NCBI RefSeq assembly: GCF_003945325.1
Contig: NZ_AP019307.1
Coordinates: 434,001-498,000, forward strand
Source: Nocardioides baekrokdamisoli
GTDB lineage: Bacteria; Actinomycetota; Actinomycetes; Propionibacteriales; Nocardioidaceae
Length of the DNA: 64,000 nt
Reading direction: 5' to 3'
The notes under the pieces are model-generated. The model saw only the letters and a program-made list of their open reading frames with translations. It did not search any database and was not told the origin of the DNA. This document shows positions 1-64,000 of this stretch, piece after piece. Position numbers and translations under genes: made by a program. Position 1 is the stretch's first letter; every line of letters begins with the position of its first letter.

Positions 1-1659
1 GAAGTCGAGCATCCCCATGTCGTGCAGGACCTTGGTGAAGAACCGTGCGTAGAGCAGGTGCAGGATCGCGTGCTCGACGCCGCCGACGTACTGGTCGACC
101 GGTGCCCACTCGCGCGCGACGGCGGGGTCGAAGGGGCCGGTCTCCAGCGTCGGGTCGAGGTAGCGCAGGAAGTACCAGGACGAGTCGACGAAGGTGTCCA
201 TCGTGTCCGAGTCACGCTTCGCCGGCTTGCCGCACGTCGGGCAGGGCACGTTGACCCAGTCCTCGGCCGCCGCCAGCGGCGAGGTGCCGACCGGCTTGAG
301 TGCCGCGCCGGAGATGTTGTCCGGCAGGCGTACGGGCAGGTCCTCGTACGGAACCGCGACTTCGCCGCAGTCGCCACAGTGGATGATCGGGATCGGGGCG
401 CCCCAGAATCGCTGCCGCGACAACAGCCAGTCGCGCAACCGGAAGTTGACCGTGCCGGAGCCGGTGCCCGCGGCCTCGAGCGAACCGATCGTGGACTTGA
501 TCGCCTCCGCCTTGTCGTAGGGCGCATCCTCGTCGTAGACCGGCACGATCGCGAGCCCGAACTTCTCCGCGAACTCACGGTCGCGCTCGTCGTGGGCCGG
601 CACGGCCATGATCGCGCCGGTGCCGTAGTCAGCCAGCACGTAGTCCGAGGCCCACACGGGGATCTGCTGGCCGTTCACCGGGTTGGTCGCGGTGATGCCG
701 AGGTCGACGCCGGTCTTGGGCCGGTCAGTAGCCAGGCGGTCGATGTCGGAGGCCTTGCGTACGTCCACGAGGTAGTTCTCGAGGTCCGCCGCAGCCGACG
801 GCGACGCGATCTCGGCAGCCAGCGCGGCGTCGGCGGCCACCACCATGAACGTCGCACCCGGCAGGGTGTCGGGGCGAGTCGTGAACACGGTGATCGATCG
901 CGTCGAACCGTCAGCAAGGTTGATGACGAAGTCGACGTGCGCGCCCTCGGATCGGCCGATCCAGTTGCGCTGCATGGCGAGTACGCGGGACGGCCAGGTG
1001 TCCTGCAACGCGTCCATGTCGTCGAGCAGTCGCTGGGCGTACTCGGTGACCTTGAAGTACCACTGGTTCAGCTCGCGCTTGGTGACCACGGCTCCGCAGC
1101 GCTCGCACAGCCCGTTGACGACCTGCTCGTTCGCCAGCACCGTCTGGTCCTGTGGGCACCAGTTGACGGGTGAGTCCTTGCGGTACGCCAGGCCCCGTTC
1201 ACGGAACTTCAGGAACAGCCACTGGGTCCACTGGTAGTACTCCGGGTCGGAGGTGTGCAACCGACGCGACCAGTCGAAGGAGACCGCATAACGCTTGAAG
1301 GACTCAGCCTGGGTCTCGATGTTGTCGTAGGTGTAGACCGAGGGGTGCTGGTCACGCTTGATGGCGGCATTCTCCGCCGGCAGACCGAACGAGTCCCACC
1401 CGATCGGGTTGAGGACGTCGTACCCCTTGAGCCACCAGTAGCGCGCCAGCACGTCGTGCAGCGCCATCACCTCGGCGTGGCCCATGTGCAGGTCGCCGGA
1501 GGGGTACGGGAACATCGTCAGGGCGTACTTGCGGGGTGCCCCCTCAGCCGCGGATCCCGCGCGGAACGGGTCGAGCTTCTCCCAGACCGGGCGCCACTTC
1601 AGCTGCAGGGCAGCGGGGTCGTACGACGGCTCTGCCGGGTGGGCCTGGTCCTGCGTCAT
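1..1659 (-). CDS. leuS: leucyl-tRNA synthetase, partial (N-terminal 553 residues)
   Basis: This gene encodes the class I synthetase that charges tRNA-Leu with leucine in the cytoplasm. The translation starts at an ATG at 1659 ([10 protein letters not shown]) and runs off the left edge. The class I signature is [11 protein letters not shown] at about residues 51-61. It is followed by zinc-finger-like cysteines (CPQDQ and CERCG, about 170-190) and a CP1 editing domain with the conserved T-x-RPDT threonine-rich segment. A later pair, CGDCG and CPTCG, precedes the catalytic return. The KMSKS loop and anticodon-binding domain lie beyond the window. About 320 bases of divergent promoter DNA separate it from alkB. 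The family assignment is secure. Confidence 0.97.
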
Positions 1660-1981
1660 GTCTCGTCCTCTACGCACCGGAAATCGCTGCCCGAGCCTAT
1701 CCGAGCGAGGGCTCACCCTTCACACCTGCAACATTCCACGGATTCCCCACAAATGCTGTGAGGGACCCCGGAGCGTGACAAGATGGAGTACGCGTCGCTG
1801 GCCCGCTGGCGGTTCGGGTGCAAATCCCCCCCCATTGCACCAGTTCTCCTGGGTCAGCGACGTCTTTCATTTTGTGCGATCGCACAAGAACCCACTCCCA
1901 AATTGGCCGTTGACGGCGTGTTAACGCTGTCCGGTGGTGCGAGGCTCTAGGAGTACCCACCGCACAACTTGGGAGATTGAG
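1660..1981. promoter_or_regulatory. divergent leuS/alkB control region with palindrome and C8-loop hairpin
   Basis: These 322 bases hold no credible gene. They contain a perfect 16-bp palindrome TTGTGCGATCGCACAA at 1872-1887, about 95 bases before the alkB start. They also contain a hairpin with arms GGTGCAA (1817-1823) and TTGCACC (1835-1841) around a run of eight C. An imperfect inverted repeat lies near 1744-1765. A TTGACG at 1910-1915 is a possible -35 box, but no convincing -10 box follows. The palindrome is the best operator candidate for alkane-responsive control; this is inference from position and symmetry. Confidence 0.55.
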
Positions 1982-3421
1982 ATGACCGACATCCTGACCG
2001 GGACCATTCCCGAAGGCAGCACCGATCAATGGCGTGACAAGAAGCGCTACCTCTGGCTGATGGGCGTGATCATCCCCGCGGCCGTCCTGGGTGCCGTCGG
2101 CTCCCACGAGTGGGCGATGTCCCACAACGCGACCGCCTTCGGTCACGCGATCGTCTGGCTCGGGCCAGTCCTGCTCTTCGTCCTCGTTCCGATCGCCGAC
2201 CTGATCTTCGGCCTCGACGGCGCCAACCCGCCTGAGGACATCATCGAATCCCTGGAGAACGACAAGTATTACCGGTGGATCACCTACCTGTTCCTGCCGG
2301 TCCAGTACGTCGGCTTCGTGGTCGCCTTCTATCTGATGGTCCACGGAGCGCACTGGAGCGTCGTCGACAAGGTCGGCCTCTCGATCTCGCTCGGCGTTCT
2401 CGGTGGCCTCGGCATCAACACCGCCCACGAACTCGGGCACAAGCGTGAGTCGGTCGAGCGCTGGCTGTCCAAGATCGCCCTCGCCCAGACCTTCTACGGC
2501 CACTTCTACCTCGAGCACAACCGCGGCCACCACGTACGCGTCGCCACGCCTGAGGACCCGGCGAGCTCGCGACTGGGCGAGAACTTCTACCGCTTCTGGC
2601 CGCGTACGGTCTTCGGCTCACTCAAGAGCGCCTGGCACCTGGAGAAGAAGCGCTACGCCCGCAAGAACACGCACCCGTTCCACATCGGCAACGACGTCCT
2701 CAACGCCTGGATCATGTCGATCGCCCTGTGGGGCGCGATGACGATCTGGCTCGGCGTCGGGATCCTCCCGTACCTCGTCATCCAGGGCATTTTCGGCTTC
2801 TCCCTGCTGGAGATCGTCAACTACCTGGAGCACTACGGCATGCTCCGCCAGAAGGTCGGCGAGGGCGAGAGCGCCCGGTACGAGCGGGTGAACCCGAGCC
2901 ACAGCTGGAACTCGAACAACATCCCGACCAACGTGCTGCTGTACCACCTGCAGCGCCACAGCGACCACCACGCGAACCCGACCCGTCGCTACCAGGCACT
3001 GCGCGACTTCAAGGAGAGCCCGGTGCTCCCGACCGGGTACGCCGGCATGATCGTGATCGCCGCCGTCCCGCCGATCTGGCGCCGTGTCATGGACCAGAAG
3101 GTCGTCGACCACTTCGACGGCGACATCACCCTGGCCAATGTCCAGCCGGGCAAGCTGGAGAAGTTGCTGACGAAGTACCCGGCTCCGGTCGCGCACAAGG
3201 AGATCGGTCACGTCGACATCACCCGTCAGCAGTTCGACGACGGCGTCACGGCAGCTCGCTGCCCTGGTTGTGGCTACACCTACGAGGTCGCTGCCGGCAA
3301 CGAACTCGAGGGCTTCGCCGCCGGCACTGCGTGGAGCGAGATCCCGAACGACTGGACCTGCCCCGACTGCGGTGTCCGCGAGAAGGTGGACTTCATCCCC
3401 CTGAAGGGAGCGCTCCAGTGA
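1982..3421 (+). CDS. alkB: alkane 1-monooxygenase fused to a C-terminal rubredoxin
   Basis: This is a membrane diiron enzyme that hydroxylates the terminal carbon of n-alkanes. The 479-residue product carries the AlkB histidine boxes HELGHK (from His149), EHNRGHH (from Glu178) and RHSDHH (from His326), plus NYLEHYG, set between hydrophobic helices. The last 60 residues are a rubredoxin with CPGCG (Cys427, Cys430) and CPDCG (Cys460, Cys463). The electron donor is therefore fused to the oxygenase, as known for some actinobacterial AlkB proteins. The ATG at 1982 was chosen because the fold begins there; an in-frame upstream start (1934) adds 16 unlike residues. It overlaps the ferredoxin gene by 4 bases, so translational coupling is likely. 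Confidence 0.95.
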   Translation: MTDILTGTIPEGSTDQWRDKKRYLWLMGVIIPAAVLGAVGSHEWAMSHNATAFGHAIVWLGPVLLFVLVPIADLIFGLDGANPPEDIIESLENDKYYRWITYLFLPVQYVGFVVAFYLMVHGAHWSVVDKVGLSISLGVLGGLGINTAHELGHKRESVERWLSKIALAQTFYGHFYLEHNRGHHVRVATPEDPASSRLGENFYRFWPRTVFGSLKSAWHLEKKRYARKNTHPFHIGNDVLNAWIMSIALWGAMTIWLGVGILPYLVIQGIFGFSLLEIVNYLEHYGMLRQKVGEGESARYERVNPSHSWNSNNIPTNVLLYHLQRHSDHHANPTRRYQALRDFKESPVLPTGYAGMIVIAAVPPIWRRVMDQKVVDHFDGDITLANVQPGKLEKLLTKYPAPVAHKEIGHVDITRQQFDDGVTAARCPGCGYTYEVAAGNELEGFAAGTAWSEIPNDWTCPDCGVREKVDFIPLKGALQ

Positions 3422-3609
3422 GCCGGATCGAGGCGGACCACGGTCTCTGCGAAGGCATCGGGATGTGCGAGACCACCGCACATGAGTACTTCGAGGTCGG
3501 CGACGACGGGTTCGTCAAGGTCCTCCAGGACTCCCCCGGTGCCGGCGACGAGGCCTTGGTGAAGTCCGCAGTCGAGGCCTGTCCCGTCTGGGCACTGAAG
3601 CTCGTCTGA
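3418..3609 (+). CDS. small ferredoxin, [3Fe-4S] type
   Basis: This 63-residue ferredoxin starts at a GTG whose bases overlap the alkB stop and ends in a TGATG overlap with the reductase gene. The cluster ligands are the two cysteines of CEGIGMC (residues 11 and 17) and the cysteine of CPVWAL near the C-terminus. The residue where a fourth ligand would sit is Ile, which fits a [3Fe-4S] cluster of the kind that serves actinobacterial P450s. It presumably carries electrons from the FAD reductase, either to the rubredoxin part of AlkB or to another oxygenase. It is too short to stand out among reading frames but is well supported by motif and spacing. Confidence 0.9.
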   Translation: MSRIEADHGLCEGIGMCETTAHEYFEVGDDGFVKVLQDSPGAGDEALVKSAVEACPVWALKLV

Positions 3610-4778
3610 TGACCACCGCGCCCGGCCTGGTCGTCGTCGGTGGCTCGATCGCAGGCGTACGCGCCGTCGAAGGCGCTCGAGCCGCCGGCTACACCGGCTC
3701 CATCACCCTCATCACCACCGAGACACACCTGCCGTACGACCGGCCGCCGCTGTCGAAGGATCTGTTGGCGCCGAACGGGACGCTCGAGCCGCCGACGTTG
3801 CGTGATGAGGCCGCGTGGGACGAGCTGGGGGCGAACGTCCGGACCGGCGTCACCGCCACTGGGCTCGACCCGGTCACCCGGGTCGTGCACACCTCGGCCG
3901 GCGACGTTCCGTACTCCTCCCTCGTGATCACCACGGGGGGCGAGGCACGTCGCCTGCCGGGTGCGCTGACGATGCGGTCGTATGCAGACGCCAAATACGT
4001 CCGCAGCGCGCTCGACAACGCCCGCAGGGTGCTGGTCGTGGGTGCCGGGTTCATCGGAGCCGAGGTCGCAACGGCGGCACGTGCCCGCAACCTGGAGGTC
4101 ATCGTCATCGATGCCGCCCCCCTCCCCCTGGGGCGCGCAGTCGGCGACATCGGTGGCGAGGCTCTCGTAGCTGTCCACCGCGCGGGCGGGGTCGACCTCC
4201 GGCTCGGTACGACGATCGTCGCGCAGGGTCCGGGCGGCGTCACGTTGAGTGACGGCACCTCGATCCGTCCGGACACGGTCATCGCCGGCATCGGCGCTGG
4301 TCCGGCGACCAGTTGGTTGGCCGGCAGCGGCATCGCGTTGCACGATCCAACGGGGGCGGTGGTCGCAGCGACCACACTCGCCACGAACCTGCCCGACGTC
4401 TGGGTGGCCGGGGATGCCGCAATCATCGATGGCGAACTCGGCCAGCACTGGGTGGCCGCCGCCGACCAGGGTCGGATCGCCGGCATGAACGCGGTGAGCC
4501 CGGAGCCGCAGGTCTGGAGCGGCGTGGCCTTCGCCTGGTCGCACTGGTACGGGCACCGGATCCAGTACGTCGGCGAGTGCCGTGGCGATGAGGACGTCTT
4601 CCTCGCCGGGGAGAGTGTCAGCGGGGTCATCCTCACGCGAGCCGGCGATCGGTTCGCCGGGGCGCTGGCCATCGACGGTCCGGGCGATGCGGCCAAGGCA
4701 CGCCGTCTGATCGCGGCAGGTACGTCCTGGGCAGACGCCCTCGAGTCCTACTCCGCGGTCCCCTCGTTGGTCGAGTAG
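3609..4778 (+). CDS. FAD-dependent ferredoxin/rubredoxin reductase
   Basis: This 389-residue flavoprotein should transfer electrons from NAD(P)H to the preceding ferredoxin or to the rubredoxin domain of AlkB. An N-terminal FAD-binding segment (VVVGGSIAG, residues 8-16) is followed by the PYDRPPLSKD signature of ferredoxin and putidaredoxin reductases. A second Rossmann motif, VVGAGFIGAEVA, binds the pyridine nucleotide near residue 145. A late segment, VWVAGDAA, holds the FAD-contacting aspartate. It is the third gene of the alkB operon, with overlapping stop and start codons. NADH versus NADPH preference cannot be read by eye. Confidence 0.93.
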   Translation: MTTAPGLVVVGGSIAGVRAVEGARAAGYTGSITLITTETHLPYDRPPLSKDLLAPNGTLEPPTLRDEAAWDELGANVRTGVTATGLDPVTRVVHTSAGDVPYSSLVITTGGEARRLPGALTMRSYADAKYVRSALDNARRVLVVGAGFIGAEVATAARARNLEVIVIDAAPLPLGRAVGDIGGEALVAVHRAGGVDLRLGTTIVAQGPGGVTLSDGTSIRPDTVIAGIGAGPATSWLAGSGIALHDPTGAVVAATTLATNLPDVWVAGDAAIIDGELGQHWVAAADQGRIAGMNAVSPEPQVWSGVAFAWSHWYGHRIQYVGECRGDEDVFLAGESVSGVILTRAGDRFAGALAIDGPGDAAKARRLIAAGTSWADALESYSAVPSLVE

Positions 4779-4805
4779 CCGACGGCTTTCCCGTGCCGGT
4801 CACGA

Positions 4806-4859
4806 ATCTTCCGAACGTTCGGACGGTGACTGGGCGGCCCGTCCGAACGTTCGGAAGAT
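4806..4859. repeat. 19-bp inverted repeat with nested palindromes between convergent genes
   Basis: The arms 4806-4824 and 4841-4859 are perfect 19-base inverted copies separated by 16 bases. Each arm is itself built on the palindrome TCCGAACGTTCGGA, so the site has two equal palindromic centres 35 bases apart. It lies between the 3' end of the reductase gene and the 3' end of the PucR-type gene, with no T-run on either side. It could be a structured transcription end or a tandem protein-binding site. Confidence 0.6.
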
Positions 4860-4902
4860 CGGCGGACCCCTCATGTCGCCAGCCGAGGCGGCGCGAGGCC
4901 GG

Positions 4903-6165
4903 CTACTCCGCGCTGGCGAGCAGGGCGTCGTAGTAGGCGATCGCGAGGCCGACTGCTGACGCGTTCCCGTCGAAGGGCAGGCCCACCAGTTTGGCGGCCT
5001 GATCGAGGCGGTACCGAACCGTGTTCTTGTGCAGGTCGAACCGCTCGGCAACATCAGCCACGCTGCCGCAGGAGTCGGCGTACGCCGCGACGGTCTCCCG
5101 CAGGCGTACGATCGCGGGCTCATCACTGGCCAACTTGCCCAGCGTCCGGCGGACGTACGCCTCAGCAGCCGGGTCTGCAGCCAGCAGGGCGATCGCGGCG
5201 ACGTCGTCGTACACCAGCACCCGCGGCGCCCTCGGCGCGAGCGCGAGCCGTTGTGCCCGGCGGGCGTCCTCGTACGCGGCGACGAAGCCGTCGACTCCGG
5301 CGTGCGGTCCACCGACCGTGACCCGGATCCCGGGCAGGATCTCGGCCCCGGGAAGGCCCACGATCCGGGCGGCGTCGACACCGCTGACCCAGCACCACAG
5401 TTCACGACCGCCGGGCTGTACCAGTAGCGGTCGAGGCGCGCCCAGGCGCTCGGCCAGGCGTACCGCCGTCGCCTCCAGATGCGCGATCGAGTCGGCGCCG
5501 TCGGCCACCAGGATGACGGCCACGTGCGACCCGGTCACGGCGTAGCCGCCCAGACCGGCCGACATCTCGCGGGGCTCGATGACGCCGCCGTCCAGGACGC
5601 GCTTGACGAGGTCGAACCGCTGCGCGTCGCCGCGCTGCTGGATCCGACGGGTCTCGTTCTGGTGCAGCAGGATCGACTGCTCGACCGTTGCGTCCAGCCA
5701 GGCACCCGCGGCACTCCAGAACCGGATCAGCAACTCGGCGTGGTCCAGGTCCTCGGGCAGCCCCGCCACGACACCGGTGGCGTAGTCCCACGCGGCCCGT
5801 TGCGCCATCCGGTAGGCGTTGACCAGCACCCCGAGGTCGAGTCTGCGCCGCGCCACCTCGACCGCGATCGCCGTGGCCGAGGGCACCAACTGGAAGCGGA
5901 CCTGGGCCGATTCCTTGGCCGGCAGCACGGTCTGGACGAAGGTGCGCCACTGGTCACGCACCGTGTCCAGCAACATCGTGGCCAGTTCCGGGTCGGAGGC
6001 GAGGTCAGGTGCCCCCTGGGCGACGTACTCGGCAACCCGGGCGACCCAGGCCTCCACGCGCTCAGGCTCCAACTCCCGCGCGATGAACTCCATGATGAAC
6101 GCCTCGACCGCTGGGTCGCGCGGCGAGTCCGGATATCCGAATGCGATGAGTCGCTCCGCAGCCAT
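4903..6165 (-). CDS. PucR/CdaR-type transcriptional regulator
   Basis: This 420-residue regulator has a long N-terminal sensory region and a C-terminal helix-turn-helix of the PucR type. In the C-terminal region, SVADVAERFDLHKNTVRYRL is followed by the typical DQAAKLVGL helix near the end. Proteins of this class activate catabolic genes in actinobacteria, and some sit beside alkane or alcohol oxidation genes. It is convergent with the alkB operon and divergent from the alcohol dehydrogenase gene, with only 52 bases between the two starts. An 11-bp inverted repeat there is a plausible target. The inducer is unknown. Confidence 0.88.
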   Translation of the reverse strand: MAAERLIAFGYPDSPRDPAVEAFIMEFIARELEPERVEAWVARVAEYVAQGAPDLASDPELATMLLDTVRDQWRTFVQTVLPAKESAQVRFQLVPSATAIAVEVARRRLDLGVLVNAYRMAQRAAWDYATGVVAGLPEDLDHAELLIRFWSAAGAWLDATVEQSILLHQNETRRIQQRGDAQRFDLVKRVLDGGVIEPREMSAGLGGYAVTGSHVAVILVADGADSIAHLEATAVRLAERLGAPRPLLVQPGGRELWCWVSGVDAARIVGLPGAEILPGIRVTVGGPHAGVDGFVAAYEDARRAQRLALAPRAPRVLVYDDVAAIALLAADPAAEAYVRRTLGKLASDEPAIVRLRETVAAYADSCGSVADVAERFDLHKNTVRYRLDQAAKLVGLPFDGNASAVGLAIAYYDALLASAE

Positions 6166-6186
6166 CCCGCTCCTCGCACCCGTAGT

Positions 6187-6218
6187 CGTGCCGACGCCAG
6201 CACGATAGCGTCGGCACG
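6187..6218. promoter_or_regulatory. candidate operator in the divergent regulator/dehydrogenase promoter
   Basis: Arms CGTGCCGACGC (6187-6197) and GCGTCGGCACG (6208-6218) form a perfect 11-bp inverted repeat with a 10-base spacer. It fills most of the 52-base gap between two divergent starts, and its right arm reaches the first base of the dehydrogenase GTG codon. The position suggests that the PucR-type protein controls both itself and the dehydrogenase; this is inference. Confidence 0.55.
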
Positions 6219-7378
6219 TGCGTGCCGTCGTGTGTCATCAGTCTGAACTCACCGTCGAGAACCTGCCGGACCCGGTCCCAGGTCGTGGCCAGATCCTGGT
6301 GCGTACGCTCCGCGCCGGTATCTGCGGATCCGACCTGCACATGCGCCACCACAGCGACGAGATGGCCGAACTGATGGCTCAGGTCGGGTACGACACCGGG
6401 ATCCGTCCCGAGCAGCACGTGGTCATGGGGCACGAGTTCGTCGCCGAGGTGGTCGCGTACGGTCCCGGTTGCCGCAAGCCCTGGAAGCCGGGAACTCGCG
6501 TCGTGTCTGTCCCGATGACGCGGGACGAGGACGGTGTCCACATGATCGGGTACGACGAGGCCAGCCCGGGCGCGTACGGCGATCTGTTCCTCGTCCATGA
6601 GGACTTCACCTTCGAGGTGCCGGACTCGGTGAGCACCGATGACGCCGCCTTCACCGAGCCCCTGGCCGTCGGTTGGCATGCCGTACGCCGCGGACAGGTG
6701 GGCCGTGGCCAGAGCGCTGTGGTGATCGGCTGCGGCCCGATCGGTCTCGCGGTGATCCTGATGCTCAAGGCGCAGGGCGTACGCCACGTCGTGGCCTCGG
6801 ACTTCTCTCCCGCCCGTCGCGACCTGGCTCGCGAGTGCGGCGCGGACATCGTGGTCGACCCGCGCGACTCCTCGCCCTGGGATCACATCAAGGTGCCGGC
6901 CGCGATGCGGTCGGTGCCAGAGCTCGCCGACTGGGGATTCGCGGCGATGTCCAAGGTGCGCCGGGTGCCGATGCTGCCGTGGGAGCGGCTCATCCGCGTC
7001 GGTGAGCTGGCCGGCGCCTCCCCCTCGGGCCCGGTGGTCTTCGAGTGTGTCGGTGTCCCGGGGGTGCTCAGCGAGATCATCGATGCGGTCCCGATGCGTT
7101 CACGCGTGGTGGTCGTCGGTGTCTGCATGCAGCCCGACACGTACCGTCCGGCGATGGCGATCCAGAAGGAGACCGAACTTCGGTATGTCTTCGCCTACGA
7201 CCCGGGTGAGTTCGCCGACACGCTCCGGATGCTGGCTGCGAAGAAGGTCGACCCCCGACCGCTGCATACCGCCACTGTGGGACTCGACGGCGTTGCCGCA
7301 GCCTTCGACGCCCTGCGAGACCCCGAACGTCACGCCAAGATCCTCGTTGACCCCACCCTGAGCGGAGCCGAACTATGA
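6218..7378 (+). CDS. zinc-dependent medium-chain alcohol dehydrogenase
   Basis: This 386-residue MDR-family dehydrogenase probably oxidises an alcohol with NAD(P)+. The catalytic zinc ligands are visible as Cys36 in GICGSDLH and His72-Glu73 in GHEF. The nucleotide-binding motif is VIGCGPIGLAV near residue 170. The four-cysteine structural zinc lobe of classical alcohol dehydrogenases is absent between Glu73 and the GAYGDLFLV segment. Start is GTG at 6218. Its stop overlaps the mini-catalase start by four bases (ATGA), so the two are co-translated. With an alkane hydroxylase 1.5 kb away it may act on long-chain alcohols, but the substrate is not shown by sequence. Confidence 0.9.
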   Translation: MRAVVCHQSELTVENLPDPVPGRGQILVRTLRAGICGSDLHMRHHSDEMAELMAQVGYDTGIRPEQHVVMGHEFVAEVVAYGPGCRKPWKPGTRVVSVPMTRDEDGVHMIGYDEASPGAYGDLFLVHEDFTFEVPDSVSTDDAAFTEPLAVGWHAVRRGQVGRGQSAVVIGCGPIGLAVILMLKAQGVRHVVASDFSPARRDLARECGADIVVDPRDSSPWDHIKVPAAMRSVPELADWGFAAMSKVRRVPMLPWERLIRVGELAGASPSGPVVFECVGVPGVLSEIIDAVPMRSRVVVVGVCMQPDTYRPAMAIQKETELRYVFAYDPGEFADTLRMLAAKKVDPRPLHTATVGLDGVAAAFDALRDPERHAKILVDPTLSGAEL

Positions 7379-8259
7379 CCGACGCCACCACCGCCGACGC
7401 TCGCCTGCGCCGGGCCTTCCACGCGAGCGGCCCGCACCGGACGCTCCACGCCAAGGGCACGTACGCCTCCGGCACCTTCACTGCCGCGCCGCGCTCGGCG
7501 GAGCTCGGCATCGCGGCGCATCTGCAGGGCTCCCCCGTTCCGGTACTGGTCCGGTTCTCCAACGGCAGCGGCAATCCGAAGTCACCCGACAAGGCACCGG
7601 ACGTACGTGGGATGTCGGTGTCGTTCAGGACCGAGACGGGCGCCACCGATCTGCTCGGCCAGACCGCGCCGCGGTTCCCGGTGAAGGACCCCGGGAAGTT
7701 CGTCGAGATGACCGAAGCCGTGGCGGCGCACTCCAAGCCGTGGAAGCTCGCCGCCTTCCTGGCCAGGAACCCCAGCGTCCTCGGCCCTCTGGCCGCCAAC
7801 GCGAAAGCCGGCGCCATCAAGCCGCCGAAGTCGTTCGCGGAGGCGACGTACTACCCCGTGCACGCGTACGCCTGGATCGCCCCCGACGGCAGCCGGCGTT
7901 GGGTGCGTTACATCTGGCGTCCGGTCGATGCGGCTGCTGCGGCGACGCCGACCGGAGCCAACTGGCTGGTCGAGGAACTGGCCACCCGTCTGTCCGCCGG
8001 TCCGGCCCGTTGGGACCTCGAGGTGTCGGTCGCCTCCGAGTCCGATGACCCGCACGATCCGACGTCGCAGTGGAAGCCTGTCGAGACCTTCATCGCGGGC
8101 ACGCTGAGCGTTGATGCCACGGCCCCGGACCCGGAGGCCGACGGCTCGATCATCGTCTTCGACCCGACCCGGATCATCCCCGGGATCGAACTGTCGAACG
8201 ACCCGATCCTGCTCTTCCGCGCCGCTGCGTACTCCGCCTCGGCCAGTCACCGCGCCTAG
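7375..8259 (+). CDS. mini-catalase / catalase-related heme peroxidase
   Basis: This 294-residue protein is a short heme enzyme of the catalase superfamily (SrpA-like), about 60 percent the length of a standard catalase. The distal histidine sits in HAKG (His25), the VRFSNGSG segment is typical of the family, and the proximal heme ligand is Tyr286 in RAAAY (R-x3-Y). No signal peptide is seen. Such short forms usually act as peroxidases with an organic donor. It overlaps the dehydrogenase stop, which suggests that peroxide or peroxide-driven oxidation accompanies that reaction. Two copies of a 22-bp repeat begin one base after its stop codon. Confidence 0.88.
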   Translation: MTDATTADARLRRAFHASGPHRTLHAKGTYASGTFTAAPRSAELGIAAHLQGSPVPVLVRFSNGSGNPKSPDKAPDVRGMSVSFRTETGATDLLGQTAPRFPVKDPGKFVEMTEAVAAHSKPWKLAAFLARNPSVLGPLAANAKAGAIKPPKSFAEATYYPVHAYAWIAPDGSRRWVRYIWRPVDAAAAATPTGANWLVEELATRLSAGPARWDLEVSVASESDDPHDPTSQWKPVETFIAGTLSVDATAPDPEADGSIIVFDPTRIIPGIELSNDPILLFRAAAYSASASHRA

Positions 8260-9095
8260 CGCCGAGACCCGACGTTCGGCAGGCCGAGACCCGGCGTTCG
8301 GCGCAACATCGCCCCGATCAGCGTCCCGCCCAGGATGACCCCGCTCATGCACCACACCTCGACGAGCAGCGCGAAGCTCGCCGCGACCAGACCGTAATCG
8401 TTCACGTCCTCGGCGATCTGTGACGAGGCCACGACCTGCGTCACCATCGACAGCAGCATCAGGCCAACGCCGGTCAGCAGGCTCCCCGGCGCCAGCGCGC
8501 GCCACGACACCCGGCCCAGCAGCAGGAACCGCTGCGTCCACCAGATGAAGATCACCGAGCCGATACCGAGACCCAACGGGGCGATCAGACCGGTGATCGC
8601 CGGGGTCGGGTGGACCTTCTGCAACAACGTCGCCAGCCTGATCGACAAGGTGAAGAACGGAATGAGTGCGAGCACCCACAGCACTTGACGCCAAGCCTGC
8701 TTGAACGGTGCCTTCGGGAGGTGCCAGAAGATCTCAAGACACCGCTGCAGGGTGGCTGACGCCCCGGTTGCAAAGGCGATGCCCACCAGCAGGCCGAGGA
8801 ACTGAGACCCCGTGTCGGCGGTCGCGCTGGTGAGGAACAACTGCGTGACATCCGCGCGTGCCGAGCCGTGCAGACCGAAGAGTTCGGTGAGCAGACTCAT
8901 CAGGTCGGCGTGCCGGAACCGGTGCACCAGAGCCGCGGCTGCGACCAGCACCGGCGCGGCGGACAGTGCGAACTGTGCGGTGAGCGCGAGCGTACGCGTC
9001 CCCAGATCCGACCGGGCGTACTCGCGGGCGAACAACCGCAGGTCACGGCGTACGCGCCGAACCACGGCCTGGTCCGAGTGCAGCTCGATCACCAC
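8256..9095 (-). CDS. YihY/BrkB-family inner membrane protein
   Basis: This integral membrane protein of about 279 residues has six or so hydrophobic segments (for example TLALTAQFALSAAPVLVAAA and the late LVAASFALLVEVWCMSGVI). It matches the YihY/UPF0761 family, whose function is unsettled. I placed the start at a GTG at 9095 because earlier in-frame starts (up to 9254) would run into the divergent Cds1-like gene; a GTG at 9092 is equally possible. Its last 15 or so codons are written by the 22-bp intergenic repeat, giving the tail RRTPGLGLPNVGSRR, so the C-terminus is probably a recent extension. Its stop codon overlaps the catalase stop on the other strand. Confidence 0.82.
   Translation of the reverse strand: MVIELHSDQAVVRRVRRDLRLFAREYARSDLGTRTLALTAQFALSAAPVLVAAAALVHRFRHADLMSLLTELFGLHGSARADVTQLFLTSATADTGSQFLGLLVGIAFATGASATLQRCLEIFWHLPKAPFKQAWRQVLWVLALIPFFTLSIRLATLLQKVHPTPAITGLIAPLGLGIGSVIFIWWTQRFLLLGRVSWRALAPGSLLTGVGLMLLSMVTQVVASSQIAEDVNDYGLVAASFALLVEVWCMSGVILGGTLIGAMLRRTPGLGLPNVGSRR
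8261..8304. repeat. two tandem 22-bp repeat units
   Basis: Two adjacent 22-base units (8261-8282 and 8283-8304) share the core GCCGAGACCCGRCGTTCGGC. The first begins one base after the mini-catalase TAG. The same core occurs at 37420-37630, where it forms a larger inverted array and again begins one base after a TAG. The units overlap the coding end of the YihY-type gene on the minus strand. Confidence 0.8.
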
Positions 9096-9138
9096 CCGAG
9101 TGTGCCACTGCCGTACCCGGGAACTCCGCAGGTGCACA

Positions 9139-10212
9139 ATGGCGAGCGTGACGCAGACCTGGCTCCACCGTGCCATCGCAACGCTGGAGTCCGAGTCGGC
9201 GGCGTGCTCCGACACCCCGTTGCGCAGACTCGCGCTGCCGGCCGACTGGGGCATTGACCTCTACTTCAAGGACGAGTCCGCACACCCGACCGGCTCGCTC
9301 AAACACCGCCTCGCGCGCTCACTGGTCCTGCATGCATTGGTCAACGGTCTGGTCGATCAGGGCGCGACACTGGTCGAAGCCTCGTCGGGGTCGACCGCGG
9401 TCTCGGAGGCGTACTTCGCACAGATGCTGGGTCTCCCCTTCGTCGCTGTGATGACGCGTACGACCTCCCCGGAGAAGATCGCGCTGATCGAGGCGTACGG
9501 CGGGCGGTGCGAGTTCACCGACGACCCGTCGGCGATCTACGCCACCGCGCAACGCATCGCCGAGGAGTCCGGCGGGCACTACCTCGACCAGTTCACCAAC
9601 GCAGAGCGGGCCACCGACTGGCGTGGCAACAACAACATCGCGGACTCGATCATCGACCAGATGGCGGGCGAGCAGCATCCGGTCCCGAGCTGGGTCGTCG
9701 TCGGTGCCGGCACCGGCGGCACGTCGGCGACGATCGGTCGGTATGTCCGCTACAAGCGCCTCGCCACTCGTGTATGCGTCGTGGATCCGGAGGGCTCGGC
9801 GTTCCTCGACGCTTGGACCAACGCCAACGCCGCGGCCACTGGCCCTGGGTCCCGGATCGAGGGGATCGGTCGGCCTCGCGTGGAGCCGTCCTTCGTCAGG
9901 ACCGTCATCGACCGGCTCGTACGCGTCCCCGACAACGCGTCGATCGGCGCGATGCAGTGGTGCACCGATGCCCTCGGCACCCCTGTCGGCGCCTCGACCG
10001 GCACCGCGCTGTGGGGCGCGTTCGGCCTGATCGACGAGATGCGGTCGGCCGGTGAGCGCGGGTCGATCGTGGTGCTGCTGTGCGACGGCGGCGAGCGGTA
10101 CGCGGACACGTACTACTCCGACCAGTGGCTGGCCGATCACGGGTTCGATCCGGTCGCGTCGCGGCACCAGATCGAGGCGTACGTGGCCGGGGCGGCCTGG
10201 CCTACCGCCTGA
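9139..10212 (+). CDS. PLP-dependent cysteine synthase-family enzyme, Cds1-like
   Basis: This 357-residue fold-type II PLP enzyme resembles mycobacterial Cds1, an L-cysteine desulfhydrase that releases H2S, pyruvate and ammonia. The Schiff-base lysine is Lys55 in GSLKHR. The substrate-loop ASSGSTAVS follows near residue 90, and the glycine-rich phosphate-binding loop is GAGTGGTSA near 195. The start is the ATG at 9139; longer reading frames upstream lie over the divergent YihY-type gene. Cysteine synthase or another beta-elimination role cannot be excluded. No cysE or other sulfur gene is adjacent. Confidence 0.85.
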   Translation: MASVTQTWLHRAIATLESESAACSDTPLRRLALPADWGIDLYFKDESAHPTGSLKHRLARSLVLHALVNGLVDQGATLVEASSGSTAVSEAYFAQMLGLPFVAVMTRTTSPEKIALIEAYGGRCEFTDDPSAIYATAQRIAEESGGHYLDQFTNAERATDWRGNNNIADSIIDQMAGEQHPVPSWVVVGAGTGGTSATIGRYVRYKRLATRVCVVDPEGSAFLDAWTNANAAATGPGSRIEGIGRPRVEPSFVRTVIDRLVRVPDNASIGAMQWCTDALGTPVGASTGTALWGAFGLIDEMRSAGERGSIVVLLCDGGERYADTYYSDQWLADHGFDPVASRHQIEAYVAGAAWPTA

Positions 10213-11383
10213 ACAACCGCCACCAGAACGACGGGCGCGCCGGCTCAGGTGCGATCAGGCGTACGCGCTCACTGCTGGTCCCGGTGGACGCGATCAGCCA
10301 CGAGCCGGCTGCGTCGACGGAGACGGTGACCGGCGCTCCGATCCACCGCAGCACCGTGAGCGTCTCGGCAGCCGTTGCGGGGGTTGACGCGCCCCAGCGG
10401 GTCACGGTGCGACCGACCGTCTGACCGGCGATGGCGACGGTGTCGACCCGGAGGCCGCGGCGGGCCGCGTCCATGACAGCCGGAGCCGCAGCCAGTGCCG
10501 TCGCCAGGTCGGGCTGACCCAGGATGACGCCGGCAATGTCGACCCGATGACCGCGGATCTGCGCCGTCGAGGTGAACAGGAACGCACCGTGGTTGCTGCC
10601 GTTGTTGCCGGTCTTGAGGCCGGTGATCCCACCCTGCCCGAGCACAGTGTCGTAGTTGGTCTTGTAGCCCACGACCGGGAACGTGGCGCCGCGCTGGGAG
10701 GCGATCGAGGCAAGGACCGGGTTGCGCATCGCGATCAGGCCGAGGTTGACCAGGTCACGTGCCGTACTCGTCGTGCCGACATGCAGACCGCTCGCGTCGC
10801 CGCCGAGGACGGTGCGATCGAGGTGATGAGCGTGCAGCCAGGCCCGCGCGTACGCGACGTAGGACTGATGGGATCCGAAGATCCAGCGGGCGAGTGAGTC
10901 GGCGATGTTGTCGGCCGACGGGATCATCAGGGCCTGCAGGGTCTGATATTCAGTGAGTCGCTCGCCGTTGATGACGCCCAAGGTCGAGGCGTTCATGCTG
11001 AGGGCCCGGTTGTAGATCTCGATGTCAGACGTGGTCAGGGTGAAGGTCGGCCCTTGCTGACCCGGAGTGAGCGGCGCCTTCTCCAGGACGCAGAGCGCCA
11101 GGATCACCTTCGCGAGGCTCGCAGTGGAGAACCGCTCGTCGACGCCGTGGCCGGCGACCAGGCCGAGACCGTCGACGGCGACGGCGGACGAACCGACCGC
11201 CGGGAACGGGAGCGCGTACGCCTCCCCCGGCGTGGTGCCGATGAGAGAGGTCGAGAGTCGGACTGAGGGAAGAGGCCGGAACCAGCAGTACGCGCCTACG
11301 GCGACCGCCGCCACCACGAGGACGGAGACGATCGCCAGCAGGCGCGTACGAAGCTCAGGCCGCCGGCGCCGTCGGCGCGACAC
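10202..11383 (-). CDS. D-alanyl-D-alanine carboxypeptidase (penicillin-binding, S11 type)
   Basis: This 393-residue serine peptidase should trim D-Ala from peptidoglycan stem peptides outside the cell. An arginine-rich N-terminus is followed by one membrane helix (residues 14-35), so it is membrane anchored. The nucleophile is Ser89 in SLAK (SxxK). SADN at 156-159 stands where SxN is expected, and KTG appears as GLKTGNNG. It is the last gene of a three-gene operon with a sortase and a surface protein; its first 29 bases overlap the sortase gene. The context suggests it prepares or limits peptide acceptors for sortase. Confidence 0.88.
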   Translation of the reverse strand: MSRRRRRRPELRTRLLAIVSVLVVAAVAVGAYCWFRPLPSVRLSTSLIGTTPGEAYALPFPAVGSSAVAVDGLGLVAGHGVDERFSTASLAKVILALCVLEKAPLTPGQQGPTFTLTTSDIEIYNRALSMNASTLGVINGERLTEYQTLQALMIPSADNIADSLARWIFGSHQSYVAYARAWLHAHHLDRTVLGGDASGLHVGTTSTARDLVNLGLIAMRNPVLASIASQRGATFPVVGYKTNYDTVLGQGGITGLKTGNNGSNHGAFLFTSTAQIRGHRVDIAGVILGQPDLATALAAAPAVMDAARRGLRVDTVAIAGQTVGRTVTRWGASTPATAAETLTVLRWIGAPVTVSVDAAGSWLIASTGTSSERVRLIAPEPARPSFWWRLFRR

Positions 11384-11969
11384 GGATCGGGGTGGCCCAG
11401 ACGAACGTGTTGGTCAGGTAGGAGTGACCGGTCCAGTCACTGCACGTAATGAGTTCGAGCACGTTGTGCGGGTTCTTCTGACCGAAGAGATTCATGGCGT
11501 CCTTGTCGACCTCAGCCTTCGAGATCTTCTGAATCCTGACCACGCGATAGGTCACCGTCGTGGCGGCGGAGATGATCGTGATCTCTGCGCCCTTGGTCAG
11601 ATTACCGATGTGGTCGAACTGACCCCCACCGGTGTGCACCGTGTGCCCCGTGACGACGGTCTTGCCCGCCTTCGCGCCGGGGGTCGCGCTCTGCTTCCAC
11701 CACCCGACCTGCTGCGGGTTGCGCGGCGGATCGAGGGTGAGCGAACTGGTGGCGTCGATGCCCACCAAGGGAGCGTCCACGTTGACCGACGCGATCTTGA
11801 TGGTCCAGGCAGTCGGCGTCACCACAGGGTTCGGTGCGCTGGCATCGGCATCGCCGCCCTTGCCCTGGAAGAACCAGGGCAGGGCGGCGAGCACGAGCAG
11901 GATCCCGATGGCCGGGAGAATTGCCCCTTTGAGCCATCGACGCCGCGTCTCGGCGTCGATCGCGATCAT
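11355..11969 (-). CDS. sortase (class E/F-like transpeptidase)
   Basis: This 204-residue membrane-anchored sortase should join a surface protein to a cell-wall or pilin amine. It has an N-terminal helix at about 17-34 and then a beta-barrel with the catalytic His109 in TGHTVH and Cys176 in LITCSD. The arginine that normally precedes the last strand is not visible: the strand reads SYLTNTFVWA, and the next arginine is Arg196, twenty residues after the cysteine. Start ATG 11969 overlaps the stop of the surface-protein gene by four bases, so the pair is translationally coupled and that protein is the probable substrate. Confidence 0.87.
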   Translation of the reverse strand: MIAIDAETRRRWLKGAILPAIGILLVLAALPWFFQGKGGDADASAPNPVVTPTAWTIKIASVNVDAPLVGIDATSSLTLDPPRNPQQVGWWKQSATPGAKAGKTVVTGHTVHTGGGQFDHIGNLTKGAEITIISAATTVTYRVVRIQKISKAEVDKDAMNLFGQKNPHNVLELITCSDWTGHSYLTNTFVWATPIRVAPTAPAA

Positions 11970-13303
11970 CGCGCGGCGAGCCGACGGCGGTAGAGACCCA
12001 GACCGGCCGCAGCCGCCAGAGCCGTACCACTGAGAGCAGACGTCAGAGCGATGCTGTCGCTGTTGCCGGCGAGACCAGCGTCAACACCGTGCGGGATCAC
12101 GGTCGGGTTGCCCGGCGTACCACCGTTGTTGCCACCACCGTTGTTGCCGCCACCGTTGTTGCCGCCACCGTTGTTGGAGGCCTTGGTGTTCGGACCACAG
12201 GTCACGTGGCCGAGCTGACCGCTGACGAGCGAGCCGCCCGCGAACTGGGCGGCGGCCGGGAGGACCTGCAGATCGAGCGCGGTGACGTCGATCTTCTTGC
12301 CCGAGTCAGAGGAGATCTGCTTGTTGAGGGTCACGTCGAGAACGCTCGCCTGAAGCGGCTGGAGCAGCGGCCCGCGGATCTGGTCGACCAGCGTGTTGAT
12401 CACCGAGTCCTGGACCTGCTGCAACGTCTGACCGAGAGCGGTGGCGACAGTTCCCAGCGGTCCAGCGACACCCGGCTGACCCAGCGCCGCGGTGAGCTCG
12501 ACCTTGAGCGCGTTGATCACGGTCTGGCTCACGGTGCTGAGGTCCACAACGAGGTGGGTGTTCACCGGCGGGTTCGCCGGCAACTGAAGGACGGTGATCG
12601 GCGGCTGGCCCGGGACGGTCACCGTGATCGGCACCGGCTTGGATCCACCCTGCGAGTCGACCAGGTGGGTAGCGCCGCTCGCAGCGGCCGGGGTCGCCTG
12701 GCAGGTCGCCTCGATAGCCGACAACGTGCCGCCGATCGACAGGCCCAGAGGCGTGGTCGAGAGCGCGCTCGAGACAGGACTGATGATGCTCTGCAGCAGC
12801 GGCTGCACCGTCCCGTTCAGCGCGCTGGAGACGCCGAGCGACTGGAGCAGCGCTCCGACGACCGACGTGCTGTCGAGCGTCGTGGCACCGAGCTGCAGGT
12901 TGCCGAGGCCGAGAGTGATCGGAGCACCGTTGAGCTTGCATGCGGTGTTGCCCGTGTGCACGATGCCACCACCGGTGCCGGCGATGCCGGCACACGCGAA
13001 CGAGGTGCCGTTGGCGTTGGCGCCAGCGTCCTGCGGTGCCACACCGGCGCCGAGGAGGTTGTTGGTCGGCAGCACCTGGGCCAGGGTCGGCAGGGTGTCG
13101 GCATTGTTCTTGGTCTGCTTGGTGCCGTCGTTGGACGCGGTCACGATCTGGGTCACGGCCGGCGTACCGGAAATGCTGAGCTTGAGTGATTGGGCAGTCG
13201 CCTGCGAAACAGTGGTGGCTGCCAGGGCCGGAGCGGCAAGTACGCCGACCACGGTCACAGCACCAGCAGCAGCGACGGTTCGCGCCCCCATGCGGAACAA
13301 CAT
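11966..13303 (-). CDS. secreted surface protein, probable sortase substrate
   Basis: This 445-residue exported protein has a signal peptide ending at APALA. An Ala/Thr/Leu-rich body with a few cysteines follows, then a GGGNN linker repeated about four times near the C-terminus. The end has the layout of a cell-wall sorting signal: IPHGVDAGLAG, a hydrophobic stretch (ALTSALSGTALAAAAGLGL), then RRRLAAR. There is no LPxTG, so the motif IPHGVDAG would be an alternative recognition sequence. The ATG at 13303 was chosen because a strong AAGGAGG lies 7 bases upstream; a start 36 bases earlier has none. No enzyme domain is recognised. Confidence 0.8.
   Translation of the reverse strand: MLFRMGARTVAAAGAVTVVGVLAAPALAATTVSQATAQSLKLSISGTPAVTQIVTASNDGTKQTKNNADTLPTLAQVLPTNNLLGAGVAPQDAGANANGTSFACAGIAGTGGGIVHTGNTACKLNGAPITLGLGNLQLGATTLDSTSVVGALLQSLGVSSALNGTVQPLLQSIISPVSSALSTTPLGLSIGGTLSAIEATCQATPAAASGATHLVDSQGGSKPVPITVTVPGQPPITVLQLPANPPVNTHLVVDLSTVSQTVINALKVELTAALGQPGVAGPLGTVATALGQTLQQVQDSVINTLVDQIRGPLLQPLQASVLDVTLNKQISSDSGKKIDVTALDLQVLPAAAQFAGGSLVSGQLGHVTCGPNTKASNNGGGNNGGGNNGGGNNGGTPGNPTVIPHGVDAGLAGNSDSIALTSALSGTALAAAAGLGLYRRRLAAR
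12121..12177 (-). repeat. GGGNN coding repeat in the surface-protein linker
   Basis: About 57 bases made of 15-base units encode Gly-Gly-Gly-Asn-Asn repeats on the minus strand. This is a flexible linker between the body of the surface protein and its C-terminal anchor, and it is likely prone to copy-number change. Confidence 0.8.
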
Positions 13304-13433
13304 CGTCTGTCCTCCTTGTAACGCCAGGGGTAGGTCCACCCGGCCCCTTCACCCTAATCCAGTATTTAAGGACTAGTCCAAACGACCGGTTGACTGTTAC
13401 ATGAACTTCATCTCGGCGCTATCACCCTCATGA
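13304..13433. promoter_or_regulatory. promoter region of the surface-protein/sortase operon
   Basis: This 130-base gap lies between the pilD stop side and the surface-protein start. It is locally AT-rich for this genome (13360-13400) and holds a 10-bp palindrome GGACTAGTCC at 13370-13379. The ribosome site AAGGAGG lies just before 13303. No firm -35/-10 pair can be assigned. Confidence 0.45.
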
Positions 13434-14228
13434 TCACCCCAGATGGGCCAGATACCAGTCGCCCCACGCGCCGGCCCCGAGCAGGGACGCCCATGCGCCG
13501 ATCGCCATGAAGGGGCCGAACGGCACCGCCGTGTTGCGTCCGGCCCTCCCTGTGGCGAGAAGCGCCACCCCGATCACCGACCCGACGATGAACGCACCGA
13601 ACGCACCCACGAGGAGGGTGCCCCACGAGACGTAAGCGGTGACGCCACCGATGATCACCGAGAACTTCACGTCTCCGAAGCCCATGGCAGCTGGTGCGAT
13701 GAGCCAGATCAGTCCGTAGAACCAGCCCAACGCCGCGGCCCCCTCCAGTGAGCGGATCAGCGCATGCGACCCCCCGTTGGCGGCACCCGTCGCGGCCACC
13801 GCCAAGAGACCGGCCATGACCGCATACGACGGCAGGACGATGGCGTCCGGCAGGCGCTTCACGTCGAGGTCGATCGCTGTCAGAGCGATGCTGATGGCCG
13901 CGAACCAGAGCAGCGCCGGCCACAGCCACTGCCGGTGTGGGAAGTGCAGTGCAACGGCTGCGAACAGGGCAGCGGTCCCCGCCTCGACGATCGGGTAGCG
14001 AACGCTGATCGCGGAGTGGCAGTACGCGCACCTCCCCCGCAGCGCGAGCCAGCTCAGCACCGGCACGTTGTGCCACGGCTTCAGCGCCTCGCCGCACGAC
14101 GGGCACCGGGAACCGGGGCGTACGAGCGACTCCCCCGCCGGTACGCGGTGGATCACGACGTTGAGGAACGAGCCGATCAGGAGACCGAGGACGCCGATGA
14201 GTGTGCCGGAGGCCCAGAGAGGGATCAC
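13434..14228 (-). CDS. pilD: type IV prepilin peptidase / N-methyltransferase
   Basis: This 264-residue polytopic membrane aspartyl protease cleaves prepilins after the glycine of the leader and methylates the new N-terminus. The cytoplasmic zinc-binding cysteines are present as CPSC (near 43) and CAYC (near 68). The two catalytic aspartates lie in AIDLDVKRLPD (near 120) and GFGDVK (near 185). It is the last gene of the pilus operon and overlaps the preceding pilin-like gene by four bases. All key residues are intact, so all three downstream activities of the locus could be processed here. Confidence 0.95.
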   Translation of the reverse strand: MIPLWASGTLIGVLGLLIGSFLNVVIHRVPAGESLVRPGSRCPSCGEALKPWHNVPVLSWLALRGRCAYCHSAISVRYPIVEAGTAALFAAVALHFPHRQWLWPALLWFAAISIALTAIDLDVKRLPDAIVLPSYAVMAGLLAVAATGAANGGSHALIRSLEGAAALGWFYGLIWLIAPAAMGFGDVKFSVIIGGVTAYVSWGTLLVGAFGAFIVGSVIGVALLATGRAGRNTAVPFGPFMAIGAWASLLGAGAWGDWYLAHLG

Positions 14229-16420
14229 CGGGCCGGTGCCCAGCTCATCACGCTGACGATCCGAGCGCCCGCTGTCGGCGTGACGATGTCGGTCGTGCTG
14301 TCGATCGGGTCGGTGAACGACACCCTGGCTGTCAGCGCAGGTGTTCCCGTCGTCGGGCAGGTCCCGGAATCACAGAGATAGACCTTGAGATCGACCGCCG
14401 TGAAGTTGGATCCGAGGCCCGGACCCGAGTCGGGAATCGAGACGAGCGGGTATGAGAACGAGTACTGCGGCCATCCGTTGAGGTCCGCGGAATCCGCGAC
14501 CAGTCCCCACCGCAGGGCGACCGTTCCCGAACCGTTGCTGATGTTGCCGTTCACGGAGCCCACCGGCACATAGGTCGTGCCGTTGACCACGAGCGCGCCC
14601 TTGAAACTTCCGCCGCTCGCGCTGATCCCGAACAGGTCACAGTGGCTGCCACCGGTCGCGCGCACGCAGTTGTTGGGGATCGCCGTCGCTGTCTCGCCGC
14701 GCAGACGCGGTGCCCAGTAGGCGACCTGCAACTGCACCTGGTCCACCTGCGAGGTGCCCTTGGTGCTGCCGTTCTTGGCCGTCTCGATGAACTGCAGCGT
14801 GGTGTTTCCAAGATTGCCTGCCGCCACGACCGAAGCCAGATCCGACGTGAGGTCGAGCGTCTCGGTGGTCAGGGACGACTTGATTGTCGGCTGGGTCGTC
14901 GTCGAATTGTTCGCCCCTGAGCCGACCTTGAACTTCAGTGAGGGCGTCAACGTGCCGCTGGTCGGGGATTCCTGGTGCCGAAGGGTCAGGGTGACCGACT
15001 TGATGGTCGAGCCCGACGGAATGCCTGGAATGTTGAAGCCACTCAGGCTGAGGTTGGCCGTTCCACCGCTCGCCGTCGTCCATTTCTCGACGGTGCTGTC
15101 GGCGTTGGCGACCGCGGCAGCATCCGTAGGGCCGACTGGCGACACCGCAAAGCCGCCGCTCGGTGTGACTGTCGACGGCGCCGTGTTGGGCGACGTTGTC
15201 GGCGACGCCGCATAGTTCGCGGCGAGTAGCCCCCGAGCCGACGACGTCCCGTCCAACCCGTAGATGACGATGGGCGCCTTGCCGTTGTTGTACGAGCCGC
15301 ACAGCTCGACATTGCCGTCCTTGCCGAGCGTCATCTGGCTGTCTCCGCCGAAGATGAACTGAACGCCTTGGGCGGTGGTGCTGTCGATCGGGCTGACGCA
15401 GGAGCCCGGGATGCTCGAACTGCCCGTCGACTGGCCGCCTACGACGTTGCCGTTCACCGTCCAGAGGTCGCCACTGTTCGCGTACTGGGAACTGTAGGTC
15501 GGGTCAGTGCTGTTGTTGTGGAAGTCGAAGTAGTACGTCCCCGGGGCGAAGGTGGCATTCGTGCAGGCATTCAAGGGAGTCACGTCCGGGTAGTAACCGG
15601 CGGTGAAGGAGCACCCACTCTGGGCACCGAGGACCCAGTTGCCGGAGGAGTCGGTCGGAATCGAATTCGGCGCAACCCCGGCGTACGGATCGTCAACGGT
15701 CCCGGCGTACGCACAGTCAACCCCCGAGGCTCCTTGAGCGCTCTTGGGCGCGTTGCCGCCGGTCGAACAGGAGGGTGCCTTCACGGTCCCCGTCGTGTAG
15801 AGATACCCCTTGCTGCTCGTGATCGCGCCGGCGGACATCACGTCACCGCGGATCGAGAATGCGCCGTTCTTGGAGCTTGCCCCCAGACCGCCCGAACCCA
15901 GGATGGTCAACGCCCGGCCGCTACCCGCGCCACCGCTGCCGCCGGAGCCCCCCGTGCTGCCGCCAGCACCGGACCCGAGGCCGAAAATGCCGGTGCCCGG
16001 GACCGGCGAGCACGTCACCGTCGCATTCTTGGTCGTCTTGCTCTGCGGGTCGCTGTAGAACGAGGAGAGGTTGACCGAGGTCTTGGCGACGATCGACTCT
16101 GGCGAACCCAGCGAACCTGACCCGCCGAAGCACCCGGTGCCGTCGATGCCGTTGTTGTAGACCCAGGGCAGCGTCACCCCGGACGGTGCTGTGATCCCGG
16201 GGGCGCTCGTCCCCAGTTCGATGTCGCTGATCGCGATCTTGGCCGCTGCGTCGGCGGCGTACTCCGTGCTGGCGACTGCCCGCAGACCGATCGTGGCCGC
16301 GAATCGTCCGTTCCCCATGTTCAGCAGCGCGACCGTCACGATGGCGATCACCGTGATCAAGATCAGTGCGACCAGCAACATCGCACCGTCGTCGCCGTGC
16401 CTCGCGGTTCGCTTCGTCAT
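14225..16420 (-). CDS. large PilX-like pilus-associated protein
   Basis: This 731-residue protein has a charged start, then one hydrophobic segment (MLLVALILITVIAIVTVALLN, about 14-34) similar to PilX-type minor components. A very long external part follows, with a Gly/Ser linker near residues 155-175. Beyond it are beta-rich Thr/Ser-rich stretches and many paired cysteines. The leader lacks the G-FTLIE cleavage box of the two neighbouring pilins. It could be an oversized minor pilin or tip adhesin. Its four-base overlaps with the upstream pilin gene and with pilD place it firmly in the operon. The function of the large domain is not recognised. Confidence 0.78.
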   Translation of the reverse strand: MTKRTARHGDDGAMLLVALILITVIAIVTVALLNMGNGRFAATIGLRAVASTEYAADAAAKIAISDIELGTSAPGITAPSGVTLPWVYNNGIDGTGCFGGSGSLGSPESIVAKTSVNLSSFYSDPQSKTTKNATVTCSPVPGTGIFGLGSGAGGSTGGSGGSGGAGSGRALTILGSGGLGASSKNGAFSIRGDVMSAGAITSSKGYLYTTGTVKAPSCSTGGNAPKSAQGASGVDCAYAGTVDDPYAGVAPNSIPTDSSGNWVLGAQSGCSFTAGYYPDVTPLNACTNATFAPGTYYFDFHNNSTDPTYSSQYANSGDLWTVNGNVVGGQSTGSSSIPGSCVSPIDSTTAQGVQFIFGGDSQMTLGKDGNVELCGSYNNGKAPIVIYGLDGTSSARGLLAANYAASPTTSPNTAPSTVTPSGGFAVSPVGPTDAAAVANADSTVEKWTTASGGTANLSLSGFNIPGIPSGSTIKSVTLTLRHQESPTSGTLTPSLKFKVGSGANNSTTTQPTIKSSLTTETLDLTSDLASVVAAGNLGNTTLQFIETAKNGSTKGTSQVDQVQLQVAYWAPRLRGETATAIPNNCVRATGGSHCDLFGISASGGSFKGALVVNGTTYVPVGSVNGNISNGSGTVALRWGLVADSADLNGWPQYSFSYPLVSIPDSGPGLGSNFTAVDLKVYLCDSGTCPTTGTPALTARVSFTDPIDSTTDIVTPTAGARIVSVMSWAPAR

Positions 16421-17082
16421 CCCTGCCTCCGTTCAGCGGTCAAGGTCGTCGTGTATCCCGTGGAGTTGTGCACGGCCTCGCTCAGATTCCGCACCACCAG
16501 CGTGATCGACACCGTGGCTGGTGGCGTCTGGGTGTTGCAGGTGGCAGGGGAGCAGGCCACGGTCGGGACCTGCGTCAGGTAGTGCGCCAGGATGTTGGTC
16601 TGCACGGTCGACCCGTTGCAGCGAGTACGCCACAGCTCGGTCTGGACCCCGGACGTCACGGTGAAGTAGACCGAAGCGTTGTTGGTGGTGGTCCAGGTAG
16701 CGGTGCTGTCCGTCGTACTCGCGCTCTTGTAGTCGTTCCACGCGAAGCCCACCACCATGTTCGCGATGGAGGTGCAACCGCTCGGCACGCCGCTGGGGAC
16801 CGTGTCCCCCGGCTTCCACACCGACCCGCCGGTGCCGTAGGACACCGACCCTCCGCTGGGCGTCCCATGCGTTCCGAGACTGCTGACGTCCTGCTGCCAA
16901 TACGCCGACACGAACTGCTGGTCGGTCGACTCACTCATCCGTGCCCGGGTCTCGTTCGCATTGCGCAGATAGGCGAAGAGTGTCCCGACGATCGCCACAA
17001 TGATGATCCCGAGGATGGCGATCGTCATCAGGAGTTCGATCAGCGTGAACCCCTCGTCGTCGGCACCACGACGGGTCAGCAT
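16417..17082 (-). CDS. type IV minor prepilin (PilW-like)
   Basis: This 221-residue prepilin has the processing site DDEG/FTLIELLM and the conserved Glu at position 5 of the mature form. A single helix and a Ser/Thr-rich globular domain with a few cysteines follow. I chose the ATG at 17082 because it lies within the stop region of the upstream gene (7-base overlap) and gives a short, basic leader (MLTRRGADDEG); an earlier in-frame start adds 11 residues. It probably sits at the pilus tip or helps initiate assembly. Confidence 0.88.
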   Translation of the reverse strand: MLTRRGADDEGFTLIELLMTIAILGIIIVAIVGTLFAYLRNANETRARMSESTDQQFVSAYWQQDVSSLGTHGTPSGGSVSYGTGGSVWKPGDTVPSGVPSGCTSIANMVVGFAWNDYKSASTTDSTATWTTTNNASVYFTVTSGVQTELWRTRCNGSTVQTNILAHYLTQVPTVACSPATCNTQTPPATVSITLVVRNLSEAVHNSTGYTTTLTAERRQG

Positions 17083-17564
17083 TTGCTTGCGGCACTGTAG
17101 GGGCCGGTGTTGCACGGCTTGCGCAGCACGACGGTCAACTTCTCATTGGCCTGATGAACGCCGGTGCCCGTACTGGTCACGGTCAGTACGACGAGCTGGA
17201 CGCCAGTGTCCGTCGCGGCGCTGCAGGTACTGGTCCAGCCGCTGCCGTTCCAGATCTTTGCGGCTGTGGAGGTGGCGGTGAACCCGGTCGGGAGTACGGA
17301 CTTGACGCTCGCTGTCAGATACTGCGTTGCGGACGCGCACGTCTTGTAGGTGCCGGACGTGTTCAACGTGTTCTGGATCTTCTCGGCCAGCGTTCGCACG
17401 TACGCGTCACTGGTGGCCTGATTGCGCCCCAGGACCGAGGCTTTGATGCTGAATTCGAAGCCACCAAGAATCGCGATCGCGCCGATGCCGATGATCACGA
17501 CCGCCACGAGCAATTCGATCAGGGTCTCGCCGTGATCGTCGGTAGGGCGCACATGCCGCGCCAT
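17076..17564 (-). CDS. type IV minor prepilin (PilV-like)
   Basis: This 162-residue prepilin has the leader ending DDHG and a mature start ETLIELLV. Glu at position 5 is conserved, but the usual Phe at position 1 is replaced by Glu, so processing or methylation may be less efficient. One N-terminal helix is followed by a small domain with two Cys pairs. The ATG at 17564 overlaps the pilC stop (TGATG); a GTG one codon earlier is also possible. Confidence 0.85.
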   Translation of the reverse strand: MARHVRPTDDHGETLIELLVAVVIIGIGAIAILGGFEFSIKASVLGRNQATSDAYVRTLAEKIQNTLNTSGTYKTCASATQYLTASVKSVLPTGFTATSTAAKIWNGSGWTSTCSAATDTGVQLVVLTVTSTGTGVHQANEKLTVVLRKPCNTGPYSAASKC

Positions 17565-18769
17565 CACACCTTCACCTGATTGAAGACCCCGTACATCGCG
17601 GAGACGAGGGCAACGGCGACGAAGCCGACGATCAGACCCATGAAGATGATCACCGCAGGCTCGAAGAGCGACGTCAGACGCTTGATCTTGTAGTCGAGCT
17701 CGACCTCGTAGTACTCGGCGGTCACCTCGAGCTGTGTATCGAGGGATCCCGTCTCCTCGCCGACACGCAACATCTGAGTGGCCGTGCCGGGGAAGAGTTT
17801 CGTCCGCGCGAGCGGAGTTGCGAGGCCTTGGCCCTCCAACATCGCTTCGCTGACACCATCCAGACCGCGGATGTACACCAGGTTGCGCAGCGAATCAGTG
17901 GCGACCCGGAGGGCCTCCGGCAGGTTGACTCCGGCGCCCACCATCGACGCCAGCACCCGGCAGAAGCGTTCGACAAGGGCGTACTGAATGGTGTCACCCA
18001 CGATCGGCACACTGAGCCAGAACTTGTCGCGGTGATAGCGAGTCTTGTCGAACCGCCCGATGAGGATGTAGCCGACAACAATCAGCACAGCACCACCCAC
18101 GACCGCCGGCCACCAGGCACTGATGAAGTCGGTGAACCACAGGAGCATGCGGGTCGGCAGCGGCAACTTCGCATCGAGGCTCGCGAAGAAGGACTTGAAC
18201 TTGGGGAGCACGTAGATCGCGAGCACCAACACCGTGACCACCGACATGGCGGCGATCACCGCCGGATAGATCGATGCGGCCTTGATCTTCCGACGCGCTT
18301 CCAGATCCCGTTCCAGATAGATCGCCAGTCTCTTGAGCACGGTGTCGAGTTCACCTGTCAGCTCGGCGGAGCGGACGATGCCACGGTAGAAGGGAGGGAA
18401 GGCCTTGGGATGGGCGTCAAGGCAGTCAGCGAATCGCTCACCGGTACGCAGCCCCTCCTCGATCTCGGCCATCATCCGCCGCACGGAGGAGTTGTCGGTC
18501 TCGGCACCGATCGTCTTGACGGCGTCCAGGATCGGCAGACCGGCATTGAGGAATGCCGCCATCTGCCGCGACAGATGCATCACATCGGCCAACTTGATCC
18601 GCGGTCCCGAGATCTCGTACTGCAGGATGTTCTTCTTCTCGGTCACCTGCAGATCGCGCAGACCTTGGTCGTAGAGCGCCAGTTGCACGTCGCTGAGGGT
18701 CGACCCTCGTTGGGTTCCCTGGACCTGATCGCCCTCGACGGTCACGCCGGCATATGCGAATTTCGTCAT
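17564..18769 (-). CDS. pilC: type IV pilus inner-membrane platform protein
   Basis: This 401-residue member of the GspF/PilC family is the membrane platform on which the PilB and PilT ATPases act. Two repeated cytoplasmic helical domains (about 65-190 and 270-395) are separated by hydrophobic segments near 170-240, and a last membrane helix ends the protein. The motifs LSRQMAAFLNAGLPI and RVGEETGSLD are characteristic. It starts three bases after the pilB stop and overlaps the next pilin gene. Confidence 0.94.
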   Translation of the reverse strand: MTKFAYAGVTVEGDQVQGTQRGSTLSDVQLALYDQGLRDLQVTEKKNILQYEISGPRIKLADVMHLSRQMAAFLNAGLPILDAVKTIGAETDNSSVRRMMAEIEEGLRTGERFADCLDAHPKAFPPFYRGIVRSAELTGELDTVLKRLAIYLERDLEARRKIKAASIYPAVIAAMSVVTVLVLAIYVLPKFKSFFASLDAKLPLPTRMLLWFTDFISAWWPAVVGGAVLIVVGYILIGRFDKTRYHRDKFWLSVPIVGDTIQYALVERFCRVLASMVGAGVNLPEALRVATDSLRNLVYIRGLDGVSEAMLEGQGLATPLARTKLFPGTATQMLRVGEETGSLDTQLEVTAEYYEVELDYKIKRLTSLFEPAVIIFMGLIVGFVAVALVSAMYGVFNQVKV

Positions 18770-18772
18770 GCT

Positions 18773-20503
18773 TTACACCGCCACCATGTAGATCGTCCGC
18801 ATCACTTCTGCCGCCGTGGTGACTCCGCTCTCCACGAGCCGAATCGCTTGCTCCTGCAGGGTCCGCATCCCTTCCGCTCGAGCCACTTCACGCATCTTGT
18901 CGTGGGGAGCGCGGTCAAGAATGAGATCGCGGATCGGCTGGCTGACGGGAAGCAACTCGTAGACGCCGACACGGTCCATGTAGCCCGTGTGCGCACAGAA
19001 GTTGCAGCCGGTCCCCCGTTCGAACCCACGTGCCGGCTCCCGACCCCCGAACGACTCGAGGAACGTCATCTCCTCAGGCGTCGGCGTGTACGACTCCAGG
19101 CACGACCGGCACGAGCGCCGCATCAATCGCTGGGCGACCACCGCGGTCACGGACGACGCGATCAGGAATGGCTCGATCCCCATGTCGAGCAGCCGGTGCA
19201 CCGCAGAGACAGCCTCGGTCGCGTGCAGTGAGGAGAGAACGAAGTGCCCTGTCAACGCTGACTGCACAGCGATCCGCGCGGTCTCCACATCGCGGACCTC
19301 GCCGACGAGGATGACGTCCGGGTCCTGGCGCAGGATGCTGCGGAGCCCGTTCGCGAAGGTGACCCCCGCCTGTTCATTGATCTGAATCTGATTGATCGAG
19401 TCGAAGGTGTATTCCACCGGATCCTCGATCGTCATGAGGTTGCGTTCCGGGCTGTTCAGCTCGCCCAGCGACGCGTACAGCGTTGTGGTCTTGCCCGCCC
19501 CGGTCGGGCCCGCGCAGATCACCATGCCGTACGGGGAATGCAGCAGCATCCGGAATCGATCCGCCATGTCCCCGGGCATACCGAGCTTGGGCAGGTCGTA
19601 CAGCGGGCGACTCTTGTCCAGGACCCGCATCACGACCTTCTCGCCGCCCACCACCGGGGCGGCCGAGACTCGGATGTCGACCTCCCGGCCCTCGATCGTG
19701 GTCGAGATCTGACCGTCCTGCGGCCGACGCCGTTCGACGATGTTCATGTTCGCCAGGATCTTGACCCGACTGACCAATCCGGGACCGATCGAGGTAGGCA
19801 GGTCGAGGATGTCGGACAGAGCGCCGTCGATCCGATAACGAACCCGAACCCGTTCACCCGACGGCTCGATGTGAATGTCCGAGGCTCGATCGCGCAGCGC
19901 CTGGGTGATGATCGACTGCACGACCTTGACGACTGGCGCGTCCTCGTTGACCTCAAGGTTCTGCATCCGCGCGGTCTCGCGGCGCAGAGCATCCGCCACC
20001 TCGAACTCGTGGACCTGACTGTTGACCTCCTGGGTCGCTCGGTACGAGATGTCGAGTGCGTATTCCAGGTCGCGCTGGGTACCCACGACCGCCGTCACCG
20101 GTCGACCGACGGCCTCCGAAATCATCGCGATGTGCTCGGGGGCTGGGTCGACGACGGCGACCACGACACCGTCGTCCTTGAGGAACAAGGGGACGGCCCG
20201 CAGCGTGCGGGCTCGACGGACCGTCAGGAGAGCGGTGGCATCCGGCTCAGGCGAGATCGTTCGAAAGTCTTGCCTGCTGGCGTCGAATTCCTTCGCCAGA
20301 ACAGCCGCCAACGACTCCTCATCGACCGCATGACGAGCCACGAGCCTCTCGTCGAGCGGCTTGGCGCTCTCGATCAGCAGTTCCTGCTCGAGCAGTTCGG
20401 ACGAGATCAGGCCCTGACGGACCAGCAGGTCACCGAGGCGTCGATCGGCCTCGGCCGCCTCGTTGGTGACCGGAGTGGGGTCGCTCCTGCGACGTTTGAA
20501 CAT
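18773..20503 (-). CDS. pilB: type IV pilus extension ATPase
   Basis: This 576-residue hexameric ATPase powers pilus extension. Residues 22-75 match the MshEN/T2SSE_N fold (RLGDLLVRQG and the LLEQEL helix, then a second copy-like segment), a domain known to bind c-di-GMP in related proteins. Walker A is GPTGAGKT at 332-339. The Asp and His boxes follow (TIEDPVEY, DPDVILVGEVRD, SSLHATEA). A four-cysteine zinc site is CRSC at 465-468 and CNFC at 500-503. Two GGDEF-type proteins lie 2 kb upstream, so c-di-GMP control is plausible. Confidence 0.96.
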   Translation of the reverse strand: MFKRRRSDPTPVTNEAAEADRRLGDLLVRQGLISSELLEQELLIESAKPLDERLVARHAVDEESLAAVLAKEFDASRQDFRTISPEPDATALLTVRRARTLRAVPLFLKDDGVVVAVVDPAPEHIAMISEAVGRPVTAVVGTQRDLEYALDISYRATQEVNSQVHEFEVADALRRETARMQNLEVNEDAPVVKVVQSIITQALRDRASDIHIEPSGERVRVRYRIDGALSDILDLPTSIGPGLVSRVKILANMNIVERRRPQDGQISTTIEGREVDIRVSAAPVVGGEKVVMRVLDKSRPLYDLPKLGMPGDMADRFRMLLHSPYGMVICAGPTGAGKTTTLYASLGELNSPERNLMTIEDPVEYTFDSINQIQINEQAGVTFANGLRSILRQDPDVILVGEVRDVETARIAVQSALTGHFVLSSLHATEAVSAVHRLLDMGIEPFLIASSVTAVVAQRLMRRSCRSCLESYTPTPEEMTFLESFGGREPARGFERGTGCNFCAHTGYMDRVGVYELLPVSQPIRDLILDRAPHDKMREVARAEGMRTLQEQAIRLVESGVTTAAEVMRTIYMVAV

Positions 20504-20511
20504 GTGTGGAC

Positions 20512-21615
20512 TCAGCCCATCACGCTCGCAAGGAACGACCGCGCCGAGGACTCAAGATCCTTCGGGTAGAGGCTCCGAGCCGCTGCGTCCTCGGGCGAGA
20601 TCTTTCCAGCTTGGAGCAGCACCGACAGCGACTGCTCCAACGTCACCATTCCGTCCTGACCGCCGGTCAGGACACAGTTCCGCAACTGATGCGTCTTGCC
20701 CTCCTTGATCAGGTTCCTGACCGGAGCAGTCGCGACCAGGACCTCGTACGCAGCTACCAGGCCTGCGCCGATCTGCGGGATCAGGCGCTGGTAGACCACG
20801 CCTGACAACGCGGCCGCCAACTGCACTCGAACCTGGTCCTGCTGCTCAGCGGGAAACACGTCGATCATGCGGGCCACCGATTGAGCGGTGTCGTTCGTGT
20901 GCAACGTCGCGAACACCAGGTGTCCGGTCTCGGCCGCCGTCAGGGCGAACTGGATCGACTCGGGGTCCCGCATCTCCCCGACCAGCAAGACGTCGGGGTC
21001 CTCACGCAGGACCGAGCGCAATGCGTTGTGGAACGACTCGGTGTCAATACCGACCTCGCGCTGATTGACCGCCGCCTTCTTGTGATCGTGGACGTACTCG
21101 ATCGGGTCCTCGATCGTGACGATGTGGCACCCGCGGTTCTGGTTGATCAGATCGATCAGCGAAGCAAGCGTGGTCGACTTGCCGGAACCTGTCGGACCGG
21201 TGACGAGGATGAGACCCTGATGTCTGAGGGCAAGGTTCCGGATGACTTGCGGGATGCCGAGTTCGTCGGGGGTCGGGATCGCCCGAGGAATCATCCGCAG
21301 AGCCAGGGCAGCGGCGCTGCGCTGCATGAAGGCGTTCCCCCGGATCCGAGCCTGATCGCGCCATGAGAACGAGAAGTCGTACTCGTACGCCCCTGCCCAC
21401 ACCTGCTTCTGCTCGTCGCTGAGGACCTCCTCGATGAGCGTCTCTGTGTCGCGGACCGTCAGCGCACTCGCGTCGGGGATCGGCACCAACTCGCCGCGTA
21501 CACGCAGCATCGGCGGCAGGCCGACAGTCAGATGTAGGTCCGTACCCCCTTGGTTCCATAGCGATTCCAGAAGGGAGTCGATCCGGCTCCCGATGGAGCG
21601 CGGCGTTTCGTGCAT
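20512..21615 (-). CDS. pilT: type IV pilus retraction ATPase
   Basis: This 367-residue ATPase drives pilus retraction and twitching. It has Walker A GPTGSGKS (140-147), TIEDPIEYVH, the Walker B region DPDVLLVGEMRD, TLHTNDTAQ and the PilT C-terminal signature VRNLIKEGK (cf. AIRNLIRE). The ATG at 21615 was preferred over an in-frame start at 21672 because GGAAGG lies 8 bases upstream and family proteins begin here. It lies eight bases before pilB in the same operon. An intact PilT means the pili should be retractable. Confidence 0.96.
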   Translation of the reverse strand: MHETPRSIGSRIDSLLESLWNQGGTDLHLTVGLPPMLRVRGELVPIPDASALTVRDTETLIEEVLSDEQKQVWAGAYEYDFSFSWRDQARIRGNAFMQRSAAALALRMIPRAIPTPDELGIPQVIRNLALRHQGLILVTGPTGSGKSTTLASLIDLINQNRGCHIVTIEDPIEYVHDHKKAAVNQREVGIDTESFHNALRSVLREDPDVLLVGEMRDPESIQFALTAAETGHLVFATLHTNDTAQSVARMIDVFPAEQQDQVRVQLAAALSGVVYQRLIPQIGAGLVAAYEVLVATAPVRNLIKEGKTHQLRNCVLTGGQDGMVTLEQSLSVLLQAGKISPEDAAARSLYPKDLESSARSFLASVMG

Positions 21616-21693
21616 GGTGTCTGCCTTCCAGGGAGAGATCTGAATCAGAGACGCGAGAGGGCCATTCGTCACGACCCCTCGCGTCGACAGACG

Positions 21694-22041
21694 TCAGTTG
21701 GAGATCGTCGAGCACACGGGAGTCGAAGTGACCGCACCGGTGGTGCTGTTGTAGTTGACGGTGTATCCGTTGGTGGTGACCGGCGCCGAGTGCAGGAAGC
21801 CGGCAGTCACCAAGGCAGGAATGTCAGCCGCATACCCCTGGTTCTGCGCGTAGTACGCCTCGGACGCGGTGGTCACGGTCTCGACGTCAGACTTGCAGGC
21901 AGCCGCGTGGCCGGTCTTGGTGATCCCGGAGACCGACAACACGACGATCGCGGCAAGGATGCCGAGGATCACGATGACGATGAGAAGTTCGATGAGGGTG
22001 AAGCCGGCGTCGGCGGTGCGACGAAGAGCGGAGCGGCGCAT
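21694..22041 (-). CDS. pilA: type IV major pilin
   Basis: This 115-residue prepilin is the likely main pilus subunit. The leader MRRSALRRTADAG is cleaved before FTLIELL, with Glu at position 5, followed by the hydrophobic helix IVIVILGILAAIVVLSV. The short globular part has two cysteines (AACKSD and PVCSTISN at the very end) that probably form the usual C-terminal disulfide loop. The ATG at 22041 was chosen over a GTG 15 bases upstream because AAGGA lies 7 bases before it. It is the first gene of the pilus operon and is about the size expected for monoderm pilins. Confidence 0.93.
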   Translation of the reverse strand: MRRSALRRTADAGFTLIELLIVIVILGILAAIVVLSVSGITKTGHAAACKSDVETVTTASEAYYAQNQGYAADIPALVTAGFLHSAPVTTNGYTVNYNSTTGAVTSTPVCSTISN

Positions 22042-22302
22042 GGGAAGTTCCTTCACTATTTGTGTGGAGCAGGTCCCGAGCCGCTGCGATGTCCGACGAG
22101 AGACTCACAAGGAGTGTCTGAGGCAGAGGGTGCCGAGCCACTCCGCCGCCTGAGCCGCTCCTGAGGAACGAATCTGGTCTTATTCGGAGTTAACACCGGG
22201 GGCAGGTCGCTTTGTACGAGTTTTGACTCCCCCGAAGAGGGGATCCAGCGCGATCTGCTCGCGTCGGTCGTCTGACAGTGCCGGACCCAGCGACGCCGTT
22301 GG
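22042..22302. promoter_or_regulatory. pilA upstream region
   Basis: This gap of about 260 bases between the GGDEF gene stop and the pilA start should hold the pilus operon promoter. The stretch around 22165-22230 is AT-rich relative to its surroundings. A short hairpin (CCCCCGAAGAGGGG) sits near 22229-22242. I see no clear -10/-35 pair and no riboswitch fold. Confidence 0.4.
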
Positions 22303-23256
22303 TCACCGACCGTGCGGTCGGAACCTCTTGCCCTCGTACATGGCCGCGTCCGCGGCCTGCTCCAGGGCGGCGTACGCAAGCTTGCCGCTGGCGACGCCGA
22401 TGGACGCCGAGACCGTCGCATCGATCGTCTCGAGCCGGATGCCGGCCAGCGCATTCCGGACGCGGCGCAGGGTGAAGGCAGGGTCCTCGGTCGACCCGGT
22501 CAGGAGTGCGGCGAACTCGTCACCGCCCAGGCGCCCGACCAATCCACCCTGACCAACCGCAGCCACCAACTCGTTTGCGATCGCCACGATCGCCTCGTCT
22601 CCTACGGCATGTCCCCAGGTGTCGTTGATGATCTTGAGTCCGTCGAGGTCCGCCACGACCAGCAGCGCATCAGGCCACTGCACCAGCATCGTCTCGGCCC
22701 GCTCGCGGAAGTTGGTGCTGTTGAGCACGTGCGTCAACGCATCCATCGAGGCCATCTCTCGGAGGGATTCCTCCATCTCCTTGACGGCCGTGATGTCGCG
22801 AATGATCACCAGGGTGAGGTCCGGTCCGACCTCCTGGTGGCTGAACTCGACCCACCGCCGGGTCCCGTCCTTGCGGGTCAACCGGTTCTCATACAACCCG
22901 TGCAGGCGAGCGACCCCGTCCATCTCGACCCGCAGTCGTACCCCTTCGGGGTCCACCAGACGCAGGGTCACGGAGGTCTGGCCCAGCAGCTCCGAGCGGG
23001 AGTAGCCCGTGAGGTCGCAGTACAGGTCACTGACCTCGTAATAGACGCCGGTCGTCGTGTGACAGAGCACCACACTGTCGGCGGTGTGGCGGAAGATCGC
23101 CTCGAACATCGCGCGGTACGTGGCGCCGTCGATGTCGACAGGCGCGGCCGCGAGGTCGGCGTCTCCGCCGCGTACGCGCAGGGCCCGCTCCTCCCACGAC
23201 AACGCCACGGTCCACCTCCACGATTGACGAACGGGACCAGCATGGCCGAACCCCAT
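22303..23256 (-). CDS. PAS-GGDEF diguanylate cyclase
   Basis: This 317-residue protein should make c-di-GMP from GTP. A PAS sensor domain occupies about residues 35-150 (HTADSVVLCHTTTGVYYEV, then a typical RRWVEFS and DITAVKEMEE end). The GGDEF domain follows, with the intact active site GRLGGDEF. The inhibitory RxxD site five residues before GGDEF is absent (GQGG instead), so product inhibition may be weak. The ATG at 23256 was chosen because AAGGAGGAGG lies about 9 bases upstream. It is divergent from a second c-di-GMP enzyme 93 bases away and ends 260 bases before pilA. Confidence 0.92.
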   Translation of the reverse strand: MGFGHAGPVRQSWRWTVALSWEERALRVRGGDADLAAAPVDIDGATYRAMFEAIFRHTADSVVLCHTTTGVYYEVSDLYCDLTGYSRSELLGQTSVTLRLVDPEGVRLRVEMDGVARLHGLYENRLTRKDGTRRWVEFSHQEVGPDLTLVIIRDITAVKEMEESLREMASMDALTHVLNSTNFRERAETMLVQWPDALLVVADLDGLKIINDTWGHAVGDEAIVAIANELVAAVGQGGLVGRLGGDEFAALLTGSTEDPAFTLRRVRNALAGIRLETIDATVSASIGVASGKLAYAALEQAADAAMYEGKRFRPHGR

Positions 23257-23349
23257 GCACCCCGCCTCCTCCTTACGGATATCCGCGCCCACCCGAATTC
23301 GGACGAAAGGTTGATGACCCGCGCCACAGGATGAGGCCATGATGGGCCA

Positions 23350-25434
23350 GTGACGGACCGAGCCCCCACATCAGTCGAGGCACTCGAGCAGCTCCAACTG
23401 GTGATGGAGGCTGCTCCCAACGCCATGCTGGTGGCCAACTCCCGCGGCGAGATCGTGGTGGCCAACGCCGAAGCATGCCGTTCCTTCGGCTACACCTCCC
23501 ACGAGTTGCTCGTCCTGAAGGTCGACGACCTGGTGCCGGCCGCCAGCCGCGGTCACCACGCCGAGCTCCGGGACCGCTTTTTCGACGAACCGCAGCGCCG
23601 CGGGATGGGCGCCGGCCGCGATCTCCACGGTGTACGCAAGGACGGCAGCGCGATCCCGGTCGAGATCGGCCTGAACCCGATCCTGATCGCCGGCGAGACG
23701 CACGTACTTGCCTCCATCATCGACATCACCGAGCGGCTCTACGAGCAGACCGCTGCCGAGGACAGCCGCCGGGCGGCACTGGTACGCAGCATCCTGACGA
23801 CGCTCCCGATGTCGGTCATCGCGACCGACCAGGACGGCCTGATCCTGTCTGCGAACCCGGCGACGGAGAGGATGCTCGGCTACGGGCCGGGCGAGCTCGT
23901 CGGCCGCAACCTCAGTGAGGTCGACGGGATCGAGCGACGACGTTCGGTAAGCGGCACAGCGGCCGCCACGGACATCGCGCACCCTGCCGAACGCGTCTAT
24001 CGACGACGCGACGGCGAGACGCTGCCCGTGGACGAGGAGGTCGTGATCCTCCGCGATGAGCAGGGTGACGAACGCGGCTACCTCGCCGTTGCGTACGACA
24101 TCACGCAGCGCATCCAGAGTCGCGAACGGGTCCAGCACATGCTCCGGCACGACCCGCTCACCGACCTTCCCAACCGTCTGGAGCTGCTCAGCCAGCTCAA
24201 CCGGATCCTCGAGCAGGCCACGTACGACGGGACCCAGGCCGCCCTCCTCCTTCTCGACCTCGACCACTTCAAACGTGTCAATGACACCCTCGGCCACGAT
24301 GTCGGCGACGATCTTCTGCAACAGGTGGCCCAACGTCTGATGCGGTGGGTACGCGCCGACGACATCGTCGCGCGACTGGGCGGCGACGAGTTCGTGATCG
24401 TGTTGACCGGCCTGGCACCCGACGTAGATCTCTCCCTGCGACTGGCGAGCCTGCGGGGGTTACTGCTCGCGCCCATCACTGTGCGCGGGTACGAGATGGC
24501 GGTGACCGCCAGCGTCGGCGGCGCGACCTTCCCGATCGACGGTCGCTCGGCGGCGACCCTGCTGCGGCACGCGGACGCTGCGATGTACCGGGCGAAGGCT
24601 TCCGGACGCGACACGCTGCAATGGTTCGACGACTCGATGGTCGAGGAGTTCAACGAGAAACTGGAACTCTCCGGGGCGCTTCGCCAGGCACTGGGCGACG
24701 GAGAACTCTTCGTCGTCTACCAGCCACAGTACAGCCTGCACGACGGCTGCCTCACCGGGTTCGAGGCGCTCGCCCGCTGGAAGAGCCCCACCTTCGGTCT
24801 GGTCTCCCCCGACCGATTCATCCCGGTGGCCGAGGACAGTGGGCTGATCCTGACCCTGGGTGAATGGGTAGTCCGCCAGGCCAGCAAGGACATCGTCCGG
24901 CTGCAGCACCAACTCGGCATCCCGCTCCAGGTCGCGGTCAACATGTCTCCCCGCCAACTGCGCGGACGCAACTGGCTCGCCCAGATCCTCGCCGCCCTCA
25001 ACGACGCCGGCCTCCAGCCGTCCCAGCTCGCTCTGGAGATCACCGAAGGCATCCTGTTGGAGGACCAGCGTGACGTCATCGAGGCACTCAAGGCGCTGCG
25101 CGAGGAAGGCATCAAGGTCGTCGTCGACGACTTCGGCCGCGGCTATTCGAGCCTGGCGTACCTGACCCGGTTCCCGGTCGACAAGATCAAGATCGACCGG
25201 TTCTTCATCGAACCGATCGGCGTCGACCCCGATGCGGGCCCTGTCGTCGACGCGATCATCGCGATCGCGCATGCGCTGAACATGGAGGTCGTGGCCGAAG
25301 GCGTGGAGACCGCCGAGCAGGAGACGTACCTGCGTGAACACGGCTGCGATCAGGTCCAGGGATTCCGCTACAGCGAAGGCGTTTCGGCGGCAGAGGCAGC
25401 GGCCGCTCCGCTTCTCATGCCCCAACTGATCTGA
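23350..25434 (+). CDS. PAS-PAS-GGDEF-EAL c-di-GMP turnover protein
   Basis: This 694-residue cytoplasmic protein has two PAS domains (about 10-130 and 140-255). Next comes a GGDEF domain with ARLGGDEF near residue 343 and an RADD inhibitory-site motif just before it. The C-terminal EAL domain has EALARW (near 471), LEITE, DDFGRGYSSL, KIDRFF and AEGVET, the set needed for metal-dependent phosphodiesterase activity. Both catalytic halves look intact, so the net direction cannot be predicted. The start is a GTG at 23350. Its neighbours are a divergent diguanylate cyclase and the pilus operon, which argues for control of pili or surface behaviour. Confidence 0.94.
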   Translation: MTDRAPTSVEALEQLQLVMEAAPNAMLVANSRGEIVVANAEACRSFGYTSHELLVLKVDDLVPAASRGHHAELRDRFFDEPQRRGMGAGRDLHGVRKDGSAIPVEIGLNPILIAGETHVLASIIDITERLYEQTAAEDSRRAALVRSILTTLPMSVIATDQDGLILSANPATERMLGYGPGELVGRNLSEVDGIERRRSVSGTAAATDIAHPAERVYRRRDGETLPVDEEVVILRDEQGDERGYLAVAYDITQRIQSRERVQHMLRHDPLTDLPNRLELLSQLNRILEQATYDGTQAALLLLDLDHFKRVNDTLGHDVGDDLLQQVAQRLMRWVRADDIVARLGGDEFVIVLTGLAPDVDLSLRLASLRGLLLAPITVRGYEMAVTASVGGATFPIDGRSAATLLRHADAAMYRAKASGRDTLQWFDDSMVEEFNEKLELSGALRQALGDGELFVVYQPQYSLHDGCLTGFEALARWKSPTFGLVSPDRFIPVAEDSGLILTLGEWVVRQASKDIVRLQHQLGIPLQVAVNMSPRQLRGRNWLAQILAALNDAGLQPSQLALEITEGILLEDQRDVIEALKALREEGIKVVVDDFGRGYSSLAYLTRFPVDKIKIDRFFIEPIGVDPDAGPVVDAIIAIAHALNMEVVAEGVETAEQETYLREHGCDQVQGFRYSEGVSAAEAAAAPLLMPQLI

Positions 25435-25440
25435 CGTCGG

Positions 25441-25483
25441 AAAACAGAAATCGCCGGCCAGGAACAGTGTCCTGACCGGCGAT
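25441..25483 (-). terminator. intrinsic terminator after tRNA-Ala
   Basis: Arms 25450-25463 and 25470-25483 pair over 14 bp with one G-U. Read on the minus strand, the hairpin is followed by TTTCTGTTTT, so it ends transcription of the tRNA. On the plus strand it lies 15 bases after the GGDEF-EAL stop and may help terminate that gene too. Confidence 0.8.
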
Positions 25484-25491
25484 CTCGCCGG

Positions 25492-25564
25492 TGGAGGTGA
25501 GGGGACTCGAACCCCTGACCCCCTGCATGCCATGCAGGTGCGCTACCAGCTGCGCCACACCCCC
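25492..25564 (-). tRNA. tRNA-Ala, anticodon GGC
   Basis: This 73-nt cloverleaf has a 7-bp acceptor stem that includes the G3-U70 pair that identifies alanine tRNAs. The D arm has GCGC stems, and the anticodon stem CCTGC/GCAGG closes the loop ATGGCAT (anticodon GGC). The T arm is AGGGG-TTCGAGT-CCCCT. The discriminator base is A. The genome continues CCG, so the CCA end is not fully encoded. Confidence 0.96.
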
Positions 25565-25640
25565 GCTGGTGTTGTCCCGGAATGATCAGGCCCCGGGCAA
25601 CGAGAAGAAACCTTAGCGGAGCCCTCCCGTACCAGTGAAA

Positions 25641-26015
25641 TCAGCGGCCGGGTGTCACGTCATCCGGCAGCGTGATCGCCGGGCAGTCCCGCCACAACCG
25701 CTCGAGCGCGTAGAACTGACGCTCCTCCTCGTGCTGCACATGCACCACGATGTCGCCGTAGTCCAGGAGCACCCAACGTCCCTCGCGGGCGCCTTCACGG
25801 CGGATCGGCTTGACACCGACCTCGCGCAGCTTGTCCTCGATCTCGTCGACGATGGAGGAGACCTGACGCTCGTTGCTGGCTGATGCCAACAGGAAGGCGT
25901 CGGTGATCGCCAGCTGCTCGCTGACGTCGAACGCCAGGATCTGGGTCGCCAACTTGTTCGAGGCGGCACGTGCGGCCACCTCGATGAGTTGGAGCGAGTG
26001 CTCGTTTGCGGTCAC
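25641..26015 (-). CDS. rsfS: ribosomal silencing factor RsfS (Iojap family)
   Basis: This 124-residue protein of the Iojap family binds ribosomal protein uL14 and blocks subunit joining when nutrients are short. The conserved core is visible: [24 protein letters not shown] is split by the family's DAF motif, then [12 protein letters not shown] and the aromatic-rich FYALERLW. The start is a GTG at 26015, which overlaps the nadD stop by four bases. The nadD-rsfS order is a common bacterial arrangement. Confidence 0.95.
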
Positions 26016-26617
26016 GAATCCACCTTCTCGGTGTAGAGGTTGTGCTTGGAGATGTACTGAACAACGCCGTCCGGCACCAGGTACCAGACGGGTTCGCCAC
26101 GCAGCTTGCGGGCGCGACAGTCACTGGAAGAGATCGCCAGAGCGGGAATCTCAAGAATGCTGATCCGATTTTGCGGGAAGCGCGCGAGTTCCGCCTCATC
26201 GAGGACGTACCCAGGTCGGGTGCAACCGATGAAATGCGCCAACTCGAACAGGTCCTCGACGTCACGCCAGGTGAAGATCTTGGCCAACGCGTCCATGCCG
26301 GTGATGAAGAACAACTCGGCGTCGGGATAGTCGGCCCGAAGGTCGTGAAGAGTGTCGATCGCGTACGTGGCGCCGTCGCGGTCGATGTCGACGCGACTGA
26401 CTTCGAAGCGGGGGTTGGCGGCGGTCGCGATGACCGTCATCAGATACCGGTCCTCAGCCGCAGAGACCGTACGCCCGCGCTTCTGCCACGGCTCGCCAGT
26501 CGGGACGAAGACGACGAGATCCAGCCCGAACTTGGACTGAACCTCGGACGCGGCCACCAGGTGGCCGTTGTGGATCGGGTCGAAGGTCCCGCCCATGACC
26601 CCGATCCGCTGGGGCAT
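26012..26617 (-). CDS. nadD: nicotinate-nucleotide adenylyltransferase
   Basis: This 201-residue enzyme joins ATP and nicotinate mononucleotide to make deamido-NAD in NAD synthesis. The nucleotidyltransferase signature [11 protein letters not shown] lies at residues 9-19, and the ISSSDCR motif (the SxTxxR equivalent) is near 170. ATG start at 26617. It is part of the proA, small membrane protein, nadD, rsfS run, all on the minus strand with little space between genes. Confidence 0.95.
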
Positions 26618-26622
26618 ACGAC

Positions 26623-26742
26623 TCAGGAGTGCTCGCGGCCACCGGCGAAGAGCACCAGGCCCAGCACCATGAGCACGAAGATGCCGAGAGCAACGATGCC
26701 GACCGGGCTCTGGACGGCGAGGAAGATGTCCTGCGAAAGCAT
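26623..26742 (-). CDS. 39-residue single-span membrane protein
   Basis: The short reading frame starts [15 protein letters not shown] and continues as one hydrophobic helix ([17 protein letters not shown]), ending GGREHS. It sits six bases before the nadD start and 32 bases after the proA stop, in the same orientation. The composition (one clean membrane span, short polar ends) and operon position support a real gene. No function is recognised. Confidence 0.68.
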
Positions 26743-26774
26743 GGGTGCAGCCTAGCGGACCCGAGGCGTACGCC

Positions 26775-28019
26775 TTAGCGCACGTGCCCGTCGCCTGTGA
26801 TCACGAACTTGGTGCTGGTCATCTCCGGTAGCCCCATCGGCCCGCGGGCGTGCAACTTCTGGGTCGAGATGCCGATCTCGGCACCAAAACCGAACTCGCC
26901 GCCATCAGTGAAGCGGGTCGAGGCGTTGATCATCACCGCGGCCGAGTCGACGGCGGCCGCGAAACGACGAGCGGCCCGCTGGTCCTCGGTCACGATCGCC
27001 TCGGTGTGTCCGCTGGAGTACCGCCGGATGTGCGCGATGGCGGCGTCGATGTCCGGGACCACCGCAGCCGAGATGTCAGCAGCCAGGTACTCCACGGCGT
27101 AGTCGTCCTCGGTCGCCTCGACGACACCGTCGAAAGCCCGGAAGGCGACATCGCCGTGAACCGTGACGCCCGACTCCTGGAGACCGGCGATGATCTTCGG
27201 CAGGAAGGTGCCCGCCACCGATTCGTGGACCAGCAGGGACTCGGCTGCGTTGCACACCGAGTTCCGCTGGGTCTTGGCATTGAGCACGATCGCGTACGCC
27301 TTCTCAAGATCCGCGGCCGCGTCGACGTACACGTGGCAGTTGCCGACCCCGGTCTCGATCACCGGCACGGTCGAGCCCTCGACGACGCTACGGATCAGAT
27401 CTGCGCCGCCGCGCGGGATCAGGACGTCGACGAGCCCGCGAGCGGTCATGAGTTCCTTGACGGTCTCGCGCGAGTCCGCGGGGACGAGCTGGATGACGTC
27501 CTCGGGCAGACCGACGCTCGCGGCAGCGACGCGCAGGACATCCACGATCGCGGCGTTGGAGACGGCAGCCGAGGAGGAGCCGCGCAACAGCACCGCGTTG
27601 CCGGACTTCAGGCAGATGCCGGCCGCGTCAGCGGTCACATTCGGGCGGGCCTCATAGATGATCCCGATGACACCGAACGGGACCCGCACCTGGCGCAGTT
27701 CCAGCCCGTTCGCCAGGGTCGAGCCGCGTACGACCTCGCCCACCGGGTCAGGCAGGCCCGCGACCATCCGCAACCCGTCAGCCATGTCCACCAGGCGGGG
27801 GCCGGTCAGTCGGAGCCGATCGATGACGTTGGGCGGGGTGCCGTTGGCCTCCGCACGGGACACGTCCTCAGCATTCGCCTCGAGCAGCGCCGGCTCGTGG
27901 GCGAGCAGCGCGTCCGCCATCGCATGCAGCGCAGCGTCCTTGGTCGCGCGCGAGGCCAGGGAGATCTCGTACGACGCCTCCCGGGCGCGACGAGCAAGCG
28001 TGGTGACCGACGATGTCAT
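26775..28019 (-). CDS. proA: gamma-glutamyl phosphate reductase
   Basis: This 414-residue NADPH enzyme converts glutamyl-5-phosphate to glutamate semialdehyde in proline synthesis. The fold is of the aldehyde dehydrogenase type, with the catalytic cysteine in NSVCNAAE (about residue 260), the [10 protein letters not shown] motif near 200 and the C-terminal [10 protein letters not shown] segment. The length matches the family. proB is not in this window. The gene is followed by the 39-residue membrane protein and nadD. Confidence 0.95.
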
Positions 28020-28051
28020 GACACCAGCCTACGGACGTACGCGGACGGACC

Positions 28052-30130
28052 CTAGGGGTAGGTCACGGGTGCGTACGGCGGGTCACCCTGCGGTCGCTGC
28101 CCGAACGGATGCGTGTAGTGCGCCCAGTTGTAGTTGAAGACGCTCTGGAAGCTGTTGAAGTAGCCGGTGCCCGAGAGCCGGACGACCTGCTCGTCGTTGT
28201 AGTACGCATCCGTGGCCCAGCTCTCCGAGCCGGTCCACACCAGGTTCTCCTGCTTGCCGTTGAAGTTGCCGCTGACCGCGAGCGCGTGCATGTGGGTGTA
28301 GAGGCCGGGCACCCAGCAGTAGGTCTTGACCGTGTAGCCCGTGGTGTCGTCGGTCGAGCAGACCTGGTACTTCCAGCGCCAGGTCTGGTCACCGACCCAG
28401 ATCCCGGCCGACTGCAGCGCGTTGACCGCGTCCGTGCTCGGTTGGGTGGTGATCACCCGGACGTCGCAACCGGCCTTCGCGAGCAACCCGAGCATGTGCG
28501 CGACGTCGTACCCACGTGCGCCCTGGAGCGCCCTGATCGAGACGCGGACGAGGGTGCGCCCGTTCTTGCCGTAGCCGGTGGAAGCGTTGCATCCGACTTG
28601 AGACAGCGCCTGCTCGAGCCAGTCGTTGGCCGACCCTGCGAGCAGCGGCGCCACTCGGTAGCACTTGGTCGTGACCGTGGCACTGCACGGCGGTGTGGTC
28701 GGACCCGCCATCTGCGAGAGCGTCGTGATGATCCGCGGGTAGGTGTAGAGGATGCTCCCACTCACCGCGTAGTTGAGCCCCGTCCAGTCAGTCGGTCTCC
28801 GGTCGCCGCGGGACTCCTGGAAGATGTGGTCGAAGCCCGCGTACGCGGCAGCGTTGTTGACCATCTCGTACCCGTCGAACCACTGGAACGCTGCGCCGCC
28901 CCAGCTGTAGTTCGAGGACGCTGCGACCACGACGTTGGTCCCGCGTCCAGCAGTCGTCACCGCGAAGACCTTCGTGTGCGGGACGCCCGTGGCTGCCGAA
29001 CGGCAGGCGGCCTTGCAGATCCGATAGAAGCTGTTCGCTGCGGGGTTCGTACCCAGGTTCTGCTGCAGGTACGGAACGTTGCCGCTGACGATTCCCTGCC
29101 CCTGGAGCACCCGGACGTTGACCCCACGCTTGAAGGCGTTGACCAGCGCGTACGTCAGATCCTGACCGTCCACGGTGTACGAGATCATCTCGATCGTCGC
29201 ACCCTTGGGGGCGTGGTTGGTGAGGTCGATGATCTCCTGATTGATCGTCTGCTGCTGGCGGGAGTTCCCCAGCGGGTTGTTGAAGATGACCTTGGACGTC
29301 GGGTTGTACGAGTCCAGAAGCGACACGACCAGCAGACCCGTGGACCTGCCGTACTTGTCCACCAGGACGTACGGGATGTGTGCCCGGGCGAACGGGTACT
29401 GGTGCGCGTCGACCGAGATGGTGACCATCCCCGCGGACGTCACAGTCGCCTTGATGCCCGGGTTGTACTGGTCACCACCGATGAAGATGTGCGACAGCGC
29501 CGATGCGGGGCACGGGGACGTGAGGTCGTCGCACTTGGCGGTCGAGAGCAGGTTGAACGTGAGGGAGTGACCGGTCCAGACCGACTTGCCGATGTTCGGC
29601 GTGACGGGCGCATGACCGACGGTGATGGTGATCGTGTTCGACGAAGAACCGTTCTGGTCCCAGATCCGGTAGGCCACGGTGACGGCGGTCCCCGGGGCGA
29701 CGCTCGCACCCACCGCGATGCTGACGCTGCCGTTGTTCAGAGAAGTGGCGGTCACGCCGCTCACCGACGGCGCACCGACTGCCAGTCGCTTGAGCGCGGA
29801 GTACGCGCAAGGCGGCGTGCTGTTGCCACCGCAGGTCGAGGCCCGTAGCACGTTGACGACCGTTGTCTGGCCCGGCGACCCGAAGATGTTCGCGGCTGCG
29901 GCGTTGGGCAGCACGACCGTCGTCGACGGCGTGACGGCCGGTGTCGAACTGCTGGTGGACGTCGCCGTGGGCGTGCCAGTGGCCGTCGCCGTGCTGGTGC
30001 TCGTTGCGGTCGGCGTGCTCGAACCCGCACCGAGTGCAGCGGTTTCAAACGGAAGCAGACCGACCAACAGAGTGAGAGTGACCGTCGCAACTGCAGCCAA
30101 CGCGCCCCGCCCGTACTTCTTCAAACTCAC
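28052..30130 (-). CDS. secreted phospholipase D-like protein
   Basis: This 692-residue exported protein begins with a signal peptide (LTLLVGLLPFETAALGAG) and a Ser/Thr/Pro-rich linker (about 35-75). Two beta-type repeats follow, and then a pair of phospholipase D-like modules. The first HKD motif is PHTKVFAV (near 384) with downstream SSNYS. The second is HMHALAVSGNF (near 613) with TGSESW, where His replaces the lysine of HxK. The fold therefore looks intact, but one half-site is altered. It may hydrolyse lipids, nucleic acid or a cell-wall polymer; the substrate is not shown. The start is a GTG at 30130. Confidence 0.82.
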   Translation of the reverse strand: MSLKKYGRGALAAVATVTLTLLVGLLPFETAALGAGSSTPTATSTSTATATGTPTATSTSSSTPAVTPSTTVVLPNAAAANIFGSPGQTTVVNVLRASTCGGNSTPPCAYSALKRLAVGAPSVSGVTATSLNNGSVSIAVGASVAPGTAVTVAYRIWDQNGSSSNTITITVGHAPVTPNIGKSVWTGHSLTFNLLSTAKCDDLTSPCPASALSHIFIGGDQYNPGIKATVTSAGMVTISVDAHQYPFARAHIPYVLVDKYGRSTGLLVVSLLDSYNPTSKVIFNNPLGNSRQQQTINQEIIDLTNHAPKGATIEMISYTVDGQDLTYALVNAFKRGVNVRVLQGQGIVSGNVPYLQQNLGTNPAANSFYRICKAACRSAATGVPHTKVFAVTTAGRGTNVVVAASSNYSWGGAAFQWFDGYEMVNNAAAYAGFDHIFQESRGDRRPTDWTGLNYAVSGSILYTYPRIITTLSQMAGPTTPPCSATVTTKCYRVAPLLAGSANDWLEQALSQVGCNASTGYGKNGRTLVRVSIRALQGARGYDVAHMLGLLAKAGCDVRVITTQPSTDAVNALQSAGIWVGDQTWRWKYQVCSTDDTTGYTVKTYCWVPGLYTHMHALAVSGNFNGKQENLVWTGSESWATDAYYNDEQVVRLSGTGYFNSFQSVFNYNWAHYTHPFGQRPQGDPPYAPVTYP

Positions 30131-30228
30131 TGCGCTCCCCGACCTCAGTGTGGCGGTCCGACTCCCCCGAATTGGCCAGACCTGCTGAACATTTCACCAG
30201 ATGTCACCAGCGAAATGTCTAATTAAGC

Positions 30229-30269
30229 ACAAAGGGAGCGTCGTCACATGGTGACGACGCTCCCTTTGT
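30229..30269 (-). terminator. terminator after etfBA
   Basis: A perfect 19-bp stem (30229-30247 with 30251-30269) closes on ATG. On the minus strand, as etfA transcription exits, it is followed by GCTTAATT. It lies ten bases after the etfA stop. Confidence 0.85.
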
Positions 30270-30278
30270 CAGAACTCG

Positions 30279-31232
30279 TCAGGCCTTGCGGCGCTTGATC
30301 TCCTCGACGAGAGCCGGGAGGACCGTGTGCAGGTCGCCGACGACACCGAAGTCGACCAGCTCGAACATCGGGGCCTCTTCGTCCTTGTTGACGGCCACGA
30401 TGGTCTTCGAGGTCTGCATGCCGGCACGGTGCTGGATCGCACCAGAGATGCCGTTCGCGACGTAGAGCTGCGGCGACACCGTCTTGCCGGTCTGACCGAC
30501 CTGGAACGTGTGCGGCTTCCAGCCCGAGTCGACCGCGGCACGAGAAGCGCCGACAGCGGCACCGAGCTCGTCGGCCAGGGCCTCGACCGCAGTGAAGTCA
30601 CCGCCGGTCCCACGACCACCGGAAACCACGATGGCGGCCTCGGTGAGTTCGGGGCGACCGGTCGCCTGACGCGGCTGCGAAGCCACGATCTGAGCGGTCT
30701 TGGCGGCATCCGAGATCGTCACAGCGACCGGGGTCACGGTGCCAGCGCCAGCCGACTCCACCGGAGCAGCCGAGTTCGGCTTGACCGTGATGATCGGCGT
30801 GCCCGTGGAGACCTTCGCGGTCACGGTGAAGTTGCCCGCGAAGACGCTCTGGGTGGTCACACCGTCCGCAGTGACATCCACCGCGTTGACGAGCAGACCC
30901 GAACCGAGCTTGATCGCCAGACGACCGGCAACCTCGTTGGTCTCACCGTTCGCCGGGATCAGGATCGCGGCCGGCGAGGCGGCGGCAGCAACCTGCTGCA
31001 ACGCCTCGGCCTTGGGAGCCACCAGGTAGCCCTTGATTTCGGCGTCGTCGACGACGTACACCTTTTCTGCGCCGTACGCCTTGACGACGTCCGCGACAGC
31101 GGCGCCCTTGTCAGCGGCGCCGATGAAGACCGCGGACGGCTCGCCGAGCCGCTTCGCGATGGTCAGCAGCTCGAGCGTGGGCTTCTTGACGACGCCATCG
31201 ACGTGGTCAACGAGAACGAGAACCTCAGCCAT
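30279..31232 (-). CDS. etfA: electron transfer flavoprotein, alpha subunit
   Basis: This 317-residue FAD-binding subunit of ETF accepts electrons from acyl-CoA dehydrogenases and passes them to the respiratory chain. The C-terminal FAD domain carries [10 protein letters not shown], the [12 protein letters not shown] segment, [11 protein letters not shown] and the [13 protein letters not shown] motif, all diagnostic. It lies 20 bases after etfB and the pair is a standard two-gene operon with a terminator. A role with methylsuccinyl-CoA dehydrogenase or beta-oxidation enzymes encoded elsewhere is likely. Confidence 0.96.
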
Positions 31233-31252
31233 AATCAGATCCCTTCCCGGTC

Positions 31253-32044
31253 TCAGATGAACTTCTTGGACGCGAGGAACTCGGCCAGCGCCTTGGCGCC
31301 CGAGCCGTCCTCGTCCTTGACGATCTCGCCGGCGGTCTTCGCCGGGCGAGCGGTGATCGTGTCGACCGCGGTCCAGGAAGCACCGGCACCGACCGAGGCA
31401 GCGTCGATACCGAGGTCGGCCAGCGACCAGGTCTCGAGCGGCTTCTTCTTCGCAGCCATGATGCCCTTGAAGGACGGGTAGCGGGCTTCGCCCGACTGGT
31501 CCGTCACCGAGAGGACGAGCGGCAGCGTGCCACCGATGACCTCGGTCGCGGCGTCGCCGTCGCGCTTGATGCGGACCTGGTCGCCCTGGGTCTCCACGAC
31601 CGCGGCCTGGGTGACCTGCGGGAGGCCGAGGCGCTCAGCCAGCATCGCCGGGACCACGGAGAGACCGGCGTCGGTCGACGCGAGGCCACCGACGACGAGG
31701 TCTACGGGGCCGATCTTCTTGATCGCCTCGGCGAGGACCAACGAGGTCGCGACGGCGTCAGAGCCGGCGATCGCGTCGTCCACGACGTGGAAGCCTTCGT
31801 CGGCGCCCATCTGGAGAGCCTTGCGGACAGCCTGCTCGGCCTCAGCCGGACCAACGGTCAGCGCCTTGACGATGATCTCCTCGTCGGCGCGCTTCTCCTT
31901 GATCTGGAGCGACTGCTCCACGGCGTACTCATCGAGCTCGGACAGCAGGCCCGGGACGTTCACACGGTCCACGGTGTTGTCGGCCTCGAACGCACGGTCA
32001 GCCGTCGCGTCGGGCACGTACTTCACAAGTACAACAATGTTCAT
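31253..32044 (-). CDS. etfB: electron transfer flavoprotein, beta subunit
   Basis: This 263-residue AMP-binding subunit of ETF has the start MNIVVLVKYVPD, the VGPAEAEQAVRKALQMGAD motif and the beta-subunit signature region SGEARYPSFKGIMAAKKKP. It is the first gene of the etfBA operon, with ATG at 32044 preceded by about 120 bases without a gene. Together with etfA it forms a soluble heterodimer. Confidence 0.96.
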   Translation of the reverse strand: MNIVVLVKYVPDATADRAFEADNTVDRVNVPGLLSELDEYAVEQSLQIKEKRADEEIIVKALTVGPAEAEQAVRKALQMGADEGFHVVDDAIAGSDAVATSLVLAEAIKKIGPVDLVVGGLASTDAGLSVVPAMLAERLGLPQVTQAAVVETQGDQVRIKRDGDAATEVIGGTLPLVLSVTDQSGEARYPSFKGIMAAKKKPLETWSLADLGIDAASVGAGASWTAVDTITARPAKTAGEIVKDEDGSGAKALAEFLASKKFI

Positions 32045-32165
32045 GGTGGTCGGCCGGAGTGGCCCCTCCTCGGTTTACGCGTCGGTTGATCGGCACGATG
32101 TCAGTAACGACGGCATGTTACCGGCTCGCCACGCGTCGGACGTACGCGAGTCGGCGTTGGACATC

Positions 32166-32537
32166 TCACATGTGTCGGGTGTGCGGCAGGTCGTCGATCA
32201 GGCTCGGACCGTAGCGCCGGATCGCCCAGCCCAGGCCGTAGCCGATGCTCAGCCAGACCAGGGCGCCCAGGCCCCAGTTGAAGAGGCCGTCACGCGTGGC
32301 GGCGGCTCCTCCACTGAAGGTGACCAGACCGTCGATCCGCTTGAACATCCCCAGGGACATCGATCCGGAGAAGTTGTAGACGAAGTCCACGAAGCCGTTG
32401 GTCGCATCCGCATTGGCGGCCACGAGGATCGCGCCCAGCGCCATCACGAAGGCAACTCCCGCACCGACGAGCGTCACGACCGCACCCACGGCGGGTACGA
32501 AGTCGCGTAGCTCCGGTGGTGCGAGATCAGCGTCCAA
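32166..32537 (-). CDS. small membrane protein, unknown function
   Basis: This reading frame of about 123 residues has hydrophobic segments at roughly 17-40 (VGAVVTLVGAGVAFVMALGA) and 90-105, and ends DDLPHTRHM. The best start is a TTG at 32537, which overlaps the enoyl-CoA hydratase stop by 11 bases; a downstream GTG is an alternative. Extending the frame further upstream would read through the hydratase gene in another frame, so I rejected a longer form. No family is recognised. Coupling to the hydratase gene suggests coexpression. Confidence 0.62.
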   Translation of the reverse strand: MDADLAPPELRDFVPAVGAVVTLVGAGVAFVMALGAILVAANADATNGFVDFVYNFSGSMSLGMFKRIDGLVTFSGGAAATRDGLFNWGLGALVWLSIGYGLGWAIRRYGPSLIDDLPHTRHM

Positions 32538-33309
32538 CGAACTCTGCCTTGCCCGGGCCGTTGGCCAGGAAGGACGCCATCCCGATGGCCCGGTCCTCGG
32601 TGGCGAACACTGCGGCGAACTGCTGCTGCTCGATCGAGAGACCGGTCGTGATGTCGACCTCGAGACCGCGGTCGATGCACTCCTTCGCGGCGCGAAGCGC
32701 AAGCGCCGCCGCCCCCTTGAACTGGCTCGCCCACGCGACCGCCTCGGTGTAGACCTCGTCGGCAGGAACGACCTTGTCGACCAGCCCGATCGCCAGCGCT
32801 TCGTCAGCCTTCACGAAGCGGCCGGTGAAGATCAGGTCCTTGGCCTTCGACGGCCCGATCAGCCGTGCCAAGCGCTGGGTCCCGCCGGCGCCGGGGATGA
32901 TGCCGAGCAGCACCTCCGGCTGACCGAACGTCGCGTTCTCGGCTGCGATCCGGATGTCGCAGGCGAGGGTCAGCTCACAACCGCCGCCCAGTGCGTAGCC
33001 CGTCACAGCTGCGACTGTGGGCTTCGGAATCTGTGCGATTGCTGTGGAAGCCTCTGAAACTCCGCGAGTGGCCCTCACCATCTCGACATAAGACATCTCG
33101 GACATCTCGGCCACGTCATTGCCGGCCGCGAACAGGCGCTCGCCGCCGTACACGACCACGGCGCGTACGTCGTCGCGCTCCGTCGCCTCGGCGCATGCGG
33201 CGCGGAGTTCAGCCTGCAACTGGAGGCTGATCGCGTTCATCTTCGGGCGATCGAGGCGGATGGTGCCGACACCGTCGGCGACTTCGAGGCGTACGAATTC
33301 AGACGTCAC
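32527..33309 (-). CDS. enoyl-CoA hydratase/isomerase family protein
   Basis: This 260-residue crotonase-fold enzyme hydrates trans-2-enoyl-CoA. The oxyanion hole is formed by the AAGNDVAEM region and by GYALGGGCELTLACD. The two catalytic glutamates fit the GGCE and PEVLLGIIPGAGGTQR segments. The length and motifs match short-chain enoyl-CoA hydratases. It could supply or remove crotonyl-CoA for the ccr-dependent pathway encoded 10 kb away, or serve beta-oxidation; sequence alone does not decide. Confidence 0.93.
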   Translation of the reverse strand: MTSEFVRLEVADGVGTIRLDRPKMNAISLQLQAELRAACAEATERDDVRAVVVYGGERLFAAGNDVAEMSEMSYVEMVRATRGVSEASTAIAQIPKPTVAAVTGYALGGGCELTLACDIRIAAENATFGQPEVLLGIIPGAGGTQRLARLIGPSKAKDLIFTGRFVKADEALAIGLVDKVVPADEVYTEAVAWASQFKGAAALALRAAKECIDRGLEVDITTGLSIEQQQFAAVFATEDRAIGMASFLANGPGKAEFVGR

Positions 33310-33366
33310 GCGACGAGGTTAGCCCGGTACGCTCCAAGGGACCGCACTCGTGCACGGAGGTGACTC

Positions 33367-34074
33367 ATAGACACCGAGATCTGGGCCACATCCCGCGCAG
33401 TCCTGTTCGACCTGGACGGCGTCCTGACCCCGACCGACCGGATCCACGAGACGGCGTGGGAGCAGACTCTCGGCCCGTACATCGCCGAGCGCGGGCTGCC
33501 TCCGTACACCGTTCGCGACTACGACCAGTACGTCAACGGACGGCCGCGCCTCGACGGGATCAGGGCTGTCCTGGAGGCACGTGGCCTGCACCCCGACGAC
33601 GACACGCTCCACGCCCTCGGCGAGGCCAAGAATGCGACCTTCCTGCGCATCCTCGCCACCGACGGCACCGACAGCTATCCCGATGCGATGGCCCTGCTCT
33701 CCTTCGTACGCACGCGAGGCTTGAGGACTGCTGTCGTGTCCAGCAGCGCCAACGCGACCGCAGTGCTGGAGGCGGCCGGGATCCTCGGTCAGTTCGATCT
33801 GGTCGTCTCGGGGATCACCGCCCGCGAGCAGCACCTCGCCGGCAAACCCTCCCCCGATCCTTACGCGTACGCCGCCCGCCAACTGGGTTTTGGAACAGGC
33901 GACACTGTGGTGATCGAGGACGCCGCCGCAGGCGTCACCTCCGGCTCGGCGGCCGGCGCGATCGTGGTCGGGATCGACCGCGGCGCAGGTCACGAGGCGC
34001 TCGCCGCAGCGGGAGCCGATGTGGTCGTCACCGACCTGCGCGACCTCATTCCGGAGATGAACGATGCGCGCTGA
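33367..34074 (+). CDS. beta-phosphoglucomutase (HAD superfamily), apparent AUA start
   Basis: This protein of about 235 residues is a HAD phosphatase-fold mutase that converts beta-glucose-1-phosphate to glucose-6-phosphate. The nucleophile motif is LFDLDGVLTPT at residues 13-23. VVSSSAN, KPSPDPYAYA and VIEDAAAGV supply the other HAD motifs. There is no ATG, GTG or TTG in frame before the nucleophile. TGA stops the frame at 33361, and the first codon placed correctly behind a GGAGG (33356-33360, spacer 6) is ATA at 33367. Either AUA starts translation or a frameshift or sequence error lies here. It overlaps the GH65 gene by 11 bases; the two act in sequence. Confidence 0.88.
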   Translation: MDTEIWATSRAVLFDLDGVLTPTDRIHETAWEQTLGPYIAERGLPPYTVRDYDQYVNGRPRLDGIRAVLEARGLHPDDDTLHALGEAKNATFLRILATDGTDSYPDAMALLSFVRTRGLRTAVVSSSANATAVLEAAGILGQFDLVVSGITAREQHLAGKPSPDPYAYAARQLGFGTGDTVVIEDAAAGVTSGSAAGAIVVGIDRGAGHEALAAAGADVVVTDLRDLIPEMNDAR

Positions 34075-36661
34075 AATCCCCTCCGATCCCGTCGATCGCG
34101 AGCGATTCCCCACCGATGTCTGGCGACTCGTCGAGAGCGCACCCGGGCCTGACGAGGACCTCGGGCTGACGGAGACGCTGTTCTCGGTCTCGAACGGGTA
34201 TCTGGGTGTCCGCGCAACACCTGAGGAGGGTCGCCCGACCGTCTCGTACGGCACGTACATCAATGGCTTCCACGAGACGTGGCCCATCCGGCACGCCGAG
34301 GCCGCGTACGGCTTCGCCCGCACCGGCCAGACCCTGATCAACGTCCCGGATGCCACCGTCCTCAAGGTGTACGTCGACGACGAGCCGCTCATTCTCGGCT
34401 CCTCCGATGTCGAGGCGTACGAGCGCTCGCTCGACTTCCGCGATGGGGTGCTCCGTCGACGGGTGATCTGGCGTACGCCCGGCGGTCAACGGGTCCAGGT
34501 GGACACGTCGCGGTGTGTCTCCATGACGGAGCGGCACCTCGCGGTCTTCTCCATCGAGCTCACCATGCTCGAGGGGTCGGCCCCGATCGCGATCACGTCT
34601 GCTCTGATCAATCGTCAGGACGGCACCGACGAGTACGCGGTGCCGACAGTGGCCCACCCCGACAGCGGCGCCATCCAGGACCCGCGCCAGGCCGGCGGGT
34701 TCGACGAACGGGTCATGATGCCTCGGCTATCCGCTGCCGAGGGCAACCGGCTGGCACTCGGATTCGAGGCTCACCGCTCCCAGATGACCGTGGCGGCGGT
34801 TGCCGACCACGTCGTACGCGCACCGGCCGACGCCTCAACGGTCACGCACGCCACCGAGGACCGCACCCGCTGGACGATCCAGTGCAACGCCTCGTCCGGC
34901 GACACGATCCGGGTCGACAAGCTCGTCTCGTACCACTCCTCCCGGGGGGTCGATCCGGGCGAACTCGCCGATCGGTGCGACCGCACGTTGCAGAGAGCTG
35001 CGAGCATCGGACGCGACGCCATCCACGACGCCCAGCGGGCTTGGTTCGACGCGTTCTGGGACCGGTCGGACGTGGTCGTCACCGAGCACGGCGACGCATC
35101 GGGGCGCCTCGACGGCGACCCGGTCGCGCTGCAGCAGGCGATCCGGTTCAACCTCTTCAGCCTGGCTCAGGCCACGTCCCGCAGTGACGGCCAGGGCGTT
35201 GCAGCCAAGGGCGTCAGCGGTTCCGGGTACGAGGGGCACTACTTCTGGGACACCGAGATCTACGTACTGCCCTTCCTGACCTTCACCTCACCCGACGTCG
35301 CCCGCAACGTGCTGCAGTTCCGCGTACACATGCTGCCGCAGGCGCGAGCCAGGGCGGCCGAGATGGCGATCCAGGGAGCGCAGTATCCGTGGCGCACGAT
35401 CAACGGCGAGGAAGCATCCGCGTACTACGCCGCGGGGACCGCGCAGGTCCACATCGATGCCGACATCAGCTACGCCATGGTCAAGTACGCCCGAGCCACG
35501 GGCGACGAACAGTTCCTCCACGTCGGCGGGCTCGACGTCCTCGTGGAGACGGCGCGGCTCTGGGCCGACATCGGGTTCGTACGCGACAACGGCGACCCGT
35601 CGTTCCAGATCCATGGCGTGACCGGGCCGGACGAATACACGACCGTCGTCAACAACAACCTGTTCACCAATGTGATGGCGCGCTACAACCTCGAACAGGC
35701 AGTCGCGGTGCTGACCTCGCTCCAGGCGACGGATCCGTCCGAGTACGCGTTGGCGATGGAACGACTCACCATCTCCGAGGAGGAGGTCGAACGCTGGGCT
35801 GCGTGCGCGGCCGGGATGCGGATCCCGTACGACGATCACCTCGGCATCCACCCGCAGGACGACTTCTTCCTCCACCGTGAGGTGTGGGATCTCGAGTCAA
35901 CTCCCCCGGAACTGCACCCGTTGCTGCTGCATTTCCACCCGTTGGTGATCTACCGCTTCCAGGTGTTGAAGCAGGCCGACGTCGTGCTCGCGCTCTTCCT
36001 GCAGGGCGACCGGTTCACCGCCGAGGAGAAGCTGCGCGACTTCGAGTACTACACCCCGATCACCACGGGTGACTCGACCCTCTCGGCCGTCGTCGAGGCG
36101 ATCGTCGCCGCAGAAGTCGGCCACCATCGGGCAGCCCGCGAGTTCTTCCACGAGGCGCTCTACTGCGACCTCGCCAACCTGCATGCCAACTCCGCCGACG
36201 GCATCCACATCGCCTCGGCCGGCGGGGTCTGGGCCGCGTTGGTCAACGGCTTCGGTGGGATGCGCCAGTACGACGACGGCCTGCACTTCGACCCTCGTCT
36301 CCCCGAGGGCTGGGACACCCTGAGCTTCCCGTTGCAGTGGCGAGGCCACCTGCTCCAGGTCGCGGTGATGCCCGAGGCGATCACCTTCACCTCACGTGCG
36401 GAGGTCGCCGAGAGCATCGACATGGTCGTCCGGGGTAGGGCGATCAGACTCGACGCGGGCGGCGTCGTACGCGTCCCGCTGGACAATCAGGGTGCGCGCA
36501 TCGACCGGCCGCTCATCGCGCCGCCGAAGGGACGTCGACCGGACGGCACGCGGATGGCCGCCCACCTGCCGCAGCCCATCCCCGAACCACTCACGTACGC
36601 CCACGACACCGGCAGCCTGCCGGTCATCCGCGATCCCGATGAGGGCATGACACTAGGGTGA
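34064..36661 (+). CDS. glycoside hydrolase family 65 phosphorylase (trehalose/maltose type)
   Basis: This 865-residue GH65 enzyme should split an alpha-glucosyl disaccharide with phosphate into glucose and beta-glucose-1-phosphate. The N-terminal beta-sandwich (LFSVSNGYLGVRATPEE) is followed by an alpha/alpha barrel. The general acid is the Glu of GVTGPDEYT (about residue 525), and the phosphate-binding strip is GIHIASAGGVWAALVNGFGG near 710. The directly overlapping beta-phosphoglucomutase gene uses its product, which supports phosphorolysis over hydrolysis. Trehalose and maltose cannot be told apart by eye. The same gene pair occurs in mycobacteria (from memory). Confidence 0.9.
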   Translation: MRAEIPSDPVDRERFPTDVWRLVESAPGPDEDLGLTETLFSVSNGYLGVRATPEEGRPTVSYGTYINGFHETWPIRHAEAAYGFARTGQTLINVPDATVLKVYVDDEPLILGSSDVEAYERSLDFRDGVLRRRVIWRTPGGQRVQVDTSRCVSMTERHLAVFSIELTMLEGSAPIAITSALINRQDGTDEYAVPTVAHPDSGAIQDPRQAGGFDERVMMPRLSAAEGNRLALGFEAHRSQMTVAAVADHVVRAPADASTVTHATEDRTRWTIQCNASSGDTIRVDKLVSYHSSRGVDPGELADRCDRTLQRAASIGRDAIHDAQRAWFDAFWDRSDVVVTEHGDASGRLDGDPVALQQAIRFNLFSLAQATSRSDGQGVAAKGVSGSGYEGHYFWDTEIYVLPFLTFTSPDVARNVLQFRVHMLPQARARAAEMAIQGAQYPWRTINGEEASAYYAAGTAQVHIDADISYAMVKYARATGDEQFLHVGGLDVLVETARLWADIGFVRDNGDPSFQIHGVTGPDEYTTVVNNNLFTNVMARYNLEQAVAVLTSLQATDPSEYALAMERLTISEEEVERWAACAAGMRIPYDDHLGIHPQDDFFLHREVWDLESTPPELHPLLLHFHPLVIYRFQVLKQADVVLALFLQGDRFTAEEKLRDFEYYTPITTGDSTLSAVVEAIVAAEVGHHRAAREFFHEALYCDLANLHANSADGIHIASAGGVWAALVNGFGGMRQYDDGLHFDPRLPEGWDTLSFPLQWRGHLLQVAVMPEAITFTSRAEVAESIDMVVRGRAIRLDAGGVVRVPLDNQGARIDRPLIAPPKGRRPDGTRMAAHLPQPIPEPLTYAHDTGSLPVIRDPDEGMTLG

Positions 36662-36665
36662 CGAC

Positions 36666-37418
36666 GTGACCGACGAGGTGGGTGTGGAGCGCGTGGGCAA
36701 GGGCATCACACGACTGACGCTGCCGCTCGGCTCCTCGTTGGATGCCGTCCGCGCCAAGATCATCGAGACGCTCGCCGACACCGAACGGGTCGAGATCCTG
36801 GTCGATCCGGACGACGCCACCGGACAGCGCAACGCGCTCATGTCCGGCCTCCGTCGCGAGGGCCTGCTGCGCGGCTTCGTCGACGGCGCCGACCGCTTTC
36901 TGTACGCCCGGCTCGCCTCTGATGATCCTCCGGAGCGGGGCGACGGCTTCCGGGCGCTGCTCAACTCGTATCTTCCGCGCAAGCGCGCCATCACCCAGAT
37001 GTTGATCCGCGACCGCGACGGACGCGTGTTGCTGTGTCAATTGACCTACAAGCAGGACTGGGACCTGCCCGGAGGAGTCGTCGAAGTCGGCGAATCTCCT
37101 CGCGATGCTGCCGCTCGTGAGGTCGAGGAGGAACTCGCCCTCACGATCCCGACCGGCGAACTCCTGCTCACCGACTGGCTACCGCCCTGGCGCGGATGGG
37201 ACGACGCCGTATGCCTGGTGTGGGACGGCGGTGCGCACGACGCCTCGATCCTCGACCGGGTCGTCAAGCAGGCTCGAGAGATCAAGGACGTACGTTTCTG
37301 TACCCCTGAGGAGGTCCACGAACTCGCAACCGACTTCACCGCAAGGCGAGTCGCGGCCGCCCTCGGGCGCGTCGACGGTCAGGGCTCGGCGTACACCGAA
37401 TCCGGTCGCTCCGAGTAG
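36666..37418 (+). CDS. Nudix hydrolase with N-terminal extension
   Basis: This 250-residue protein begins at GTG 36666, five bases after the GH65 stop. The first 105 or so residues form an extension, with a segment (VEILVDPDDATGQRNALMSGLRREGLLRG) suggestive of an acetyltransferase-like fold. The Nudix domain follows, with the box GGVVEVGESPRDAAAREVEEEL (near 138-159), which contains the required REVEEE. The substrate (a nucleoside diphosphate derivative) is unknown. Its TAG is followed, one base later, by the 22-bp repeat array. Confidence 0.88.
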   Translation: MTDEVGVERVGKGITRLTLPLGSSLDAVRAKIIETLADTERVEILVDPDDATGQRNALMSGLRREGLLRGFVDGADRFLYARLASDDPPERGDGFRALLNSYLPRKRAITQMLIRDRDGRVLLCQLTYKQDWDLPGGVVEVGESPRDAAAREVEEELALTIPTGELLLTDWLPPWRGWDDAVCLVWDGGAHDASILDRVVKQAREIKDVRFCTPEEVHELATDFTARRVAAALGRVDGQGSAYTESGRSE

Positions 37419-37419
37419 C

Positions 37420-37630
37420 GCCGAAACCCGACATCCGTCAGGCCGAGACCCGACGTCTGCCACGCCGAGACCTGGCATCTGGACCGTCGACATGCGGACT
37501 TTGGTCTGTCAGGGCACGGCTCGTTGACGCGTCGCTGCCAATCGTCGGGTCTCGACCTGACAAACGTCGGGTCTCGACGTGACCGATGTCGGGTCTCGAC
37601 CTGACGGATGTCGGGTCTCGACGTCAGAAC
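37420..37630. repeat. inverted array of 22-bp repeats
   Basis: Three direct units (37420-37441, 37442-37463, 37464-37485) with core GCCGAGACCCGACGT are followed by a degenerate stretch. Four units of the opposite orientation then follow, with core GTCGGGTCTCGAC (37544-37565, 37566-37587, 37588-37609, 37610-37630). The first begins one base after the Nudix TAG and the last contains the stop codon of the thioredoxin-like gene. The array could fold into a long hairpin between two convergent genes. The same unit occurs at 8261-8304. Confidence 0.88.
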
Positions 37631-38535
37631 AGTGCGTTCGCGAGCGCCCGGCGCGCAGCAGCGACCCGCGGGTCGGTGTTGCCCACGGCAGCGAACAGCC
37701 CGACCAGGTGCTCCCGGGCGGCGTCGCGTTCATCGCCGGAGGTACGCGCCACGAGCCCGATCAGCCGGTTGAAGGAGTCCTCGACGTGGCCTCCCGCTAG
37801 ATCCAGGTCGGCGACCGTCGTCTGCGCCGCAACATCGTCCGGGCTGGCTGCGGCGGCTGCGCGAGCGGCGTTCACGTCCGCGCTGCCCACCCGCTGCAAC
37901 AGCTTCGCCATTGCGAGACCGGCGGCGGCCTCGGCATCGGCCGGGTTGGCGTCGACGAGCTTCTGATACTCCGCCACAGCGAGGTCGATGTCGCCCGCCC
38001 CGAGGGCATCCTGGGCTGCCGCGTACCGCGGGTCCGCCGCAACCTCACCGTCCTCGGCGACGACCTGCTGCGGAGCGTGGCGCCCCGCGATCCCCGATGC
38101 GGTGAGCTGCTGGCCGATCTGCTGCAGCAGCACCCGCAGTTCCTCAGCGGTGAAGATGCCCGGGAAGGGCTCGGCGATCGGGCGACCGCCGCTGATGACG
38201 AACGTCTCCGGCACCTGACGCATCTGCAACGCCTGTGCGATCGCCGGGTTCTTGTCGACGTCGACCACGGCCGCCAGGAAGCGACCGTCGTACTCCGCGA
38301 CGACGTCGACGAGGTCCTGGGCGAATCCGACGGACTCCGGCGCGCGGGACGGGGAGACGGCGGCGAGGATGACGGGCGCCGTGACCGACTGCTCGAGGAC
38401 CGCCTGGAAGTTCTCCTGACTGACCATGACCGCGTACGCGCCGGCGGCCGCGGACTCCTGCGCGGCCGGCTGCCCCAGGGCTGCGAGGTCGATCGCTCCG
38501 CGGGAGGACGTGGGTGCCGGGGGCTGCTCACTCAT
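37624..38535 (-). CDS. thioredoxin-fold/TPR protein (CnoX/YbbN-like)
   Basis: This 303-residue protein has a thioredoxin-like domain (about 35-145; YAVMVSQENFQAVLEQS, then VDVDKNPAIAQALQMRQVPETFV). A TPR-like helical domain to the C-terminus follows (ALGAGDIDLAVAEYQKLVDANP). The CxxC redox site is missing: SPSR occupies that position, so it should act as a holdase or co-chaperone rather than an oxidoreductase. The length and domain order match YbbN-type proteins. It lies 37 bases downstream of meaB on the same strand. Its stop codon lies inside the repeat array. Confidence 0.88.
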   Translation of the reverse strand: MSEQPPAPTSSRGAIDLAALGQPAAQESAAAGAYAVMVSQENFQAVLEQSVTAPVILAAVSPSRAPESVGFAQDLVDVVAEYDGRFLAAVVDVDKNPAIAQALQMRQVPETFVISGGRPIAEPFPGIFTAEELRVLLQQIGQQLTASGIAGRHAPQQVVAEDGEVAADPRYAAAQDALGAGDIDLAVAEYQKLVDANPADAEAAAGLAMAKLLQRVGSADVNAARAAAAASPDDVAAQTTVADLDLAGGHVEDSFNRLIGLVARTSGDERDAAREHLVGLFAAVGNTDPRVAAARRALANALF

Positions 38536-38572
38536 GGCTTCATCCTATGGAGCCATCGAACCCCGACCGACG

Positions 38573-39523
38573 TCAGGCCAGCAGGGCGTCGGCGGCGGAG
38601 TACGGGTCCAACTCCCCCGCCGCGACACGCGCCGACAACTCTTTCATCGCACCGGCCTCGCCGACCGAGGCCCAACGACTGCGCAACTCCTGCACCGCGA
38701 TCGCCTCGATCTCGTCCCGTGCCCGCCGCTCGCGGCGTACGCGCAGATTGCCGGTCGCGGCCAGCCACTCACGGTGTTCGACCAAGGCATCGGCGACCTC
38801 GGCGAGCCCCTGCTGGTTCAACGACGACGTCGCCAGCACCGGGGGGTCCCATGCCTCAGGAGCGCGATCCGCCAGCTTGAGCATGCCGAAGAGGTCCTTG
38901 CGCACCTTGTGGGCACCATCGCGATCGGACTTGTTCACCACGTAGAGATCACCGATCTCAAGGATGCCGGCCTTGGCAGCCTGGATCCCGTCACCCATGC
39001 CTGGCGCCAGCAACACCACCGTCGTGTCCGCAGCACGGGCGATCTCGACCTCGGACTGCCCCACGCCGACCGTCTCGATCAGTACGACGTCGAAGCCGGC
39101 AGCATCCACCACCCGCAGCGCTTGCGGCGTCGACCACGACAGCCCTCCCAGGTGTCCACGTGAGGCCATCGAACGGATGTAGACGCCACGGTCGGAGGCG
39201 TGTTCGGTCATCCGGATCCGGTCACCGAGCAGCGCGCCGCCGGAGAACGGAGAGGACGGATCGATGGCGAGCACGGCGACGGTCAGCCCGCGTCCGCGGA
39301 ATTCAGCAACGAGAGCCGACGTGGTCGTCGACTTGCCGACCCCGGGCGCACCGGTGAGACCGATGACATGGGCGTGGCCGCCGTACGGCGCCAGCGCCGC
39401 CATCACCTCCCGCAACCGCGGAGACGCGTCCTCCACGAGCGTGATCAGCCGAGCGACCGCCCGGGTACGCCCTTCGCGCGCCTCCGCGATCAGGGTGGCG
39501 ACGTCGTCAGTCCTACGACTCAT
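38573..39523 (-). CDS. meaB: MeaB/ArgK-type G-protein chaperone of acyl-CoA mutases
   Basis: This 316-residue GTPase protects and reloads adenosylcobalamin-dependent acyl-CoA mutases. Walker A is GAPGVGKST (about 57-65). Other G-protein motifs are AIDPSSPFSGGALLGDR, ETVGVGQSE and VVNKSD, the last giving guanine specificity. Its likely clients are the ethylmalonyl-CoA mutase at 53555-55555 and any methylmalonyl-CoA mutase elsewhere. The order meaB, thiolase, epimerase resembles that in Streptomyces (from memory). It is followed by the thioredoxin-like gene. Confidence 0.94.
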   Translation of the reverse strand: MSRRTDDVATLIAEAREGRTRAVARLITLVEDASPRLREVMAALAPYGGHAHVIGLTGAPGVGKSTTTSALVAEFRGRGLTVAVLAIDPSSPFSGGALLGDRIRMTEHASDRGVYIRSMASRGHLGGLSWSTPQALRVVDAAGFDVVLIETVGVGQSEVEIARAADTTVVLLAPGMGDGIQAAKAGILEIGDLYVVNKSDRDGAHKVRKDLFGMLKLADRAPEAWDPPVLATSSLNQQGLAEVADALVEHREWLAATGNLRVRRERRARDEIEAIAVQELRSRWASVGEAGAMKELSARVAAGELDPYSAADALLA

Positions 39524-39562
39524 GGGGAGATCGTTCCACTAGCCCGCACCTGGCGTGCCGAA

Positions 39563-39632
39563 GGGTGGACCGATGTTGCGGGAGGGGCGGCCAGGCGCCG
39601 ACCGACGCCTCACGCTCAACATCGGTCCACCC
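39563..39632. repeat. 16-bp inverted repeat between thiolase and meaB
   Basis: GGGTGGACCGATGTTG (39563-39578) recurs inverted at 39617-39632 with 38 bases between the arms. Both flanking genes read leftward, so the element lies between the thiolase terminator and the meaB start, about 40 bases upstream of meaB. It may be an operator or part of a leader fold. The copies are perfect. Confidence 0.65.
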
Positions 39633-39680
39633 CTGGGCACGGCCGCGCAGGTCCGGCTGGGTAACGGAAGGAGCCGGGAT

Positions 39681-39718
39681 ACAAAACGTCCCTCCCCGCC
39701 GAAGCGGGAAGGGACGTT
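39681..39718 (-). terminator. intrinsic terminator after the thiolase gene
   Basis: Arms 39685-39699 and 39704-39718 pair over 15 bp with one mismatch and a CGAA loop. On the minus strand the stem is followed by TTTTGT. It lies 14 bases after the thiolase stop. Confidence 0.85.
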
Positions 39719-39731
39719 CGTGGAGTCAGAC

Positions 39732-40913
39732 TCAGGCAGAAGGCACGCGCACGATCATCGCGTCACCCTGACCGCCACCGCCGCAGAGCGCAGCGGCGCC
39801 GACGCCGCCGCCGCGACGCTTGAGTTCGTTCGCCAGGTGGAGTACGACGCGGGTGCCGGACATGCCGAGCGGGTGACCCAGGGCGATTGCGCCGCCGTTG
39901 ACGTTGACGATCTCATCGGAGATGCCGAGCTCGGCGGCCGAAGCCATGCCGACAGCTGCGAACGCCTCGTTGAACTCAACGACGCTGAGGTCGGCAGCCG
40001 TGAGGCCGGCCTTCGCGAGAGCCTTGGCCGTGGAGGCGGCCGGCTGGAGCTGGAGCGAGGAGTCCGGACCGGCGGTCTGACCGACGGAGACGATCTCGGC
40101 GAGCCACGTCAGGCCGAGCGACTCCGCCTTTTCCTTGCTCATCACGACGACCGCTGCGGCGCCGTCCGAGATCTGCGAAGCAGAACCAGCGGTGATGGTG
40201 CCGTCCTTGGCGACCGGGCGCAGGCCGGCGAGCGACTCAGTGGTGGTGTCGCCGCGTACGCCCTCGTCCTGGGTGACGACGACGTCGCCGCGACGCGAGG
40301 AGATGGTGACCGGGACGATCTCGTCGTCGAAGATCCCGTTCTTCTGGGCCTCAGCCGCACGCTGGTGGGAACGCGCCGACACGGCGTCCTGCTCCTCGCG
40401 GGTGAACTTCTGCGCAGCCGCGTTGCACGCGTCCGTGAGGTTGATCATGGCCTGCTTGGTGAACTGGTCGAACAGCGCGTCGTAGACCATCGAGTCCACC
40501 AGCGTGGTGTCGCCGTACTTGAAGCCGTCACGCGACTTCGGGAGCAGGTGCGGGGCGTTGGTCATGGACTCCATGCCGCCGGCGACGACGATCTCCGCCT
40601 CGCCCGAGGTGATCATCTGCGAAGCCTGGGCGATGGCGTTGAGGCCCGAGAGACACACCTTGTTGGTGGTGATGGTCGGGACGTTCATCGGGATGCCCGC
40701 GCCGTGCGCAGCCATGCGGGCCGGGTTCTGGCCGGCACCGGCCTGGATGACCTGTCCCATGATCACGTAGTCGACCTGGTCGCCGGTGACGCCGGCCTTC
40801 TCGAGCGCACCCTTGATGGCGACGGACCCGAGCTCAGCGGCGGAGAGGGAGGAGAAGGCGCCCTGAAGGCGGCCGATCGGGGTACGAGCCCCAGCGACGA
40901 TGACGGTGGACAT
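39732..40913 (-). CDS. acetyl-CoA C-acetyltransferase (thiolase)
   Basis: This 393-residue thiolase condenses two acetyl-CoA to acetoacetyl-CoA or runs in reverse in beta-oxidation. The acyl-carrying Cys87 lies in NKVCLSG. The second half-site is [14 protein letters not shown] (His near 350), and the late cysteine is in [10 protein letters not shown] placed the start at ATG 40913 ([11 protein letters not shown]), where the family begins; a longer upstream frame has no thiolase sequence. With ccr, epimerase and ecm in the window it is the probable entry enzyme of the ethylmalonyl-CoA pathway. It diverges from the epimerase gene. Confidence 0.94.
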
Positions 40914-41088
40914 GGCAAATGCCTCCAAAGTGTGAACAAGCGCCGTGTGAACGACTGGTAACAGACCAATATTACTGGCGGGTAGCCGACGCAGGGACTG
41001 CCTCGGACAGCTCATCCATGTGCCTATCGTCACACTATCCGCGGACGACGTGCAGTGCCTGACGGGACCATCAGTCAGACTGGTCACC
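40914..41088. promoter_or_regulatory. divergent promoter region, thiolase/epimerase
   Basis: These 175 bases separate two divergent genes of the same pathway. An AT-rich patch (ACCAATATTACTGG, about 40967-40980) could hold a -10 box for the thiolase direction (TAATAT on the minus strand). No clear operator is seen. Confidence 0.45.
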
Positions 41089-41535
41089 ATGACTCTCGAG
41101 ATCCCCGAGCACCTGTTCATCGCGATCGACCACGTCGGCATCGCTGTCCCGGACCTCGACGAGGCGATCGCCTTCTATGCCGACAAGTTCGGCATGAAGG
41201 TCGCCCACGAGGAGACCAACGAGGAGCAGGGCGTACGCGAGGCCATGGTCGCCGTCGGCGACACCGGCTCCCACATCCAGCTGCTGGCGCCGCTGCACCC
41301 CGACACCACGATCGGGAAGTTCCTGGCCAAGTCCGGCCCGGGCCTCCAGCAGCTCGCGTACCGCGTGACCGACATCGATGCGGTCTGCGCGATCCTCCGC
41401 GAGCGTGGCCTGCGGCTGCTCTACGACGTGCCGAAGCGCGGCACCTCTGACAGCCGGGTGAACTTCATCCACCCCAAGGATGCCGGTGGCGTACTCGTCG
41501 AACTCGTCGAGCCGAACAAGAACGCGCACCACTGA
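41089..41535 (+). CDS. mce: methylmalonyl-/ethylmalonyl-CoA epimerase
   Basis: This 148-residue vicinal oxygen chelate enzyme interconverts the 2R and 2S forms of methylmalonyl- or ethylmalonyl-CoA. The metal-binding first histidine is in [12 protein letters not shown], followed by HIQLLAP and the C-terminal GVLVELVEP glutamate. Gln-Gln replaces His-His in GLQQLAYRV, as I recall for other actinobacterial members. The ATG at 41089 fits the family start; an upstream frame to 41020 is not conserved-looking. In context it should act between Ccr and ethylmalonyl-CoA mutase. Confidence 0.92.
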
Positions 41536-41554
41536 CCCGATCCGCGTCATGAAG

Positions 41555-41585
41555 CGCCTCCTCCGATCGCGGAGGGGGCGTTTCT
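41555..41585 (+). terminator. terminator after the epimerase gene
   Basis: Arms CGCCTCCTCCG (41555-41565) and CGGAGGGGGCG (41570-41580) form an 11-bp stem with one G-U. The stem is followed by TTTCT. It ends epimerase transcription 20 bases after the stop and separates that gene from vapBC. Confidence 0.82.
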
Positions 41586-41621
41586 ACGTGACGGACGCCT
41601 CACGAATCCTGAGTATGGGTG

Positions 41622-41649
41622 TACGGGTGCGCTGATATGGTCACCCGTA
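41622..41649. promoter_or_regulatory. candidate vapBC operator overlapping the antitoxin start
   Basis: Arms TACGGGTG (41622-41629) and CACCCGTA (41642-41649) form an 8-bp inverted repeat with a 12-base spacer. It reaches the first base of the antitoxin ATG. Ribbon-helix-helix antitoxins normally bind such sites to repress their own operon; the assignment here is by position. Confidence 0.6.
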
Positions 41650-41882
41650 TGAAGACGACGATCGAGCTGCCTGACGACCTGGTCGCTCAGGTACGCGACA
41701 TCGCTCGCGAGGAACACACCACGATGCGCGAACTCATGATCGAGGGGCTTCGACACGCTCTCGAACGCCGCCAGGCCACCACCCGGGCCGAGTTCGTGTT
41801 CCCGACGTACGCCGGACACGGCCTTGCCGAGGGAATCATCGGAGCCGACATCATCGACGTGTCGTACGGACTCCCCCGTTGA
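41649..41882 (+). CDS. vapB: VapB-type antitoxin (ribbon-helix-helix)
   Basis: This 77-residue protein starts MKTTIELPDDLV, the beta-strand of a ribbon-helix-helix DNA-binding domain. The helices VRDIAREEHTTMRELMIEGL follow, and then a C-terminal tail (DIIDVSYGLPR) of the sort that threads into the toxin. ATG 41649 was chosen over earlier starts (41619, 41638) because the fold begins there. The stop overlaps the toxin start by four bases. It neutralises the adjacent PIN-domain RNase and should autoregulate the operon. Confidence 0.88.
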   Translation: MKTTIELPDDLVAQVRDIAREEHTTMRELMIEGLRHALERRQATTRAEFVFPTYAGHGLAEGIIGADIIDVSYGLPR

Positions 41883-42340
41883 TCGCCGTCGACACCAACC
41901 TGCTCGTGTACGCACACCGGCAGGACAGTGCTCATCATGACGCTGCTCGGGCGGCTCTGGAGTCCCTCGCAGCACGGACGGCGACCTGGGCGATCCCCTG
42001 GCCGGCCGTGCACGAGTTCCTGGCGGTGATCACGCATCCTCGGATCTACGCCCCGCCCACGCCGCACGATCAGGCGTTCGCGGCGGTCCGCGCCCTCTCA
42101 GGTGCCGACAACGTCACCTTCATCGGCGAGACTCCCCACCATCTGGAGATCGTCGAAGGCCTGATCCGTGAATCAGGCGTACGCGGTGTCAAGGTGCAGG
42201 ACGCCCGCATCGCGGCGATCTGCATCGGCAACGGCATCAAGGAACTGTGGACCGCAGACCGCGACTTCAGTTGGTTCCCCGAACTTCAGACCCACAACCC
42301 CCTCACCTTCAACCCGTTGAAGAAACAAGAGAACAGGTAG
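41879..42340 (+). CDS. vapC: VapC-type PIN-domain ribonuclease toxin
   Basis: This 153-residue PIN-domain RNase cuts RNA when released from VapB. The acidic metal-binding residues are visible in IAVDTNLLVYAH (Asp5), VHEFLAVI (Glu), VQDARIAAI and TADRDFSWF (Asp). The start is TTG at 41879 inside the vapB stop. The pair sits between the epimerase terminator and ccr, with only 11 bases before the ccr ATG, so ccr may be partly read from the vapBC promoter. Confidence 0.9.
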   Translation: MIAVDTNLLVYAHRQDSAHHDAARAALESLAARTATWAIPWPAVHEFLAVITHPRIYAPPTPHDQAFAAVRALSGADNVTFIGETPHHLEIVEGLIRESGVRGVKVQDARIAAICIGNGIKELWTADRDFSWFPELQTHNPLTFNPLKKQENR

Positions 42341-42351
42341 CGTTCCCTTCC

Positions 42352-43689
42352 ATGCAGAAGATTCTTGATGCGATCCTCGCCGATGCCCCGGCCGAGGAAT
42401 TCGCCAACCTGACCCTTCCGGAGTCGTACCGCGCCGTCACCGTCCACAAGGACGAGGTCGACATGTTCGAGGGCGTCGCGTCGCGCGACAAGGACCCTCG
42501 CAAATCGCTCCACCTGGACGATGTCCCGATGCCGGAGCTCGGCCCGGGCGAGGCGATCGTCGCCGTGATGGCCTCGGCCATCAACTACAACACCGTGTGG
42601 ACCTCGATCTTCGAGCCCGTCTCGACGTTCGGCTTCCTCGAGCGGTACGGCCGTGAGTCGGCCCTCGGCAAGCGCCACGACCTGCCGTACCACATCGTCG
42701 GCTCCGACCTGGCTGGCGTCGTGCTCGCCGTCGGCGCGGGCGTGACGAAGTGGAAGGCCGGCGACCGCGTCGTCGCCCACTGCCTGTCGGTCGAGCTCGA
42801 GGCTCCCGACGGCCACAACGACACCATGATGGATCCGTCGCAGCGCATCTGGGGCTTCGAGACCAACTTCGGCGGCCTGGCCGACGTCGCCATGGTCAAG
42901 GCCAACCAGCTCATGCCGAAGCCGGAGCACCTCACCTGGGAAGAGGCTGCGTCCCCGGGCCTGGTGAACTCCACCGCGTACCGCCAGCTCGTCTCCAAGA
43001 ACGGTGGCGGCATGAAGCAGGGCGACAACGTCCTGATCTGGGGCGCCTCGGGCGGTCTCGGTGGCTTCGCGACGCAGTACGCCCTCAACGGTGGCGCCAA
43101 CCCGATCTGCGTGGTGTCGAACGAGGAGAAGGCCCAGATCGTGCGCAACCTGGGCGCCGAGATGGTCATCAACCGTTCCGAGCTCGCTCCGAAGTTCTGG
43201 AACGAGGAAGGCACGAAGCAGGATCCGAAGGAATGGCTGCGCTTCGGCAAGGCGATCCGCGAACTCACCGGCGGCGAGGACATCGACATCGTCTTCGAGC
43301 ACCCGGGTCGTGAGACCTTCGGCGCCTCGGTGTTCGTCACCCGCAAGGGCGGCATCATCACGACCTGCGCCTCGACCTCGGGCTACATGCACGAGTACGA
43401 CAACCGCTACCTGTGGATGAACCTCAAGAAGATCATCTCCAGCCACTTCGCGAACTACCGCGAGTCGTGGGAGGCCAACCGCCTCATCGCGCAGGGCAAG
43501 ATCCACCCGACGCTGTCGCGGGTCTACTCCCTCGACGAGGTCGGTCAGGCCGCGCTCGACGTGCACCACAACAAGCACCAGGGCAAGGTCGGCGTCCTCG
43601 CGCTGTCGCCGCAGGAGGGCCTCGGCGTGAAGAACGAGGAGCTCCGCGCGAAGCACCTCGACAAGATCAATCTGTTCCGCGGGATCTGA
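42352..43689 (+). CDS. ccr: crotonyl-CoA carboxylase/reductase
   Basis: This 445-residue MDR-family enzyme reduces crotonyl-CoA with NADPH and fixes CO2 to make ethylmalonyl-CoA, the key step of the ethylmalonyl-CoA pathway. The CO2-pocket residues of the family are recognisable: Asn in SAINYNTVW, Phe-Glu in WGFETNFGG, and His in SSHFANYRE. The cofactor loop is IWGASGGLGGFA near residue 225. ATG 42352 is the family start; an upstream frame extends into vapC. A strong hairpin follows the stop. Regulation through the vapBC region is possible because there is little room for its own promoter. Confidence 0.95.
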   Translation: MQKILDAILADAPAEEFANLTLPESYRAVTVHKDEVDMFEGVASRDKDPRKSLHLDDVPMPELGPGEAIVAVMASAINYNTVWTSIFEPVSTFGFLERYGRESALGKRHDLPYHIVGSDLAGVVLAVGAGVTKWKAGDRVVAHCLSVELEAPDGHNDTMMDPSQRIWGFETNFGGLADVAMVKANQLMPKPEHLTWEEAASPGLVNSTAYRQLVSKNGGGMKQGDNVLIWGASGGLGGFATQYALNGGANPICVVSNEEKAQIVRNLGAEMVINRSELAPKFWNEEGTKQDPKEWLRFGKAIRELTGGEDIDIVFEHPGRETFGASVFVTRKGGIITTCASTSGYMHEYDNRYLWMNLKKIISSHFANYRESWEANRLIAQGKIHPTLSRVYSLDEVGQAALDVHHNKHQGKVGVLALSPQEGLGVKNEELRAKHLDKINLFRGI

Positions 43690-43702
43690 TCCCAAGAACA
43701 CC

Positions 43703-43750
43703 AGACACCGCCTGTGGGATCACTTCCCGCAGGCGGTGTCTGTCATTTCC
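43703..43750 (+). terminator. terminator after ccr
   Basis: Arms 43703-43719 and 43725-43741 form a 17-bp stem with one mismatch and a five-base loop. GTCATTTCC follows. The stem lies 13 bases after the ccr stop. Confidence 0.8.
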
Positions 43751-43804
43751 GGCCGTGTGAAAGGCTGGGAGCCACTCGGACCAGAACGCCACGTAAGGAC
43801 CAGC

Positions 43805-44971
43805 ATGAGCGACAACGCGACCTCGAACGCACCGGAGCCACGTACGACCGCAGCGCAGGCGGGCCGCCACAGTTCCGCTGCGCAGGTGCCGACGACCCCG
43901 CTGCCCCTCGTCCGCCGCGGCTATGACCCGGCGGCGACGGATGCACGGATCGAGCAGCTGACCGCGGCACTCAAGGCTGCCAACGACTCGGCGACCATCG
44001 CGCACAACAGCCAGGCCAGCCTTGAGGCCGAACTGGCCAGCACCCGCGCCGAACTGGCCGACACGAGCAACCCGAGCTTCGCCAGCCTCGGCCGGCGCGC
44101 GAACGTGCTGCTGCGCATCGCCGAGGAGCAGGCCGCAGAGATCAAGCAGGCCGCCGAGGCCGAGGCTGCCGACATTCGGGCCCACGCAGTGCGCGATGCG
44201 ACGGCGGCGACCTCGTCGGCGCGCAGCCAGATCGAGGCCGAGCGTGCGGCACACCACGCCGAGCTCGATGAGCACCGCAGCGCGGTCCAGTCGGACGCGG
44301 AGCGTACGCGCACGCTCGCGCAGAGCGAGGCCGAGAGCCACGTGGCCGCCGCCACGGCCGAGGCGGACCAGATCCGCCTTGCCGCCCACCAGGAGACCGC
44401 CGAGACGCGTACGGCCGCCCAGCGCGAAGTCGAGCAGCTCCGCGCGGGCGCCGACCGCGAGGTCCAGGAAGCACGTCGAATGCTGGCCGTGGAGAAGGAG
44501 CGCCTGACCCGCGAGGCGACCGACCACCACAGCACCGCGATGAGCGAGTCCCGCCGTCTGGTGGAAGAGGCCGAGAGCCGGGCTGCGGCCGCCGATGAGC
44601 GCGTACGCCTCGGAGCCGAGCAGACGGCGCAGCACCGCGCCGAGGCGAAGGCGGAGAGCGAGGGGCTGATCGCCCGAGCCAAGCGGGACGCCGAGGGCAT
44701 CCTGGCGACCGCCGCCGCTCAGGCACAGTCGATCGGCGCCACCGCAACTCTGGACGTCGAGCGCGCCGTGGAGATGCACAAGGCCGAACTCGCCCGTCTG
44801 GTGAAGCGTCGCGACGCGATCCACAGCCAGCTCGCGCAGCTCTCTGACCTCGTGAACGGCTTCATGGACGACGAGCCCAGCGACGAGCCGGCGCCCACGA
44901 AGGCGGCGAAGGCTGCTGCGGCCGAGGAGCCCGAGGCCGCCGAGGCGACGACCGAGGCGCAGGACGCCTGA
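43805..44971 (+). CDS. long coiled-coil protein, Scy/FilP or DivIVA-like
   Basis: This 388-residue protein has a short N-terminal region with LPLVRRGYDPAATDARI, resembling the membrane-binding start of DivIVA-family proteins (RGYD). An almost unbroken Ala/Glu/Arg-rich coiled coil follows to residue 350, then an acidic Ala/Glu tail. Such proteins build polar scaffolds and cytoskeletal filaments in actinobacteria. In Streptomyces the Scy and FilP genes lie beside the meaB-thiolase-epimerase cluster (from memory), and the same neighbours occur here. The start ATG 43805 was chosen because the frame further upstream overlaps the ccr terminator. Confidence 0.8.
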   Translation: MSDNATSNAPEPRTTAAQAGRHSSAAQVPTTPLPLVRRGYDPAATDARIEQLTAALKAANDSATIAHNSQASLEAELASTRAELADTSNPSFASLGRRANVLLRIAEEQAAEIKQAAEAEAADIRAHAVRDATAATSSARSQIEAERAAHHAELDEHRSAVQSDAERTRTLAQSEAESHVAAATAEADQIRLAAHQETAETRTAAQREVEQLRAGADREVQEARRMLAVEKERLTREATDHHSTAMSESRRLVEEAESRAAAADERVRLGAEQTAQHRAEAKAESEGLIARAKRDAEGILATAAAQAQSIGATATLDVERAVEMHKAELARLVKRRDAIHSQLAQLSDLVNGFMDDEPSDEPAPTKAAKAAAAEEPEAAEATTEAQDA

Positions 44972-45103
44972 GGTCGTCGCAACATCTCGGCGGATCCGCT
45001 GAGAACTGCCTGATTCTGGCGGTTTAGGGAGCGCTTCCTGTCCGTTGGCTGTCAGGATTCGGTCACACCGTGCTGTCCGTGCACGGGTGATAGGAGTCCC
45101 ACC

Positions 45104-45412
45104 ATGTCGTTCACGACCAAGCTCGCCACCGGCGTCATGCTCGCCGCTGCCACCTCGACCGCCCTCACCGGTTGTGGCAAGAAGGGCAACGACTCGGCCG
45201 CCAACAAGAGCCTGAGCTCCTCGGAGATCAAGAAGATCGAGAAGGAGCCCTGCACCAACAAGAAGGCCGTCAGCGCTGCGATCGGCGGCGAGCACAAGTG
45301 CCTCATCCCGAACCAGGCCTGCTCGGTCGCCAACAAGGGCGACTACGACAACTACGGCTTCAAGTGCATCCAGGACAAGAAGCAGGGCCGTTACGAGCTC
45401 GCCAAGAAGTGA
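45104..45412 (+). CDS. small lipoprotein, unknown function
   Basis: This 102-residue protein has a signal peptide with the lipobox TALTGC, so Cys24 should be lipidated and the rest displayed outside the membrane. The mature part is lysine-rich with three later cysteines. An AGGAG ribosome site precedes the ATG. No family is recognised. It is monocistronic, with its own upstream gap of 132 bases and a hairpin after the stop. Confidence 0.82.
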   Translation: MSFTTKLATGVMLAAATSTALTGCGKKGNDSAANKSLSSSEIKKIEKEPCTNKKAVSAAIGGEHKCLIPNQACSVANKGDYDNYGFKCIQDKKQGRYELAKK

Positions 45413-45424
45413 TCTGATCGGTCA

Positions 45425-45456
45425 GAAGGGCGTCGGACTTCGGTCCGGCGCCCTTC
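45425..45456. terminator. bidirectional terminator hairpin
   Basis: Arms 45425-45437 and 45444-45456 pair over 13 bp with one G-U. The stem sits between the convergent lipoprotein and hydrolase genes. It has no long T-run on either side. Confidence 0.65.
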
Positions 45457-45463
45457 GCTGTTC

Positions 45464-46240
45464 TCAGTCCTTGGTGAAATCCCTCAGGAGTTCGGTGACG
45501 ATCTCGGGCCGGTCTGCATGGACCCAGTGGCCGGCTCCCTTGACCGTCACATTGCGTACGTGCGGGAAGAAGGCCTTCATCACCGGCCGGTAGTCGGCGC
45601 GGATGTAGGGCGAATCCTGACCCGCGATCCACAACACCGGCCGGCCATACGGTCTCGTCGGGCCGAGTTGAGCCGAGGGCCAGCCGCTGATCCGGTCCAG
45701 ATCGCGACCCAGGACCTCGAGATTCATCTGCCATGTCCACCCAAACGCATCCCGTCGCAGGTTCTGCAGCAGGAAGCTGCGTACGCCGGGGTCCGGGACC
45801 GCGTACGCCAGCGCGGCGTCGGCATCCTCGCGGGAGGCATCGGGTCCGAGTTCGAGACTGCGCATCGCCTCGATGTAGCTCTGGAACTGTTGCGACCGCG
45901 GGTAAGTCACCGGCGCCATGTCGACCACGCACAGCCGCGAGACCAGGTGCGGATGCCGTAGGGCCAGCACCATCGCGACCTTGCCGCCCATGGAGTGACC
46001 GACGACGGCTGCCGGATCGTGGAGCTTGATCAGATCGGCGACCATGTCGGCGATCTGGAGGTAGTCGAAGGTCTCCAACCAGGGTGAGCGACCATGATGC
46101 GGAAGGTCCACCACGGTCGCGCGGTGGGTGTCGGCGAGCGATCTGGCGATCGTCGTCCAGTTGCGCCCCTGACCGAAGAGGCCGTGCAGGAACACGATGC
46201 GACTACCGGAGTCGCCGTAGGTGGCGGTGTGCAGGACCAC
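45464..46240 (-). CDS. alpha/beta hydrolase (YbfF-like esterase)
   Basis: This 258-residue hydrolase has the oxyanion segment FLHGLFGQGRNW, the nucleophile elbow GHSMGG (Ser about 92) and the acid and histidine residues near the C-terminus (AGHWVHADRPE). It is cytoplasmic, with no signal peptide. The sequence is closest in layout to the YbfF esterase group; the substrate is unknown. The GTG start at 46240 lies just past the stop of the upstream unknown membrane-protein gene, so the two are probably cotranscribed. Confidence 0.88.
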   Translation of the reverse strand: MVLHTATYGDSGSRIVFLHGLFGQGRNWTTIARSLADTHRATVVDLPHHGRSPWLETFDYLQIADMVADLIKLHDPAAVVGHSMGGKVAMVLALRHPHLVSRLCVVDMAPVTYPRSQQFQSYIEAMRSLELGPDASREDADAALAYAVPDPGVRSFLLQNLRRDAFGWTWQMNLEVLGRDLDRISGWPSAQLGPTRPYGRPVLWIAGQDSPYIRADYRPVMKAFFPHVRNVTVKGAGHWVHADRPEIVTELLRDFTKD

Positions 46241-46245
46241 CGTGG

Positions 46246-47019
46246 TCAGAAGTCGAACAGGTCGCCGATGCCACCGGCAATGTCGCCGAGGCCGTCACCG
46301 ATGCCGCCGGCCAGGTCGCCAAGACCTGCACCGATGCCTTCCGCGAGCATTCCCACGCCGCCGAGGATGTCGGGGAGGAACCACGCGGCGAACATCCACT
46401 CCATCGGCCCGAAGTTGCCGAAGTAGCCGCGGGCGTACGGGCCCATGTTCCGGTCCTGCCAGTACGGCATCCGTTGGCTGCCCCGCATCACGTACCGACT
46501 GTCGGGCGCAGCGCCGGCCATCACGCGCTCGCGGTCCAACGCGCATGCGGGGACGTCACGCATCTGGCCGTCCGGCATCGGCCACTGGACGTCGGCCACC
46601 GAGATGCCGTGGCGCGGGTCGAAGAAGCAGGCCGGGCGCCGCGGCGGCAGCGGCTGATTGTTCACGCGCGCCTGGACGCAGGCGATCGCGTACCGACCGT
46701 CCTCGACGATCGAGGTGACGTTGCCGACGTCATCGGGCTTCGCCATCACCTCTGCCGCCTGCTTCGCGTTCTCGTACGCGTCGAGGGCTCGCTGGTAGTC
46801 GGCCCGAGCACCCTCGTCCAACACGCGACCGGTGAGATCGAGATCGAGGTTCTGGAGTTGCTCACCGAGCGCGGTGATGTCCTCGAACGTGAGCTTCTTG
46901 ACCGGCTCCATGGCGATAGCCAAGCGTTGCTGAGTCTGTAGGGCAGCGCGTCGCTTGGTCACGCGGACCACGACGAACACCACCGCGATGATGACAAGGA
47001 TGCCGATGAGTTGGCCCAT
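46246..47019 (-). CDS. membrane-anchored protein of unknown function with Gly-rich tail
   Basis: This 257-residue protein begins with one membrane helix (LIGILVIIAVVFVVVRV, 4-20), then a helical segment (about 40-95). A cysteine-containing middle region follows (AIACVQAR, ACFFDPRHG, VPACAL). The C-terminus has a hydrophobic stretch and a heptad-like run of Gly-Leu/Ile-Gly-Asp repeats ending GDLFDF. The tail could be amphipathic or membrane-inserted. I do not recognise the family. It precedes the hydrolase gene with almost no gap. Confidence 0.78.
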   Translation of the reverse strand: MGQLIGILVIIAVVFVVVRVTKRRAALQTQQRLAIAMEPVKKLTFEDITALGEQLQNLDLDLTGRVLDEGARADYQRALDAYENAKQAAEVMAKPDDVGNVTSIVEDGRYAIACVQARVNNQPLPPRRPACFFDPRHGISVADVQWPMPDGQMRDVPACALDRERVMAGAAPDSRYVMRGSQRMPYWQDRNMGPYARGYFGNFGPMEWMFAAWFLPDILGGVGMLAEGIGAGLGDLAGGIGDGLGDIAGGIGDLFDF

Positions 47020-47063
47020 GGCTTCACTCTACGAGGGTGATGGGAACCGGCAGACCCCGCACG

Positions 47064-47654
47064 CTACGCCGGACGGTTCGCTGCCAGCCAGCGCTCCACG
47101 CGGGTGTCCGGGACGAGCCAAATGAGCGCCACGAGCGCGAACGGCACCAACCCCAGCCACGGAGTCACGAACACCAGCGCAATGCCGAGGACGTACAGCC
47201 CGGGCGACGCCTTGCCCTTCCAGTCGTTCCCGAGGACGTCCTTCAGCACCGGGCCGGTCCCGGGTGTACGCAGAAGGGTCAGTTGGAGGACGTAGTAGGC
47301 GATGGCGGCTCCGAGCAGATTCACGCCGTAGACCGCCGTCGGAGTCAGCGCCAGCCTGGAATCGTCCATCCACGCCGTGGTGAAGGGATACAGCGAGAGC
47401 CAGAACAGCAGGTGCAGGTTGGCCCACATCGCTCCCCCGGTGACGGTCTTGACGACCTGGAAGAGATGGTGGTGGTTGTTCCAGTAGATGCCGATGTACA
47501 CGAACGAGAGCACGTACGTCAGGATCGACAGCCCGCTGGTGTGCCACAGATCGTGCAGGTGCTCACCCGTCGGAACCTTCAGTTCCAACACCATCACCGT
47601 GATGATGATCGCCAGAACACCGTCGCTGAATGCCTCGAGTCGGTTGCTCTCCAC
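47064..47654 (-). CDS. TMEM175-family potassium channel-like protein
   Basis: This 196-residue membrane protein has about five hydrophobic segments. The N-terminal signature RLEAFSDGVLAIIITVMVLEL contains the F-S-D motif of TMEM175/DUF1211 channels, and NNHHHLF lies near residue 60. Bacterial members conduct K+ as tetramers. The start is GTG at 47654. It is read leftward like the next gene downstream but seems to be an independent unit. Confidence 0.9.
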   Translation of the reverse strand: MESNRLEAFSDGVLAIIITVMVLELKVPTGEHLHDLWHTSGLSILTYVLSFVYIGIYWNNHHHLFQVVKTVTGGAMWANLHLLFWLSLYPFTTAWMDDSRLALTPTAVYGVNLLGAAIAYYVLQLTLLRTPGTGPVLKDVLGNDWKGKASPGLYVLGIALVFVTPWLGLVPFALVALIWLVPDTRVERWLAANRPA

Positions 47655-47710
47655 AGGAGAACTCTAGGGACCGGGATGATCGGCGAGCGGGAAGCCAGCC
47701 GATCAACGAT

Positions 47711-48013
47711 TCAGCGAGCCGGCCAGTCGGTGATGTCCTCGTACTCGGGGTGCTTCTTGATGAAGGCCGCATAGAAGGGGCAGTGCGGGATCGCCCGGCG
47801 CCCCTCGGCGCGTAGTTGGTCCAGCGAAGCCGTCGCGAGCCTGCCCGCAAGGCCTTGCCCGGCGTACGCGTCGTCGATCTCGGTGTGGATGAAGTCGACG
47901 TGCTCTGCGTCCGGGATGCGGTACTGCGCAAAGCCGGCGAGCGTGCCGTCGACGTGAATCTCGAAACGGCCCAGGTCGGGGACATCCACGACCTCGATTG
48001 CGGTGTCAGTCAT
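47711..48013 (-). CDS. small GNAT-type N-acetyltransferase
   Basis: This 100-residue protein is a minimal acetyltransferase fold of the YidJ/OATA-like type. The acetyl-CoA loop is AYAGQGLAGRLA (about 49-60), followed by the CPFYAAFIKKHPEY segment near the C-terminus, which is typical of these short forms. The acceptor is unknown. It stands about 50 bases downstream of the dehydrogenase stop side and reads leftward. Confidence 0.88.
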   Translation of the reverse strand: MTDTAIEVVDVPDLGRFEIHVDGTLAGFAQYRIPDAEHVDFIHTEIDDAYAGQGLAGRLATASLDQLRAEGRRAIPHCPFYAAFIKKHPEYEDITDWPAR

Positions 48014-48060
48014 GGGTCCCTCCCTGGGCCGTTTCGATCAGTCAGTCAGCCGTGAGCGGC

Positions 48061-49128
48061 TCAGTACGAGTAGAAGCCCTGGCCGGTCTTGCGACCGAGC
48101 TCTCCAGCCTCGACCTTGGCGATGAGGGTCTTGGCCGGCTCGAAGTCGGCGTCACCGAACGTCTCGAAGAGCTCCTTCTCGATCGCGAGCGAGACGTCGT
48201 TGCCGACCACATCGAGCAGCGCGAACGGGCCCATCGGGAACCCGGCCTGCTCCTTGATCGCCGCGTCGATCTCCTCCATCGAGGCCTGGCCCGACTCGAG
48301 CAGCTTGATCGCGTCGTTGAGGTAAGGGAAGAGCAGGCAGTTCACGATGAACCCGGAGCGGTCGCCACAGGAGACGGCGACCTTGCCGATGTTGGCACAC
48401 AGAGCCAGAACGGTCTCGTTGACGTCGGCGGAGGTCTGCTCGGTCGTGACGACCTCGACCAGCTTCATGATCGTCGCCGGGTTGAAGAAGTGCATGCCGA
48501 TGACCGACTCGGGACGCGAGGTGACCTCGCCGAGCTTCGTGATCGGCATCGACGACGTCGTGGTCGCCAGGATCGCGCCCGGCTTGCAGATGCGGTCGAG
48601 GTCCTTGTAGAGCTCGGTCTTGATCGCCAGGTCCTCGGCGATCGCCTCGACGACGATGTCCACGTCTGCGAGCGCCTCGCGCTCGCTGGAGCCGGTCAGG
48701 CGGCCGAGGACGTCCGACTTGGCGTTCTCGTCGATCTTGCCCTTCTCGATCAGCTTGTCGAGGCCCTTGGTGATGCTGGCGATGACGCCGTTGATCTTGT
48801 CCTCGCCGCGGCCGACGAACACCACGTCGTACCCGGCCTGGGCGAAGACCTGGATCATGCCGCTGGCCATGGTGCCGGTGCCCACGACACCGACCTTGGT
48901 GATCTCGATCTTGAACTCGGGGGCGGTGGCCTCGCCGGCCGCCTCGGCCGGGGTGAACAATCCACGCTCCTGCGCGACCGTCATCGGGCCCTTCGGGTAC
49001 CCACAACCGAAGCGCATTCCGTTGTCGATGTCGACGGCGGAGGCGTAGCCGGCGGAGTGCATCCGCAGCGCGTGCTGGAGGTACGGGAGGACGAGGGTGT
49101 CGTGAATCTGCTCGTTGCTCAGGGTCAT
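48061..49128 (-). CDS. 3-hydroxybutyryl-CoA dehydrogenase with an extra N-terminal module
   Basis: This 355-residue enzyme oxidises or forms 3-hydroxyacyl-CoA. The NAD fold begins at about residue 77 ([13 protein letters not shown]), followed by [16 protein letters not shown] and the C-terminal domain ([30 protein letters not shown]). The first 65 residues are unusual: [21 protein letters not shown] and GYPKGPM copy the pattern of that C-terminal domain, so the protein is arranged as partial C-domain, NAD domain, C-domain. It probably serves acetoacetyl-CoA reduction in the ethylmalonyl-CoA route or beta-oxidation. It diverges from nucS with 40 bases between starts. Confidence 0.92.
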
Positions 49129-49168
49129 GCGGCAGATCCTCCCATACCCGCCAGTAGGGTTTCGGCTT

Positions 49169-49852
49169 GTGAGACTCGTGGTGGCGACCTGTCAGGTGGA
49201 TTACGCGGGGCGGCTCAGCGCGCACCTTCCGATGGCCACCCGCGTCCTGATGATCAAGGCGGACGGGTCCGTTCTGGTGCACTCAGACGGGGGCTCGTAC
49301 AAGCCGCTGAACTGGATGTCTCCCCCGTGCACGCTGCGCGAAGGTCTGACCGAGGACGGGCGTACGGAGTGGGTGGTGACGTCCAAGACGGACGACACGC
49401 TCCGGATCACGATCGAGGAGATCCACCACGAGTCGGCGCATGATCTCGGCGTCGACCCGGGCCTGCAGAAGGACGGAGTCGAGAAGCACCTCCAGGAGCT
49501 GCTGGCCGATCATCCGGCGACCTTGTCCGACGGTCTGACCCTGGTACGGCGCGAGTTCCCGACAGCGATCGGGCCGGTCGACCTGATGTGCCGTGACGCC
49601 GAGGGCCTCTCGGTTGCAGTCGAGATCAAGCGCCGCGGGGACATCGACGGTGTGGAGCAGCTCACCCGCTATCTGGAGTTGTTGAACCGCGATCCCCTGC
49701 TCACCGGCAAGGGCACCGTCCGCGGCATCTTCGCGGCCCAGGAGATCAAGCCGCAAGCCCGCGTACTCGCCGAGGACCGCGGGATCGCGTGCGCGGTTGT
49801 GGACTACGACGCGTTGCGCGGACTGGACGACCCGACCGAGCGCTTGTTCTAA
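49169..49852 (+). CDS. nucS: mismatch endonuclease EndoMS/NucS
   Basis: This 227-residue endonuclease performs non-canonical mismatch repair in actinobacteria that lack MutS/MutL. The start [12 protein letters not shown], the [11 protein letters not shown] segment and the RecB-like nuclease core ([19 protein letters not shown], then EQLTRYLE) are all present, with catalytic Asp, Glu and Lys. The C-terminus DDPTERLF is where the clamp-binding motif would lie. Start GTG at 49169. The last 204 bases recur 511 bases downstream. Confidence 0.96.
49649..49852 (+). repeat. 204-bp direct repeat, copy 1 (3' end of nucS)
   Basis: This is the final 68 codons of nucS, from GGTGTGGAGCAG to the stop. Copy 2 is at 50160-50363. 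The copies differ at 15 positions: 14 synonymous changes and TAA versus TGA. Identity drops at once on the 5' side of both copies. Confidence 0.95.
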
Positions 49853-49861
49853 GGTCGAATC

Positions 49862-50131
49862 GTGGAAGCAGAACTCGACGCCCAAGGCTTGACGCTTCGC
49901 CTGTCGCACCAAGAGGCTCTGTTGCTCGGAATCTCCGTCAGGGCTGGCTACGAGACTGTTTCGCAAGCCGAGTACTACATCAGACATGGGTTGTCGGAAC
50001 CCGCCATGGAACATCTCGCTGCCTTCCTGATCGGAGCAGGCGAGGCACCACCGACCTCGGTCGAGATCCCCATCGAACCTGGTGTCGAAGAGGTCGAGAA
50101 TCCTCGACGACCTCGGCCCGGCCGTGCCTGA
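49862..50131 (+). CDS. small protein of unknown function inside the nucS duplication
   Basis: This 89-residue reading frame starts at GTG 49862, nine bases after the nucS stop, with AAGG seven bases upstream. The first 60 residues look like a compact helical domain ([39 protein letters not shown]). The tail is acidic, then Arg/Pro-rich. I do not recognise the family. It lies wholly between the two copies of the nucS 3' end, so it probably arrived with, or was trapped by, that rearrangement. Confidence 0.62.
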
Positions 50132-50159
50132 CATAGCGGCGTGTTTCGACTGCACAAAG

Positions 50160-50363
50160 GGTGTGGAGCAGCTCACCCGCTATCTGGAACTGTTGAACCG
50201 CGATCCCCTGCTCACCGGCAAGGGCACGGTGCGTGGCATCTTCGCGGCCCAGGAGATCAAGCCGCAGGCCCGCGTACTCGCCGAGGACCGCGGGATCGCC
50301 TGTGCGGTCGTGGACTACGACGCGTTGCGCGGTCTGGATGATCCGACCGAGCGGCTGTTCTGA
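50160..50363 (+). pseudogene. duplicated 3' third of nucS (copy 2)
   Basis: This region encodes the last 67 residues of NucS with an identical amino-acid sequence, but the upstream two thirds of the gene are missing. It contains the [13 protein letters not shown] motif but lacks the first catalytic residues, so it cannot be a working nuclease alone. An in-frame GTG at 50082 could give a 93-residue protein with a foreign start ([12 protein letters not shown]). The absence of amino-acid changes argues against simple decay of an old duplicate. Confidence 0.85.
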
Positions 50364-50522
50364 AGCGTCAGGCCCCCCAGGGTCCGGCGGCGGCGACACC
50401 GTGCGGCCAGATGATCTCCACACCCCGCGGAACCGGGCGCGATCTCCACAAGGACCAGCAATCGGCTGGCGAGTCGCGAACTAACCTGCCTAGGGTGACT
50501 TCTCGAGACCGAAGGAGTTCAC

Positions 50523-50783
50523 ATGGCGCTCAGCAACGCTGATCTCACCCGCAAGACCAACAACCTTGCGGAGACACTCGGGTACGTCCAGGACGGCGTG
50601 GATGCACTGCGAGTCGACATGAGGCGTCAGGGTCGCAGCATCAGGCGCCTGGAGGTGGACGTCGCGGAACTCAAGACCGACGTTGCCGAACTCAAGACCG
50701 GGGTGACCCACCTCAGCGTCGGTATGGCCTCGGTCGGGTCGAAGATCGACGAAGTCCTCCGACGACTCCCCGAGGCAGGATGA
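50523..50783 (+). CDS. small coiled-coil protein
   Basis: This 86-residue protein starts at ATG 50523 behind GAAGGAG. It is mostly one amphipathic helix with a repeated heptad pair (VDVAELKTDVAELKTGV), so it probably forms a dimeric or trimeric coiled coil. The sequence pattern resembles small tail-like or scaffold coiled coils found widely in bacteria. No function is recognised. Its stop overlaps the DUF952 gene start by four bases. Confidence 0.72.
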   Translation: MALSNADLTRKTNNLAETLGYVQDGVDALRVDMRRQGRSIRRLEVDVAELKTDVAELKTGVTHLSVGMASVGSKIDEVLRRLPEAG

Positions 50784-51115
50784 GGATCTTTCACATCGCT
50801 ACGTCGGCGGATTGGGCGGCGGCGCAGAAATGCGGTGTCTACACGCGCTCGACCTTGGCCCGGTCACTGGCCGAGGAGGGCTTCATCCATGCCGCCTACT
50901 CCTCCCAGTGGCCGAAGGTGCTCGCCCGTCACTTCGTGGGCGTCTATGAGCCACTTGTACTGCTGGAAGTCGACACCGGCCGCCTCACCAGCGTGGTGAT
51001 CGAGGAGCAGCCGGTCCCAGGATCCGAGATGATCTGTCCGCACATCTACGGACCGCTCAACCTGGACGCGGTCGTCAGCATCAGTGACGTCACCCGCCCA
51101 GAGGAGTACGTGTGA
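50780..51115 (+). CDS. DUF952 family protein
   Basis: This 111-residue cytoplasmic protein matches the DUF952 pattern: an opening FHIAT, the core FIHAAYSSQWPKVLARHF, then LLEVDTGRL and the late CPHIYGPLNLDAVV. The biochemical role of this family is not established. It is the middle gene of a three-gene run, with four-base overlaps to the coiled-coil and ArsC-like genes. Confidence 0.88.
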   Translation: MRIFHIATSADWAAAQKCGVYTRSTLARSLAEEGFIHAAYSSQWPKVLARHFVGVYEPLVLLEVDTGRLTSVVIEEQPVPGSEMICPHIYGPLNLDAVVSISDVTRPEEYV

Positions 51116-51501
51116 TCGAGATCTGGGTCAACCCCGCCTGCTCCAAATGCCGTACAGCGGTGTCCGAGTTGGACGCGGCCGGCAGCGAGTATGTGATTCG
51201 GCGCTACTTGGAGGACCCGCCGACCGCCGCGGACATCGAGGACGTCCTCAGCCGATTGGGCCTCGAGCCCTGGGACATCACGCGTACGCCGGACGCCAAA
51301 GGCCTCGGTGTCGAACTCCCCGCGAAGACACCAGCAGACCGCGGCACGTGGGTGGCCCTGCTGGCCAGCGAGCCGAAGCTGATCCAGCGGCCGATCATCA
51401 CCGCAAGTGACGGCACCACAGTGGTCGGACGCGACCCGGCGTCGGTCGAGCGCGTCATCAAGGCCGACAAGCCGCGCCGCAAGAGCTTCCTGCGCCGGTA
51501 G
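51112..51501 (+). CDS. ArsC-family arsenate reductase-like protein
   Basis: This 129-residue thioredoxin-fold protein has the active-site CxxC (Cys10 and Cys13 in PACSKC) and the LIQRPII arginine segment of the ArsC/Spx superfamily. The start is GTG at 51112. No arsenic genes (arsB, acr3, arsR) are nearby, so it may instead be a general reductase of the YffB type. A hairpin follows the stop. Confidence 0.88.
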   Translation: MIEIWVNPACSKCRTAVSELDAAGSEYVIRRYLEDPPTAADIEDVLSRLGLEPWDITRTPDAKGLGVELPAKTPADRGTWVALLASEPKLIQRPIITASDGTTVVGRDPASVERVIKADKPRRKSFLRR

Positions 51502-51512
51502 CGGAACAGCAC

Positions 51513-51542
51513 GCCCCCGTCCCGCCGAAGCGGAACGGGGGC
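51513..51542. terminator. terminator hairpin between convergent genes
   Basis: Arms 51513-51525 and 51530-51542 form a 13-bp GC-rich stem with one mismatch and a CGAA loop. The stem lies between the ArsC-like gene and the phosphatase-family gene. There is no T-run. Confidence 0.65.
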
Positions 51543-51562
51543 CTGCTGCCATTCATGTGCGC

Positions 51563-53371
51563 TCAGGCGCCAGGGAGGACCCGCGTACCCTCCACCCGCA
51601 CGGCACGCAACGCGCTCGGGTTGAGACCGAGGAGCCGCAGGATCGTCGGCGCCACCTGGGTCGTCTCAACCGGCGCGGTCTGCACCGAGGGAACGACGCC
51701 AGCACCGCTCACAATCATCAGCACGTGACGGTCCTGGGCATTCATGCCGCCGTGCTCGGCGAGCTTCTTGCCCGGCTTGGCGTAGATGACGCCCTCCTGC
51801 ACCTCACCGAAGACGTCCGGGTAGTGCCCGTTGGCCACCGGCACGCCGAAGAACGCCGCCGCTGCGCTGCACGACCAGATCTTCGCCAGGCCCGAGTGCT
51901 GCACCGTCACCGGGTTCTTCGCGGCGTCAGCGCCGACGACCGAGTGGGTCCAGAGGTAGTTCTTCACGAACGCGCAGGCCGAAACCGAACGGTTCGAGAG
52001 ATACGACTGCCACAGGTCGTCGTTCGTACCGGCGACGATCAGCGTCTTCCCGGTGTTGCCCGGCAGGGCCGCCCACGCAGCGTTGATCGCGTCGACGATC
52101 GGGCCGTCCTTGATGGTGACGATCTTGCGCGGGTCCGTCGGGGACTGACCGTGCTTGGCCGTGATGATGATCGTCGTCGAGCCAGCCAGACCGTCGTGGT
52201 GGATCTGGGCGACCATCCGGGTGAGCTGGCCGTTCACGAAGGCAAGCGCCTGCGAGAGCACCGGACCCGGCACGATCTGGCCGTTGACGAGCTCGTAGCC
52301 GCCCTTCCGCGGGGCGCTCGGGGTGTACGTACCGTTGGCGTTCTTGATCAGGTTCGCCGAGTCCAACGGGATCTTCTGCGCGACCGAGACGGCCTGGAAG
52401 TTCATGCCGAAGATCGCCGGCGTACCGACGTGGAAACGACCCGAGTGGTCGAAGCCATTGATCTGGTTCAGGACCGCCTGGACCTTGTAACCGTCGTACT
52501 GCTTGGCTGCGGCGTCAATGTGGGCCCAGTCGTCGTCCTGCGGGTACGGGACACCGTTCGGCTCGATGGCCTGGGAGTCGATCTCGGGACCGAAGAAGTC
52601 GTCGATGCTCTTGCCGTGGGACCCCGGGCCGTTGAACGACATGTAGATCGCGTGCTTGTCCGACCAGGCCGTACGCATGCCCGCGGCGTGGATCACCTGG
52701 AAGATCGAGTTGTCGCCCAGGTAGTCCCACGGCGAGATGGCCTTGCAGGTCGCCGGGTCCACCGGGAAGGTGCCGAAGTTGAACGACGAGGCGTTGTTCC
52801 TCAAGTTCATGATCTGGGCCGGGTGGTGGTCCTGCCCGTTGGCGAAGATTGTCCCGTTCTCGTCGAAGGACGGGAAGGCACCGGTGGCGTGCGTGAGGAT
52901 GTCAGGGACGGCCGGCAGCTTGTCGTCAGGCGAGTCGTAGATGACGTCTCCGCCGGTCGCAGGCTTGCCCGGCGTACACGTCGCACCCGTCGGCGAGGCC
53001 CCGATCAGGGCCGGCTCATCGGTCTTGTGGCTGTACTCGACGTCGTAGTAGACACCGGTCGACTTCGGGTTGCCACCGGTCATGAGAGCGGTGCCGCCCG
53101 GGTCGGAGTCCGAGGGGTTCGACGTCTTCACGTTGGTGTACTCGACGCCATGGTGCATCAACTGGGCGATCGTGCTCGTCGGATGCTTGGACACCCACCA
53201 CTGCAGGTCGCTCTGGTGCATGCCGTCGATGGAGATCAGCAGGACGTGCTTGGTCGGGGCCGTGGCGGCTGCAGCAGCGCCGGACGTGGTTGAGACGACA
53301 GCGAGACCGCCGATGGCGATGGCCGACGCCCCGGCAAGGGCACACACCCTGCGACGAGAAAGGAAGGACAT
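51563..53371 (-). CDS. secreted alkaline-phosphatase-superfamily hydrolase
   Basis: This 602-residue exported protein belongs to the nucleotide pyrophosphatase/phosphodiesterase branch of the alkaline phosphatase superfamily. After a signal peptide (MSFLSRRRVCALAGASA, cleaved near SGAAAAA) come VLLISIDGMHQSD with the metal-binding Asp and the nucleophile region SDSDPGGTALMTGG. Later metal ligands are in AWSDKHAIY, KHGQSP and EHGGMN. ATG 53371 is preceded by GGAG at good distance; longer frames upstream are not signal-like. It probably releases phosphate or cleaves phosphodiesters outside the cell. Confidence 0.86.
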   Translation of the reverse strand: MSFLSRRRVCALAGASAIAIGGLAVVSTTSGAAAAATAPTKHVLLISIDGMHQSDLQWWVSKHPTSTIAQLMHHGVEYTNVKTSNPSDSDPGGTALMTGGNPKSTGVYYDVEYSHKTDEPALIGASPTGATCTPGKPATGGDVIYDSPDDKLPAVPDILTHATGAFPSFDENGTIFANGQDHHPAQIMNLRNNASSFNFGTFPVDPATCKAISPWDYLGDNSIFQVIHAAGMRTAWSDKHAIYMSFNGPGSHGKSIDDFFGPEIDSQAIEPNGVPYPQDDDWAHIDAAAKQYDGYKVQAVLNQINGFDHSGRFHVGTPAIFGMNFQAVSVAQKIPLDSANLIKNANGTYTPSAPRKGGYELVNGQIVPGPVLSQALAFVNGQLTRMVAQIHHDGLAGSTTIIITAKHGQSPTDPRKIVTIKDGPIVDAINAAWAALPGNTGKTLIVAGTNDDLWQSYLSNRSVSACAFVKNYLWTHSVVGADAAKNPVTVQHSGLAKIWSCSAAAAFFGVPVANGHYPDVFGEVQEGVIYAKPGKKLAEHGGMNAQDRHVLMIVSGAGVVPSVQTAPVETTQVAPTILRLLGLNPSALRAVRVEGTRVLPGA

Positions 53372-53508
53372 ACCTGCTCCTGGATCATGCGCCTCCCGGG
53401 CGGAGGCACCCATCCATTCATCCGAGTCAGGCCGACAACCAGTTGAGGGTGACGTGAATGTCGGAGGAACAGGCCCTGAGACTCGGCTGAGACCTCTCAG
53501 CAAACGCC

Positions 53509-53537
53509 AAGGGCTCTGGGGTTCACCCAGAGCCCTT
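53509..53537 (-). terminator. terminator after ecm
   Basis: A perfect 12-bp stem (53509-53520 with 53526-53537) has a five-base loop. On the minus strand GGCGTTTGC follows. It lies 17 bases after the mutase stop. Confidence 0.8.
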
Positions 53538-53554
53538 GATGCGTCGTCGTCCGA

Positions 53555-55555
53555 TCAGGCGAGACCGTTGGCCTTCCGGATCACGTCCACGAAGCCATCC
53601 ATGATGTCGTTGAGACCGAAGTCCTTCGGCGTGAAGACCGCCGCGACACCCATCTCCTTGAGCTTGATGCCGTCCGACTCCGGGATGATGCCGCCGACGA
53701 TCACCGGCAGGTCCTCCAGCCCCTCCTTCTTGAGGAGGTCGAGCACGTCCGGGACCAGCTCCATGTGCGAACCCGACAGGATCGACAGACCGAGCATGTG
53801 TACGTCCTCGGCGACAGCCGCCGACACGATCTGCTCGGGCGTCAGCCGGATGCCCTGATAGATGACCTCGAAGCCGGCGTCGCGTGCGCGTACCGCGATC
53901 TGCTCCGCACCGTTGGAGTGACCGTCCAGGCCAGGCTTGCCGATGAGTACGCGCAGGCGACCGCCGAGTTCCTCGCCCGTGGCCTTGACCCGCTCGCGTA
54001 CGGCCGCCAGACCGGCGCCCGCCTCGGCGACACCGACTGCGCCGGAGACACCCGTCGGCGCCCGGAACTCGCCGAACACCTGGCGCAGCGTGCCTGCCCA
54101 CTCGCCCGTCGTCGCACCGGCGCGCGCAGCGGCGAGCGTGTACGACATCAGGTTCTCGTCGGTCTTGGCAGCGGCGGCCAGGTCGGCCAGCGCCTTGTCG
54201 ACGGCGGCCTGGTCGCGACCGGCCTTCCAGGCGTTGAGCGAGTCCAGCGCTGCCTGCTCGGCCTTCGGGTCCGCGGTCATGATCGCGTCGTCGAGGTTTG
54301 CGGTCAGCGGCGACGGCTCGGTGGTGTCGAACTTGTTGACGCCGACGATGATCTCGTTGCCGGCCTCGATCGAGGCGCGACGGCGAGCGTGCGAGGCGAC
54401 GAGCTCGGACTTCATGTAGCCCGAGTCGACAGCGGCGATGGCGCCGCCCATCGCCTGGACACGGTCGATCTCGGCCTTGGCGCCGTCGATGAGCTCCTGG
54501 ACCTTCGCCTCGATGACCGGCGAACCGTCGAAGATGTCGCCGTACTCGAGCAGATCGGACTCGAACGCCAGCACTTGCTGCAGGCGCAGCGACCACTGCT
54601 GGTCCCACGGACGCGGCAGCCCGAGGGCCTCGTTCCACGCCGGGAGTTGCACCGCGCGAGCGCGAGCGTTCTTCGACAACGTGACGGCCAGCATCTCCAG
54701 CACGATGCGTTGGACGTTGTTCTCCGGCTGTGCCTCGGTCAGACCGAGGCTGTTGACCTGGACGCCGTACCGGAAGCGACGCATCTTCGGGTCCTGCACG
54801 CCGTACCGCTCACGCGTGATCTCGTCCCACAGCTCGACGAAGGCGCGCATCTTGCACATCTCCTCGACGAAGCGGACGCCCGCGTTCACGAAGAAGGAGA
54901 TCCGACCGACGGTCTTCTCGAAGTCCTCGTCGGAGACCTGCCCCGCGGCCTTGACCGCATCCAGAACCGCGATCGCGGTGCACATCGCGTACGCGATCTC
55001 CTGCACCGGCGTCGCGCCCGCTTCCTGCAGGTGGTAGCTGCAGATGTTGATCGGGTTCCACTTCGGGATGTAGTTGACGGTGTAGCTGATCATGTCGCTG
55101 ATCAGACGCAGCGACTGCTCCGGCGGGAAGACGTACGTCCCGCGCGAGAGGTATTCCTTGATGATGTCGTTCTGGGTGGTGCCGGCGAGCTGCTTGGCAA
55201 CCTCGGCCGGCTCGATCCCGGGGTTCTGCTCCTCGGCAGCGACCTGATACATCGCGAGCAACCACATGGCGGTCGCGTTGATGGTCATCGAGGTGTTCAT
55301 GGTGGTCAGCGGGATCTCGTTGAAGAGCTTCCGCATCTCGCCCAGGTGCTGCACCGGGACACCGACCTTGCCGACCTCACCCTTGGCGAGCGGGCTGTCC
55401 GGGTCGTACCCGGTCTGCGTGGGCAGATCGAAGGCGACCGACAAGCCGGTCTGGCCCTTCGCGAGGTTCGTGCGGTACAGCGCGTTCGACGCTTCAGCCG
55501 TCGAGTGGCCCGCGTACGTGCGCATGACCCAGGGCTGGTCCTTGTGTTGACTCAC
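53555..55555 (-). CDS. ecm: ethylmalonyl-CoA mutase (adenosylcobalamin-dependent)
   Basis: This 666-residue B12 enzyme rearranges ethylmalonyl-CoA to methylsuccinyl-CoA. The catalytic barrel begins RTYAGHSTAEASNALYR and SVAFDLPTQTGYD, a wording I know from Ecm rather than methylmalonyl-CoA mutase. QVNSLGLTEAQPENN and PRPWDQQWSLR follow. The cobalamin-binding domain carries KPGLDGHSNGAEQ (DxHxxG, about residue 535) and the SILSGSH and VVGGIIP segments. It is a single-chain form of the expected length. MeaB and a cobalamin adenosyltransferase are in the same window. In Streptomyces the homologue is called MeaA. Confidence 0.94.
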   Translation of the reverse strand: MSQHKDQPWVMRTYAGHSTAEASNALYRTNLAKGQTGLSVAFDLPTQTGYDPDSPLAKGEVGKVGVPVQHLGEMRKLFNEIPLTTMNTSMTINATAMWLLAMYQVAAEEQNPGIEPAEVAKQLAGTTQNDIIKEYLSRGTYVFPPEQSLRLISDMISYTVNYIPKWNPINICSYHLQEAGATPVQEIAYAMCTAIAVLDAVKAAGQVSDEDFEKTVGRISFFVNAGVRFVEEMCKMRAFVELWDEITRERYGVQDPKMRRFRYGVQVNSLGLTEAQPENNVQRIVLEMLAVTLSKNARARAVQLPAWNEALGLPRPWDQQWSLRLQQVLAFESDLLEYGDIFDGSPVIEAKVQELIDGAKAEIDRVQAMGGAIAAVDSGYMKSELVASHARRRASIEAGNEIIVGVNKFDTTEPSPLTANLDDAIMTADPKAEQAALDSLNAWKAGRDQAAVDKALADLAAAAKTDENLMSYTLAAARAGATTGEWAGTLRQVFGEFRAPTGVSGAVGVAEAGAGLAAVRERVKATGEELGGRLRVLIGKPGLDGHSNGAEQIAVRARDAGFEVIYQGIRLTPEQIVSAAVAEDVHMLGLSILSGSHMELVPDVLDLLKKEGLEDLPVIVGGIIPESDGIKLKEMGVAAVFTPKDFGLNDIMDGFVDVIRKANGLA

Positions 55556-55612
55556 AAACGTCTAGCGTAGAGGGACTGGACACCTTCTCGTAACCATGCG
55601 CTGTGTGGAACG

Positions 55613-55645
55613 TCTCACGCCCCTGCGGCGTCCAGGGGCGTGAGA
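55613..55645 (-). terminator. hairpin after the ABM-like gene
   Basis: A perfect 13-bp stem (55613-55625 with 55633-55645) lies five bases after the stop at 55651 on the minus strand. No T-run follows. It also lies about 60 bases upstream of the ecm start. Confidence 0.7.
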
Positions 55646-55650
55646 TCCGT

Positions 55651-55956
55651 CTAGAACTGGTCGGCCGACCTGACCGCGCGGGCGATCGACATCTGCGGCT
55701 CGGAACTCACGTCGCCGCCGATCTCAGCGATGAATTTCTGCAGCTCCGCGTCGGCGAAGAAGGCCTGGAACTGCTCCGCAGACTCCCATTCGTCCTCAAC
55801 GAGGACGAAGCCGTCCCCGATTGCGAAGCGGTGATGGATGGCTCCCACCTTGCGGGCACCATCGGAGATACGTACGAAGTCATCGGCACGATCGGTCAAT
55901 GATTTCTCAAACAGGGCGGTGTCTCCACGCATCGCCAAGGACACAACTACGGACAT
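55651..55956 (-). CDS. ABM-superfamily small protein (antibiotic biosynthesis monooxygenase-like)
   Basis: This 101-residue protein has the dimeric ferredoxin-like fold pattern: MSVVVSLAMRGD, a helix (FEKSLTDRADDFVRI), then HHRFAIGDGFVLVEDEWES and EQFQAFFADAELQKFI. The start at ATG 55956 was chosen because GGAGG lies six bases upstream; an ATG two codons earlier sits directly on the ribosome site. The role is unknown; these proteins often handle small phenolics or heme. Confidence 0.8.
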   Translation of the reverse strand: MSVVVSLAMRGDTALFEKSLTDRADDFVRISDGARKVGAIHHRFAIGDGFVLVEDEWESAEQFQAFFADAELQKFIAEIGGDVSSEPQMSIARAVRSADQF

Positions 55957-56095
55957 TCCCATCCTCCGAACGAGACATCCGGGGACGTCTCCGTTGAGCG
56001 GTATCGGGCTCGCGGGGCGCGGGTCCACCACGCTTTCGAACGTACGCCGCCGGTAGGGCCGGTGCCAGATCCCCCGACCGTGGGATGCTGGCCCC

Positions 56096-56671
56096 ATGTC
56101 GGTCAACCTCACCCGGATCTACACCCGTACCGGCGACGCCGGTCAGACGCGCCTCGGCGACATGTCGAAGACGAGCAAGACCGACAGTCGTCTGGGTGCG
56201 TACGCGGACGTGGACGAGGCGAACTCCTCACTCGGTGTGGCGATCGCGATGGGCAACCTTGACGAGGATGTGGTCGCGGTCCTGACGACGATCCAGAACG
56301 ACCTCTTCGACGTCGGTGCCGACTTCTCCACACCGGTCGTCGAGAACCCTGAGTACCCGCCGCTGCGAGTCCTGCAGGACTACATCGATCGCCTCGAGAA
56401 GTGGTGCGACGAATACAACGCGACGCTGGAGAACCTCAAGAGCTTCATCCTGCCCGCGGGCACTCCGGGTGCTGCATACCTGCACGTCTCGCGGACCATC
56501 GTGCGGCGAGCCGAACGCTCCGGTTGGGTCGCGTACGAGGAGTACGGGGACGGGATCAGCCTCCTGGCGGTGAAGTACCTCAACCGGCTCTCGGACCTGC
56601 TGTTCATCCTGGCCAGGCACGCGAACCGCGAGCGCGGCGACGTCCTGTGGGTGCCCGGCGGCGACCGCTAG
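56096..56671 (+). CDS. pduO: cob(I)alamin adenosyltransferase, PduO type
   Basis: This 191-residue trimeric enzyme transfers adenosine from ATP to cob(I)alamin to make coenzyme B12. The ATP-binding N-terminal loop is YTRTGDAGQTRLGDM (about 9-23). The helix with RRAERSGW and the late LNRLSDLLFILAR complete the family pattern. It lies 0.5 kb from ecm, which consumes its product. It converges with the HIT gene, with a four-base overlap of stops. Confidence 0.94.
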   Translation: MSVNLTRIYTRTGDAGQTRLGDMSKTSKTDSRLGAYADVDEANSSLGVAIAMGNLDEDVVAVLTTIQNDLFDVGADFSTPVVENPEYPPLRVLQDYIDRLEKWCDEYNATLENLKSFILPAGTPGAAYLHVSRTIVRRAERSGWVAYEEYGDGISLLAVKYLNRLSDLLFILARHANRERGDVLWVPGGDR

Positions 56672-57216
56672 TCCTGCCAGCTCTCCGCGAGCAGGTCGCG
56701 CGTCTGCGTCAGCAGCTGCGGCAGCGTCTTGGTCTTGCCGATGATCGGCATGAAGTTCGAGTCACCGACCCACCGCGGGACCACGTGCTGGTGCAGGTGG
56801 GCAGCGATGCCCGCTCCCCCGGCGACGCCCTGATTCATGCCGATGTTGAACCCCTCGGCACGCGACACCAGCCGGAGCGTACGCACCGACTGTTTGGTGA
56901 GCTCGGCGATCTCGTCGGATTCCTCCGTGGTCGTGTCGACGTAGTCCGCGACGTGCCGGAACGGCACCACCATCAGGTGACCTGACGTGTAGGGATACAG
57001 GTTGAGCACGACGTACGCGAGGTCACCGCGATGCACGATCAAGCCGTCAGGGTCACTGAGCTCCGGGATCCGACAGAACGGGCACGCATGCTCGTCGGGT
57101 TCCTGGGGCCGGTTCTCGCCCCGGACGTACGCCATCCGGTGCGGGGTCCAGAGCCGGTCCAGCTCATCGGGGCGTCCAATGCCGTCCTGGACGATGCCTT
57201 CTTCCACCAAGGTCAC
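56668..57216 (-). CDS. HIT-family nucleotide hydrolase/phosphorylase
   Basis: This 182-residue protein has the HIT active site HLHQHVVPRW (His-x-His-x-His, about 139-143) and a CPFC zinc half-site near residue 45. It matches mycobacterial Ap4A phosphorylase-type HIT proteins in length and layout. The likely substrate is a dinucleoside polyphosphate such as Ap4A; this is by family. It starts at GTG 57216 inside the end of the tetR gene. In mycobacteria a HIT gene lies next to thrS (from memory); here four genes sit between them. Confidence 0.91.
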   Translation of the reverse strand: MTLVEEGIVQDGIGRPDELDRLWTPHRMAYVRGENRPQEPDEHACPFCRIPELSDPDGLIVHRGDLAYVVLNLYPYTSGHLMVVPFRHVADYVDTTTEESDEIAELTKQSVRTLRLVSRAEGFNIGMNQGVAGGAGIAAHLHQHVVPRWVGDSNFMPIIGKTKTLPQLLTQTRDLLAESWQD

Positions 57217-57926
57217 ACCAGGTCGCCGACGAGATCGGAGATGCGCTGGTCGGGATCGAGGACGATGCCGGCGTCACGAGCGTGCCCGTCGATGAGGAAC
57301 CAGAGAGAGCGGCCGAGTACGCGCGCCAAGAGGTCCTCCGTGACGTCACCCTCCCGCTCCAACCATCGGCGTACGGATCCGAGCGCCGCGCCGAGGATGC
57401 CATGGACAAAGGTGTCGAGGCTGGTGTCGAGCTCGTCAGGAATGGCGACGCCGAGCAGGCCGGCGACACCACGGATGAGGTCCACGACGTCACCGGAGAT
57501 CGAGTCGACGCCGGACTTGAACGGTCCCTCACTCGCGGTGTCGTGGTCGGCAAGACGGTGCAGGGCGGGGTGCGCGGCGGCCCAGTGCACGTATGCACCG
57601 ACACCTGCGTCGATCAGTTCGGGGATGGTGCCGTCCATGACGAGCGCCGGGATGATTGCGTCGCGTACGTCCTCGATGATCCGGCTGTGGATCGCCAGAT
57701 CCAGGTCCGCCCGGTCGCCGAAGTGCCGGTAGACGACCGTCCGGGACAACCCGGCGGCTTCCGCGATCTGTTGGATCTGCGGCTTGTCACGCAGTTCGCC
57801 AGCCTCGACGACCTCGATGGCTGCCTCGACGATCTGCGCCCGACGCTCGGCGTTGTGATCGTCCCAGCGTGCCTGCCGACCATCTGCCCGACCGGGCAGG
57901 ATGGTTGAGACCGACGGCGTACGCAT
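57213..57926 (-). CDS. TetR-family transcriptional regulator
   Basis: This 237-residue repressor-type protein has an N-terminal helix-turn-helix (PQIQQIAEAAGLSRTVVYRHF, about 49-69) and a helical ligand-binding C-terminal domain. It starts 28 bases after the FprB-like gene and overlaps the HIT gene. The operon's upstream region (60686-60800) contains two inverted repeats that are good operator candidates. The ligand is unknown but may be the substrate of the diiron oxygenase. Confidence 0.92.
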   Translation of the reverse strand: MRTPSVSTILPGRADGRQARWDDHNAERRAQIVEAAIEVVEAGELRDKPQIQQIAEAAGLSRTVVYRHFGDRADLDLAIHSRIIEDVRDAIIPALVMDGTIPELIDAGVGAYVHWAAAHPALHRLADHDTASEGPFKSGVDSISGDVVDLIRGVAGLLGVAIPDELDTSLDTFVHGILGAALGSVRRWLEREGDVTEDLLARVLGRSLWFLIDGHARDAGIVLDPDQRISDLVGDLV

Positions 57927-57953
57927 GGGACAACCCTAATGGAGACCGCGTGT

Positions 57954-59624
57954 CTAGATCGGCAACCCTCGACGCAATCGGGCAACGCGGGGCAGGGTGG
58001 CCTCGGCCGCGATCCGCATCGACTCGGCGACGTCGGTGATCTTCACCCGCGGGCGGCCCTGTGCCTCACCGCGACGGCGCTCCTCGGCGTCGATGGCCAG
58101 CCAACCGGCAAGATCGACCATGCCCGGCTGGCGATGGCGGATCATGCTGCGCAGCCCGGCGGTCGTGCCGACAGGCTCGGGGATGATCCCGGCGTCGAAG
58201 TCGTCCAGGATCGCGTCCACGGTCTCCTCGGCATCGGACTTGTTCGTGCCGATGAAGCCGTTGGGGCCACGCTTGACCCAGCCAGCGACATAGACACCCG
58301 GTGCGACTCGGCCTGAGGTGTTCGGGACCACACCACGCTTCTCGTCGTACGGAAGGTCCTTGATCGGCAGACCGTGATAGCCCACGGCGCGGAGGACCAG
58401 ACCGGTCTCGAGAACCTCGGTCTCCCCCGTCGACGTCGCCGAGACCGAGCCGTCCTTGTGCTTCACCAGGCGCGTACGCCCCACGTCGACGGCGCTCACG
58501 CAGTCGGTGCCGACGAGCTTGGTCGGCGCGGCGGCGAACCGCAGCACGATGGTCCGCAACGCAGGGTCGACCGGGCGGTGACGCAGTTCCTCGATCAGCC
58601 GTTCCTTCTGCGAGCCCCCACCGAACGCCTGGGCATCGGTGAGGTCGCCGAGGTCGACGACGACGTTGAGTTCATCCTCGCCGAGGAGACCGACCAACTC
58701 GGGCACCGTGAACGCCGCCTGGGCAGGGCCACGGCGACCGAGGACGACGACCTCGCGCACCTTGCTGTTGCGCAGAGCCGCCAGGGGGCCGTCGGCGATG
58801 TCAGTGGTCTCCAGCACGTGCGGTGGGAGAGCCAGGATGCGTGCGCAGTCGAGGGCCACGTTGCCGTTGCCGACCAGCACGACGCGCTCGGAGTCGAGCG
58901 GTGGTTGCAGGTCCTGCTTGTCGGGGTGGCCGTTGTACCAACCGACGAAGTCGGTTGCCGAGATCGAGCCCGGCAGGTCATCACCAGGTACGCCGAGCGT
59001 CTTGTCACTGGCAGCCCCGACCGTGTAGAGCACGGCGTGATAGCGCGCCGTCAACTCGTCGTGAGTGAGGTGGTTGCCGACCTCGACACCGAGGAAGTAC
59101 CGGAATCCGCGCTGCCGCTCGATCTTGGCGAACAGGTCCTGGACGCGCTTGGTCTTCTGGTGGTCCGGCGCCACACCGAACCGCACCAATCCGTGCGGAC
59201 TCGGTAGCCGGTCGAAGACGTCGACCTTGATCTCGGGGTGCTTGAGGAGTTCATCCGCCGCGTACAGCCCGGCCGGACCGGCGCCGACCACGGCCACGCG
59301 ATACGGGCCCGAGCGGTCCAGGCGTCGCTGCTCGTGCACCAGAGCCAGCGGCGTACGGTCCGCGTGCGGGAACGCATCGAAGTACTCGGCGTTCAGCGAC
59401 AGGAACGGCAACTGAGCGTGATTGAGTTTCGTGTGCGGCAGGATCGCGTCCACCGGGCAGGCGGTCACGCAGGCGCCGCAGTCGACGCAGGCGTCCGCGT
59501 CGACCCACAGCATCTCTGCGGTCGCGAAGCCGGGTTCTCCCGGGGCCGGGTGGATGCAGTTCACCGGGCACGCGAGGACGCACGACCCGTCCGAGCAGCA
59601 GGACTGAGTGACGACGTGTGGCAC
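57954..59624 (-). CDS. ferredoxin-NADP reductase with fused 2[4Fe-4S] ferredoxin (FprB-like)
   Basis: This 556-residue protein fuses a bacterial ferredoxin (residues 1-65) to an adrenodoxin-reductase-type flavoprotein. The ferredoxin has cysteine groups CCSDGSCVLACPVNC and CVDCGACVTACP. The flavoprotein has an FAD motif VVGAGPAGLYAADELL, SPHGLVRFGVAPDH, an NADP motif VLVGNGNVALDCARIL, and a late GYVAGW-like segment VYVAGWVKRGP. The layout equals mycobacterial FprB. It lies 20 bases after the diiron oxygenase gene and should supply that enzyme with electrons. Confidence 0.93.
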   Translation of the reverse strand: MPHVVTQSCCSDGSCVLACPVNCIHPAPGEPGFATAEMLWVDADACVDCGACVTACPVDAILPHTKLNHAQLPFLSLNAEYFDAFPHADRTPLALVHEQRRLDRSGPYRVAVVGAGPAGLYAADELLKHPEIKVDVFDRLPSPHGLVRFGVAPDHQKTKRVQDLFAKIERQRGFRYFLGVEVGNHLTHDELTARYHAVLYTVGAASDKTLGVPGDDLPGSISATDFVGWYNGHPDKQDLQPPLDSERVVLVGNGNVALDCARILALPPHVLETTDIADGPLAALRNSKVREVVVLGRRGPAQAAFTVPELVGLLGEDELNVVVDLGDLTDAQAFGGGSQKERLIEELRHRPVDPALRTIVLRFAAAPTKLVGTDCVSAVDVGRTRLVKHKDGSVSATSTGETEVLETGLVLRAVGYHGLPIKDLPYDEKRGVVPNTSGRVAPGVYVAGWVKRGPNGFIGTNKSDAEETVDAILDDFDAGIIPEPVGTTAGLRSMIRHRQPGMVDLAGWLAIDAEERRRGEAQGRPRVKITDVAESMRIAAEATLPRVARLRRGLPI

Positions 59625-59644
59625 GAATCGGCTCTCTTGTCAGA

Positions 59645-60685
59645 TCAGGAGTTGGCGATGACGGGCTCGGCACGGAAGCGCGCTGAGCGACCGTCGATCC
59701 CCATCAGCTTCCACAGCGGACGGTAGATCGCACCGCGAATACCCAACTCGTCACCGAGCATGCGGACGTCGCTGAACAGGTCGCGAAGCATCTTGTCGGA
59801 GTCCTCGGAGTCCCACCAGATCTCCTTGGCGACCTCGTCCGGGATGCCCATGTCCCGACGGGCCTGCTTGCTCGGAACCATGATCACGTCACACAGGATG
59901 CGCATGATCAGCGGGAACGTCGCGGCGAAGATCTGCTTGCGTACAAAGCCGAGCTCCGGAACGTGGTGCTCCATCCACTGGTGGGCGAAGCCGATGTGGC
60001 GGGCCTCCTCAGCGATGTGGATCTGCATGATCCGGTCGATCATCGGGTGGCTGCCACCGGCGCGCATGATCGACTTCTGGAGGTGGTCGATCGGCTCCTC
60101 GCCGGCGAGGATGCCGGTGAAGAAGATCTCGGGGGCCCACATACCGGCCGAGGCCAGGAACGGGAAGAGCACCTTGAAGTAGGTCGGGGCGCCGGCCACG
60201 TCGATGTCGCACCGGTTCACACCCTCCTGGAACATCTGGATGTGGTGGGTCTCCTCGGTCACCTCGTGCATCGAGTACCGGAACTCCGGGTTGCCGTTCT
60301 CGGCCCACACGTTGTGGTTCATGATGCCGCCGATGAGCAGCATCTCGAACTGCGAACCCACCTTCGCGACCTGCGCGTACCGGTACATCCCGATCTCGAT
60401 CTGACGCTCGCGAGAGAGCGACTTGTACCAGGGGTGGCGACCAATCTCGTCGGCCTCGTTGAGGATGAAGCGGGGGTCATTCTTGAAGACCTCGAACTCC
60501 GGCGAGTCCCAGGCGATGTCGCGGAAGGCTTCGAAGTGCTGGTCGACCGAGGCCTGCGAGAGCGTACGCAGCGTGTCGTAGTAACTCTGCTTGCCGGTGG
60601 CGACGTGTACGCCCGCGGCGGCAACCTTCTGGGCACCCAGGGTCAGTCCCCCGAGCGCCGCCTTGACGGTCCCTACTCCAGCCAT
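59645..60685 (-). CDS. AurF-like diiron oxygenase
   Basis: This 346-residue ferritin-like protein carries the carboxylate-histidine ligands of AurF-type N-oxygenases. They are QFEMLLIGGIMNHN (Glu, about 112), the HEVTEETHHIQMF ExxH pair (about 139-146), the Glu of ILAGEEPID and the final IHIAEEARHIGF (ExxxRH). It may oxidise an aryl amine or another small molecule; the substrate is not deducible. The gene heads an operon with an FprB-like reductase and a TetR regulator. A similar diiron gene sits beside fprB in mycobacteria (from memory). Confidence 0.9.
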   Translation of the reverse strand: MAGVGTVKAALGGLTLGAQKVAAAGVHVATGKQSYYDTLRTLSQASVDQHFEAFRDIAWDSPEFEVFKNDPRFILNEADEIGRHPWYKSLSRERQIEIGMYRYAQVAKVGSQFEMLLIGGIMNHNVWAENGNPEFRYSMHEVTEETHHIQMFQEGVNRCDIDVAGAPTYFKVLFPFLASAGMWAPEIFFTGILAGEEPIDHLQKSIMRAGGSHPMIDRIMQIHIAEEARHIGFAHQWMEHHVPELGFVRKQIFAATFPLIMRILCDVIMVPSKQARRDMGIPDEVAKEIWWDSEDSDKMLRDLFSDVRMLGDELGIRGAIYRPLWKLMGIDGRSARFRAEPVIANS

Positions 60686-60711
60686 GTCCTACACCTCTCG
60701 GTCCGACGCAC

Positions 60712-60765
60712 ACTGTGTCCGACACAGTACGTCCCGTTCACCTGCGGTTCGCACGCTAGTGCGAA
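60712..60765. promoter_or_regulatory. two inverted repeats upstream of the diiron oxygenase operon
   Basis: ACTGTGTCCGACACAGT (60712-60728) is a perfect palindrome with a one-base centre. TTCGCAC (60748-60754) and GTGCGAA (60759-60765) form a second inverted repeat. Both lie 27-80 bases before the oxygenase start. The first has the size and symmetry of a TetR-family operator, and the operon encodes a TetR protein. Confidence 0.62.
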
Positions 60766-60866
60766 TCCGCCTCTCTCACAAGAGTACGCGCGACACAGCG
60801 TCACAGTAATCTTCGACGGTCGTGTCGCTGATCACATGACCGGGACGTGATGTCCCAACAAACCGC

Positions 60867-60905
60867 AGAAGGGCCCCGAACCGCGCAGCGCGGTGGGGCC
60901 CTTCT
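60867..60905 (-). terminator. terminator after thrS
   Basis: An 11-bp perfect outer stem (60867-60877 with 60895-60905) encloses a second pairing (ACCGCG with CGCGGT). On the minus strand GCGGTTTGTT follows. It lies 12 bases after the thrS stop. Confidence 0.82.
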
Positions 60906-60916
60906 GATGGTCGACG

Positions 60917-62833
60917 TCAGACCTGGACGCGATCCTTCACGGCCTGCACGACACGCTCGATCGCTTCCGCGATCGGGACGCCGTTGTCCTGGCGACCGTC
61001 GCGGTAGCGGAATGACACCGCGCCCTTCTCGACGTCCTCGCCACCGGCGATCAGCATGAACGGCACCTTCTGGAGCTGGGCGTTGCGGATCTTCTTCTGC
61101 ATCCGGTCATCGGAGTCGTCGACCTCGACGCGGATCCCGACCTTCTTCAACTCCTCGGCCACCTCGTAGAGGTAGTCGGCGAAGGCGTCGGCGACCGGGA
61201 TCGCCTGCACCTGCACCGGCGCGAGCCACGGCGGCATCGCGCCGGCGTAGTGCTCGACCAGCACGCCGAAGAACCGCTCGATCGAACCGAACTTGGCCGA
61301 GTGGATCATCACCGGCTGCTGCTTGCTGCCGTCGGCGGCGGTGTATTCCAGACCGAAGCGAGCCGGCTGGTTGAAGTCGTACTGGATCGTCGACATCTGC
61401 CACGTCCGCCCGATCGCGTCCTTGGCCTGCACCGAGATCTTCGGGCCGTAGAACGCCGCGCCGCCCGGGTCAGGAACGAGTTCGAGCCCCGACTCCAGAG
61501 CGACCTTCTCCAGCACCCGGGTGGCGGTCTCCCACTGCTCGTCGGTGCCGATGAACTTCGCGTTGTCCGCGTCGCGCGTCGACAACTCGATGTAGAAGTC
61601 GTCGAGGCCGAAGTCCTTGAGGACGCTCAGCACGAAGTTGAGCAGGTGCTTGATCTCACCCGGCGCCTGCTCCGGGGTGACATAGGAGTGACTGTCGTCC
61701 TGCGTCAGCCCGCGTACGCGGGTCAGACCGTGGACGACGCCCGACTTCTCGTAGCGATAGACGGTGCCGAACTCGAAGAACCGCAACGGCAACTCGCGGT
61801 AGGAGCGCCCGCGACTGCCGAAGATCAGATTGTGCATCGGGCAGGACATCGCCTTCAGCTGATACTTCGCACCCTCGAGCTCCATCGGGGGGAACATCGT
61901 GTCGGCGTAGTACGGCAGGTGGCCCGACGTGTGGAACAGCCCGTCCTTCGAGATGTGCGGCGTGCCGACGTACGAGAATCCCTCGTCGACGTGCCGCTGG
62001 CGTACGTAGTCCTCCATGACGCGCTTGATGACGCCACCCTTGGGGTGGAACACCGGGAGTCCGGAGCCGAGCTCGTCGGGGAAGCTGAAGAGATCCAGCT
62101 CGCGGCCGAGCTTGCGGTGGTCACGTCGCTCCGCCTCCTCCAGCAGGCGGAGGTAGTCGTCGAGGGCTTCCTTCGTCTCCCACGCGGTGCCGTACAGACG
62201 CTGGAGTTGCTTGTTCTTCTCATCTCCTCGCCAGTACGCAGCCGCGCTGCGCATCAACTTGAAGGCAGGAATGCGCTTGGTCGTCGGCAGGTGCGGACCG
62301 CGACACAGGTCCTTCCACGCCACCTCGCCGTTGCGGTCGATGTTGTCGTAGATCGTCAGTTCGCCGGCACCGACCTCGGCCGACGCGCCCTCGGCGGCCT
62401 CAGCACTGTTGCCCTTGAGCCCGATGAGCTCCAGCTTGTACGGCTCGTCCTTGAGCTCGATGCGGGCGTCGTCATCGTTGGTCACCCGGCGCTCAAAGCG
62501 CTGGTTGTCCTTGATGATCTTGCGCATCCGGGACTCGATCTTGACGAGGTCCTCGGGCACGAACGGCGTCGGGACGTCGAAGTCGTAGTAGAAGCCGTTC
62601 TCGACCGGCGGTCCGATGCCGAGCTTCGCCTCCGGGAACAGTTCCTGGACGGCCTGGGCCATCACGTGGGCGGTCGAGTGCCGCAGGATGTTGCGTCCGT
62701 CGGTGGAATCGATCGCGACCGGCTCCACCTCGTCGCCGTCGGCGACCTCGTAGGCGAGGTCCTTCAGCGTTCCGTTGACGCGCGCAGCGATCACGCTCGG
62801 GTCTTCACGGAACAGCTCCCAGGCCTTGGTCAC
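60917..62833 (-). CDS. thrS: threonyl-tRNA synthetase
   Basis: This 638-residue class II synthetase charges tRNA-Thr. The N-terminal TGS remnant (residues 1-45) is shorter than in many homologues. The editing domain has [11 protein letters not shown] (about 53-63). The catalytic core shows [29 protein letters not shown] and the zinc and ATP residues, and the anticodon domain ends the protein. The GTG start at 62833 has an excellent GGAGGAG four bases upstream, and a stop codon precedes it in frame, so no longer N-terminus is possible. A strong terminator follows. Confidence 0.96.
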
Positions 62834-62892
62834 GTTTCTCCTCCTCGGTGAGACGCTTGATCGTATCGGGCTTCAAGCGAGAGGCTGACCGC
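62834..62892. promoter_or_regulatory. divergent thrS/P450 control region
   Basis: The 59-base gap between the divergent thrS and P450 starts holds the thrS ribosome site and a 6-bp inverted repeat, GCTTGA and TCAAGC, separated by 12 bases. No room exists for a long leader or T-box on the thrS side. Confidence 0.4.
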
Positions 62893-64000
62893 ATGGTCAC
62901 CACCGTGTACGACCGCGTAGCCGCCGTCTCCGACATGCTTCGCACCGTCCCCACCACGCCCGCCGGCAGCGGCCCACTCCCGGACGGGCCGCGCTGGCCG
63001 GCGATCGTCCAGAGCATCGGCCTGCTCGCCTTCCGTGAGCGCCTGGTCCCCTACCTCGACCGCCGCTACGGCAGCCCGTTCACGCTGCGCCTCCTGCCGC
63101 GGAACCGATCGATGGTGTTCTTCCACGACCCTGATGCGATCCGCGAGATCTTCACCGGGGACCCCGAGGTCTTCCACGCCGGCAAGGGGAACGCGATCCT
63201 CGGGCCGCTGATGGGCGAGCACTCACTCCTGCTCGTCGACTCCGCCCAGCACAAGCGGGCGCGCCGGATGCTGATGCCGGCCTTCAGCCACTCGGCCATC
63301 GACGGCTACCGCGAGATGGTGCACGAGATCGCCCGCGACCATGTCCGCTCGTGGCCCGCCGGCACGCCGTTCTCGGCCCTGGAGGCCATGAACGAGATCA
63401 CCCTCGACATCATCCTCAAGGTCGTGTTCGGCGTGACCGACGACGACCATCTCGACGAGATGCGTCCGCTCGTACGCGACATCATCCAGATCAATCCGGT
63501 CATCCTGCTCGGCTACTCGATGGAGAGGATCCACCGCTTGAAGCCGTGGCGCGATGCCGCTGCCAAGCAGGATCGTCTCGACGCGGCGATCTACGCCCAG
63601 ATCGCGCGGCGACGCGCCGCGGCCGAGGACGACGGCGGCGTGGACGTCCTGGCTCAACTGCTCCGGATCCACGACGAGGACGGCAGCACGCTCACCGACG
63701 TCGAGCTGCGAGACCAACTCGTCACCCTGCTGATGGCGGGCCACGAAACGACCGCCACCGCCCTGGCGTGGACGTTGCAGGAGATCGGGAGCGACCCCGT
63801 ACTCGTGGAGCGCGCGACGCAGGCAGCCGACTCCGGGGACGACGACTACCTCGAAGCAGCGATGAAGGAGGCGATGCGGGTCCACCCGGTGATCGCCTTC
63901 ATCGCGCGACTGCTGATGGAACCCACCACGATCGCGGGCTGCGACCTGCCCGCCGGGACGTACGTCTCCGGGTCGATCATTCTCGCCCACAAGCGCGAGG
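62893..64000 (+). CDS. cytochrome P450, partial
   Basis: The first 369 residues of a soluble P450 run off the right edge. The oxygen-activating I-helix motif is LMAGHETT (about 280-287) and the K-helix ExxR is KEAMRVHP (about 325-332). The substrate-recognition loops and helix C (VDSAQHKRARRMLMPAF) are typical. The heme-binding cysteine loop lies past the window. The start is ATG at 62893. The substrate and redox partner are unknown; the 3Fe-4S ferredoxin and FprB-like reductase in this window are possible donors. Confidence 0.93.
   Translation, partial: MVTTVYDRVAAVSDMLRTVPTTPAGSGPLPDGPRWPAIVQSIGLLAFRERLVPYLDRRYGSPFTLRLLPRNRSMVFFHDPDAIREIFTGDPEVFHAGKGNAILGPLMGEHSLLLVDSAQHKRARRMLMPAFSHSAIDGYREMVHEIARDHVRSWPAGTPFSALEAMNEITLDIILKVVFGVTDDDHLDEMRPLVRDIIQINPVILLGYSMERIHRLKPWRDAAAKQDRLDAAIYAQIARRRAAAEDDGGVDVLAQLLRIHDEDGSTLTDVELRDQLVTLLMAGHETTATALAWTLQEIGSDPVLVERATQAADSGDDDYLEAAMKEAMRVHPVIAFIARLLMEPTTIAGCDLPAGTYVSGSIILAHKRE

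Follow-up and report, generated by a model that had tools for sequence, protein, structure and literature searches.

Several kinds of mobile element enter the 3' end of a host gene and restore it, among them e14 and phage 21 in icd and SCC in rlmH. Others, such as pseudo-SCC, CIMEs and integrase-less integron arrays, have no recombinase of their own. Here we describe a locus at nucS, the actinobacterial mismatch-repair endonuclease gene. As with e14, phage 21 and SCC, the 3' end of a housekeeping gene appears to have been replaced by a near-identical copy, with the old end left at the far junction; in contrast to them, the element found here measures about 0.5-3.8 kb, holds mostly one cargo gene and has no recombinase that we could see. 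As with pseudo-SCC, CIMEs and integrase-less arrays, it is att-bounded DNA that would depend on an enzyme from elsewhere, whereas its distinguishing parts are a presumed serine-integrase attP half-site and a restoring gene end, at nucS.

The serine integrases of the A118/LI, Bxb1 and phiC31 type resemble the enzyme encountered in this work in their Resolvase, Recombinase and zinc-ribbon domains and in their use of inverted arms around a two-base core. They also share the displacement, described in parts of PMC3783163, whereby the zinc-domain motif is read 5 bp nearer the centre in attB than in attP; the same parts of that paper report that these enzymes recombine attP with attB only, unless a further factor is present. 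What differs here is the target, nucS, and that the phage brings a 3' end which would restore its target gene. The nearest precedent found for a repair gene as an attachment site is SpyCI, a phage-like element at an attachment site in the mismatch-repair gene mutL of Streptococcus pyogenes. SpyCI is reported to enter the mutL 5' end and to control repair, whereas at nucS the gene regains its 3' end and remains open. Searches of the open-access literature, excluding supplements, turned up no description of nucS as an attachment site or of cassettes like these, and nucS occurs 0 times in the main texts of PMC10083194, PMC10023795 and PMC10654092.

Our comparison of sequences indicates that phages most likely use nucS as an attachment site. 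More specifically, it is probable, though well short of certain, that nucS acts as attB for phages with large serine integrases and that the locus described below holds a miniature insertion of 511 bp that was moved in trans and restores NucS. The window, the whole stretch of 64,000 nucleotides that was analysed, is part of a 2.97-Mb single-contig genome (G000). In it nucS, which ends at 49852, is followed by a 9-nt gap, an 89-aa ORF, a second nucS 3' end, a coiled-coil ORF and a DUF952 gene, as follows.

49169..49852, plus strand: nucS ORF with PF01939 (NucS_C) and PF21003 (NucS_N), its reading frame running on through the presumed incoming 3' end; the GTG start at 49169 was picked by eye against the matches of other genomes, the ORF itself opening at 49115.
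49628..49671, plus strand: attB-like site in nucS, AAGCGCCG - 13 nt - GG (49649-49650) - 13 nt - ACCCGCTA.
49649..49650, plus strand: presumed left crossover dinucleotide GG, placed by the in-frame junctions of two other genomes, G060 and G132.
49651..49852, plus strand: upstream copy of the nucS 3' end, presumed to be the incoming one and to restore NucS, as G191, G060 and other cases and the synonymous-only pattern suggest.
49862..50131, plus strand: cargo gene (ORF) of 89 aa, with a GTG start 9 nt past the nucS stop; no family match.
50134..50141, plus strand: phage-type P arm TAGCGGCG, 18 nt before the right core GG; a phage contig has AAGCGGCG at equal spacing.
50160..50161, plus strand: presumed right crossover dinucleotide GG.
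50160..50363, plus strand: orphan copy of the nucS 3' end, interpreted as the native one after displacement, with the coiled-coil ORF and the DUF952 gene after it.
50523-50783, plus strand: coiled-coil ORF.
50780-51115, plus strand: DUF952 gene (PF06108).

An earlier note on this DNA had described a 204-base copy of the nucS 3' end lying 511 bases downstream, with 14 synonymous changes, a changed stop codon and identical encoded residues. Its count and coordinates proved correct in a repeat search (49649-49850 against 50160-50361; 202 nt, 93% identity, spacing 511), and a BLASTN comparison of the nucS 3' end with the DNA that follows it gave E = 7e-86. Base by base, 49649-49852 and 50160-50363 differ at 15 positions, each in a codon of its own; 14 of these codons are synonymous, the remaining one is the stop (TAA/TGA), and no amino acid is altered. 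Single-base changes placed at random here would be synonymous with a chance of 0.25-0.28, and an all-synonymous set under neutral drift has p of about 1e-9 to 6e-9 when the stop change is counted as synonymous. Since drift would so rarely give this result, the two copies appear to have diverged while both were under selection within a NucS.

The same arrangement recurs with different cargo in other actinobacteria. Eleven genomes have an intact nucS, then cargo, then an orphan nucS 3' end that starts at the same codon; G241 is a twelfth, rearranged relative, whose history is more complex because another gene separates nucS from a partial copy. When the 215 genomes of the window's genus were searched with a 66-aa nucS 3' end as query, two matches were obtained in 8 genomes, and the insertion is present in seven (G000, G060, G085, G132, G165, G191 and G195). 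A search of the family (341 genomes) yielded three more, G221, G224 and G241, all in a second genus (49 genomes), and a class-wide sample (394 genomes) contributed two real cases in other families, G347 and G447, with the same junction as the rest. From core to core, the window's insertion spans 511 bp and that of G347 about 3.8 kb. Several other candidates fell outside the twelve: G189 has a single nucS gene (G189:C1:3618892-3619093), which appears frameshifted in a genome that is 70% complete and reflects either a real loss or a sequencing error; the second match in G120 is not a nucS 3' end; and the two matches in G264, like those in G495, lie on different contigs.

Across 143 oriented nucS loci, an orphan 3' end was detected in 10 (nhmmer E <= 2e-12), the next match having E 0.079 on the other strand; the profile was built from the nucS 3' ends of these same loci, and worn copies below the threshold escape it. 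In the nine of these 10 loci whose match covers the 5' part of the tail, the orphan starts at profile positions 8-15. DUF952 lies less than 100 nt from the nucS stop at 54 of the 143 loci, while 50 have longer gaps, which were left out of the insertion count because most of them hold genes with no orphan 3' end. WapI-like genes sit right behind nucS in G107, G095 and G075, where no orphan 3' end was detected; these are possibly old cassettes from which it has disappeared. A pattern scan of the genome collection returned 18 stretches, three of them nucS cases already counted (L070, L076 and L079) and 15 with no nucS match. A genus-wide scan for the right-end motif, run with a pattern one N too long, matched 76 of 209 genomes, by eye not above the control.

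The link to phages comes from IMG/VR, which was searched with a profile of seven nucS 3' ends. One of 36 pattern matches was confirmed, the 39-kb contig L232, whose first 18.6 kb were analysed. Here a large serine integrase gene (469 aa, 6825-8234, minus strand; PF00239, PF07508 and PF13408; PHROG 95, E 1.6e-106) adjoins a nucS 3' end, and genes for phage tail, distal tail and recombination functions lie nearby. Between the nucS 3' end and the integrase, at 8272-8325, lies a presumed attP, AAGCGGCG-N18-GG-N18-CACCGCTA. The phage 3' end bears a leader (GSFVKEGTARHWAVEVKRRAGIDAVEQL), as do those of G060, G132 and G347. It is closest to the 3' end of G347 (rank 1 of 138), which is also the nearest to it, narrowly (score 270 against 267); the G060 and G132 3' ends each have the other as nearest neighbour, and the phage ranks 74th for G060 and 50th for G132. 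No further contigs of this type were found in IMG/VR. In the GenBank phage set, nucS appears in three fecal 'phage' records, only as whole genes and with no lone 3' ends. The plasmid set gave two nucS hits, and a plasmid record of Tsukamurella tyrosinosolvens has an annotated nucS (NZ_LR134452.1, 357789-357977). We also noted a related IMG/VR integrase, L251 (60% identity), with no nucS match in the stretch analysed.

The earlier note had proposed looking for genomes with an integrase between nucS and the 3'-end copy. None was seen in the bacterial loci, but the phage contig has a serine integrase gene next to its nucS 3' end. No integrase was detected in the insertions themselves, as judged from ORF lists and, for some cargo, Pfam, and the 511-bp element of the window consists of one cargo ORF; it thus has no integrase of its own, such as an autonomous prophage or integrative element would carry. 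Elsewhere in the genomes, serine integrase matches were present in 6 of the 13 searched (the twelve cases and a further genome, G240), with no nucS match near them at the 9 loci tested out of 10 retrieved. One of these enzymes belongs to the window genome (L242; G000:C1:1121438-1122745), is 468 aa long and is 37% identical to that of the phage over nearly its full length; it lies about 0.64 Mb from the window's nucS, and the surrounding 4.3 kb contain no nucS match. The sequence AAGCGGAA occurs shortly before its start codon.

The arms around the presumed cores are arranged as published for serine integrases. In nucS, the left arm 13 bases from GG reads AAGCGCCG at 71 of 143 loci and AAGCGGCG at 49 (120 of 143 for either), and the right arm at the same distance is TAGCGGGT (reverse complement) at 109, the form that the window also has. 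The arms are inverted in both the presumed attP and the presumed attB, and the change from N18 in the phage to N13 in nucS amounts to 5 bp, matching the attP/attB rule in the parts of PMC3783163 that state it; compared with the enzyme described there, the arms here lie a few bases further out. Since the arms coincide with the codons K-R-R and T-R-Y, which are conserved for protein reasons, nucS would offer a steady target. The two-base core GG is common to nucS, the phage and the right junctions, its position in G347 being ambiguous by two bases.

At the right ends of the cassettes, the phage octamer placed at a single offset matches 72 of 96 positions in the twelve cases. Composition-preserving shuffles gave 27.8 +/- 4.4 matches, and 0 of 20,000 reached 72; per site, the predicted offset averages 6.0 and other offsets at most 3.58. 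All eight positions match in G191 and G132, seven in G060, G000 and G447, six in G221, G195 and G241, and five in G085 and G224, scores of five being weak when taken singly. G165 (4/8) and G347 (3/8) do not fit; for G347 the core was set two bases past the strict register, in which it would score 1 and the total would be 70. At the two flanks, then, a P arm matching at least 5 of 8 positions is seen at 10 of the 12 right ends, and a left junction with a phage-like leader in three of the 12, the window not among them.

These three left junctions bear on which 3' end is the newcomer. In G060, G132 and G347 an in-frame NucS leader stands at the junction codon, for example IDG/SYATGAARHVAVEIKRKANIDAVEQL (the slash marking the junction), and this extra peptide marks the upstream 3' end as the newcomer in these genomes. 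Apart from the phage's, the only 3' ends with alanine after I-D are the three of the leader type (3 of 138); the 8 of 143 loci that were unparsed for this residue read G by eye. The phage P' arm at its exact spacing was seen only in the phage itself; by eye it is at N15 in G060, unclear in G132 and weak in G347. Nearest neighbours at the DNA level point the same way in G191, where the nucS body (best match 89%) shares its nearest relatives with the orphan (91-93%), whereas the upstream 3' end is best matched (84%) in a genome ranked 86th for the body, and identity to the best body relative drops across the core from 30/30 to 16/30. The pattern in G060 agrees in part with that of G191; in G085 and G132 the upstream 3' ends are foreign and the orphans ambiguous; in G165, G195, G221 and G224 the upstream 3' ends resemble their own lineage. 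From these cases, the upstream copy in the window genome would likewise be the newcomer.

The remaining nine of the twelve insertions, the window's included (G241 uncertain), have neither leader nor phage P' arm. Their left junction is B plus B', with a host-type 3' end directly after the core. As known serine integrases pair only attP with attB when no further factor is present, these nine insertions need a further step, either a leader that was lost or exchanged or sites that paired in an unusual way. They may be insertions that were modified, or what is left of prophages.

Taken together, the comparative data support the first alternative in the earlier note, an element that enters the nucS 3' end and restores it: the same junction occurs in 11 genomes, several incoming 3' ends are foreign, most right ends have a phage-type arm, and on a phage contig a serine integrase gene adjoins a nucS 3' end. 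Under the mechanism we propose, a phage that encodes a large serine integrase has, within its attP region, a nucS 3' end, and integration at the codons I-D-G/V would exchange the host 3' end for that of the phage, so that NucS is still made and the host's own 3' end stays as an orphan at the far side. The window insertion, between the GG cores at 49649-50 and 50160-61, would consist of the newly arrived 3' end of nucS, followed by a single cargo gene and the attP P arm; as it lacks an integrase, it would have depended for its movement on one supplied in trans by a phage. Expression of the cargo gene would come from the nucS transcript; a search of 49800-50560 for sigma-70-like promoters and terminator-like sites found none.

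The 89-aa cargo protein of the window has no match in Pfam, NCBIfam, PADLOC or PHROGs, and its best relative within the genus (145 genomes searched) is 41% identical, in G103. That relative (L039) has a PT-HINT/DUF4258 protein and a DUF2283 protein encoded nearby. The cargo of the other insertions is as follows.

G060: 193 aa, opposite strand.
G132, G221 and G241: a shared 141-aa family.
G085, G191 and G447: a shared 88-aa family.
G165: WapI-like immunity protein, E 2e-32.
G195: DUF2750 piece, E 3e-6.
G347: SNF2/SWIM helicase, 1106 aa.
G224: an ORF on the minus strand.

A second ORF lies inside the insertions of G191 and G447. Searches of plasmids with two of the cargo families gave no match. 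Going by the G103 neighbourhood and the WapI-like protein of G165, an immunity- or defence-like role of the cargo is plausible.

The cargo also bears on the first of the competing explanations, that the small insertions are remnants of full prophages which entered nucS by their own serine integrase and of which the rest was deleted, so that nothing small ever moved. A phage such as L232 would leave exactly both ends seen here and has its integrase gene beside the P arm, and the orphan copies in G165, G195 and G221 have decayed. However, the cargo starts 9-14 nt past the nucS stop in 6 of the 12 cases (G000, G085, G132, G165, G221 and G447), a spacing hardly expected from many separate deletions, and two cargo families recur at nucS in different hosts and genera. 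Seven cargo proteins had no match (tblastn, E <= 0.01) in the 18.6 kb analysed of the 39-kb L232. In addition, a relative of the G085 cargo is found in G240 (L234) behind a gene of the metallo-beta-lactamase fold, a metallo-hydrolase whose 3' end is repeated 719 bases further on, past the cargo relative (L234 1394-1507 and 2113-2226; 87% over 77 nt), which points to target genes besides nucS. We consider the derivation from whole prophages unlikely, while giving it real weight.

A second explanation accepts an old serine-integrase insertion and supposes that homologous recombination with the nucS of a sister lineage later swapped the upstream 3' end and removed the leader. This would account for the nine left junctions without a P' arm and for their host-type glycine after I-D, and two lineages, both under selection for NucS, could yield the synonymous-only differences of the window. 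Against it, the break between native and foreign DNA in G191 falls at the core, inside one 30-nt window, where a longer foreign tract would be usual; a crossover within the conserved last 30 nt before the core would nevertheless still fit that genome. On balance such a later exchange seems improbable to us.

Local duplication of the nucS 3' end, with a gene inserted between the copies afterwards, was the outcome that the earlier note would have favoured if both copies grouped together apart from all relatives. In the window they do so: the upstream and orphan copies are each other's nearest among the genomes compared (93% to each other against about 85% to other genomes), which goes against an element, but because the comparison set holds no close relative this grouping says little for the window genome. 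The 14 synonymous codon changes with zero amino-acid changes, together with the attachment motif, speak against local duplication on the evidence of the DNA, as do the same junction elsewhere, with the end motif at 5/8 or better in 9 of 11 other genomes, and the foreign upstream 3' ends in G191, G060, G132 and G085; we regard it as very improbable. Readings as an integron-type cassette array, which promoterless single genes behind one expressed gene resemble, or as a diversity-generating retroelement, which a 3' end with a downstream copy resembles, are scarcely credible and were dropped, since a pair of boxes like those of integron attC (R'', RYYYAAC; R', GTTRRRY) occurs in 0 of 12 right ends, and since, where such retroelements have a reverse transcriptase and make adenine-specific amino-acid changes, the differences here are synonymous, with 3 of 15 at adenines of the upstream copy, and the cargo proteins run against Pfam (from some inserts) gave no reverse transcriptase match.

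We thus return to a restoring insertion moved in trans by a phage integrase as the preferred reading. Beyond nucS, we put forward more tentatively, as something that may well turn out otherwise, that actinobacteria harbour a class of integron-like cassettes based on serine integrases, each comprising mostly one gene with a spare host-gene 3' end and one attP arm. Phage integrases would act on them in trans, and they would enter nucS and other genes, such as the metallo-hydrolase gene of G240, without breaking them, placing immunity-like genes behind a host promoter. The analysis proposes nucS as a phage attachment site and supplies a predicted attP/attB pair and an integrase that are directly testable and might serve as an integration tool for actinobacteria. 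It suggests a route by which single genes may come into a genome with no integrase of their own and leave their target unbroken. It also raises the question of whether swapping the end of the NucS C-terminal domain alters the mutation rate, as SpyCI is reported to do via mutL.
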